A stretch of 33,659 nucleotides of DNA from a virus. Below are positions 1 to 33,659 of the stretch, piece by piece (the first letter of the stretch is position 1; every line of letters starts with the position of its first letter). Under the pieces are notes generated by a model. The model had not been told where the DNA came from and did no database searches. It was given only the letters and a program-made list of their open reading frames with translations. Location: the IMG/VR virus record IMGVR_UViG_3300023116_000168, positions 1 to 33,659 of that record; one strand, 5' to 3'. The position numbers and the translations under genes were made by a program.

Positions 1-3000
1 AAATCCAACAAATAACAGAGAATTGTCAACATTCAATCCATGAGAAGTTGCAAAAGTAACAATACCAACTCCAGTTTCATTGTTATAAGTAACTGAAGAA
101 GGAGTTAATAACTGACCAGTAAAGGAACTCATGTTAGTTCCAAATTCTACAGCAGTAGTAGAGAATCCAGAAACACTATTTGCAGATTGAACTTGAATTT
201 CTGTTGTGCTGGTTGAAGTAATTCCAGTAACCTTATACAGGTTATTATAACCATCATAATCTTCAGACAGACCATCAATTTCAAGAGTCAAATCTTGATA
301 GTCAGTAACTGCATCTACTCTAACAACAGCAGCAGTAAATCCAGTGGTTGTTCCAATTCCAGCAGCAGGAATAATTTGCAGAGTATGACCTATTCCATAA
401 GAACTGCCAGGGTCCATGATGAGAACATCACTAACTTGGCCAAGACTATTAACATCAACTTTAACATTAGCATTTGAACCAGTTATGCTTCCAGCAAATC
501 CAACAAGATCTGCTGCATAATAAGTGTCTTCTCCGATGTAGTTAGAACCAGAACTGACAACAGTTAAATTAGTAATTCCACCAAGTCCATGGTCAACTTC
601 AGTGAAGATTGTATGTGCAGTTCCACTGCTCGAAATTGCACCAGTAATACCAATTCCAAGTTTTAAGTCAGAAGAAACTTTCTCTACTGTTTCTTTTGTT
701 AAACTATTTTCTGGGTCATTAATTACAACCTGACCAACTGGACTTGATAATGCAAAAGATCTAGAAGATTTTGGATCTGCATCTGGATTATCTCTATTTA
801 ATTGAGGATAGAGATACTGAACATTTTGTGAGAAACTAGAATCTTGGAATGGAGAAACTGTAGGTGAGTTGGAATTATTAATTACGAATAACTGATAGAC
901 ACCATCTTGTTTTCCTTGAACAAAAGGTTGAATTTCAACACTTCTATAAACTTGCAGGCAAGTTGGAATAGTTTTTTGTGTGAACTTTGGAAGATTAGAA
1001 TCTCTTACAGTGGTATCGTTCTGGAAAGCACCAGGATTATCAGCAAGAGAATAAGTAAACTTCTTGGATGTTGGTATAGAAGTTACAGTAAATTCACCAT
1101 TGAATCCATCATAAAAATCTGCTGTTGTATTTCCAGCACTTACAACATTTTCAATCTTAACTTCAGAACCAACAGAAAGATTATGTGGAAGTTCTGTGTA
1201 AATGGTAGAGATTCCTGATGAAGACCACTCTGCATTAGCAATGAAAGATGGATTTCTTAATTGATTAGCATTCGCTAAAGTAACACTATCTCCAAAATAC
1301 AAATCATTGGAAATTTCTGCATCAGTAAGTCCAGTTGTGCTACTTTCCTGAATAATGTAACCATCTAAAGGTGGTCTTGCATTATTTTGTGCGTTCTTAG
1401 GAAGAACATATCTAACTTTATAAATCGTATCTACTAAATTTCTAGTATCAAGATTTCTTTCAATAAAGGTTCTGGAAGTTGCTTCACCAATTCCAGTAAC
1501 TCCTACACTATTAATTACATCATATAATGTATTATCTGTAGACGAAACATTGAGATACCAATTACCTCGTCCTTCATCATACTGAATTGGATGTCCAACA
1601 TCACCTGAAGATTTATCAGAGACTCTACTAACAACCTTTAAATTTCCACCCTTTGAGTTGGGAATGATTGCAGTATCTGTAAATACATCACTAAGTGTGG
1701 ATGCCAATTTGATTTCTGTTGAGGTAATACCAGCAACAGCATCAGTAATTACATAATAGATGTTATTGGTAATTAATCCATCAGGAAGATGTCCATTATC
1801 ACTGAATACTCTGACCTTTTCACCATCAATAAACTCGTGAACTGTAGATAATCCAATAATACCATTGGAATCAATATCATTCTCACTATCATTATTGACT
1901 CTGTTTACAGAATATGACTTCTCTTTACTCAAGTCACTTTCGGGCATAGTGACTCTACAAGAATAGGTAGAGACTATCCCACTCTGTGCAATTTGAGAAT
2001 AAAGAATTTCAGTTTCTTTTGCACCAAGTCTGTATCCATCTGCTATATCACTAGGAGGAGCATCCTGATTAGTTTGATTATAGATGTAAAGTCTAGTTGT
2101 AGTTCCTGCACCAGCAGATACTGAGGTTGTTAATCCAACATCAATTGGGAAAAATTCAACACTAGTCTCATCACCACTTAACTTCTGAGGAGATACAATG
2201 TGAGTAATGTACCCACGATCATCTCTTGAGAAAGCATCTTTTCTAAATCCTCTTGCTACTAATGCTTTTGCTCCAAAGTTAGAGTTAGAGTTTGTGATTG
2301 AATGGTCTCCACCAGATTCAACAACAAAGTGCTCTGCATAACCAATAGCAAAGATAGAAACTAACTGGATAATTGCATTATTTGATGCTTTAATGTGATA
2401 GTTTCTGTAAGAAGGTTTAAATACTGCTCTAGAGTCAGTATGAATATCAATAACATTAGCAGAGTCTTGATACTCACCACTAACCTCATCATATTTTACA
2501 AAGGCATTATCATCTTTCTGAAGTCCAATTCCAGTGAATTGTGCCACAACCATACTCTTAAATCCACTGACAAGATTTCCGTCAGCGTGCATACCACACA
2601 TTCCATAAACAGAACGCAGTGAAATGTTAAAGATGTAAGGAGATGCACCAGTTACAGTATCAACGCTAAAGTTGACTGTAGCACCATTAGTTGTAGGAGA
2701 AGTATCTACATTAGAAATTCTGGAGATGTAAGTAAATTGTGTTGTGCTGATAACACTTGAAATCAAATACTGCCCATCATAAACATCTGATGAGTTTGTT
2801 GAAGCAACACCAGAAATTTGAATTGGAGAATTTGCACTCAATTCTTCCAGTGGTTCTTCTAATGTGACAGTGACTGTAGTTCCAGATGCAGAAATAGAGG
2901 CGATGTTAGCTTCTGCTCCTCTAGAACCAACAATTCTATACTCATCAACTACAGTTTGAATGTCTTCATCACTCTCATCAATTTCTCTTCCACTATTCTG

Positions 3001-3765
3001 ACCATAAGCAACAGCAACCTTTTCATAATACATGTCAAGGTCAGTTTTTGTAGTTTCAAGATTTGAAATGAAAGTATCATCAATCTTTACATTATTGACT
3101 CCATCAACATACTCAAAACAAGTGAGTTTATGGTGTGAGAAATCTGGAACAAATTGATTGATTGTAAAGTCCTTATAGCATAAGGCATTTAAATCAGCAT
3201 CAAAAATAGTAAATCCATATAAGAAGCATCCACCAGTTACTCTGAATAATGCAGATCTATTGATGTTTGCACCATCAACTTCATCAGGATTAGGAACATA
3301 CCTTGGAATAATTTTAGTTTTCCTAAGGTCAGAACCTACGATAGATGTTCCTCTTGGAACAATGACACCACCATAAATTGAATTTAACTTATAAAGTTGA
3401 TTGTTTTCAGATAAAATATCAAAGTTTGTTAATAGAGTGAATTCAGTAAAATCAGTATAATTATCAAATCCACCTCTAGTGATGTAAGTATCATCATCTT
3501 TAACAATTATACCAGGTCTATTGTCTACAATGTGCTCACCTGGTTGTAGTAAAATAGTTGTTTTGCTAAATCTATCGTTATTACTACCAACCTGATAGGA
3601 AAATCTAGCTGCCTCAATAAGTGCTCTCTGGATAGTTTTAAACGGGCGAGTAGGAGAATTGCCCTGATTCGCAACACTATCAGTAGAATCTAGGTTATTA
3701 GGATCAACATATAAAATATTTCCTCTTACTGATTTCAGAAAATTGTCTAATCTAGAAAGACCCAT
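1..3765 (-). CDS. Large virion structural protein, beta-helix type (3' end outside window)
   Basis: Reading from an ATG at 3765, the minus strand looks open to the left edge, giving up to 1255 visible codons; I checked the frame closely only at its two ends. The protein begins MGLSRLDNFLKSVRGNILYV and continues with a block (DPNNLDSTDSVANQG, PTRPFKTIQRALIEAARFS, ILLQPGEHIVD) typical of the N-terminus of the very large cyanophage structural or tail-fibre proteins whose N-terminal part resembles a pectate-lyase-like right-handed beta-helix. The rest is rich in short beta-prone, Ser/Thr/Gly/Val-rich segments, as expected of a fibrous appendage. A late-type motif lies about 30 bp upstream, which fits a structural gene expressed late. 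Its position in the virion is inference; no enzymatic motif was recognised. Confidence 0.8.
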   Translation of the reverse strand, partial: MGLSRLDNFLKSVRGNILYVDPNNLDSTDSVANQGNSPTRPFKTIQRALIEAARFSYQVGSNNDRFSKTTILLQPGEHIVDNRPGIIVKDDDTYITRGGFDNYTDFTEFTLLTNFDILSENNQLYKLNSIYGGVIVPRGTSIVGSDLRKTKIIPRYVPNPDEVDGANINRSALFRVTGGCFLYGFTIFDADLNALCYKDFTINQFVPDFSHHKLTCFEYVDGVNNVKIDDTFISNLETTKTDLDMYYEKVAVAYGQNSGREIDESDEDIQTVVDEYRIVGSRGAEANIASISASGTTVTVTLEEPLEELSANSPIQISGVASTNSSDVYDGQYLISSVISTTQFTYISRISNVDTSPTTNGATVNFSVDTVTGASPYIFNISLRSVYGMCGMHADGNLVSGFKSMVVAQFTGIGLQKDDNAFVKYDEVSGEYQDSANVIDIHTDSRAVFKPSYRNYHIKASNNAIIQLVSIFAIGYAEHFVVESGGDHSITNSNSNFGAKALVARGFRKDAFSRDDRGYITHIVSPQKLSGDETSVEFFPIDVGLTTSVSAGAGTTTRLYIYNQTNQDAPPSDIADGYRLGAKETEILYSQIAQSGIVSTYSCRVTMPESDLSKEKSYSVNRVNNDSENDIDSNGIIGLSTVHEFIDGEKVRVFSDNGHLPDGLITNNIYYVITDAVAGITSTEIKLASTLSDVFTDTAIIPNSKGGNLKVVSRVSDKSSGDVGHPIQYDEGRGNWYLNVSSTDNTLYDVINSVGVTGIGEATSRTFIERNLDTRNLVDTIYKVRYVLPKNAQNNARPPLDGYIIQESSTTGLTDAEISNDLYFGDSVTLANANQLRNPSFIANAEWSSSGISTIYTELPHNLSVGSEVKIENVVSAGNTTADFYDGFNGEFTVTSIPTSKKFTYSLADNPGAFQNDTTVRDSNLPKFTQKTIPTCLQVYRSVEIQPFVQGKQDGVYQLFVINNSNSPTVSPFQDSSFSQNVQYLYPQLNRDNPDADPKSSRSFALSSPVGQVVINDPENSLTKETVEKVSSDLKLGIGITGAISSSGTAHTIFTEVDHGLGGITNLTVVSSGSNYIGEDTYYAADLVGFAGSITGSNANVKVDVNSLGQVSDVLIMDPGSSYGIGHTLQIIPAAGIGTTTGFTAAVVRVDAVTDYQDLTLEIDGLSEDYDGYNNLYKVTGITSTSTTEIQVQSANSVSGFSTTAVEFGTNMSSFTGQLLTPSSVTYNNETGVGIVTFATSHGLNVDNSLLFVGF

Positions 3766-3794
3766 TTTATTAATGCTTTTAATTCCGTTATAAG

Positions 3795-3803
3795 TTATTT
3801 ATC
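3795..3803 (-). promoter_or_regulatory. Putative T4-type late promoter
   Basis: On the minus strand the sequence reads GATAAATAA, one mismatch from the T4 late -10 element TATAAATA. It lies 30 bp upstream of the ATG at 3765 and directly downstream of the terminator at 3807-3830, so it would start transcription of the large structural gene. Confidence 0.6.
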
Positions 3804-3806
3804 CAC

Positions 3807-3830
3807 AAAAAAACCTCCCCGAAGGAAGGT
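3807..3830 (-). terminator. Rho-independent terminator after the Mom-like gene
   Basis: On the minus strand ACCTTCC and GGGAGGT form a 7-bp stem (one G-U pair) closed by a TTCG loop and followed by seven T residues. It lies about 20 bp after the stop codon at 3851, so it should end the operon of the Mom-like gene. Confidence 0.85.
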
Positions 3831-3850
3831 CTTAATGTCACACTTTTGGG

Positions 3851-4495
3851 TCACTGAAACGATTTTGTATCGTCTTTACTATCATACCACTTTTGTTCTT
3901 TCCATGCAAGTCTATCTCTCAATTCTCGATCATAAACCATTAAGTATCTGTGCTTTCTACTTCTATCTCTCCACTCACCCTCAACACCTTTCACTTTTCC
4001 TCTTGAGTGTTTAGTTCCATCAGCATAATAAAAATCTTTCTTAGGATCAGTCAACCCATAATACTTGAAATTAGTAGCACGATATATAATTCCATTATGG
4101 TGAGCAGAGTCAGCATAACTAAGAATAGCACGAACATTCGCATCTTTACGGAACCTCTTGATACAGCGACTCACGAACCAAGATGTAATGTTGTATTCTT
4201 CTTTTTGTGTTTCTGGATCTACACATAATCTAGAAAGTTCAAATAAACCTTCCTGTTGATTACGTTCTAACCCGAATGCTCCTTTGGCGATTTCTGGAAC
4301 AGGGAGTGAAGTAAAAATGCAAGCAGCATAGCACTTGCCAATCCTAAGAGGACATTCCCACTCAGTGCGTTTAAAAAGTCCATAATTGTACCCCGATTTG
4401 AAATCCTTAGATTCGTCTTTGAGATAATGATGAGTATAGAGTAGTTCTTTTATCTCATCTTTACTAACTCTATCTAGGTAAAAATCAGACTTCAC
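3851..4495 (-). CDS. Mom-like DNA-modification protein (GNAT-type fold)
   Basis: The 214-residue product looks like the phage Mu Mom family, which modifies adenine in phage DNA and protects it from restriction; family members have an acyltransferase (GNAT-like) fold. Supporting blocks are ELSRLCVDP (residues 86-94), NITSWFVSRCIKRF (102-115) and ILSYADSAHHNGIIYRATNF (124-143) followed by KYYG. The C-terminus is basic. The frame starts with GTG at 4495, 13 bp after the stop of the preceding small gene; I saw no ATG that keeps the conserved part, and the ribosome-binding site is weak. It is last in an operon and is followed by a strong terminator. Family membership is from motif recognition; that this protein modifies DNA is inference. 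Confidence 0.7.
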   Translation of the reverse strand: MKSDFYLDRVSKDEIKELLYTHHYLKDESKDFKSGYNYGLFKRTEWECPLRIGKCYAACIFTSLPVPEIAKGAFGLERNQQEGLFELSRLCVDPETQKEEYNITSWFVSRCIKRFRKDANVRAILSYADSAHHNGIIYRATNFKYYGLTDPKKDFYYADGTKHSRGKVKGVEGEWRDRSRKHRYLMVYDRELRDRLAWKEQKWYDSKDDTKSFQ

Positions 4496-4508
4496 TGGGT
4501 ACTTTTAC

Positions 4509-4688
4509 TCACTTTTGTTTGGATTCTAACATAAACTCTACGGTGTTTGCAACATCATTCATTGCATCACGAAGTTCTGGTCTCTGACCCGAATGTTGCT
4601 CACTAGAGACATCTTTATTATACTCTTCAGAGCAAAGAGTCCATCTCCATTGAGACATAGATTTGCTGTACCACAAGTTAATTTTCAT
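4509..4688 (-). CDS. Small hypothetical protein (59 aa)
   Basis: A 59-residue frame starting MKINLWYSKSMSQWRWTLC lies between two clear genes. Its ATG at 4688 overlaps the TGA of the upstream gene as ATGA, a sign of translational coupling and the main support that it is real. The product has several Trp and Tyr residues near the N-terminus and a charged C-terminal half (RPELRDAMNDVANTVEFM) that is probably helical. I recognise no family. It is co-transcribed with the 90-residue protein before it and the Mom-like gene after it. Confidence 0.7.
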   Translation of the reverse strand: MKINLWYSKSMSQWRWTLCSEEYNKDVSSEQHSGQRPELRDAMNDVANTVEFMLESKQK

Positions 4689-4957
4689 AAATCAGAAGGC
4701 ATACATTCTGGATTTTCTAATTCTAGCTCAAACATAAGAGGATGACACTCTTCTTCTATCAAATAAGAAGATGCTTTATAAACATCCTCAGGTTCCCATC
4801 TTCTCTCTTTGTCTGCTAACTCAATCAGTTCCAAGTCAAAATAATACTCATCAGGAACATCATCAAATGTGAATGGAATGTTGTTTATGAAATACATGAG
4901 AACCATTACTTGCCCCTTATTGTACCAACAGTATCTGGCATCAATACGGTATTTCAT
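4685..4957 (-). CDS. Hypothetical protein (90 aa)
   Basis: The product is acidic, with a mixed hydrophobic stretch (VMVLMYFINNIPFTF, residues 17-31) followed by an acidic half (DDVPDEYYFDLELIELADKE). No known domain was recognised. The ATG at 4957 has an AGGA-type ribosome-binding site about 8 bp upstream, and a late-type promoter motif lies about 20 bp upstream of the ATG. It appears to be first in a three-gene operon with the 59-residue protein and the Mom-like protein. Confidence 0.75.
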   Translation of the reverse strand: MKYRIDARYCWYNKGQVMVLMYFINNIPFTFDDVPDEYYFDLELIELADKERRWEPEDVYKASSYLIEEECHPLMFELELENPECMPSDL

Positions 4958-4976
4958 AGGACTTTTCCTACTTTCA

Positions 4977-4985
4977 ATTATTTAG
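4977..4985 (-). promoter_or_regulatory. Putative late promoter abutting a tRNA 3' end
   Basis: The minus strand reads CTAAATAAT, close to the TATAAATA late element. It begins immediately after the discriminator base of tRNA-Leu and lies 20 bp upstream of the ATG at 4957. The match is partial. Confidence 0.45.
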
Positions 4986-5070
4986 TAGGAGTGGCGAGAC
5001 TTGAACTCGCACGACCGTAATGGTCAACAGATTTTAAGTCTGGTGTGTCTACCGATTCCACCACACTCCC
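4986..5070 (-). tRNA. tRNA-Leu (anticodon UAA)
   Basis: An 85-nt class II tRNA starting GGGAGTG on the minus strand. The acceptor stem pairs GGGAGTG with CACTCCT. The anticodon loop CTTAAAA gives UAA, a long variable arm follows, and the T-loop is GTTCAAGTC. CCA is not encoded. It would read UUA and UUG, with UUA frequent in this AT-rich genome. Confidence 0.9.
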
Positions 5071-5124
5071 AAAAAAGAAGTCTCGCTACTGACTTCAGAT
5101 GTTACTTCTAGATTATGCATACCT

Positions 5125-5146
5125 CCTCAACTTAGCGTTGTTGAGG
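5125..5146 (-). other. Hairpin between tRNA-Leu and the tRNA-like element
   Basis: CCTCAAC and GTTGAGG form a 7-bp perfect inverted repeat with an 8-nt loop just beyond the 3' end of the tRNA-like element. No T-tract follows, so it is more likely a processing or stabilising structure of the tRNA precursor than a terminator. Confidence 0.5.
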
Positions 5147-5148
5147 AA

Positions 5149-5255
5149 TGGGACTGACGGGATTCGAACTCCGCATCTACCTTGGTTCACAAAGTAATTT
5201 TATCACGTAGGTAGGGTTGCCGACGCCAGATCTCTACCAATTAAACTACAGTCCC
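5149..5255 (-). tRNA. Aberrant tRNA-like element, isotype unassigned (107 nt)
   Basis: The ends are those of a good tRNA: acceptor strands GGGACTG and CAGTCCC pair perfectly, a D-arm-like GTTTAATTGGTAGAG follows the 5' strand, and a canonical T-loop (GTTCGAATC) precedes the 3' strand. The middle does not fold normally. It is about 30 nt too long, the T-stem is only regular if one A is bulged, and no cloverleaf gives a clean anticodon. One arm, ACTTT-GTGAACC-AAGGT, could present GAA (Phe) but would leave about 35 nt unexplained before it; CTACCT and AGGTAG form a competing stem. It may be a decayed tRNA, one carrying an insertion, or a tRNA mimic. Confidence 0.4.
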
Positions 5256-5299
5256 GTCTGGTTGAGACAATCATACTACCGAAGTAGCAGATTGTCAAG

Positions 5300-5381
5300 T
5301 GGGCAGGGAGGGATTTGAACCCCCGTAGGCAGAGCCAAAAGTTTTACAGACTTCTTCCATTAACCACTCGGACACCTACCC
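5300..5381 (-). tRNA. tRNA-Tyr (anticodon GUA)
   Basis: An 82-nt class II tRNA starting GGGTAGG, paired with CCTGCCC at the 3' end. The anticodon loop CTGTAAA gives GUA, with U33 and A37 in place. The extended variable arm (GGCTCTGCC) is typical of bacterial tRNA-Tyr, and the T-loop is GTTCAAATC. CCA is not encoded. Its 5' end lies only 2 nt from the tRNA-Ile 3' end, so the two must be processed from one precursor. Confidence 0.9.
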
Positions 5382-5383
5382 GA

Positions 5384-5455
5384 TAGGAATGCCGAGAATT
5401 GAACTCGGTTCAGGCGCTTATAAGGCACCGGCATTAACCAATATGCGACACTCCC
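5384..5455 (-). tRNA. tRNA-Ile (anticodon UAU)
   Basis: A 72-nt tRNA starting GGGAGTG, paired with CATTCCT (two G-U pairs). The anticodon stem GGTGC/GCGCC carries the loop CTTATAA, giving UAU, which reads AUA. The T-loop is GTTCAATTC. CCA is not encoded. AUA is common in AT-rich phage genes and poorly served by typical hosts, a plausible reason to carry it. Confidence 0.9.
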
Positions 5456-5464
5456 AGAGGTAAA

Positions 5465-5484
5465 ACCATTACAGTTCTAATGGT
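5465..5484 (-). terminator. Weak terminator after the glycine-zipper gene
   Basis: On the minus strand ACCATTA and TAATGGT form a 7-bp perfect stem with a 6-nt loop followed by TTTT. It lies 9 bp after the stop codon at 5493 and overlaps the -10 of the proposed tRNA promoter. The stem is AT-rich, so termination would be partial. Confidence 0.5.
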
Positions 5485-5496
5485 CTAAAAAGTCAA
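5468..5496 (-). promoter_or_regulatory. Sigma70-type promoter for the tRNA cluster
   Basis: TTGACT (5496-5491) and TGTAAT (5473-5468) are separated by exactly 17 bp. The predicted start is about 5461, a few bases ahead of the tRNA-Ile 5' end at 5455. The TGA inside the -35 is the stop codon of the 5493-5891 gene. Confidence 0.65.
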
Positions 5497-5891
5497 CCTC
5501 CGTCAATCTGGCAACCTGCTAGTGCTCCACCTACGATGCCCAAAGGGATTGCCCAGAAACGACCATCACCACGGGAGAGAGCAGCACCAGCACCACCTCC
5601 AGCAATACCACCAAGAATACTACCTTCGATACAAGAGTTGTCGTCTACGGGAGAGTTGTAGTTGTTATGGTGATAATAAGAAGATGATGATGATGTTCTA
5701 CAAGGAACTTCAACCTTATCGCGATAAGACTTTACATACCCACGACGTTGAGAGTTTCCAGGAATGTACTCTTCACGATAATCTGTGCGATAACATTTCT
5801 TTTCAGTTACTCCTCCACGCTGATAGTGCGTGATTTCAGCAAGTGCTGATGTTGGAGTGAGAACTAAAAGAAGTGCAAGAAGTGTTTTCAT
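5493..5891 (-). CDS. Secreted glycine-zipper protein (132 aa)
   Basis: A short signal peptide (MKTLLALLLVLTPTSALA, cleavage expected after ALA at about residue 18) is followed by a basic region with paired Cys residues (KKCYRTDYREEY, EVPCRTSSSSS), a His/Asn/Tyr stretch and a C-terminal glycine-zipper segment (GSILGGIAGGGAGAALS and AIPLGIVGGALAGCQIDGG). This arrangement resembles the bacterial 17-kDa surface-antigen or glycine-zipper 2TM type of envelope protein. It probably acts in the host envelope or periplasm; the role is unknown. Its ATG overlaps the TGA of the upstream 51-residue gene. Confidence 0.75.
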   Translation of the reverse strand: MKTLLALLLVLTPTSALAEITHYQRGGVTEKKCYRTDYREEYIPGNSQRRGYVKSYRDKVEVPCRTSSSSSYYHHNNYNSPVDDNSCIEGSILGGIAGGGAGAALSRGDGRFWAIPLGIVGGALAGCQIDGG

Positions 5892-6043
5892 TTTACTTCG
5901 TAAGTAGGAGGATGAAAATGACAGTACTCGTTAAAAGTAATCTTCATTTCCTTATTGCTTAGATTAGCATTTTTTGCCGCTTTAGGCAAGTTCCATTTTG
6001 CGGAGAACAGCATCTCCATTGATTTACGTGTTTCTGGTCTCAT
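5888..6043 (-). CDS. Small hypothetical protein (51 aa)
   Basis: A 51-residue frame (MRPETRKSMEMLFSAKWNLP, then KAAKNANLSNKEMKITFNEY) begins with an ATG overlapping the TGA of the upstream gene and ends with a TGA overlapping the ATG of the downstream gene, both as ATGA. The double coupling is strong support that it is translated. The central KAAKNANLSNKEMKITF could be a short helix-turn-helix-like segment, but that is a guess. I believe similar small proteins occur in other cyanophages. Confidence 0.75.
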   Translation of the reverse strand: MRPETRKSMEMLFSAKWNLPKAAKNANLSNKEMKITFNEYCHFHPPTYEVK

Positions 6044-6240
6044 ACAGGACTTGCGTAAACGAATTGATCTTCTGAGAGAAGGTTGTCATCAATGGTAGCA
6101 CGAATGAACTTTACCACATTAATGAACTCATCAGCAGTATCACAGACCAGTTCTTGTTCCGTCCCTTCGTTAGAATAGATACGAACTGTTCTATAGAGTG
6201 GGTCTGCTACGCATCGAGTTACATACTCTTGGTCGTTCAT
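6040..6240 (-). CDS. Small hypothetical protein (66 aa)
   Basis: The product starts MNDQEYVTRCVADPLYRTVR and contains an acidic helical part (DTADEFINVVKFIRATID, residues 34-51). It resembles a small uncharacterised cyanophage protein family; no function is known to me. It is first in an operon with the 51-residue and glycine-zipper genes, driven by a good sigma70-type promoter about 26 bp upstream of the ATG, which suggests early or middle expression. Confidence 0.75.
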   Translation of the reverse strand: MNDQEYVTRCVADPLYRTVRIYSNEGTEQELVCDTADEFINVVKFIRATIDDNLLSEDQFVYASPV

Positions 6241-6266
6241 CCGTGTGTTCCGTTGATTACCTTAGT

Positions 6267-6295
6267 AGTATAGTTGATTTGGAGGAGAGGGTCAA
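6267..6295 (-). promoter_or_regulatory. Sigma70-type promoter in a hairpin
   Basis: TTGACC (6295-6290) and TATACT (6272-6267) are separated by exactly 17 bp and face the gene starting at 6240. The TGA in the -35 is the stop codon of the 6292-6501 gene, and TTGA is the loop of a hairpin AGAGGG-TTGA-CCCTCT (6286-6301). Confidence 0.8.
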
Positions 6296-6501
6296 CCCTC
6301 TGTGGACGCTTCTTCAACTGGTTCTTCTGCTGGTGCTTCTTCTGGGAGAGTAACACCAATCTGTGTAAGATACTCAATGATACCTTGAATCTTCAGAAAG
6401 AGTTCTCTCTTTGTAGTTGCTTGAGATTGAAGTTCCTCAAGTTCTTTTTGAAGTTTATCACGACGCTCAGTGAGGTCTTTGAGATGTTGCTGCTGTTCCA
6501 T
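6292..6501 (-). CDS. Small coiled-coil protein (69 aa)
   Basis: Residues 1-45 form a strongly charged heptad-like helix (QQQHLKDLTERRDKLQKELE, then ELQSQATTKRELFLKIQG), followed by EYLTQIGVTLPEE and an acidic Ala/Pro/Glu-rich tail (EEAPAEEPVEEASTEG). I recognise the QQ...KR..LFLKIQG..EYLTQIGV pattern from small conserved cyanophage proteins of unknown function. It sits at the end of the appendage-protein block and its stop codon supplies the -35 of the next promoter. A structural or assembly role is possible but not shown. Confidence 0.75.
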   Translation of the reverse strand: MEQQQHLKDLTERRDKLQKELEELQSQATTKRELFLKIQGIIEYLTQIGVTLPEEAPAEEPVEEASTEG

Positions 6502-6544
6502 AATGATTTTAGTGCGAATTTAAATTTTAACTGATAATTTAAGT

Positions 6545-7180
6545 TTAGTCAACTACTTCGTCTTGTTCAACTACGAGAGATGGAATGTCTTTTCTCTCAC
6601 CATAAACGGTGTAAAAACAATCAATAGGCATTCCACCTTTAGATTGCAATTGAATTGACTCCAAACTCCATCCCTTTACAATTACATCCTGATGAGCACC
6701 AATTGGTGTTAAGTTTACAGTAATAGTTTTTTTATCTACAAGTCCTTCCCAGTAATCGGGGAGAATGATTTCAGTCGTGTTTCTCACTCTTCCACGAACA
6801 TAAACTCCTGCTTCTGGACCCTCCAAAGAAGAATAAACTAATCTTTTATTTTCTTTAGTTGGATGTGGAATATTAAATGTTTTGAGGTTACTTGCTACAA
6901 GAGTAGATGCAGTTACAGTCCCACTAAAGGTTCCAGTGCTTCCAACAACTTTAGTCACACTCGCTGTACCTAGAGTATTGGTAACTTGCAAATTATCTAT
7001 TTTTGCATTGCTATGATACCTAGGTTTACAAGCCTCTGGTGGATACTCCTCTTCCGTAAAACCATTATTAATTTTTCCAATGTAAGAATATAGAGTCGAA
7101 GGTGTTCCCCAAATTTGTCTATCGCTGCAATCAGGACCAGGAGGTCTAGTTCCTGGTGTAAATGCTGGTATTTCTGCCAT
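6545..7180 (-). CDS. Virion appendage protein, paralogue A (211 aa)
   Basis: The N-terminal half (residues 1-95) is variable and includes a Thr/Val/Ser-rich beta stretch (SVTKVVGSTGTFSGTVTAST). The C-terminal part carries the cyanophage structural signature FNIPHPTKENKRLVYSSLEG, PEAGVYVRGRV, LPDYWEGLVD and ITVNLTPIGAHQDVIV (residues about 103-168). The neighbouring 281-residue protein has the same signature, so the two are paralogues with different N-termini. Such domains are found at the ends of cyanophage tail-fibre-like proteins. The ATG shares one base with the TAA of the upstream gene (TAATG). A tail-appendage role is inferred. Confidence 0.75.
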   Translation of the reverse strand: MAEIPAFTPGTRPPGPDCSDRQIWGTPSTLYSYIGKINNGFTEEEYPPEACKPRYHSNAKIDNLQVTNTLGTASVTKVVGSTGTFSGTVTASTLVASNLKTFNIPHPTKENKRLVYSSLEGPEAGVYVRGRVRNTTEIILPDYWEGLVDKKTITVNLTPIGAHQDVIVKGWSLESIQLQSKGGMPIDCFYTVYGERKDIPSLVVEQDEVVD

Positions 7181-8025
7181 TAGTTTTTCTCCTTATCAAT
7201 GTTTACAACAGTTTCGCTTACCATATCTCGAATCAGTCCTTCAACATAATTGTGTTCAAAGTTAAATGAGTATCCTTCATTTCCATTTGGATAATCTTCA
7301 TGAGATTCTCCTTCATATTCAACAATCAAATCATCATCTATTCTACGAGCAACAATATGATAATCACCATTAATTGGTCCAGCAGAATTATTACTGATTT
7401 TAATCTGTGTATCAGTAATTTCTTTCACATAAAGTTCTTGCCAAGAACCAATTGGAGTAATATTTATAGATAAATCTCCAGGTTTCACAAGACCATCCCA
7501 AAAAGTTGGAAGATTAATTACACCATCTTCAGGAATTCTTCCTCTACAGTAAACTGCAACTTCTGGACCTTCAATACAAACATGTCTCAATCTCCATCCT
7601 TTTTTATTTGGATGAGGCATGTCAAAAGGCAAATCCTTTTTAAGTGCAAGAACATGTCTACCACAATTACTTACGACCAATCCTTGTGCCAAAACACTGC
7701 CACCCACAACTGTATTGAGTGCAACATTAAGATCACCAAGGACTCCTACACTACCAATAGTTGCCAAAGAAAATGGATTTGCTGGTGGACCATAACAAAA
7801 TGCACCAGGAATAAGTGGAGGTCCAAGTATGTCTGCATTAGTCAAAGGACCAATCATCACAGTTGCCCAAGTATTTGGGAAAATAGGAGAACCAAAAACA
7901 GATGGTCCTTCAATATAAGAACTTCCTCTAACCGCAGTAGGACCAGTTCCCATTACAGTGATGGGAAATCCTAGTCCATGTATCAAATGATGACTTGAAG
8001 AAAGAGTATCTACGTTAAATGCCAT
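7180..8025 (-). CDS. Virion appendage protein, paralogue B (281 aa)
   Basis: The N-terminal region is rich in Gly, Pro and hydrophobic residues (HGLGFPITVMGTGPTAVRGS, FGSPIFPNTWATVMIGPL). The conserved module follows: FDMPHPNKKGWRLRHVCIEG, PEVAVYCRGRI, LPTFWDGLV and INITPIGSWQELYV (about residues 134-204), matching paralogue A. An extra C-terminal acidic tail (VEYEGESHEDYPNGNEGYSF) ends in EKN. A sigma70-type promoter lies directly upstream, unusual for this otherwise late-type block. Probably a tail fibre or baseplate decoration. Confidence 0.75.
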   Translation of the reverse strand: MAFNVDTLSSSHHLIHGLGFPITVMGTGPTAVRGSSYIEGPSVFGSPIFPNTWATVMIGPLTNADILGPPLIPGAFCYGPPANPFSLATIGSVGVLGDLNVALNTVVGGSVLAQGLVVSNCGRHVLALKKDLPFDMPHPNKKGWRLRHVCIEGPEVAVYCRGRIPEDGVINLPTFWDGLVKPGDLSINITPIGSWQELYVKEITDTQIKISNNSAGPINGDYHIVARRIDDDLIVEYEGESHEDYPNGNEGYSFNFEHNYVEGLIRDMVSETVVNIDKEKN

Positions 8026-8047
8026 TTTTATGTTGCTCTACATTCTT

Positions 8048-8076
8048 AGTATAATAAAAAAGTAAAGAATAGTCAA
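8048..8076 (-). promoter_or_regulatory. Sigma70-type promoter within the structural block
   Basis: TTGACT (8076-8071) and TATACT (8053-8048) are separated by exactly 17 bp, upstream of the ATG at 8025. The TGA in the -35 is the stop codon of the 8073-8678 gene. The predicted leader is about 15-20 nt. Confidence 0.7.
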
Positions 8077-8678
8077 GCATAACCTTGATTTTTAATGTAA
8101 TCTACAATTGATAATGGATTTGCTTTATCAGGCGCAAATGAAGATGCTGAACTTAATCCCTGAATAAAATTTGATGTCATATTAAGTGCGCCATTAGCTC
8201 TCAATTTCAATGTAAATGGAGTAAAGATATCAATTCCTGCCTTTCCAACAACTTTAACATTCTGTGTTTGGATGTTTACTGCAGTATTTGAGTTTATTTC
8301 AACAACTCCTCTCGTATTATTAGTTCCGTTTGCAATCAGTTCAATGTCTTGTGCTTCCAATCTTATTTTTCCATTTGGAGATTTTAACACAATATCTCCC
8401 ATTTCAGCAAAAACCAAATAACCAAGACCATCTGGTTTCAAGTCAGTTCCACAAATAACTTGATAAGTTCCAGGACATCTATTAGTTGTCCATCCTTGCC
8501 TTACGCCATTAATATCCAAAGAACAATAATGTCTAGCATCAAATGCCTGAAGCATTACACCAGATTGAACCGTAGTTCCTAACTTGCCCTCTTCATCTAA
8601 CCAAAGATGTCCAAACTTAATCGTTCCTCTTGAACGATGTCCTGTAACTAAATTAGTCCTTTCTTCTTTCTTACTCAT
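8073..8678 (-). CDS. Virion structural protein, beta-rich (201 aa)
   Basis: The N-terminus (TGHRSRGTIKFGHLWLDEEG) is followed by a domain with GVMLQAFDARHYCSLDINGV and then regular beta repeats (GDIVLKSPNGKIRLEAQDIE, ANGTNNTRGVVEINSNTAVN, IQTQNVKVVGKAGIDIFTPF). Such GDIxLxSxNGxIxLxA repeats are typical of the triple beta-helix at the C-terminus of T4 gp5 and of VgrG needles. It lies 5 bp after gp5, so it may supply a separate spike or needle part; that is inference. It could also be another tail-fibre subunit. Confidence 0.65.
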   Translation of the reverse strand: MSKKEERTNLVTGHRSRGTIKFGHLWLDEEGKLGTTVQSGVMLQAFDARHYCSLDINGVRQGWTTNRCPGTYQVICGTDLKPDGLGYLVFAEMGDIVLKSPNGKIRLEAQDIELIANGTNNTRGVVEINSNTAVNIQTQNVKVVGKAGIDIFTPFTLKLRANGALNMTSNFIQGLSSASSFAPDKANPLSIVDYIKNQGYA

Positions 8679-8683
8679 AATTT

Positions 8684-11446
8684 TTATTGAGGTACAATGT
8701 CAAGTGATTTTTTTGATGCTTGAACTCCTACACAATCAACCACACTAATTAACGGAGTTCCTTGTGGAATTTCAGGTAATACATCGCCATCTTCATTTTC
8801 AGTAAGTCTTGTTATGTTGAATACAGGAATAATGTTTGCATTAACTCCAGTATTGGAATTTATAAAGATTTGAGGGAACTCTACAAATCCTATTCCTGGA
8901 TTGAGTATATTAACTCTAATCAATCTTCCAGTGTCATCATATACAGGTTCAAGTTCAGCACCATTTGAAGGTTCTATAACAATCTCATCACCAGGTGAGT
9001 AATTCACTCCAGTATTTTCAATGTAAACATCTCCGATGTCTAGTACAACATTGTATGTATTGTTTGGTACGAAAGCATCAGTAGTATCAATTTCTTCTTC
9101 TGAAGGGCAATAAGTTGCTAAAATTCCAGATTCCTTAACTTCAACGCTATTTACTGGTCCTCTACCAGTAATTGTTTGTAACAATGCACCATCAGATGAT
9201 CTGTAAATGTCTGCTCTTCCTCCTAATGGAGAGAAAATTAAATCTCCTTTTGATACAGGAACATTACTACATGGAGGATAAACATTGTAACCACCACAAT
9301 AAACAATTGTATCATTAGGACCAGAGAACTTTCTTCCTCCTGCTCCAGTACTGCCATCAGGTGCTGGAAGATAACCAATTCCAGAATCTACAATAATAAC
9401 CTTATCTATTCTTCTTCCGACAACAGGATTAGTATCTATACCATCGGAAAGTGTGCCATCAGGTCCTGAACCACCAAGACCTTCTGTATCATAAACAGGA
9501 TCGGTAAAATCAAATACATTTTTACCCGAAATTGGTGGCAATAATTCATTAATCAATGGATACTTTGGATTGATGTCAGGTTTTCCGCATCCATCTTTAT
9601 CAAACGGAATAGTACTACCATCTTCTAGAACTGCAATCGCAACTGCACCAATACCATTTCCAGTTTGATCAGAAATTACTATAGTAGGAGAACTGGTAAA
9701 TTTAGGAGCATTATCATTATCAGTACCAGTTCCAGTTCCAGTACCATCAGCACCAGTTCCAGTTCCAGTACCATCAGCACCAGTTCCACCAGTTCCAGTA
9801 CCATCAGCACCAGTCCCAGTTCCACCAGTACCAGTACCAGTTCCAGAACTCAAATCAATCGCTAAAAGTTCTCCACTTGGACTGATGATTGGATTTCCAA
9901 TACCCATTACTTCATCTCTACCACCACCAATAGTTGATACTGTAGGTGGTCCAGAAAGAATAGGTCCAGAATCCAATCTCACATCACCATAAACTTGCTC
10001 CAAATTATCATTAGTATCAGTATCAGTTCCACTTTGATTGTCACTAGAAAATGATTGACCAAATTGATTCTTAAAGGAATCACTCAAACTAGATGAACCA
10101 GCTGCACCACTGGCACAAATATCACCATAAAGAGGACTCCAACAATTAACTGTTGCACAAGATGCTTCTTCTTCACAAGAGAACAACGATAAAATTCCAG
10201 TAAGTATATTGAGTGCTCCAGATATTCCTCCACCAATACCACCAATTAATCCACCAACACTTCCAAGCAATCCACTAGCAAGATCAGTAAGACCTCCAGC
10301 AGTCATTAGATTAGATGCCGTAGATAATACACCTTGTGCAGCATCCAATCCTCCAGTAACTGCACCAGCAACACCACCCAGAGTTCCAGTTAAAAAAGAA
10401 CCCATCATAGAAGATGCAGTTGAGAATAATGAATTTACTGCACCTCCTACAACATTATTCAAAAAGTTTCCAACAAATCCCTTTGCTGCTCCCATTATCT
10501 TATTGAAGGCACAAGAAAGTGCATCCAAAGCTCCATTAACAAGGTTATTACTCGTAAGACTTCTAAAATTACCTGGAATAAGGCTCAGTACTTTATCTAA
10601 AGTCTTATTCATTAAGTTGAGAGCGGCATTTCTTGCATCCGCCATTATCTCACGAACATAACCAGCAATTGCATTTTGTGCAGTTGTTACAATAGCCCTA
10701 AAGTTTTTCAGTGCATCAGATGCTCTAGAAACAAAATTACTAACCTTAGATAAATTAATAATACTCATCACCTCTTGAATGATGATCTGAATAGCACTTA
10801 ATGCGCCACTTGTTTTTCTCTTACAATTAAGAGTTTGGGGCATCATAAATTTTCTGGAACCATCATCTTTTTGTGCATGAAGCATCACAGTATCAACTCT
10901 TGCTGCTTCTCCTGCTTCCATAGCAGGTGTCTGACCTTCTGCACCACCTTCTGCCCACAAGGCATCATTTGCAGCAGGATCTGTTGGTCTATACCCAGTA
11001 GAAGCAATGTATCTTTGTGTTTCAGAAAAATCGTAAGGTTTTACTCTACTTTGAGAAACATTTGGTAGAGTTCCGATGATAATAGGTTCTCTTGCACTTA
11101 CACCATCCTTATAAACACCAATCACAAAAGTATTGTTTGCAATCGTAGGAGTGTTTACTGGTCCACCTAATCCAGATCCTCCAGTAGTAGGAAGCATTAC
11201 TTCCGCCATTACTAACTCAGAGTTTTTTATTCCTTCTCCTTCTACTAATTGAGGATCATACCCCATTATTGCAACTTTAGCACGATATCCCCATCCAGCA
11301 ACATCGTCTCTAGTATGGATTTTATGAGCATCTATAGCATCATCTTTTTGATTATCTTCCCACTCCGAACCACCAACAACCATACCATACCAAAAGTATG
11401 TCTTACTTCGACCAAGATGTTCAGAATGAAATAAATCTCCTGTCAT
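8684..11446 (-). CDS. gp5: Baseplate hub protein gp5-like (920 aa)
   Basis: The N-terminus (MTGDLFHSEHLGRSKTYFWY GMVV) and the following region (GWGYRAKVAIMGYDP, NSELVMAEVMLPTTGGSGLG, NTFVIGVYKDG, EPIIIGTLPN; residues about 50-130) match the OB-fold domain of cyanophage gp5, which sits in the baseplate hub. The T4 lysozyme domain is not visible. A long hydrophobic Gly/Ala/Leu stretch (about residues 270-420), a Gly-Thr low-complexity tract (about 532-576) and a long beta-rich C-terminus replace it. In T4 gp5 forms the membrane-piercing spike with gp27; here muramidase activity is probably supplied by the 13019-16366 protein. Confidence 0.75.
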   Translation of the reverse strand: MTGDLFHSEHLGRSKTYFWYGMVVGGSEWEDNQKDDAIDAHKIHTRDDVAGWGYRAKVAIMGYDPQLVEGEGIKNSELVMAEVMLPTTGGSGLGGPVNTPTIANNTFVIGVYKDGVSAREPIIIGTLPNVSQSRVKPYDFSETQRYIASTGYRPTDPAANDALWAEGGAEGQTPAMEAGEAARVDTVMLHAQKDDGSRKFMMPQTLNCKRKTSGALSAIQIIIQEVMSIINLSKVSNFVSRASDALKNFRAIVTTAQNAIAGYVREIMADARNAALNLMNKTLDKVLSLIPGNFRSLTSNNLVNGALDALSCAFNKIMGAAKGFVGNFLNNVVGGAVNSLFSTASSMMGSFLTGTLGGVAGAVTGGLDAAQGVLSTASNLMTAGGLTDLASGLLGSVGGLIGGIGGGISGALNILTGILSLFSCEEEASCATVNCWSPLYGDICASGAAGSSSLSDSFKNQFGQSFSSDNQSGTDTDTNDNLEQVYGDVRLDSGPILSGPPTVSTIGGGRDEVMGIGNPIISPSGELLAIDLSSGTGTGTGGTGTGADGTGTGGTGADGTGTGTGADGTGTGTGTDNDNAPKFTSSPTIVISDQTGNGIGAVAIAVLEDGSTIPFDKDGCGKPDINPKYPLINELLPPISGKNVFDFTDPVYDTEGLGGSGPDGTLSDGIDTNPVVGRRIDKVIIVDSGIGYLPAPDGSTGAGGRKFSGPNDTIVYCGGYNVYPPCSNVPVSKGDLIFSPLGGRADIYRSSDGALLQTITGRGPVNSVEVKESGILATYCPSEEEIDTTDAFVPNNTYNVVLDIGDVYIENTGVNYSPGDEIVIEPSNGAELEPVYDDTGRLIRVNILNPGIGFVEFPQIFINSNTGVNANIIPVFNITRLTENEDGDVLPEIPQGTPLISVVDCVGVQASKKSLDIVPQ
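9719..9850 (-). repeat. Low-complexity Gly-Thr repeat in gp5
   Basis: Short degenerate repeats based on accagttccagtaccatcag (plus strand) encode runs such as GTGTGTGADGTGTGTGTDND. They stay in frame and form a flexible linker at about residues 532-576 of gp5. Such tracts are prone to copy-number change. Confidence 0.8.
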
Positions 11447-11453
11447 TTTCTAA

Positions 11454-11672
11454 TTAATCTTCGTAAATTCTACACTCATCTGCTTCTGGATTCATATCAC
11501 AGTAAATTTCTAATGGATTTGGATCATGATCCTCGTCAGGATGATTTACTTGATACTGTTCCAAATCATCCAGTTCTGACTCAATGTGACGACGACGCTG
11601 TGGACTTAAGTTAGGATTATCCAGTTCGTCTTTATCGTCGTTAATGTGTTGTTGTAAAGTTCTGTCTGACAT
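11454..11672 (-). CDS. Small acidic hypothetical protein (72 aa)
   Basis: The product is very acidic and starts MSDRTLQQHINDDKDELDNP. It has a helical centre (SPQRRRHIESELDDLEQY) and a C-terminus (HPDEDHDPNPLEIYCDMNPE then ADECRIYED) that I recognise from conserved small cyanophage proteins next to hub genes. It lies 4 bp after the gp27-like gene and 7 bp before gp5, so it is expressed with them. A chaperone role in hub assembly is possible but unproven. Confidence 0.75.
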   Translation of the reverse strand: MSDRTLQQHINDDKDELDNPNLSPQRRRHIESELDDLEQYQVNHPDEDHDPNPLEIYCDMNPEADECRIYED

Positions 11673-11676
11673 AATT

Positions 11677-13017
11677 TTACTTTCGGTTAATTGTGGAATC
11701 TCTTGAAAGATGCAGAGACGTATATGTCGTGCTCGGAGTTATTCTATGTCCTAAATCCATAATCAAATAGTTTCCACTTCTATTCTTATTTATCTCATTT
11801 TTTTCAGAATCGATCTGAGGAAAATCTACAAAGATTAGATCCCCAACATGTAAACTTAAATCCATTGGAATCAAAATAGTAATCTGTGTTCCAAATAACT
11901 GATTAAATCTATCTGCTGCTTGTCTTACCAATTCATCCATATTATAATTACCATTTCCCTTTTTAACTTTAGAGAATGGTTTTTGTGCCGCCCAATTAGA
12001 TCCCTTTGGCATAGCACTGGCATCCCAAAATCTAGTAGAGTATCTTGTTGATTGTTCTTGAAGATTTAAATCAGAAGCAATTTTGTAAAATTCCTTTCCA
12101 GCATTATTAGTTTCCAATTCTTGACTCTTATAATCAAAATCATCTTGTTCCCATTGTTTCAAATAAGGATCCCATCTTCTTTGTTCTCTTTTAAAAGTAG
12201 CACCACTTAAAATTTCAGAATCGGCATTTGTTGAAATGTTTTCATAATAATTAATTACTTTAGAATCATACCCTTCAGGAACTTCATCAGTATTTGTATA
12301 AACATATTTTTTCTTTACATCTTCCTGAAATAAAAGATCTATAGATTTGTATCGATAACCACCCGTAGAATCAGTTCCTTTGAAAACTTCATAAAACAAA
12401 AATCCAGCAACAATTCCTGGATTGCCTGGAAATTCAGGACATCCTTTATTGCACAGATTAACGCAATGATGAAAAACTTTTTCAGATCCTCCAGCAAAAT
12501 TGTATGGAATTATTGTATTGTCAACTTCTACTACTTTTTGAGTTCCTAAATCTTCCTCCAATAATGTTTTAATGTGATCATGAGGAAACCCATCATACTT
12601 TCTTGTCGCTCTTTTAGAAACAAGATGATTTTCCATTGATTCCTTTGAGTAGAAATCAGAAAAATAGTTCACGTAAGTAGTTTTAGGAGAAGTAAATTGC
12701 TCTCTCTGATGTTTTCTTAATCTTAATTGATAGTCGCCAGTAATGTCTAACTCATTTCCATAAGAATCCGTAATTTTTAATTCTGTTTTTTCCCCACTCG
12801 TCAATTTATATTCATCATCTTCAGCAGTCATACCACTTGGGTTATATCCAGCATCCACAAACTTTGCAGATGCTCTCACTGTAGAATCAAATAAACTCTC
12901 ATACAAAACCAACTCTGGACATCTTGGTCCAAAGTTTTCTGTTGGTCCATAATTTGAAGTAATTTTGAATAAATCAATATTTGAATTACCTGCCTCTATG
13001 TGATATTTGACTCCCAT
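11677..13017 (-). CDS. Baseplate hub protein, gp27-like (446 aa)
   Basis: The protein has features of tail-hub proteins of the gp27 / phage tail protein D type: an N-terminal beta domain (CPELVLYESLFDSTVRASAK, TELKITDSYGNELDITGDYQ), a central mixed region, and a C-terminal beta domain (GTQITILIPMDLSLHVGDLI followed by FVDFP, SGNYLIMDLGHRI). The motif of a large beta-barrel followed by LHVGDLI...YLI...H is common to hub proteins carrying the spike. It lies directly upstream of gp5, the spike in T4, as expected for its partner. Identification rests on position and fold-like pattern, not close identity. Confidence 0.55.
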   Translation of the reverse strand: MGVKYHIEAGNSNIDLFKITSNYGPTENFGPRCPELVLYESLFDSTVRASAKFVDAGYNPSGMTAEDDEYKLTSGEKTELKITDSYGNELDITGDYQLRLRKHQREQFTSPKTTYVNYFSDFYSKESMENHLVSKRATRKYDGFPHDHIKTLLEEDLGTQKVVEVDNTIIPYNFAGGSEKVFHHCVNLCNKGCPEFPGNPGIVAGFLFYEVFKGTDSTGGYRYKSIDLLFQEDVKKKYVYTNTDEVPEGYDSKVINYYENISTNADSEILSGATFKREQRRWDPYLKQWEQDDFDYKSQELETNNAGKEFYKIASDLNLQEQSTRYSTRFWDASAMPKGSNWAAQKPFSKVKKGNGNYNMDELVRQAADRFNQLFGTQITILIPMDLSLHVGDLIFVDFPQIDSEKNEINKNRSGNYLIMDLGHRITPSTTYTSLHLSRDSTINRK

Positions 13018-13018
13018 C

Positions 13019-16000
13019 TTAAGACCTACTTGTTTGGTGTATTGGGTTCATACGACTACTCATACTATTTACCCCACCAAATTCAACAAATCCTCCCATT
13101 GAATTCTCAAGAACTGGACTCATTTGAGGTTTAGATACTGGAACTGGGACAGGAACCATTACCACCTTTGTGTTTGATTTTGGACTATTATAAGAAGCAA
13201 ATGAATTTGGAACACTCATTGAACCTTTAGGTCTAATTAATCCACCACCTTCATAAGCAACGTGAACATGATTGTGGTGATAATTTGGTTCATTTTTTCC
13301 ATGTAAAAGTTCTACAGGATTAACACCTTTCTTTCTATTGAACTCAGAAATTACATCTAAAATTGGTTGTTGTTCGTGAGTCCATGCTCCAATATCAATT
13401 GCTCTTGCACCTTGTGATTCATAATGTAAAGAATTCCTAGAGTGTCCACTTTCTCTTCCCCAAGGAGGATGTTCTGGATGTCTATGAACTTGACTAAAAT
13501 TCTCAGGAGATTTCAATTTCGTTTTAATAAATCTTCCTAACTCTCCAGCAAGTTTAGATCCTTCTCCTCTTTCATTAGAACTTGAATCTGATGTTGGTGA
13601 TGGTGTTTGTCCAGGAGGTTGTTGTTGAGGACCTGGTTTAGTTTGGGAAGATTTTTCTTCTTCCTTTCTTCTACCCAGAGCGTCATTATAAGCATTACGA
13701 ATAGATTCGGGTGTTTTTACTGGTTGACCATAATAACTTTGATTCCCTTTCGGAGAGTATGGAAAAGAAGCAAATTCGGGAGCAAGTTTATCAAGAACAT
13801 TTGTACTTAACCCTTCTGCTGCCAAAAGTTCTGGAGTAACTCCCCTATAATTAGCAAGTCTTCCAAGCATTAGTTGATCTTGAAGAGCAGGAGTAAACTT
13901 AGCATCCATAGGAACACCTTGTTTTTGAACTTCCTCTTTCAAAGTATAAGACATAAACTGATATCTACCAGTCGCATCAGAGTCATAGCTGTTTGGAGGA
14001 ATGTATTGTATTCCATTAAAAGTTCCAGTTTTTTGCATCTCTAGAACTTGAGCAACTGTCATCTCACCCCTTTCAAGTTCCGGTATTATCTTTCCACCGA
14101 AGACAGTTCCATAACTCCTTGATGTTCCCTCCGCAAAAGAAATTGCATCTAAGAGTGCTTTTTGTTCAGGTGTTCCTGGTCCACCAACAACACCCCCACC
14201 AGTTGCAGTAGATCCAGGTACTGATTCTCCAGTTGCAGAGTCTCTAGAAGCGCCAGCAGTTCCTGGTCCATAAGTAGATCCTTCACTAGAAGAAGTATTA
14301 TCAAATAATCCCAAAGGATCCCACCAAGAATTTTTAGATGCATCTTTTTTATCTTGTTCTGTTATTTTTTTCACTTTTTCATTGTTAATTTCCCTATCCA
14401 AGAAAAATGATAAAATCTGAGCAGAATTTTCAAAATCAGAGTCATTTGAAGATACTAATTTATTAACTTCACCACCTCCTTCCATAGCCACAATAGTATT
14501 CAATTTGCCCAAAGACCCAGAAATACTTTCAAAAGAATCTAGATTAGAAAATGACAGTAAATCATAAGCAATAGCCTTTGTAGTCCTTTGATCAGGTTTA
14601 TTGCCCAGAGCAATATTTAATATAGAAAACATAGAACTACCAATAATTGGCACATCCTTTATTGAATTTGCCAAATCAATAATTTTCTTTGCTCCCTCAG
14701 AAGTATAAACTTTGGATACATTTTTATTATCCTTAGCAACTTGAGAAATATCTGATAAGTGAATCTTTCTTTTTTTAATTTTACCTATGTTTTTATCATA
14801 TTCATAATCATTATCAACTTCACCACCTTCATCATATTTTAAAACCATTCCACCATTAGATTTTGCTTCAACTTTTGGTTTTTCTTGAGGATAACTTGAG
14901 GACCCAGATCCAGTAAGTTTATCATATATAAATCCACCAATCCAATCACCAAGCATACCACCAAGAACACCACCAATAGCAATACCTACAACACCTCCAA
15001 TAGCAGTTCCCAAAAATGGAACAACAGATCCCGCAGCACCTGCTAAAAATCCCCCAACCTTAGCACCAAGAGCAGTACCAATACCAGAACCAACCGCTCT
15101 TGATATTGCTCTTCCAACACTTTCACCTAGTGCAACATTTATAACAAAATCAATTAAGGCACCAAAAATTGGTATTCTTTTTGTCACTGGTCGAACAAAC
15201 TTTGCGAATACTAAAAGACCAGTTTTCTTGGTAATCTGCTCTGCTGCTTCTCCAGCGGCAGCTTTACCAAGACCAGTTGTTACTGTTGGTCTTGTTCTAA
15301 AAGGGTTTCTAATGTCTGGTCTTCCAGCAGTTCCACCACCACTACCAGTAACTCTAGGACGTTCTCTTATAGGGTTTCTAATGTCTGGTCTTCCAGCAGT
15401 TCCACCACCACTACCAGTAACTCTAGGACGTTCTCTAAAGGGGTTTCTAATGTCTGGTCTTCCAGCACCTTTACCACCAGTTGTCGTTACTTTAGGTCTC
15501 AATCCCTGTCCTGGTCTAGTTATTGGTTTCTGTCCACCACGACCACCACCTTTACATCCACCAAACCCACCACCAACAGCATTAGCCATTGAAATAATGA
15601 ATAAAATGTTCAATAATGTTTCAACTGCACTAGTAAATCCATCAAGGACTTTTACTAATCCTTCTCCACCAATAGCACCAGCAAATCCCCTAATCTTATC
15701 ATAAACTTTAAACCCAAAATCAACAAATGTTATGAACCCATCTAATATAAATCCTACTACATTAATAATGACATCCATTATTTTGCCAATAACCTTTACA
15801 AATCCAATGATTTGAGGAAGGAACTTCAAAATTGTGGGAAGTATTTTTCCTATGGTAATCCAAAATAAGAAATTAAATATTCTAGATAAAAGATTATCAA
15901 ATAATCCTTTTCCAGGTATAGGTATATTAAATTTACCTTTATTTTTCTTTTCTTCGTTTGTTTTTTCTAAAATTTCCTCTTTTTCTTTCCTTTTTGCTCT

Positions 16001-16366
16001 CTCAGAAAGTTTCCTTTGCTTCTCTGCTTGCTTCTTTCTATTCTTATACTGCTCCCCTAAAAGGTTCTCAATCTTTATAACTTTTTCTTTAATACTCAAT
16101 AAACTACCATCATCACCTTTAGTGGAAGATGATACTTCTGGTGAAGATGGAGGAGCACCAAAGTTTATTCTGTTTATTTTTGGAACTAATGCAGAAGATT
16201 TTTTATACCCTACACTATTTCCTTCTTGCTGTTTTACAATAGCATTACTATTTTTTTCCTGCTTTCTACCACTAAGCATTTTCTTAGCAGTTCCTTTCGC
16301 TGCACCCTTAGCGCCTTGAACTGCTAGTTGTCTTCCTAACCCCGAAAGTAATGCTGGTAATGCCAT
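13019..16366 (-). CDS. Tail protein with GH104-like muramidase and M15-like peptidase domains (1115 aa)
   Basis: Residues 95-150 are a charged coiled coil and 150-270 hold several hydrophobic segments. Residues 301-369 carry three 23-residue repeats (AGRPDIRNPFRERPRVTGSG), and 420-485 is glycine-zipper-like. Residues 732-900 resemble the lambda R / GH104 lytic transglycosylase: LLDAISFAEGT with candidate catalytic Glu746, ATGRYQF, FTPALQDQL and a C-terminal ASFPY...YYG. Residues 930-1040 resemble M15 D,D-peptidases: S979xH981, G986, D991 and H1033/H1035 (NSLHYESQGARAIDIG, HHNHVHVAY). The protein probably rides in the tail and opens peptidoglycan on infection. Its stop is 2 bp before the gp27-like gene. 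The family calls are from motifs only. Confidence 0.7.
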   Translation of the reverse strand: MALPALLSGLGRQLAVQGAKGAAKGTAKKMLSGRKQEKNSNAIVKQQEGNSVGYKKSSALVPKINRINFGAPPSSPEVSSSTKGDDGSLLSIKEKVIKIENLLGEQYKNRKKQAEKQRKLSERAKRKEKEEILEKTNEEKKNKGKFNIPIPGKGLFDNLLSRIFNFLFWITIGKILPTILKFLPQIIGFVKVIGKIMDVIINVVGFILDGFITFVDFGFKVYDKIRGFAGAIGGEGLVKVLDGFTSAVETLLNILFIISMANAVGGGFGGCKGGGRGGQKPITRPGQGLRPKVTTTGGKGAGRPDIRNPFRERPRVTGSGGGTAGRPDIRNPIRERPRVTGSGGGTAGRPDIRNPFRTRPTVTTGLGKAAAGEAAEQITKKTGLLVFAKFVRPVTKRIPIFGALIDFVINVALGESVGRAISRAVGSGIGTALGAKVGGFLAGAAGSVVPFLGTAIGGVVGIAIGGVLGGMLGDWIGGFIYDKLTGSGSSSYPQEKPKVEAKSNGGMVLKYDEGGEVDNDYEYDKNIGKIKKRKIHLSDISQVAKDNKNVSKVYTSEGAKKIIDLANSIKDVPIIGSSMFSILNIALGNKPDQRTTKAIAYDLLSFSNLDSFESISGSLGKLNTIVAMEGGGEVNKLVSSNDSDFENSAQILSFFLDREINNEKVKKITEQDKKDASKNSWWDPLGLFDNTSSSEGSTYGPGTAGASRDSATGESVPGSTATGGGVVGGPGTPEQKALLDAISFAEGTSRSYGTVFGGKIIPELERGEMTVAQVLEMQKTGTFNGIQYIPPNSYDSDATGRYQFMSYTLKEEVQKQGVPMDAKFTPALQDQLMLGRLANYRGVTPELLAAEGLSTNVLDKLAPEFASFPYSPKGNQSYYGQPVKTPESIRNAYNDALGRRKEEEKSSQTKPGPQQQPPGQTPSPTSDSSSNERGEGSKLAGELGRFIKTKLKSPENFSQVHRHPEHPPWGRESGHSRNSLHYESQGARAIDIGAWTHEQQPILDVISEFNRKKGVNPVELLHGKNEPNYHHNHVHVAYEGGGLIRPKGSMSVPNSFASYNSPKSNTKVVMVPVPVPVSKPQMSPVLENSMGGFVEFGGVNSMSSRMNPIHQTSRS
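15260..15466 (-). repeat. Three in-frame 69-bp tandem repeats
   Basis: Three copies of a 69-bp unit encode AGRPDIRNP(F/I)RERPRVTGSG plus GGT at residues 301-369 of the dual-hydrolase protein. Copies one and two are nearly identical at DNA level and the third has diverged, which suggests recent expansion. Confidence 0.8.
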
Positions 16367-16371
16367 CTATC

Positions 16372-19300
16372 TTATGTGAATGCAGAAATACCTATCGTAT
16401 CCATAAAGCGTTGTCTTTCAGACAATCCTGCCGAAGAAATCGGAGAGAAAAATTCATCTTGTGTTCCATTGGGACTATTTAATGCACCAGATGATCCTCC
16501 CATTCCACCTAAACCAGATAATGGAAGAGTTTCTATGTCAATTTCACCAGAACCTTGTACACTATAAGGAGTAATTCCTTCGGAGATGTCCTTATTTCTA
16601 AGGCCCATTTTTGCTGGAGTAGAATTGGAATCCAAATCAGCAACCATTCTATCAAGTTTACCAGGTCCTCCCATCTTCATTACCTTATCTACAGGCAAAA
16701 CATATTCTCCAGGTTGAACATCAATCCTTTGCCTATCAGTTCCTCCACCAGGAATATCCATTCCCGTGTTTTCTTTTATAAATCCTCCACCTTCCATACC
16801 AAACCAACCACGAGGATCCATTGCCCATCTTTTTGGTTTTGATGGTGTTGTTGTCTGAGATGGTTTTGATGGTGTTGTTGTCTGAGATGGTTTTGATGAT
16901 GGAGAAAATGAAAATCTTTGTTTGGTTTTTTCTACTTCTGCTGCTGCAGCAACTTGCGGATCTTTCAGTGCTTCAGCATAATTAGCATAAGTCTTACCAG
17001 TCGTACTCGAATAGTAAAGACCAGCAGAATTATTATTCATCAATTTTGCCATAGACATTCTCTGAGACTGCTGTGCCTTTTCTTTCGCGGCAGAAGAAAC
17101 ACTAATTGGCATTTTTTGCTGTGCTTGTCCAGAACCACTCCCAGAAGGATCTCCTCCTGGACCATAAAATGGTTTTGGCATTACTTTTACAGGATCAAAT
17201 CCAAGAACATCTTTATCAAAAATAATTTCATGTGTCGTAGATCCCCTACCACCATGCATTTTTTGACTAATGTCTAATAATGCTTCAAATGGTTTATAAA
17301 TTGCCGTTCTCAAATCTCCCATTTGTCCACTTTCACCACCAGAAATCATAAGAGATTTCTGAATTTCTTCTTCAGATGCTCCTTCAGAAGACATTCTATT
17401 TGCAACTAATCTATTAAATTCATCAACGTCTTTACTATTATCAATACCTAAAAATTTCTTAGATTTTGCCCAAGCCTGTGCCATAGATTCATCTGCAGGT
17501 CTATTTGTATCATACGCTTGAGACATTCCAATAATTCTGCCTTGTGCATCCCTCAAAAATTCAGAATCTGCAACTCTACCCATAGTATATTTCCCAGCAA
17601 TACCTCCAGCATTTTCAGCATAATCTTCATACTCAATAAAATCTCTACCCTTTTCAGTCGCAGTTTTTTGAGCATCAAGCATTGCTCTTTGCATGTTTTT
17701 AGAGATACTTCTATCTGTTCTTTTAATACCCAAGAAACCAGATAAAATTGCAGGTAAAGCTTCTGCACCAGCATCAGCAAATCCCTGAACTAATGGGATG
17801 TTTTCTTCTATTTTTGAAGGAATTTTAGAAATACCTCCAATAAAGTTATTCCCATAATCAATTGTTGGTTGGACTACTTTAGGAACTTGTTGAGCAACTC
17901 TACTTCCATAATCAGTTGGTTGGACTACTTTAGGAACTTGTTGAGCAACTCTACTTCCATAATCAATTGTTGGTTGGACTACTTTAGGAACTTGTTGAGC
18001 AACTCTACTTCCATAATCAATTGTTGGTTGGACTACTTTAGGAACTTGTTGAGCAACTCTACTTCCATAATCAAATACACTCTGTGCCTCTCTATATCCA
18101 ATATCTCCTACTTTCAAAGCACGAGCAAGAGTAGGATTTGCTTTTGCCCATTCAATAAGATTACTATCTAAACCTGATGCAATATCTTCCGGTTTTGATG
18201 GTTTTCTAGGTTTTTGAATTCTAGATTCTTCAGGACCTTCACCAACACGACCACCATTAGAAAAAGCAGGAAGAATTAATCCTCCACCAGATGCTGCTTG
18301 CACTTTAGCAGTCTTAGGTTTATTTGCATTAGAACCACCATGCTGCTTATTTAATCCAAGAAAATAATCAGCACCAAGAGCATTTACTGTTTCTTTATTA
18401 ATAACAACTTCACCAGGTCTTGCAGCAATTAATTGGGTATCTACTCCAGCACCTTTAATGTCTTGACCACTTTCAGTGGTAATTTTTCCACCACGCTTAT
18501 ATGACTTTACTTCATCATCTTCTTCATCATTAACCAAACCAGGAATTACTTTTGGACCCCATGCACCAAAAGTAAACAATCCAGCTGCTGCAAGTGCTGT
18601 TGCCGAAATCGGATTTCTCATTCCAAACCTAAGTAAGGATGGAATAGCAACTTTTAATAACTTAGCAACTCCCTTACCAATTACAAAAACTGCCTTAGTA
18701 ATTAATCTACCAAGAGGATTTAAAAATACGAGACCAGCAAGTATTGTAGGCCAAAATGTCTTAAGTAACCGACCTATTGTTTTTATTTTACTTTCATTTT
18801 TGGGGTCAGTAAACCATTTAAGAAACTTTTGAAAAACTTTTCCTAAAAAGATAACTGTAAAAAATCTAATAATTTTTCCAAAAAAATCTTGTAGTGGAGA
18901 AAAGATCTTACCAGCAACTTTTGCTAATGATTTAATTCCTTTGGAGAAAGCACTCTCTCTTTTATTTTCTTTATCTTTTCTCTTCCCTCTCTCTTCAAGT
19001 TTTCTTTGCTTCTCTACTTGGTCTTTATCAAACTTCAGTTGCTTCGATAAAATACCAATAATTCTATCAAGTGATTTACTTATACTCTTTAGTATTTGAT
19101 TATCACTTTGCTTTCTTTCTTTTTTCTCTTCTTTTAAATCATCAACTCTCTGCGACTTCTCAGAAATCTCTTTTCCTTTAAGAAGAGCATAAGCAGGTTT
19201 TCTTGTCTGAGCAGTATCTTTCTTTGGTCCACCAACATTAAAATTGGTAAAACTATCCTTACTTATCTTTTTCTTTACCTTAAAAGTACCTTTTCCTTTA

Positions 19301-19719
19301 TTTCCTCTTGCCTTCTTCAGTTCTTCACGAAGAAGCATAGCATCTTCAGTAGAAGTTTCCTCAGTACCTCTACTAACTTCTATAAGTTTTTCTTTCAGTA
19401 AGTTTGCATAGTCATCATAATCCAAATCAAAGGTATACTCAAGTCCAAGTAACTCAAGTATTCTAGAATCTACATCTTCAGTTTTAGAATACGTTGTAAG
19501 TGCTCCTGGAGGTGATGTCTTTTTCTTTCTAGGTCTTCCTCTTTTTCTTTTTGGTTTAGTCGCAGTACTTTTCTTTCCCTTAATTTGATTTAAAAGATCA
19601 TCAAGACCTTCTGGTATATTGTCTTCCTTATTATTCTTATTTCCAGTAAGTTCGTTCAGAAGGTCATCAAGACCTTCTGGTATATTGTCTTCATTATTTC
19701 GCTTCGACTTACCCGCCAT
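16372..19719 (-). CDS. Tape-measure-like tail protein (1115 aa)
   Basis: It lies immediately after the gp26 / gp51-like pair, the place of the tape measure gene in lambda-type gene order. Residues 10-22 and 32-44 repeat EDNIPEGLDDLLN. Residues 57-67 are basic with an AT-hook-like KRGRPRKKK. Residues 185-255 are a coiled coil and 270-385 hold membrane-like segments (FFGKIIRFFTVIFLGKVF, TILAGLVFL). Two blocks, GVDTQLIAARPGEVVINKET (about 425-444) and TDRQRIDVQPGEYVLPVDKV near the C-terminus, match the PGEyVi motif common in tape measure proteins. Residues 550-623 are tandem repeats. It shares a coiled-coil plus hydrophobic block with the next protein. A structural length-determining role is inferred; T4 uses gp29. 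Confidence 0.6.
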   Translation of the reverse strand: MAGKSKRNNEDNIPEGLDDLLNELTGNKNNKEDNIPEGLDDLLNQIKGKKSTATKPKRKRGRPRKKKTSPPGALTTYSKTEDVDSRILELLGLEYTFDLDYDDYANLLKEKLIEVSRGTEETSTEDAMLLREELKKARGNKGKGTFKVKKKISKDSFTNFNVGGPKKDTAQTRKPAYALLKGKEISEKSQRVDDLKEEKKERKQSDNQILKSISKSLDRIIGILSKQLKFDKDQVEKQRKLEERGKRKDKENKRESAFSKGIKSLAKVAGKIFSPLQDFFGKIIRFFTVIFLGKVFQKFLKWFTDPKNESKIKTIGRLLKTFWPTILAGLVFLNPLGRLITKAVFVIGKGVAKLLKVAIPSLLRFGMRNPISATALAAAGLFTFGAWGPKVIPGLVNDEEDDEVKSYKRGGKITTESGQDIKGAGVDTQLIAARPGEVVINKETVNALGADYFLGLNKQHGGSNANKPKTAKVQAASGGGLILPAFSNGGRVGEGPEESRIQKPRKPSKPEDIASGLDSNLIEWAKANPTLARALKVGDIGYREAQSVFDYGSRVAQQVPKVVQPTIDYGSRVAQQVPKVVQPTIDYGSRVAQQVPKVVQPTDYGSRVAQQVPKVVQPTIDYGNNFIGGISKIPSKIEENIPLVQGFADAGAEALPAILSGFLGIKRTDRSISKNMQRAMLDAQKTATEKGRDFIEYEDYAENAGGIAGKYTMGRVADSEFLRDAQGRIIGMSQAYDTNRPADESMAQAWAKSKKFLGIDNSKDVDEFNRLVANRMSSEGASEEEIQKSLMISGGESGQMGDLRTAIYKPFEALLDISQKMHGGRGSTTHEIIFDKDVLGFDPVKVMPKPFYGPGGDPSGSGSGQAQQKMPISVSSAAKEKAQQSQRMSMAKLMNNNSAGLYYSSTTGKTYANYAEALKDPQVAAAAEVEKTKQRFSFSPSSKPSQTTTPSKPSQTTTPSKPKRWAMDPRGWFGMEGGGFIKENTGMDIPGGGTDRQRIDVQPGEYVLPVDKVMKMGGPGKLDRMVADLDSNSTPAKMGLRNKDISEGITPYSVQGSGEIDIETLPLSGLGGMGGSSGALNSPNGTQDEFFSPISSAGLSERQRFMDTIGISAFT
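17850..18070 (-). repeat. Four 54-bp tandem repeats in the tape-measure-like gene
   Basis: The unit encodes DYGSRVAQQVPKVVQPTI (18 residues). Three copies are complete and one lacks the final Ile through an in-frame 3-bp deletion; a partial fifth copy (DYG) follows. The copies are almost identical at DNA level, indicating recent duplication. Confidence 0.9.
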
Positions 19720-19906
19720 TTGCTCTTCTTTGGTTTTCTTGAAGTTTCATTCTCTCTTCTTCTTCCTCTAAGTGATTCTTAAGAAGAATAACATAAATGT
19801 CTCGCTCCCACGGCATCATATTTTCAATTTCTGTTAATGAGTATTTATGATACTGCATCAAAGAAAAATTGAGTCTCAAGTAATTCTCAAGACTCATATG
19901 AGACAT
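19709..19906 (-). CDS. Small baseplate/tail assembly protein, gp51-like (65 aa)
   Basis: The product starts MSHMSLENYLRLNFSLMQYH and contains EIENMMPWERDIYVILLKNH followed by an acidic-basic helix. The 'mPWErdIY' pattern is typical of the downstream part of tail assembly chaperone pairs and of T4 gp51, the catalyst of hub assembly. Its ATG lies 2 bp after the gp26 stop, with AGGA of the intervening sequence giving poor spacing. The frame is open upstream through a T TTT TTC slippery site in gp26, so it may also be made as a C-terminal extension of gp26. It overlaps the tape-measure-like gene by 11 bp. The gp51 label is inference. Confidence 0.65.
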   Translation of the reverse strand: MSHMSLENYLRLNFSLMQYHKYSLTEIENMMPWERDIYVILLKNHLEEEEERMKLQENQRRANGG

Positions 19907-19908
19907 TC

Positions 19909-20628
19909 CTAGCCGAAAAAACTTGCTAATCCCTCCAGTACAACATCAGACTCTACACCAGTCTTTGGATTAGTAACTTTAAACTTATGAGACAACTTAG
20001 GCATCGTGTTAAAGAATTCTTCAATGTCCTTAAACTGATTCGTATTCATCTGGTCAAGGAATTCAACAAGTTCTTTTTTAGACACATCAGATGATGTCCA
20101 AACTTCTTCTTCCGTAAAAATCTTATCAATACAAGAAGCAATCAAATCAAAAGATTGGTCAATGTTGGCATTGCTAGAAATATCAAAATTATTTTTAATA
20201 AATTGATCGAGAGATGGATATTTCATTTCCATCATTACACTATCATCAAGTTTAATTCTATTAGTGTGCTTATCATCCTTAATTACTTCAATGTCATCAA
20301 CATTAATAGTAACAGGAACTTCAGTTTCCCCATCATCAGGGCAGATAATGTTGACATCAATTTCTTCTCCAACAGATTTAGATCTGATGTTTAAGAAAAG
20401 ATACTCAATGTCAAAAGTAGGCAGTGTTTCTACTTTAATACCTCTAGTTTCAATACAGTTTTTAATAACTGTTTTTACTGCGTTTGTAATTTCTTTTGTG
20501 TTCTCAGTTTCCATAGCCATCACAAGAACTTTTTCTTCTTTGACTAGGAAAGGTCTATACTTAATTGTCTGACCAGTAGAAGGCAATTCCAACTCATAAG
20601 TTGGTGTAACAATCTTAGGTAATGGCAT
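19909..20628 (-). CDS. gp26: Baseplate hub protein gp26 (239 aa)
   Basis: The opening LPKIVTPTYELELPSTGQTI followed by KYRPFLVKEEKVLVMAME is the signature of the T4 gp26 baseplate family, and the length is close to the T4 protein (about 208 residues). The middle (DIEYLFLNIRSKSVGEEIDV, VTINVDDIEVI) and the C-terminal helical part complete a full-length protein. In T4 gp26 belongs to the central hub. Here it precedes the small gp51-like protein and the tape-measure-like gene, the order of lambda G-T-H. The C-terminus SFFG is encoded by a slippery T-run. A late-type promoter lies 30 bp upstream. Confidence 0.85.
   Translation of the reverse strand: MPLPKIVTPTYELELPSTGQTIKYRPFLVKEEKVLVMAMETENTKEITNAVKTVIKNCIETRGIKVETLPTFDIEYLFLNIRSKSVGEEIDVNIICPDDGETEVPVTINVDDIEVIKDDKHTNRIKLDDSVMMEMKYPSLDQFIKNNFDISSNANIDQSFDLIASCIDKIFTEEEVWTSSDVSKKELVEFLDQMNTNQFKDIEEFFNTMPKLSHKFKVTNPKTGVESDVVLEGLASFFG
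19915..19921 (-). promoter_or_regulatory. Putative -1 ribosomal frameshift site
   Basis: The gp26 frame reads AGT TTT TTC GGC TAG. The heptamer T TTT TTC fits the X XXY YYZ rule for -1 slippage. After slipping, ribosomes read CGG CTA GGA ATG and continue in the frame of the 65-residue gene, giving a product of about 306 residues. Confidence 0.6.
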
Positions 20629-20656
20629 AATTATCCAATAATGTATTCAGATACTT

Positions 20657-20665
20657 TATTTATTA
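20657..20665 (-). promoter_or_regulatory. Putative late promoter for gp26
   Basis: The minus strand reads TAATAAATA, two mismatches at most from the late element, 29 bp upstream of the gp26 ATG. The first TAA is the stop codon of the upstream gene. Confidence 0.55.
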
Positions 20666-21772
20666 TGCCACATTATCAGTTCTAGTTCCACCTACACCAA
20701 ATCCAGGTAAAATTGGTCGGTACTCTAAAGGAACTGTAGTTCCCACTTGATTTTCCAATACGGGAGGAGCAGAAAATTCTGGAACTTCATTAAAAGAAGA
20801 TTTCCTGTTTGGTAATGGATCACCATCAGAAATTCCAGTCTTTCTCCTTATAATGTATCTACTATATGCGAAAGATACTGTACATTTGAGCAACTGTGAT
20901 TGATCATAAGAAACAGGCATAGTGTTAATAGAAATTGGATATGCCTGTAAGAACTTATACTCCAAATACTTCTTGGTAGATTTGGATGCATTAATTGGAT
21001 TTACATCAATATCTCTTTCAAACTTAGTAATAAAGATATCCGTCATGTATGTTTTTGGGAACTTTGCCCTATAATGCCACCGATATTCATCTAATTCCAC
21101 ACCATCTTCACTCTTTACATATTCTTCATTCATTATAAAAGATTTCCATTGTTCAAAGAACCAAATTAACTTATATCCATGATCAGCACCTGCTTTTGGA
21201 GCATCAACATAAAATGTGAAGGATGAAGTATCATCAAACTGACGACGATAAGCATGTCTTTCAGTTACTCCATGATGATCATCTTGAACAGTATTTGTTG
21301 CTATTCTAGATCCTGGAAGTGCTGTTTCCGAACAAGAAAGAGTTATTAACCTTTGGTTATTTGTATCTGTTGGATTCAATCCTCTTCCAGACATCCAAGT
21401 AAATACATCTCTAGGTGGATTAAAATGAGCTTCAAAATGAGATGTTAATGCTGGTTTTAATAACTTTTCCTTGATTGTAGAGGCAGCAGTTCTTCTTGGA
21501 GGTGGTGCGGGATTTCTACTTGCTCCTCTTACGAAAGAAGATCCTAACTTTCTAGCATCATTAAAGTTTATTGTTTCTGTAGCATCATTAAAAAAATTTT
21601 TTCCTAAATTAGATTTTAAATCTATGTTTGAATAGTAATCACCTAAAAGATTACTAACTTCTGGACTAAAGGCGTTAAAATTTTTAGGGATGTCAGAGTT
21701 ATCGACAGGTCCAGTTTGAGGTTTTGGAGTCAGATTAAAATCTGTAGTTGACGGGTCTCTTGGTCCTGCCAT
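20663..21772 (-). CDS. Tail-tube / baseplate initiator-like protein, gp54-like (369 aa)
   Basis: The N-terminal 110 residues are variable and basic. The rest has the pattern of tail-tube-like proteins: HFEAHFNPPRDVFTW, LITLSCSETALPGSRIATNT, GVTERHAYRRQFDDTSSFTF, WFFEQWKSFI, KYLEYKFLQAYPISINTMPV and a C-terminal YIIRR. The LPGS...ERHAY...FDDTSFTFYVD series is shared by tube proteins such as T4 gp19 and by gp48 and gp54, which start the tube on the baseplate. Since gp48 is found separately at 22273, gp54 is the better guess. It is transcribed away from gp4. Confidence 0.55.
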   Translation of the reverse strand: MAGPRDPSTTDFNLTPKPQTGPVDNSDIPKNFNAFSPEVSNLLGDYYSNIDLKSNLGKNFFNDATETINFNDARKLGSSFVRGASRNPAPPPRRTAASTIKEKLLKPALTSHFEAHFNPPRDVFTWMSGRGLNPTDTNNQRLITLSCSETALPGSRIATNTVQDDHHGVTERHAYRRQFDDTSSFTFYVDAPKAGADHGYKLIWFFEQWKSFIMNEEYVKSEDGVELDEYRWHYRAKFPKTYMTDIFITKFERDIDVNPINASKSTKKYLEYKFLQAYPISINTMPVSYDQSQLLKCTVSFAYSRYIIRRKTGISDGDPLPNRKSSFNEVPEFSAPPVLENQVGTTVPLEYRPILPGFGVGGTRTDNVA

Positions 21773-21774
21773 TT

Positions 21775-21782
21775 TATAAATA
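21775..21782 (+). promoter_or_regulatory. Consensus late promoter for gp4-gp48-gp53
   Basis: An exact TATAAATA on the plus strand, 24 bp upstream of the gp4 ATG. It starts the plus-strand structural island and lies in the 34-bp divergent gap to the gp54-like gene. Confidence 0.8.
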
Positions 21783-21806
21783 CTTTTTGGTTCTTATATA
21801 TTATGT

Positions 21807-22256
21807 ATGCGAGAAGGAAAATATCATCAAGGAAGATTTCATCCAAGATTTCCTAACAAATACAAAGGTGACTCAAGAAACATCGTTTATAGGTCTTCTT
21901 GGGAACTTAAGTTTATGAGATACTGTGACCGTAACGATAAAATCTTAGAGTGGGGTTCGGAAGAGTTTTTTATTCCCTACTTCGACCCAACAACAAATAA
22001 GGTTCGTAGATACTTTCCCGACTTTATTGTAAAGATAAAAGAAAGTAGTGGAGCAATTAAAAAGTATTTGGTAGAAGTGAAGCCAAAAAGACAGACACTT
22101 GTACCAAAACAATCAAAAGGTAAGCAAAAGAAAACTTACATTAACGAAGTTCTTACTTATAACAAAAATCTTGCGAAGTGGAAAGCAGCACAAGAATGGT
22201 GCGAAGATAGATTGATAGAATTTAAGATAATCACAGAAGATGAATTAGGCCTATAA
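21807..22256 (+). CDS. gp4: Head completion protein gp4
   Basis: The 149-residue product is a clear member of the T4 gp4 head-completion family: GRFHPRFPNKYKGDSRNIVY, RSSWELKFMRYCD, ILEWGSEEFFIPY, RYFPDFIVK, KYLVEVKPKRQT and CEDRLIEFKI. The E-x-W-E...PDF...EVKP arrangement resembles a TnsA/PD-(D/E)XK-type nuclease fold. In T4 the protein acts on filled heads before tail joining. The first ATG at 21803 is in another frame; the one at 21807 opens the conserved N-terminus. The TAA stop is part of the next late promoter. Confidence 0.9.
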   Translation: MREGKYHQGRFHPRFPNKYKGDSRNIVYRSSWELKFMRYCDRNDKILEWGSEEFFIPYFDPTTNKVRRYFPDFIVKIKESSGAIKKYLVEVKPKRQTLVPKQSKGKQKKTYINEVLTYNKNLAKWKAAQEWCEDRLIEFKIITEDELGL

Positions 22257-22259
22257 ATA
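22252..22259 (+). promoter_or_regulatory. Consensus late promoter for gp48
   Basis: An exact TATAAATA overlapping the gp4 stop codon (CTA TAA ATA). The gp48 ATG is 13 bp further on, so the leader would be very short. Confidence 0.75.
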
Positions 22260-22272
22260 ACTAAAAAGCGTA

Positions 22273-23580
22273 ATGGCAGCGAGACCGCAAGTAAAAGATT
22301 GGAGTACACCAAATTTAAATAAACCCGAAGAATATTCTTCCGAATTTGTTCAGGATGGAACAAGGTATGCTGTCGTAGTTAATGTTGCCACTGGTCAAAG
22401 ACAACTATATTTTGTAAGTCCTGGAATTCTCGGAATAAACTCAAGGTCATTATTACAAACAACAAATGCAGATGGAAGTATAGTTCCTCCAAATGAACAA
22501 ACTCAAAGAAATCTTGACGATTTTAAAAGAACACAGGGAGGAAATGAAGCACTACAGAAAGCACTAAACACAACAAGAAAACAAGCATTCTTCATTATAG
22601 AAGAGGCATCAACACCCGAAGAAAAAGAAGAATTAAGCAAAGAAAAAGAGTATAAAGGTTTTCAATATCAAAAAGAAAACCCAAACAGTAGTGCTCAAGT
22701 TACATTTATAAACTTTGATACAGAAAATGTTTCAACTAAATCCCCAATACCAAAAGGAGATTTAGTTACTTATCCAAATGATATAAAAGACACTAAACAA
22801 GATAGAATTAAAATTACTGCGGTATCTTTAGCGCAAAGAAGAATTCTAAATCCAATCGAATACAAAGCTGTTGGTGGAGATGTTTATGTTTCTATTCAAG
22901 GACCAATTTCAGATACAAATTTAGTTGGGTGGGGTGATAGTAAAATTGGTCCAGTAGAATCTACACTATTTAACTTAGGTAGTGGCCTTTTGAAGGATGA
23001 AAAGGGTGGCATGGATTCGGCAACAGCTGAAGCAAAGAAAAAGGTAAACGAGTTTCTCCCAAGTAGTGCTGATGTTATAGCGGCTCAAGCAGCAAGTGGA
23101 AACATGGACTTGTTTACAAGAGCAACTCAACAAGTATTCAATCCAAACCTCGAATTAATCTTCAAAGAACCAAAGCTTAGGCAATTTTCATTTACTTTCA
23201 AAATGACCGCAAGAGATGAACCAGAAGCAAATGATATTAAAAGAATTATAAAATACTTCAAGTATCACATGGCAGTGAAAGGAAAAGGAGGAGATTTATT
23301 TTTAAAAGCACCAGATGTATTTTGGATTGAATATCAAAAGGGAACTGGTGAAACACACCAATCACTAAATCTAATTGCTCCAGGTGAAGTAAAACGAAAA
23401 GCATGTGCTCTACAAACTTTTAATGTAAATTATACTCCTTTAGGAACATACATGACTTATGATGATAAAGAATGTACAATGATACAATATGATTTACAAT
23501 TTGCATTTAGCGAAATCACTCCAATCTATCAAAGTGATTATGAAGAAGCACCAGGAGAAACTCACTCAATAGGATACTAG
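22273..23580 (+). CDS. gp48: Baseplate tail-tube cap gp48 (435 aa)
   Basis: The C-terminal 150 residues are the gp48 signature: FNPNLELIFKEPKLRQFSFT followed by FKMTARDEPEANDIKRIIKYF, FLKAPDVFWIEYQKG, CALQTFNVNYTPLGTYMTYD and YDLQFAFSEITPIYQSDYEE. The N-terminal half (SEFVQDGTRYAVVVNVATGQ, then a charged, variable segment) is less conserved. In T4 gp48 caps the baseplate and, with gp54, starts tube assembly. The gene is between gp4 and gp53, with 1 bp between its TAG and the gp53 ATG, so the three form a plus-strand late operon. Confidence 0.85.
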   Translation: MAARPQVKDWSTPNLNKPEEYSSEFVQDGTRYAVVVNVATGQRQLYFVSPGILGINSRSLLQTTNADGSIVPPNEQTQRNLDDFKRTQGGNEALQKALNTTRKQAFFIIEEASTPEEKEELSKEKEYKGFQYQKENPNSSAQVTFINFDTENVSTKSPIPKGDLVTYPNDIKDTKQDRIKITAVSLAQRRILNPIEYKAVGGDVYVSIQGPISDTNLVGWGDSKIGPVESTLFNLGSGLLKDEKGGMDSATAEAKKKVNEFLPSSADVIAAQAASGNMDLFTRATQQVFNPNLELIFKEPKLRQFSFTFKMTARDEPEANDIKRIIKYFKYHMAVKGKGGDLFLKAPDVFWIEYQKGTGETHQSLNLIAPGEVKRKACALQTFNVNYTPLGTYMTYDDKECTMIQYDLQFAFSEITPIYQSDYEEAPGETHSIGY

Positions 23581-23581
23581 A

Positions 23582-24334
23582 ATGGCAAGACAATATTTCA
23601 GACAAGTTCCAAACTTCAAATACGTTGATAGAAATTACAACAGTAAAAACATTGGTAATTTTACTGAAGTAAAAAACTTATTTAAAAGAGTTAAAATTCG
23701 TGATGAAATTTTTGAGAACTTAAACTTCTTTAGTCCATATTCTATCATTGGTGATGAGAGACCTGATAGTGTTGCATATAAACTTTATAATGACTCAAAC
23801 TTAGATTGGATAATTCTTTTAGCAAATAACATTCTCAATGTTTATGATGAATGGCCTATGGCAAATGAAAACTTTGATAACATTATGCTTGAAAAGTATG
23901 GTTCTTACGAAGCATTAAACTCTATTTCTCACTACGAAACCGAAGAAGTTAAAAATTCCGTAGGAAAAGTAATCGTTCCTGAAGGCATTCGTCTTTCTTC
24001 AAATTTAGTCGTTGATTATCGCAAAACAATTATCGATGAAGATGGTGGTTACATTGCAAATCCAGATTATGAAAATAAAGTTCCTTATTTTGTAGAGTTT
24101 TATGATGAAGGAACTGGTAATGATGTCCTCGTTGCAGACATTACTAATCCAATTACCTTCAAAGAAGTAGAAGAGAGAAAAGAAAATCAAAAAAGACAAA
24201 TTTATGTTCCGAAAAAAGAATACATTCCTATCATATTAGATGACATTACTAGAATTATGAAATACAAAAAAGGTGCCACCCAGTTCTTGAGTGACACCTT
24301 AAAGCAAGGAGATAATATTAAACTCTATAGTTGA
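23582..24334 (+). CDS. gp53: Baseplate wedge subunit gp53 (250 aa)
   Basis: The opening MARQYFRQVPNFKYVDRNYN and the block ERPDSVAYKLYNDSNLDWII LLANNI...YDEWPMA (residues 60-95) identify the gp53 family, whose conserved core recalls a LysM-like fold and which joins baseplate wedges in T4. The last 25 residues (ITRIMKYKKGATQFLSDTLK) are encoded by DNA that also forms the predicted gp32 terminator on the other strand. Its TGA abuts the gp32 TGA in the palindrome TGATCA, so the two genes converge with no spacer. Confidence 0.85.
   Translation: MARQYFRQVPNFKYVDRNYNSKNIGNFTEVKNLFKRVKIRDEIFENLNFFSPYSIIGDERPDSVAYKLYNDSNLDWIILLANNILNVYDEWPMANENFDNIMLEKYGSYEALNSISHYETEEVKNSVGKVIVPEGIRLSSNLVVDYRKTIIDEDGGYIANPDYENKVPYFVEFYDEGTGNDVLVADITNPITFKEVEERKENQKRQIYVPKKEYIPIILDDITRIMKYKKGATQFLSDTLKQGDNIKLYS
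24265..24300 (-). terminator. gp32 terminator inside the gp53 coding sequence
   Basis: On the minus strand AAGGTGTCAC and GTGGCACCTT form a stem of about 10 bp with one G-U pair, followed by TTTTTT. It lies about 35 bp after the gp32 stop codon. The same pair is a C-A mismatch on the plus strand, so the structure is fitted to the minus transcript. Confidence 0.75.
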
Positions 24335-25303
24335 TCAGTCATCCATAAGTCCTTGGAACTTCGCCATGATGTCGTCATCGTCATCAGAACTTGAACTGAG
24401 ATTATCCAGTTCTTGCTTCATAGAGGCAGGAAGTTCGGAGGGTTGCTTACTCTTACGGTAAGACGCTTCCAGTTCTTCTGTAACATCATCTTCCTTAGTA
24501 CGCTTTGGCATATAGGACTCATACTCTTCCTCTTCATCGTGTGATGCAGACTTAGGAGCAACTTTATCAAGTCCCAGAACCATGTTCAGACGCTTCTGAA
24601 GTTCATCATAGGTCTTGAACTTATCCTGAGAAACCAGGTCAGCAAGAGAATACTCTTTCTTCCAGATTGCTTCCATTGCATCGTCATCATCCAACAGAGC
24701 AGAAGGAGAACCAAACTCAGAGTTATCATAGTTCCAGTATCCATCCTTCTTCACAATCTTCAGTTTGAAGTTTGCACCTTCCCAGAAGTCAAAAGGATTG
24801 ATTGGTTCTTCATCATCAAACTCAGGTTGCATTGCAGTAAGAATCTTATCAAAGATTTTCTTACCATACTTAAAGAGAAAAACTTTGCCTTCATTCTCAG
24901 GATGCAGAGGATCCCTCACAACATAAATGTTGGAGTAATAAGACAGTTTACGCTTCTGCTTACGAACAGTATCCTTATCAGCATCGCTTCCACTGTTCCA
25001 CAGTTCACGATTGTAATCTGATACGGGATCTTTTTGCCCCAGAGTGGTCAAAGAGTTCTCGATGTACCAACCACCAATTCCTTGGAATCCATGTGCAAAC
25101 AGTTTTGCGTATGGAAGATCTTCTCCTTCAGGGGGAGGAAGGAAGCGAATCACTGCACTACCAGTTCCACCTTTACCCATTTCTGGTTTCCAGAAACGTT
25201 CATCAGCACCGCCTGAACTCTTATTGGACTTCTCTACTTCTTTTACCAACTTCTCAGTAAGAGAACCCAGACGGGATTGTTTTTTAAGATCTGCGAAAGA
25301 CAT
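24335..25303 (-). CDS. gp32: Single-stranded DNA-binding protein gp32 (322 aa)
   Basis: The basic N-terminus (MSFADLKKQSRLGSLTEKLV) carries the cooperativity region. The core (KPEMGKGGTGSAVIRFLPPP, FQGIGGWYIENSLTTLG, KRKLSYYSNIYVVRDPLHPE, VFLFKYGKKIFDKI, DFWEGANFKLKIVKKDGYWN) matches T4 gp32. The C-terminus is the usual acidic tail (SSSSDDDDDIMAKFQGLMDD) that recruits partners. No Cys is present, so the T4 zinc site is missing. The frame extends 34 codons upstream, but the ATG at 25303 has a GAGGT ribosome-binding site and the family N-terminus. A consensus promoter lies about 75 bp upstream. Confidence 0.95.
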   Translation of the reverse strand: MSFADLKKQSRLGSLTEKLVKEVEKSNKSSGGADERFWKPEMGKGGTGSAVIRFLPPPEGEDLPYAKLFAHGFQGIGGWYIENSLTTLGQKDPVSDYNRELWNSGSDADKDTVRKQKRKLSYYSNIYVVRDPLHPENEGKVFLFKYGKKIFDKILTAMQPEFDDEEPINPFDFWEGANFKLKIVKKDGYWNYDNSEFGSPSALLDDDDAMEAIWKKEYSLADLVSQDKFKTYDELQKRLNMVLGLDKVAPKSASHDEEEEYESYMPKRTKEDDVTEELEASYRKSKQPSELPASMKQELDNLSSSSDDDDDIMAKFQGLMDD

Positions 25304-25376
25304 TTTGTTACCTCGTATTGTACGTATTTGGCCTTTGTGGATTAGCTTTGGTGCGGATTTCCTAGCCGCTGAATGT

Positions 25377-25405
25377 ATTATAGTCTGCTTATAATTGCTT
25401 GTCAA
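25377..25405 (-). promoter_or_regulatory. Perfect sigma70 consensus promoter for gp32
   Basis: TTGACA (25405-25400) and TATAAT (25382-25377) are separated by exactly 17 bp. The predicted leader is about 66 nt and holds a small GCGG/CCGC hairpin. The -35 lies inside the end of the DUF1825-like gene. Confidence 0.9.
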
Positions 25406-25724
25406 TCTCCTTTTTCATTGTTTCCAGAAGTTTCTCCATGTTTCCAAACATGTATGAGATGTCCATTCCTTCTTGCAGTCCCATCATTTTAGCAGAATCT
25501 ATAATTCGTTCTTTCATTTCTTTTGCTTCTGGATCATCAGAAAGACTCATGCGTGTGTAGAGAACTCTTTGCTTCTCAAGAAGTTTTTGTAAGAGGTTTA
25601 CATGCTTTATTTTCTGGTCTTTATCCATACGATAAAACTCGAAGACATTACCATAAACGTCTTCTTGCAGTTCAGAAATTTCTGCAAGTTCTGCTCTTAC
25701 CATTTCTGAGTCGAAAAAACTCAC
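25389..25724 (-). CDS. DUF1825-like protein (111 aa)
   Basis: The product begins (M)SFFDSEMVRAELAEISELQE and continues with FEFYRMDKDQKIKHVNLLQK LLEKQRVLYTRMSLSDDPEA. This is the pattern of cyanobacterial DUF1825 proteins (PFFDSE...LLE....MKRLELSEDP), found in many cyanophages; the function is unknown and the structure probably all-helical. The frame could start at GTG 25733, but the GTG at 25724 is preferred: AAGGAG lies 8 bp upstream, it overlaps the gp59 TGA as GTGA, and it gives the family N-terminus. It sits between gp59 and gp32, suggesting a replication-related role. Confidence 0.8.
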   Translation of the reverse strand: MSFFDSEMVRAELAEISELQEDVYGNVFEFYRMDKDQKIKHVNLLQKLLEKQRVLYTRMSLSDDPEAKEMKERIIDSAKMMGLQEGMDISYMFGNMEKLLETMKKEIDKQL

Positions 25725-26317
25725 GATACACACTCCTTTAAAATTTTTTTGTATTTGAATATATCAATATGTATGAATGGAGAGTATTTACGAATTCTCA
25801 TGGAAATAAATTCCCAGATAGGATCTTTTAGTTTCTTATCATAAGTCTTCCGAAGACCCAAAAGTTTATCTAAGATTACCAAAGTTTCTAGAGTAATTTC
25901 TTTTCTTAGATACTTTTTAACAATTAATGGATGAGAAGTACCGTTGACTTCAAATAATTTTTGTGTGTCACTATCTGAAAAAAGTTCGTAAACATCGGAT
26001 TTAAACACATAAGAAAGTGCTTGATTTTTTTTCTTCCATTCGGTGTAAGAAGATTCACCAGTTTTAATAATCTCACCAATCCAAAGAGATTGTGGATCAT
26101 CACAAGATGCAAAGTTAGATACAAAGAATTCCATAATCTCTTGATCACTCTTCTGGCGACTCATCTTTTCAAAAAAGAATCTATCCTTTCTTTTGTAAAA
26201 TGATTGAAGTGATGATCTAGTTTTTCCATGATACTTATGATAGTCGTAACTATCTTTCGTAAAATGATTTTTCAATGCTAAGTATGTTTTATAGCAGTTA
26301 TGAGGATCCAATTTCAA
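25721..26317 (-). CDS. gp59: Helicase loader gp59 (198 aa)
   Basis: The protein has the gp59 pattern: (M)KLDPHNCYKTYLALKNHF, DSYDYHKYHGKTRSSLQSFY, KRKDRFFFEKMSR, FVSNFASCDDPQSLWIGEI, LETLVILDKLLG and a basic C-terminus. T4 gp59 loads the gp41 helicase onto gp32-covered forks. Size is close to T4 (217 residues). It appears to start with TTG at 26317, overlapping the gp33 TGA as TTGA; no ATG is near. The order gp33-gp59-gp32 is that of T4, with DUF1825-like inserted. Confidence 0.9.
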   Translation of the reverse strand: MKLDPHNCYKTYLALKNHFTKDSYDYHKYHGKTRSSLQSFYKRKDRFFFEKMSRQKSDQEIMEFFVSNFASCDDPQSLWIGEIIKTGESSYTEWKKKNQALSYVFKSDVYELFSDSDTQKLFEVNGTSHPLIVKKYLRKEITLETLVILDKLLGLRKTYDKKLKDPIWEFISMRIRKYSPFIHIDIFKYKKILKECVS

Positions 26318-26604
26318 AATTTTAATCTAGCTCTCGATGTTCGTTTAAGGAAATTAAGATCAATTGCTTCGCATTTAATCTTTTCTTTGAGGGGTTTTGG
26401 AATTAGTTTAGGAACGGACTCCAAATCAATTTTATTCTTTTCGCAAAAGAAAATTATAGCATCAATGTAACTCATGCTTTCTTCTTTTACAACTACTTCA
26501 ATTTCTTGAGCGAATTTTGAAGGGCAAAGAAACTTTGACTCAATCTCTTTTGATAGTTCTTTTTTGTAGTCTATTTCCATTAATTTTATTAAGTCGATTG
26601 GCAA
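26314..26604 (-). CDS. gp33: Late transcription co-activator gp33 (88-96 aa)
   Basis: The pattern FLCPSKFAQEIEVVVKEESM SYIDAIIFFCEKNKIDLESV PKLIPKPLKEKIKCEA is that of cyanophage gp33, which bridges RNA polymerase to the sliding clamp at late promoters; this fits the TATAAATA elements seen here. Two starts are possible. TTG at 26604 follows a GGGAG ribosome-binding site at 7-8 bp; ATG at 26580 (MEIDYKKELSKEIE) lacks one but gives a more family-like N-terminus. The true length is therefore 96 or 88 residues. Confidence 0.8.
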   Translation of the reverse strand: MPIDLIKLMEIDYKKELSKEIESKFLCPSKFAQEIEVVVKEESMSYIDAIIFFCEKNKIDLESVPKLIPKPLKEKIKCEAIDLNFLKRTSRARLKF

Positions 26605-26629
26605 AATGTCTCTCCCATAATTTAATCAA

Positions 26630-26658
26630 ATGTTACCATAATAACATACTTTGGTCAA
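26630..26658 (-). promoter_or_regulatory. Candidate promoter upstream of gp33
   Basis: TTGACC (26658-26653) and TAACAT (26635-26630) are 17 bp apart. The -10 keeps TA and the final AT but not the centre. The TGA of the -35 is the stop codon of the exonuclease gene. Confidence 0.5.
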
Positions 26659-27323
26659 GAAGTCTTATCGTTTACAAACTTATTGATGTATTCAATTAAC
26701 ATACGAAGGTATTTTTTCTTATCTCTCTCTTCGTATACTTCAACTTCTCCGTTTTCACATGCCATAATAATCACAAATTTCTTGACTGAAAGTCCAGTCA
26801 GTTCGTGAAGCATACAAGCATAAGCACAACACTGAACAAAGTATCCATCAATCCACTCTCGCGGTTTTGGTTTTGCTGATGTCTTAAAATCGACGATTGC
26901 TAGTTCTCCATCAAACTCAGCAATACAGTCTACAGTCCCAGCAATACCAAGAACAGTGCTATACAATGCTCCCTCTAGAGCATGAATGTTATTTATACGA
27001 TTTAGAGTTGGTTTAGAAATCTTGAAAAGAAGTTCTGAAAGTGGTTGAACTGAAGGAAGTTCTTCATTTTTCAGAAAGTGTTCAATCAGTGTATGGGTAT
27101 CTGTCCCACGACTGGTTGCTCTCTTAGTAATCTTATCTGCTTCTTCTACACCAACTCTTTTTCTCCATTTATTAAAGAAGTCTTTTTTATAATGACTAAT
27201 AACAGAAGTAATGGATACAAATTTTTGGAGTTCTTCTTCACCTTTTACTTTGTAAAAACGAACTCCATCAATGTGCTCCCTCTCAAGTTGAGGGAGATTC
27301 AAATCAACATGTTCAAAAATCAT
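26655..27323 (-). CDS. PD-(D/E)XK exonuclease, RecB/MGME1-like (222 aa)
   Basis: Residues expected of a RecB-family nuclease are in order: H77 in RGTDTHTLIEHF, E117 in IHALEGALYS, D132 in GTVDCIAEFDG, the D145-x-K147 pair in AIVDFKTSAK, and Q164/Y168 in FVQCCAYACM. The compact size and the GTVD...DFKT core match the cyanophage proteins often labelled mitochondrial genome maintenance exonuclease 1-like. It probably degrades single-stranded or host DNA, or processes recombination ends. Its ATG overlaps the phoH TGA as ATGA, so it is translated with PhoH. Confidence 0.85.
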   Translation of the reverse strand: MIFEHVDLNLPQLEREHIDGVRFYKVKGEEELQKFVSITSVISHYKKDFFNKWRKRVGVEEADKITKRATSRGTDTHTLIEHFLKNEELPSVQPLSELLFKISKPTLNRINNIHALEGALYSTVLGIAGTVDCIAEFDGELAIVDFKTSAKPKPREWIDGYFVQCCAYACMLHELTGLSVKKFVIIMACENGEVEVYEERDKKKYLRMLIEYINKFVNDKTS

Positions 27324-28093
27324 AAATCCAGTTGTGTTTTAAGTTCCTCTTTTGCAACTAAGTATTCTTTACATAGACCAGAACGAACAATGTCCTCAAC
27401 ACCAAATTCAATAATATCAACTGATGGCATTGACTGAAGAATTCTCATGAAGTCAATGATTCCATTCTTTTCCCTTTCTTTGATGAGGTCTGTTTGAGTT
27501 GCGTCTCCACAGAACATAATCTTAGAGTCTTCTCCAACACGAGTGATAATTGAATCAAGTTCGTGGAAATTTAAGTTCTGGAATTCATCAACAATGATAA
27601 TTGCCTTATCAAGTGTAGTACCCCGAATAAATGAGGTACTCCAGAATGAAATAGTTCCTTGTGTTTTCAGATTTGCAAAAAGCATTTCTGCTGCTGCTTC
27701 ATCTGCCATCTCAAACATGTATTTTACCATGTTCTTGTAAGGAATTTGATAAAGAGATGATTTATCTTCATGATCTCCAGGAAGAAAACCAATCTCTCTA
27801 GTAGCAACAAGAGACCTTACGATGTAAATTTTTTCATAAGGTGTCTTTACATCAAGAACATCTAAAAGTGCATTATAGAGTGTGATAAAAGTCTTACCTG
27901 TACCAGCAGCACCATAAGCAACGATGTTTTGATCTTTACTGTACTTATCAAATAACTCTTTTTGATTATCAGTCAAAGGATCAATCTTTTTAATAAAGTC
28001 TAGATTGATCGGTTTCTTTCTTTTCATAACACGATTACTCATACCATATGGAACTGTACTTGTGCTGATACCTGATGACTTTTTTCTTGGCAT
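27320..28093 (-). CDS. phoH: PhoH-like P-loop ATPase (257 aa)
   Basis: A Walker A motif GAAGTGKT (residues 61-68), Walker B AIIIVDEFQN (164-173) and a sensor FCGDATQTDL identify PhoH, a common cyanophage gene. The segment RSLVATREIGFLPGDHEDKS is the PhoH-specific block. Family members are helicase-like ATPases linked with RNA metabolism and, in some bacteria, phosphate stress; the role in phages is unsettled. Expression with the RecB-like nuclease, through an ATGA overlap, suggests a nucleic-acid role here. A late-type promoter motif lies upstream of the preceding small gene. Confidence 0.9.
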   Translation of the reverse strand: MPRKKSSGISTSTVPYGMSNRVMKRKKPINLDFIKKIDPLTDNQKELFDKYSKDQNIVAYGAAGTGKTFITLYNALLDVLDVKTPYEKIYIVRSLVATREIGFLPGDHEDKSSLYQIPYKNMVKYMFEMADEAAAEMLFANLKTQGTISFWSTSFIRGTTLDKAIIIVDEFQNLNFHELDSIITRVGEDSKIMFCGDATQTDLIKEREKNGIIDFMRILQSMPSVDIIEFGVEDIVRSGLCKEYLVAKEELKTQLDL

Positions 28094-28102
28094 ATTTTAA
28101 AA

Positions 28103-28351
28103 TTAAATTTTCTTTACGTTTGCTTTTGGAGATTTGCTTACTTTATTAAGCACTTCATTCCACCCTGGATGCTTATTGACGAGTTTATCCCTCCACTCAC
28201 CTACGTCAGTAGCCATAGGTGCGGTAGAAGGATCAGACCAATCCCGTTTCCATTCGGGATTGTCTTTACACCACTGCGTCCATTCATGAACACTCAACTT
28301 CACTTCTTTTTGTTCACCAGTCTCTTTATGGACTACGGGATATGTTGCCAA
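28103..28351 (-). CDS. Conserved small protein next to PhoH (82 aa)
   Basis: The product begins MATYPVVHKETGEQKEVKLS with a beta hairpin-like start, then Trp-rich VHEWTQWCKDNPEWKRDWSD, and ends basic. Similar small proteins of the form 'M.TY.V..K.TGE...' are common in cyanophages near phoH; the function is unknown. The single Cys rules out a zinc ribbon of the usual four-Cys type. It lies 9 bp ahead of phoH and just after the palindrome and late motif at the thyX end, which probably start its transcript. Confidence 0.7.
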   Translation of the reverse strand: MATYPVVHKETGEQKEVKLSVHEWTQWCKDNPEWKRDWSDPSTAPMATDVGEWRDKLVNKHPGWNEVLNKVSKSPKANVKKI

Positions 28352-28365
28352 AATTCATTCTCCTG

Positions 28366-28383
28366 AATAACGTATACGTTATT
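28366..28383. repeat. 18-bp perfect palindrome at the thyX end
   Basis: AATAACGTATACGTTATT is its own reverse complement. It overlaps the last base of the thyX stop and the late-type motif, and ends 15 bp before the next ATG. It could be an operator or an mRNA hairpin. Confidence 0.8.
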
Positions 28384-28387
28384 TATG
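28379..28387 (-). promoter_or_regulatory. Putative late promoter for the PhoH operon
   Basis: CATAAATAA on the minus strand, one mismatch from TATAAATA, with the thyX stop TAA inside it. It is about 28 bp upstream of the ATG at 28351. Confidence 0.55.
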
Positions 28388-29135
28388 GACTAAGTTTTGC
28401 CCTATGAAGACGCTTGGTCTCATAGTAATCCCAAACCTCTGGTGCCCATTCTTGAATGATAGGACACATTTGCTCACAGAGTGCCTGAATCTCAAGTTGT
28501 GCATCAAGTTTTGACCGAAGGTCAAGGAAATGCAATACAGAACGAAGGTTGAATGAAACTACAAAGTCCTGACGGATTCCTTGGGGAAGATAGTCACGGA
28601 TGTGTTCCTCACACCTACCTTGCTCATAGTCATTTGCATACTCCTTACAAGCAGCCAGAGCGAGTCCCAGCTTCCTTTCACGGTCTTCTTCAGTCCAATC
28701 ATACTTCTTACCCTTACGGTTGGTGTAGAACCCCGCAGGACGCACGTAGAAGACATCCTCAGGTCTCAGTTCACCCTCTGCAACCTTGAGAACACGACGA
28801 CCAGTGTATCGTTGCGACTGGACATCAAAACTCACACCCACACGATGAGTTCTTGCCTGAACCATCACATTATGAACGTAACCACTCACATTCAAAATCA
28901 GTCCAGGATGCTCCAAAGGACCATAGTGTCCTCTATCGTTTGCAAGCAACTGCTCTACAATCCACTTCCCTGCCTTCTGTTCTTCTGGTGGAGTTTTAGT
29001 GTAGATAGGTTCTTCTGAGTAATCTTGCTTTCCCGCATACCATACAATCTGTTGAGGATTTGGGATTGCTCCAAGACTTACAACCTTGAGATTCTGGTCC
29101 TTTTCAAGAAGATCTTTTGCTTTTACTGGTTTCAT
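28383..29135 (-). CDS. thyX: FAD-dependent thymidylate synthase ThyX (250 aa)
   Basis: ThyX methylates dUMP to dTMP using methylene-tetrahydrofolate, FAD and NADPH. The signature region is QARTHRVGVSFDVQSQRYTG (residues 93-112), the cyanobacterial form of the RHR...S...S.RY motif, with R95, H97, R98, S102 and S107. Other family parts are GHYGPLEHPGLILNVSG (69-85) and RSVLHFLDLRSKLDAQLEIQ near the C-terminus. The length is usual for the family. It supplies dTTP for phage replication. The ATG overlaps the TGA of the small gene upstream as ATGA. Confidence 0.95.
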   Translation of the reverse strand: MKPVKAKDLLEKDQNLKVVSLGAIPNPQQIVWYAGKQDYSEEPIYTKTPPEEQKAGKWIVEQLLANDRGHYGPLEHPGLILNVSGYVHNVMVQARTHRVGVSFDVQSQRYTGRRVLKVAEGELRPEDVFYVRPAGFYTNRKGKKYDWTEEDRERKLGLALAACKEYANDYEQGRCEEHIRDYLPQGIRQDFVVSFNLRSVLHFLDLRSKLDAQLEIQALCEQMCPIIQEWAPEVWDYYETKRLHRAKLSP

Positions 29136-29314
29136 CCTTCGTTCTCTTTCCTCACAAATTTACGACACTTTTTAACTTCTTTCAGTTCATCTTTAATCAT
29201 CTGGTATGCGTCTTCGGCACTAATACGCTTAGACACTTCCATAGCAGTGATGATTTCAACTCTAGTACCAAAATGCTTTAATGCTTCTTCAAAACAATCT
29301 AATTCTTCGTACAT
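29132..29314 (-). CDS. Small conserved protein upstream of thyX (60 aa)
   Basis: The sequence MYEELDCFEEALKHFGTRVE then KRISAEDAYQMIKDELKEVK is a short helical, charged protein. I recognise this pattern (MY.EL..FE.AL.HF...V) from cyanophage gene pairs with thyX; the function is unknown. Its start shares one base with the upstream TAA (TAATG) and its TGA overlaps the thyX ATG, so it is translationally coupled on both sides. Confidence 0.75.
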   Translation of the reverse strand: MYEELDCFEEALKHFGTRVEIITAMEVSKRISAEDAYQMIKDELKEVKKCRKFVRKENEG

Positions 29315-29478
29315 TACGGTTCCTCGTAATAATCAGGTTCATAACTTTCACCTTGTTTCATTCCAGAAATAAGTTCATCAAGTTTGACCACATTAGTTTC
29401 TTCACCAATCTCAATCTTTAGAAGACTGACTAGAGACTCCATGTTTCTAACAATCAGTTTTACTTTTTCTACATCCAT
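29314..29478 (-). CDS. Small hypothetical protein (54 aa)
   Basis: The frame reads MDVEKVKLIVRNMESLVSLL followed by KIEIGEETNVVKLDELISGM and an acidic tail with YEPDYYEEP. The first half is a likely amphipathic helix. I believe related proteins (MDV..VK.LVRNME.LV..LK) occur in other cyanophages. It is the first gene after the promoter overlapping the terminator at 29509-29534, and ends in TAATG with the next start, making it the leader gene of the thyX operon. Confidence 0.75.
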   Translation of the reverse strand: MDVEKVKLIVRNMESLVSLLKIEIGEETNVVKLDELISGMKQGESYEPDYYEEP

Positions 29479-29499
29479 AATAAAAAGTTCACTCCATCC

Positions 29500-29528
29500 A
29501 TTTTACATAAAAAAAGGAGGGTAGTCAA
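29500..29528 (-). promoter_or_regulatory. Sigma70-type promoter overlapping a terminator
   Basis: TTGACT (29528-29523) and TAAAAT (29505-29500) are exactly 17 bp apart and face the gene starting at 29478. The -35 is in the loop of the terminator at 29509-29534 and the T-tract is the spacer. Confidence 0.65.
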
Positions 29529-29534
29529 CCCTCC
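29509..29534 (-). terminator. Rho-independent terminator (copy 1)
   Basis: GGAGGGT and ACCCTCC pair over 7 bp around a TGACT loop and are followed by TTTTTTT on the minus strand. It lies 8 bp after the stop codon at 29542. The 26-nt core recurs at 29851-29877. Confidence 0.85.
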
Positions 29535-29541
29535 AAATAGA

Positions 29542-29724
29542 CTATTCTAAAATCCTCCGACATATCCGCTTACAAGTTGCCTGATCATCATCACACTCAA
29601 TCAAACAATCATAATAATCATTGATCATCTCCGCCTCCTCCATGCTTTTATCTAAAGTATTTTCAAGACGGAGAAAACTTTGTTTCCATCCTGCTAATTG
29701 ATTATGCGAAATAAGATTATGCAT
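29542..29724 (-). CDS. Small hypothetical protein (60 aa)
   Basis: From the ATG at 29724 the product reads MHNLISHNQLAGWKQSFLRL then ENTLDKSMEEAEMINDYYDC LIECDDDQATCKRICRRILE. GGAGG lies 7 bp before this ATG, so it is preferred over the TTG 12 bp upstream. It has three Cys residues near the C-terminus (DCLIEC, CKRIC gives four in all), possibly metal-binding or disulphide-forming. I do not recognise a family. It is single, between two copies of the same terminator; no clear promoter was found, only a possible extended -10 (TGATAGAAT) about 80 bp upstream. Confidence 0.7.
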   Translation of the reverse strand: MHNLISHNQLAGWKQSFLRLENTLDKSMEEAEMINDYYDCLIECDDDQATCKRICRRILE

Positions 29725-29850
29725 AATAACCTCCAAGGATTAAATTAACTCATAATAAAGATTTGATTTCAGATCATTTTATTCTCACTCCATTATTCTA
29801 TCATTATCTATGTCTTTTGTGTTGATTCCTTAATAAAAATTTATGCCTAT

Positions 29851-29877
29851 AAAAAAAGGAGGGTAGTCAACCCTCCT
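29851..29877 (-). terminator. Rho-independent terminator (copy 2)
   Basis: AGGAGGGT and ACCCTCCT form an 8-bp stem with a TGACT loop, followed by TTTTTTT. It ends the transcript of the 30-residue microprotein gene 6 bp after its stop. The core is identical to the copy at 29509-29534. Confidence 0.9.
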
Positions 29878-29882
29878 GATGT

Positions 29883-29975
29883 TCATTTAAAAAGTAAGTT
29901 GATTTCGCAATACAGTAGCGACAGGATTGCTACAGATCCCAGGGATACGATCCCAGAAACTTGTAGTGCTTCCAT
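29883..29975 (-). CDS. Single-helix membrane microprotein (30 aa)
   Basis: The frame MEALQVSGIVSLGSVAILSL followed by LYCEINLLFK is 30 residues, with one hydrophobic span (residues 6-23). It lies 4 bp after the stop of the DUF4278-like gene and 6 bp before a strong terminator, so it is the last gene of a short operon driven by a consensus promoter. The size and shape recall one-helix photosystem and cytochrome b6f subunits, but I see no match to PsbM, PetN or others I know. The ribosome-binding site is weak, so expression is not certain. Confidence 0.5.
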   Translation of the reverse strand: MEALQVSGIVSLGSVAILSLLYCEINLLFK

Positions 29976-29979
29976 GATG

Positions 29980-30147
29980 TCACTTGACGTAAGTGCGACC
30001 ACGATAGCAGAAGGTGCCGTGGGCATCCTTATGCTCTGCACAGTTTACATTATACTCAACACCACGATAAGCAGTGTGAGAAATCTGTGCGTCGTGAAGT
30101 GCAGATGCTTTGTTGATCTGCTTGCGAATCAGTTGCAATGTGTTCAT
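29980..30147 (-). CDS. Small protein, possible DUF4278 relative (55 aa)
   Basis: The product MNTLQLIRKQINKASALHDA then QISHTAYRGVEYNVNCAEHK and GTFCYRGRTYVK has two YRG motifs (YRGVEY and YRGRTY), as in the cyanobacterial DUF4278 proteins and in small cyanophage proteins of this type. Function is unknown. AGGAG lies 8 bp before the ATG. A perfect consensus promoter and a leader of about 120 nt precede it, so strong early expression is expected. The 30-residue microprotein follows in the same transcript. Confidence 0.75.
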   Translation of the reverse strand: MNTLQLIRKQINKASALHDAQISHTAYRGVEYNVNCAEHKDAHGTFCYRGRTYVK

Positions 30148-30269
30148 TGTTAGTCTCCTAAAGAAATGGGTTTGTTAAAACGCCGTTCCTTCAGTCGTGT
30201 GCGTCCTCCGAAGAAGATGAACGATCCGTTCCGCGACTTACTTGCGTCAGAGTTGCCTCTGATGAACGT
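30148..30269 (-). promoter_or_regulatory. Structured 5' leader, about 120 nt
   Basis: This predicted untranslated leader contains a hairpin TCAGAG-GCAA-CTCTGA with a GNRA-type loop near its 5' end and two direct copies of GGAACGG. It is less AT-rich than its surroundings. Beyond that I see no coding frame. It could stabilise the mRNA or act as a regulatory or small RNA. Confidence 0.5.
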
Positions 30270-30275
30270 ATGGTC

Positions 30276-30304
30276 ATTATAGACCTTATACTCTATTTAG
30301 TCAA
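30276..30304 (-). promoter_or_regulatory. Sigma70 consensus promoter, strong
   Basis: TTGACT (30304-30299) and TATAAT (30281-30276) are exactly 17 bp apart, ahead of the structured leader and the 55-residue gene. Confidence 0.9.
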
Positions 30305-30307
30305 GAG

Positions 30308-30335
30308 TTTTGTAACATTTGATACAGTTACAAAA
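30308..30335. promoter_or_regulatory. Inverted repeat just upstream of the strong promoter
   Basis: TTTTGTAAC and GTTACAAAA form a 9-bp inverted repeat with a 10-nt spacer, 3 bp upstream of the -35. The place fits an activator or repressor site, although a weak terminator is possible. Confidence 0.5.
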
Positions 30336-30345
30336 AACCTTCACG

Positions 30346-30373
30346 CGAGAAAATTTTGCCGGATTTTTTCTCG
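30346..30373 (-). terminator. Possible terminator after the 30394 gene
   Basis: CGAGAAAA and TTTTCTCG pair over 8 bp around a 12-nt loop. A T-run follows about 12 nt later on the minus strand, so termination is likely but imperfect. It separates the small-gene operon from the strong promoter. Confidence 0.45.
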
Positions 30374-30393
30374 ACCAAAAATGGATTTAAAAG

Positions 30394-30591
30394 TCAATTT
30401 TGGTTTTGGGTTCCTTCCTCTACCAGTTTAGTTACATAAGTTTCAGTGCCATCCATAACTTTAACATCATAAATGGGAGACTTCATATACTTCTTAATCT
30501 TCTTATACTTTTTTAGAAGTTTATCAACTTCATCTTGATTAATTTCAAGTTTAAGTTCTACCTTTTTCTTACTACCAAATCCTTCACTCAT
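30394..30591 (-). CDS. Small basic hypothetical protein (65 aa)
   Basis: From the ATG at 30591 the protein reads MSEGFGSKKKVELKLEINQD followed by EVDKLLKKYKKIKKYMKSPI, a lysine-rich helix, and a C-terminal beta-like DVKVMDGTETYVTKLVEEG. The ATG overlaps the TGA of the upstream gene as ATGA; a longer frame exists but would overlap that gene by far more. Probably nucleic-acid binding from its charge, but no family was recognised. It is the last gene of the long operon that runs from beyond the right edge. Confidence 0.7.
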   Translation of the reverse strand: MSEGFGSKKKVELKLEINQDEVDKLLKKYKKIKKYMKSPIYDVKVMDGTETYVTKLVEEGTQNQN

Positions 30592-30854
30592 TTTTTTTTC
30601 TTGTCGTCTGGTGCCTTGTATCCCCAAAGTTTTGGGTTGATTCTTCCTTCTGTTTGAGTAATGTTAATCAAATCTTTTCTGTACTTGTCCCAATACTCAT
30701 CAAAAATATCTACTCTCTTTTGACAAGATACGATGTCAAAATGTGTTGCTCCATCTTGAAGATACTCAACAAGATAAGCGTTACTTGGAAGTGATCTGTC
30801 TTGAGAATTACTTGGATCACAATCAGAATGAATTATTCTAATTCCCTTTGACAT
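30588..30854 (-). CDS. Conserved small cyanophage protein (88 aa)
   Basis: The sequence MSKGIRIIHSDCDPSNSQDR SLPSNAYLVEYLQDG, with HFDIVSCQKRVDIFDEYWDKY and TEGRINPKLWG, matches a small conserved cyanophage family I recognise by its 'RSLPSNAYLVEY...TEGR.NPKLWG' pattern. The function is unknown. It ends in a Lys run (DDKKKK) whose stop overlaps the next ATG. It lies 4 bp after the DUF6433-like gene. Confidence 0.75.
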   Translation of the reverse strand: MSKGIRIIHSDCDPSNSQDRSLPSNAYLVEYLQDGATHFDIVSCQKRVDIFDEYWDKYRKDLINITQTEGRINPKLWGYKAPDDKKKK

Positions 30855-30858
30855 TAAA

Positions 30859-31470
30859 TCAGTTCTCCCACCTAATGTCGGGGTATGCTTCTTTCACATG
30901 ATCGAAGGTGATGTTATAAACATCAGTAAGTGCCTTATCTTTTGTGAGGATTAGAATCTCTGCTTCTTTTGGATGAAGTCCTTGAAGAATGTTGATAAAC
31001 ATCGTCTCACGACGAATGGATGAAAGGGAACGATTCCCATAAACATTTCCCTTTCTCACAAAATTAACAAGTTTTTTAAATTCTCTTCTCAAAGAGGTTT
31101 TACCTGTCTTCATGTCTTCTTCAGCACCATTGTAAGAAATAGAACGATCTCCAGTCAATTGACTATTCACATTTGCACTGAGAGTTCCACCAACAGCAGT
31201 CATCTCACGAATGTCTGCAAAAGGAACTTCTCCTTCTGGAAGAAGTGATACAATGTTTTCATCAAAATTCCAAGTGAAGACAGCAATAAGAGCATCATTA
31301 CGATACTCTTTGAGAACTTCTACTTTCTTTGCTTTACTTCTTTGCTTGGAAGCAAGTTCAAGAATCTCATGTTGAAAGCAATTCCTATCCAGTTTCGGAA
31401 GAGGAGTTGCTTTCCTTGTTGTTTTACTGACGGTTGCTTTTCTACTCGTCGTCTTCTTCGAAGCTGTCAT
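30859..31470 (-). CDS. DUF6433-like conserved cyanophage protein (203 aa)
   Basis: A basic Lys/Thr/Arg-rich start (MTASKKTTSRKATVSKTTRK) leads into FQHEILELASKQRSKAKKVE VLKEYRNDALIAVFTWNFDE, SLLPEGEVPFADI, FKKLVNFVRKGN and ETMFINILQGLHPKEAEILI, the pattern of a conserved cyanophage family (DUF6433). Function is unknown; the helix-rich middle and basic head suggest DNA contact. The ATG at 31470 is chosen over TTG at 31482. Either start overlaps the upstream membrane-protein gene by about 30 bp, an unusually long overlap. Confidence 0.75.
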   Translation of the reverse strand: MTASKKTTSRKATVSKTTRKATPLPKLDRNCFQHEILELASKQRSKAKKVEVLKEYRNDALIAVFTWNFDENIVSLLPEGEVPFADIREMTAVGGTLSANVNSQLTGDRSISYNGAEEDMKTGKTSLRREFKKLVNFVRKGNVYGNRSLSSIRRETMFINILQGLHPKEAEILILTKDKALTDVYNITFDHVKEAYPDIRWEN

Positions 31471-31663
31471 AATTGTTTTCAAATCTCACTGCTAAAATTT
31501 CATCTGGAATAATGTTCCCGTCATTATCAAAAAATTCGGGATGCATATTGATTGGTTGGTTTTCCAGGAATGTTCTATTTGCTATCCAACCTACTATACC
31601 ACCGACCACAAAAAATAACAATGTCATCATTACGGCCATGGTGAGCATAAATGCTTGTTCCAT
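31442..31663 (-). CDS. Small membrane protein (73 aa)
   Basis: One N-terminal membrane helix (residues 4-27: AFMLTMAVMMTLLFFVVGGI VGWI) is followed by an acidic soluble tail with HPEFFDNDGNIIPDEILAVR FENNY. The 'HPE.FD.(D/N)GN.IPDE.LAVRFE' tail is a conserved cyanophage signature I recognise. It probably sits in the host inner membrane with the tail in the cytoplasm. Function unknown. A hairpin lies in the leader 32-55 nt upstream of the ATG. Confidence 0.75.
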   Translation of the reverse strand: MEQAFMLTMAVMMTLLFFVVGGIVGWIANRTFLENQPINMHPEFFDNDGNIIPDEILAVRFENNYDSFEEDDE

Positions 31664-31694
31664 TTTTTTCTCCCGAGAGTTACCTTCTATTACA

Positions 31695-31718
31695 AGATGC
31701 TCCCGAAAAGGAACATCT
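31695..31718 (-). other. Leader hairpin upstream of the membrane-protein gene
   Basis: AGATGTTCC and GGAGCATCT form a 9-bp stem on the minus strand with a G-U pair and a 6-nt loop. No T-tract follows, so it is not a standard terminator; it may be an mRNA leader structure or a processing site. Confidence 0.5.
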
Positions 31719-31757
31719 AAAAACTAAACGTTTTCCTAGTGTTCCTCCATTCTATCA

Positions 31758-32117
31758 TTATTTAGTCTTCTTTTTACGCCTTCCAGGTCGTTTATCATAA
31801 CTATACTTTTCGGCATCATCAATTATAGCACGAAGATAGTTTTTTATCTTTCTTGCTTGTGGTTTTGAGATGAACCCATAAGCTTCTCTAAGTTGTTTAT
31901 GAATCTCATCAGAACCACCGACTAAGTATTCGTCCAAATCACCAATCAAACTATTCAGTTCAGTGATTGTAGAACTCTGAATGAAGTCATCAACTTCTTT
32001 TCTTTTTGCTCCACGAACTTTTAGATAATCATAGAACTTTAAAACGAATTGCCCTTCGAAGGCATAGTCGATTGCTTTCTCGACATCAAAGTAAATTTCC
32101 CGAACGTCTTGTTCCAT
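31758..32117 (-). CDS. Conserved cyanophage protein (119 aa)
   Basis: The product begins MEQDVREIYFDVEKAIDYAF and contains FVLKFYDYLKVRGAKRKEVDD, SLIGDLDEYLVGGSDEIHKQ LREAYGFI and a basic end (RPGRRKKKTK). I recognise the 'DVREIYFDVEKA.DYA..G.F' pattern as a conserved cyanophage protein of unknown function. The ATG at 32117 shares a base with the TAA of the glutaredoxin gene (TAATG); an upstream in-frame start would reach 15 codons into that gene and is less likely. Confidence 0.75.
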   Translation of the reverse strand: MEQDVREIYFDVEKAIDYAFEGQFVLKFYDYLKVRGAKRKEVDDFIQSSTITELNSLIGDLDEYLVGGSDEIHKQLREAYGFISKPQARKIKNYLRAIIDDAEKYSYDKRPGRRKKKTK

Positions 32118-32371
32118 TAGATTAGTTTGTTTTCTCGAAGATACGCTACAGTTTCGGTACAACCACCAAGATGAGTTCCATCATCAGGACCCTCAACATT
32201 CATTACAACTTGAGGGAAAGTTGATCCTACACCAAATTTATCGTAAAACTCATCTCTTGTAAAGTCCCTGTCTAACTTATAGACAACGTATCTTTTTTCT
32301 GATAGTTCAAGAACTCTTTGAACTTTGGTGCAGAAAGGGCAACCATCTTTAGAATAAACTGTAAAATTCAT
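32117..32371 (-). CDS. Glutaredoxin (84 aa)
   Basis: The protein has the dithiol active site CPFC (residues 11-14) in VYSKDGCPFCTKVQRVLEL, the cis-Pro motif STFPQVVM and the glutathione-site HLGGCTET. Length is normal for glutaredoxin. It should use glutathione to reduce disulphides, for example in phage or host ribonucleotide reductase. Its ATG overlaps the TGA of the 33-residue membrane microprotein, and its stop overlaps the next start. Confidence 0.9.
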   Translation of the reverse strand: MNFTVYSKDGCPFCTKVQRVLELSEKRYVVYKLDRDFTRDEFYDKFGVGSTFPQVVMNVEGPDDGTHLGGCTETVAYLRENKLI

Positions 32372-32469
32372 AATAACACAATTACTAATAAAGGTACGGT
32401 GATTGAAAGAAATGCTAATAATGTCCCCCCCACTTCTTGAAGTAGGGGGGTAATACTGTGATGATCCAT
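32368..32469 (-). CDS. Single-helix membrane microprotein (33 aa)
   Basis: The frame MDHHSITPLLQEVGGTLLAF followed by LSITVPLLVIVLL has one hydrophobic helix filling the C-terminal half. Its TGA overlaps the glutaredoxin ATG (ATGA), which supports translation. The codons for TPLLQEVGG form a very stable GC-rich hairpin in the mRNA. It resembles one-helix photosynthetic subunits in size only; no specific match is seen. The ribosome-binding site is not obvious. Confidence 0.55.
   Translation of the reverse strand: MDHHSITPLLQEVGGTLLAFLSITVPLLVIVLL
32425..32450 (-). other. GC-rich hairpin inside the microprotein gene
   Basis: On the minus strand CCCCCCTACTTC pairs with GAAGTGGGGGG, with one G-U pair (a C-A mismatch on the plus strand) and almost no loop. 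It is conspicuous in this AT-rich region. No T-tract follows, so it may control ribosomes or RNA decay rather than termination. Confidence 0.75.
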
Positions 32470-32497
32470 TAAGTTTTTATTTTTATGTATTGTTTTA

Positions 32498-32743
32498 CTA
32501 ACTTAAACAATACCAGACAAGTCCTACATTTACAAGTACGGAAAGAACTACAGCAATTTTAAGTCTCTTTTTTGCTTCATCAGTTTCTTCACCAGTAATC
32601 TGTAGTGCCATCGTATCTCTGACGGCATTGATACGATCATCATCGTATTGCTTAAATGCTCCTCGCTTTTCTACTTTCTTATAATAGTGAAGAGCATTAA
32701 GAATGATCGTATAATCTTCGAATGATAAAAGAAATCTATTCAT
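32498..32743 (-). CDS. Small membrane-anchored protein (81 aa)
   Basis: A soluble N-terminal part (MNRFLLSFEDYTIILNALHY YKKVEKRGAFKQYDDDRINA, then VRDTMALQ) is followed by a C-terminal membrane helix (IAVVLSVLVNVGLVWYCLS, residues 63-81). The 'SFEDY..IL.ALH.YKK' opening is one I associate with small cyanophage proteins of unknown role. It overlaps the upstream gene by 8 bp (ATGAATAG). Confidence 0.7.
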   Translation of the reverse strand: MNRFLLSFEDYTIILNALHYYKKVEKRGAFKQYDDDRINAVRDTMALQITGEETDEAKKRLKIAVVLSVLVNVGLVWYCLS

Positions 32744-32975
32744 CCATCTTCAGTTTCTTACGTAACTCTCTCTCCATCTTAGCATACTTTCGATTCATCA
32801 TCCAGTTTGTAATCGGATTCCTTGGATGAAGTTTTACCATCAAGTAGTATCTTGTAATGTTTAATTGAATGACTTGGAGTTGGAGTTGAATGTATTTTGC
32901 TACATTTTCATCGGTGACTATAAAGTACGCAACAAATGCAAAAATAATAAGAAGAGTTGAATTAACTGGGTTCAT
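32736..32975 (-). CDS. Small membrane protein (79 aa)
   Basis: An N-terminal membrane helix (STLLIIFAFVAYFIV, residues 6-20) precedes an amphipathic middle (ENVAKYIQLQLQVIQLNITR YYLMVKLHPR) and a basic C-terminus (RKYAKMERELRKKLKMDE). This looks like a conserved cyanophage family ('MNP.N..L.I.FA..AY.IV....VA.YI'); the function is unknown. The ATG overlaps the upstream TGA (ATGA). Confidence 0.7.
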   Translation of the reverse strand: MNPVNSTLLIIFAFVAYFIVTDENVAKYIQLQLQVIQLNITRYYLMVKLHPRNPITNWMMNRKYAKMERELRKKLKMDE

Positions 32976-33181
32976 AAGTCTTGAGTCCTCTTAAAACATA
33001 CTGAGTTAAACATTCCCATTTTATGTCGAAGTTTAACTTTCGTATGTTGAGAGTGAACTTCTACTTTTTCTACTGTGTATTCTCTTCCAAGAATTAATAA
33101 TGATCTTGGGTCATCATTATTACCCCACCTAATCTGCTCTTTACTACATCCAATATACTCTACTATGTCGCCTTCTTTCAT
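32972..33181 (-). CDS. Small SH3/KOW-like protein (69 aa)
   Basis: The product MKEGDIVEYIGCSKEQIRWG NNDDPRSLLILGREYTVEKV then EVHSQHTKVKLRH has the look of a small beta-barrel (SH3 or KOW type): GD.V.YIG, LGREYTV and the final F/V-rich strand. I recognise 'YIGCS.EQ.RWG.NDDP' from cyanophages. Function unknown. It is coupled by ATGA overlaps on both sides. Confidence 0.7.
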   Translation of the reverse strand: MKEGDIVEYIGCSKEQIRWGNNDDPRSLLILGREYTVEKVEVHSQHTKVKLRHKMGMFNSVCFKRTQDL

Positions 33182-33420
33182 TGGAACATTCCTCTATACT
33201 TCATAAAGTTCAATGTCTCCTTCATGTCTCCAATGTGAGTATAACCTAAAGAGACTTGAGGGTATGTTGCTTCTGAACCAAACTCAGATTCAAATGCACG
33301 TTGACTAAAGTGCTTATTCAGTTTGTATTCTAAAATCTCAACATCAAGTTGTTTGAGTAGAGAGGTCATTCTCTCACACTCTTGACTGCCGTTTGTGTAG
33401 ATTACTGCTTGTTTAGTCAT
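33178..33420 (-). CDS. Glutaredoxin-like protein with one active-site Cys (80 aa)
   Basis: The fold pattern is that of glutaredoxin (AVIYTNGSQECERMTSLLK, TYPQVSLGYTHIGDMKETLN), but the first active-site Cys is replaced: SQEC (12-15) instead of CPYC. The cis-Pro (TYPQV) remains. Such 'NGSQEC' proteins are common in cyanophages. It may bind glutathione or another partner rather than act as a normal reductase. The ATG at 33420 overlaps the upstream stop region by 8 bp; a longer frame to 33450 would overlap more and lacks the family N-terminus. Confidence 0.75.
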   Translation of the reverse strand: MTKQAVIYTNGSQECERMTSLLKQLDVEILEYKLNKHFSQRAFESEFGSEATYPQVSLGYTHIGDMKETLNFMKYRGMFQ

Positions 33421-33646
33421 GTTCAATAATAATACGTTGCTTGACTTCACCTCTACTATTTACCACAGTTTGTCGGATGACTTTACCACATAAAAGTTGT
33501 TCAATCTTTTCTACAAGATTATCAACAATTCCTTCGTTAGCTACCTTACGCCAATCACCATTAATCATGGGTTCATTATGCATCTTTTGATACTGGTGGT
33601 TTGCCAGATTATCTAGAAAGTCACTAGTCACGTTGTCTCCAATCAT
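33413..33646 (-). CDS. Conserved small protein at the right edge (77 aa)
   Basis: The product has NHQYQKMHNEPMINGDWRKV ANEGIVDNLVEKIEQLLCGK and a C-terminal beta part (VIRQTVVNSRGEVKQRIIIE). Similar proteins ('INGEWRKVANEGIVD') are known to me in cyanophages, function unknown. The frame stays open up to the window edge, so the true start could lie beyond it; the ATG at 33646 is the natural choice from the N-terminus. It is the first visible gene of the overlapping operon down to 30394. Confidence 0.7.
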   Translation of the reverse strand: MIGDNVTSDFLDNLANHQYQKMHNEPMINGDWRKVANEGIVDNLVEKIEQLLCGKVIRQTVVNSRGEVKQRIIIEHD

Positions 33647-33659
33647 CAGGTTTGTCTTG

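Follow-up and report, generated by a model that had tools for sequence, protein, structure and literature searches.

A 2016 review describes the G-T frameshift as general in long-tailed phages, with T4 as an exception (PMC5009743). T4 gp26 and gp51 have a role in assembly of the baseplate hub, and gp51 is needed for assembly and is not found in the particle (PMC3004832). According to papers that cite their work, Vladimirov, Gautam and Davidson (2022) identified the tail assembly chaperone (TAC) genes of T4-like phages, which have a short and a long form (PMC10885494, PMC12846349). One of these papers also credits them with polyT-containing -1 slippery sequences in the TAC-N genes of T4-like phages (PMC12846349). 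Going by these citing papers, the frameshift that we describe below is not new in kind, since polyT slip sites have already been credited in such genes.

We analyzed a 33,659-base IMG/VR virus fragment (IMGVR_UViG_3300023116_000168) from a marine T4-like cyanophage. The whole of this fragment is called the window here. The gene region of interest contains the following features:

20628..19909 (-): gp26 gene, zero-frame short product of 239 aa, matching PF12322 and phrog_150
19921..19915 (-): slippery heptamer T TTT TTC, phased X XXY YYZ relative to gp26
19909..19911 (-): gp26 stop codon TAG, 3 nt (GGC) past the heptamer
19709..19918 (-): -1 frame extension (gp51-like C-terminal domain), predicted to be slip-joined to gp26 in a fusion totalling 306 aa
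19709..19906 (-): the small domain as an ATG-started ORF of 65 aa, matching phrog_634 (E=1.3e-27)
16372..19719 (-): next gene, 1115 aa, large and with hydrophobic segments, a candidate tape measure

The gp26 product matched PF12322 (T4_baseplate) with 262.8 bits, against a curated cut-off of 24.5 (E=3.2e-78), and phrog_150 with E=1.1e-83. By these profile matches, gp26 belongs to the T4 gp26/gp51 N-domain family associated with baseplate hub assembly. Direct reading of its 3' end gives GCA AGT TTT TTC GGC TAG. Both codons of the heptamer are read by tRNA-Phe, so re-pairing after a -1 slip would be complete, and the A-site codon TTC begins six bases 5' of the TAG. The -1 frame opens just 37 nt upstream of the TAG, which makes its overlap with gp26 short, and T TTT TTC is the sole canonical heptamer within that overlap. 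Slippage at this site would give the peptide F-F-R-L-G-M-S-H-M... and the junction ...LEGLASFF/RLGMSHMSLENYLRLNF... The initial annotation had proposed that gp26 ends in a valid -1 heptamer followed by GGC TAG, that translation could continue from it into the next ORF without meeting a stop, and that a fusion of about 306 residues would result. The sequence bears this out: the heptamer is where it was placed, the -1 frame stays open to a stop at 19709, and the predicted fusion is exactly 306 aa long. Three tRNA genes lie at 4985-5456 (-), for Leu(taa), Tyr(gta) and Ile(tat); a gene for tRNA-Phe, the reader of the slip site, is absent.

We conclude that this locus very probably uses a programmed -1 ribosomal frameshift to make gp26 as a short product and gp26-51 as a long one, a putative tail assembly chaperone pair of the G/GT type. 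In the model suggested by the sequence, most ribosomes would stop at the TAG at 19909 and release the 239-aa gp26. A minority would pause at T TTT TTC, aided by a downstream RNA hairpin, and slip one base back on the two Phe codons, producing the gp26-51 fusion from the same start. Both slippage and the rate at which it would occur are predictions of this model. Homology to T4 gp26 and gp51, together with the analogy to lambda gpG and gpGT, suggests that both forms act as chaperones of tail or baseplate assembly; their target would presumably be the large tape-measure-like protein encoded next.

The initial annotation had suggested aligning the junction as a check on the conservation of the heptamer and frame, and we found that both are kept well beyond the cyanophages. 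Our set of 254 junctions was drawn from phage records and IMG/VR contigs, and 252 of them carry TTTTTTC exactly. The two deviants were Rhizobium phage P10VF, which has TTTTTTG, and Vibrio phage K476, which has no canonical site. The heptamer was found in 96/98 representatives at 90% gp26 identity (one TTTTTTG, one none) and in 20/22 at 70% gp26 identity. The heptamer, the frame, a downstream hairpin and the -1 peptide are kept from cyanophages to Pelagibacter, Methylophilales, Stenotrophomonas, Aeromonas, Pseudomonas and KVP40-like Vibrio phages. Pelagibacter phage HTVC008M and Methylophilales phage Melnitz-3, which we read separately, both have T TTT TTT. The locus thus has one of the features of a programmed -1 frameshift, a conserved X XXY YYZ heptamer, in phase with the zero frame, inside the ORF overlap.

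Several junctions differ in their local arrangement. In HTVC008M (locus L270) and Melnitz-3 (locus L271), at about 2190-2390, T TTT TTT stands directly 5' of a TAA, and the annotated small ORF begins approximately 50 nt past the gp26 stop, within the -1 domain. Vibrio phages K476 (L087, 4690-4910) and K413 (L268, 2130-2350) have the gp26/small-domain pair in the -1 frame and no canonical heptamer; the junctions read CTT TTT GCG TAATGATG in K476 and CTT TTC AAG TAATGG in K413. These two pairs may reflect stop-start reinitiation or an unusual slip.

Conservation of the heptamer might simply mean that the end of gp26 requires Phe-Phe, as T4 gp26 also retains a terminal EFF and has no frameshift there. 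The codons argue strongly against this. The terminal Phe-Phe of gp26 is written TTTTTTC in 96/96 cases, versus 2/96 for the other Phe-Phe pairs in gp26 of the same representatives, so an amino-acid constraint fails to explain the heptamer. In other ORFs of at least 200 aa the count was about 14/353, a figure obtained by subtraction. In those T4-like gp26 genes that retain the terminal Phe-Phe, its codons are TTC TTT; the slippery codons are absent, and the frame behind enters gene 25. We give a simple need for Phe-Phe almost no credence. Both chance and amino-acid constraint were rejected as the source of the heptamer on the basis of these codon counts.

We examined RNA structure downstream of the slip by folding the 51 nt that begin 3 nt past the heptamer and scoring them against synonymous -1 frame recodings drawn at random. 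The mean folding z was -2.77 across 95 representatives, with 69% under -2. Controls folded far less well: z lay between -0.19 and -0.53 at eight positions inside gp26 and was -0.16 at a position 60 nt downstream. The stems vary by lineage. S-PM2 has a stem of ~14 bp, P-SSM2 has AGTATGgCTCA/TGAGtCATACT, and the junction L142 has GCCCTC/GAGGGC five nt past the slip. We looked for one stem common to all clades and found none; RNAalifold gave a weak common stem or none in 2/4 clades. In the window's own clade, the stem GGTCC-ATAT-GGACC, located ten nt past the slip, covaries: 95.1% of cells are paired, 22 cells are double-changed, 0/500 shuffles scored as high, and none of the slid versions came close. 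The excess folding over controls and this covariation indicate that RNA structure follows the slip site, and a stimulatory effect is predicted from it.

Two hairpins can form in the window:

19891..19904 (-): short hairpin GTCTC-ATAT-GAGTC, 10 nt past the heptamer, the clade's covarying 5-bp stem with one mismatch in the window
19870..19896 (-): 11-bp hairpin UGAGUCUUGAG-AAUUA-CUUGAGACUCA, 18 nt past the heptamer, about -13.4 kcal/mol

These hairpins have bases in common and are thus mutually exclusive. The 11-bp hairpin is not kept among the closest relatives. The window fold alone gave z -1.79 against dinucleotide shuffles, and a search of Rfam returned no match. RNA polymerase might instead generate the second frame by slipping on the T6 run. 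The run of six T is present, but the codon-phased X XXY YYZ pattern, the final C and the downstream hairpin suit a ribosome better than a polymerase. Productive RNA polymerase slippage usually requires runs longer than T6, and we consider this route very improbable.

We considered whether the small protein could instead be a separate product, translated from the ATG at 19906 by termination-reinitiation (TAGGAATG) or through its own ribosome binding, with no fusion formed. The window ATG sits 2 nt past the gp26 stop codon, an ATG is found at this position in 67/97 representatives, and the S-PM2 and P-SSM2 annotations call the small ORF a gene of its own. However, the ATG is absent in 30/97 representatives. 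The first ten codons of the -1 frame contain no ATG in 19/97 and no start codon at all (ATG, GTG or TTG) in 12/97, and Aeh1, in which the small ORF is unannotated, has no in-frame ATG nearby. The peptide FR[IL][AS][LM] directly after the slip is conserved, as are the -1 residues between the slip and any ATG, and a separate product would leave both the invariant TTTTTTC and the hairpins unexplained. We therefore regard separate translation without fusion as improbable. The strength of the Shine-Dalgarno site at the small ORF's ATG is uninformative, because few genes here have strong sites.

Both routes might also operate together, with frameshifting yielding gp26-51 and reinitiation yielding a free small gp51 in ATG-bearing lineages. 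Retention of the ATG in about two thirds of representatives would fit this, but ATG and CTG/CTC/TTG alike suit the M/L residue conserved in the -1 peptide, so the ATG may be just the codon for that residue. We consider such a combination possible but unlikely. The frameshift as the main route to the small domain accounts better for these sequences: because the ATG is unconserved, the small gp51-like protein named in the initial annotation is probably made for the most part as a frameshift domain and less as a product with its own start. In Aeh1 (L086, 4708-4884), T TTT TTC is followed by an unannotated gp51-like domain in the -1 frame. Sullivan et al. 2010 (PMC3037559) listed no gp51 for Aeh1 and a short gp51 for cyanophages and a vibriophage. 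The frameshift reading explains both the short cyanophage gp51 and the reported absence in Aeh1.

We compared the two parts of the predicted fusion with T4 gp26 and gp51, which are separate, divergently transcribed genes. T4 gp51 matched PF12322 over residues 1-201 (E=3.9e-52), and among PHROG profiles it matched phrog_150 over 3-248 and phrog_634 over 147-246. In hhalign comparisons, the gp26 family aligned to the first 200 residues of T4 gp51 (E=8e-12) and the -1 extension to its columns 199-251 (E=2.4e-8). The small domain is therefore homologous to the T4 gp51 C-terminus, as both its phrog_634 match and hhalign indicate. Since T4 gp51 carries the gp26 domain and the small domain in one frame, T4 hard-wires the product that the frameshift would give. 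A tree of gp26, T4 gp26 and T4 gp51 resolved three separate groups on long branches.

The gene that follows shares its first 11 nt with the end of the -1 extension. The next genes are large, contain hydrophobic segments and gave weak tape-measure matches; searches of them against the T4 gp29 family gave no match. We infer that the gene at 16372..19719 is a candidate tape measure. The ORFs at 13019-16366 and 16372-19719 (-) are consecutive and exactly 1115 aa each. Residues 204-319 of the second are related to residues 83-197 of the first, with 32% identity (E=6e-10). Given this shared stretch, the two proteins may be paralogues of ancient origin or may both be tape-measure-like. Both proteins contain in-frame repeats, at 17850-18180 (-) and 15300-15600 (-) (DYGSRVAQQVPKVVQPTI; GRPDIRNPFRERPRVTGSGGGTA). 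At 21807-22256 (+), a gene transcribed away from the tail genes encodes a gp4-like head closure protein that carries a TnsA-like endonuclease domain (PF08722).

We also compared the gene products with known TACs. At the sequence level, the locus encodes a short and a long product from one start by frameshift, as TACs do. The predicted structure of the window gp26 had a mean pLDDT of 83.8. Among 50 listed Foldseek matches to this model, the chains of the HK97 TAC 2ob9 (gp13) had the top probability (0.47 and 0.44), with non-significant E values of 2.2 and 3.1. Foldseek gave no significant match for either the gp26 or the gp51 model, and the gp51 model showed no comparable match to 2ob9. A sequence search of solved structures returned no credible match. 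The -1 extension showed no significant sequence similarity to lambda T or to P2 E', and it matched no Pfam family. Extensions of the lambda T and P2 E' type share little sequence, and similarity is not a strict requirement. Homology to T4 gp26 and gp51, together with published work as described in the citing papers, lends support to the chaperone role that the initial annotation had assigned to the pair.

Outside the T4 branch, almost every sampled member of the T4 superfamily falls with the frameshifters. We tentatively suggest, at somewhat less than even confidence, that the frameshift is ancestral in the T4 superfamily, that the heptamer stayed fixed while the hairpin was rebuilt often by lineage, and that the T4 branch arrived at gp26 plus gp51 by duplication; the two exclusive hairpins of the window may tune the rate of slippage. 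T4 gp51 is a single-frame version of the same product, so the T4 exception is one of encoding and not of protein design. On the frameshift reading, several hundred marine phage genomes would have their annotation corrected. In the papers available to us, the text of Vladimirov et al. 2022 not among them, we found no account of lineage-specific hairpins or of the codon-level contrast between gp26 and T4 gp51.

The locus resembles lambda G/GT (PMC5009743) in its short protein, its predicted -1 slip near the 3' end and its predicted longer minor fusion; the gene next to it is a candidate tape measure, where lambda has a tape-measure gene. The slip sequences differ, being GGGAAAG in lambda and TTTTTTC in the window. 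The P2 E/E+E' pair (NC_001895) is similar in having a -1 slip, TTTTTTG, near the end of E, which is followed by the tape measure T, but P2 E is far shorter, at 91 aa. T4 gp26 corresponds to the short form and T4 gp51 to the long form, domain by domain; T4 uses two separate genes in place of the frameshift, and the slippery codons are absent from its gp26 end. The title of Vladimirov et al. 2022 stresses a mechanism other than frameshifting, and the window would represent the frameshift-using side of the same chaperone system.
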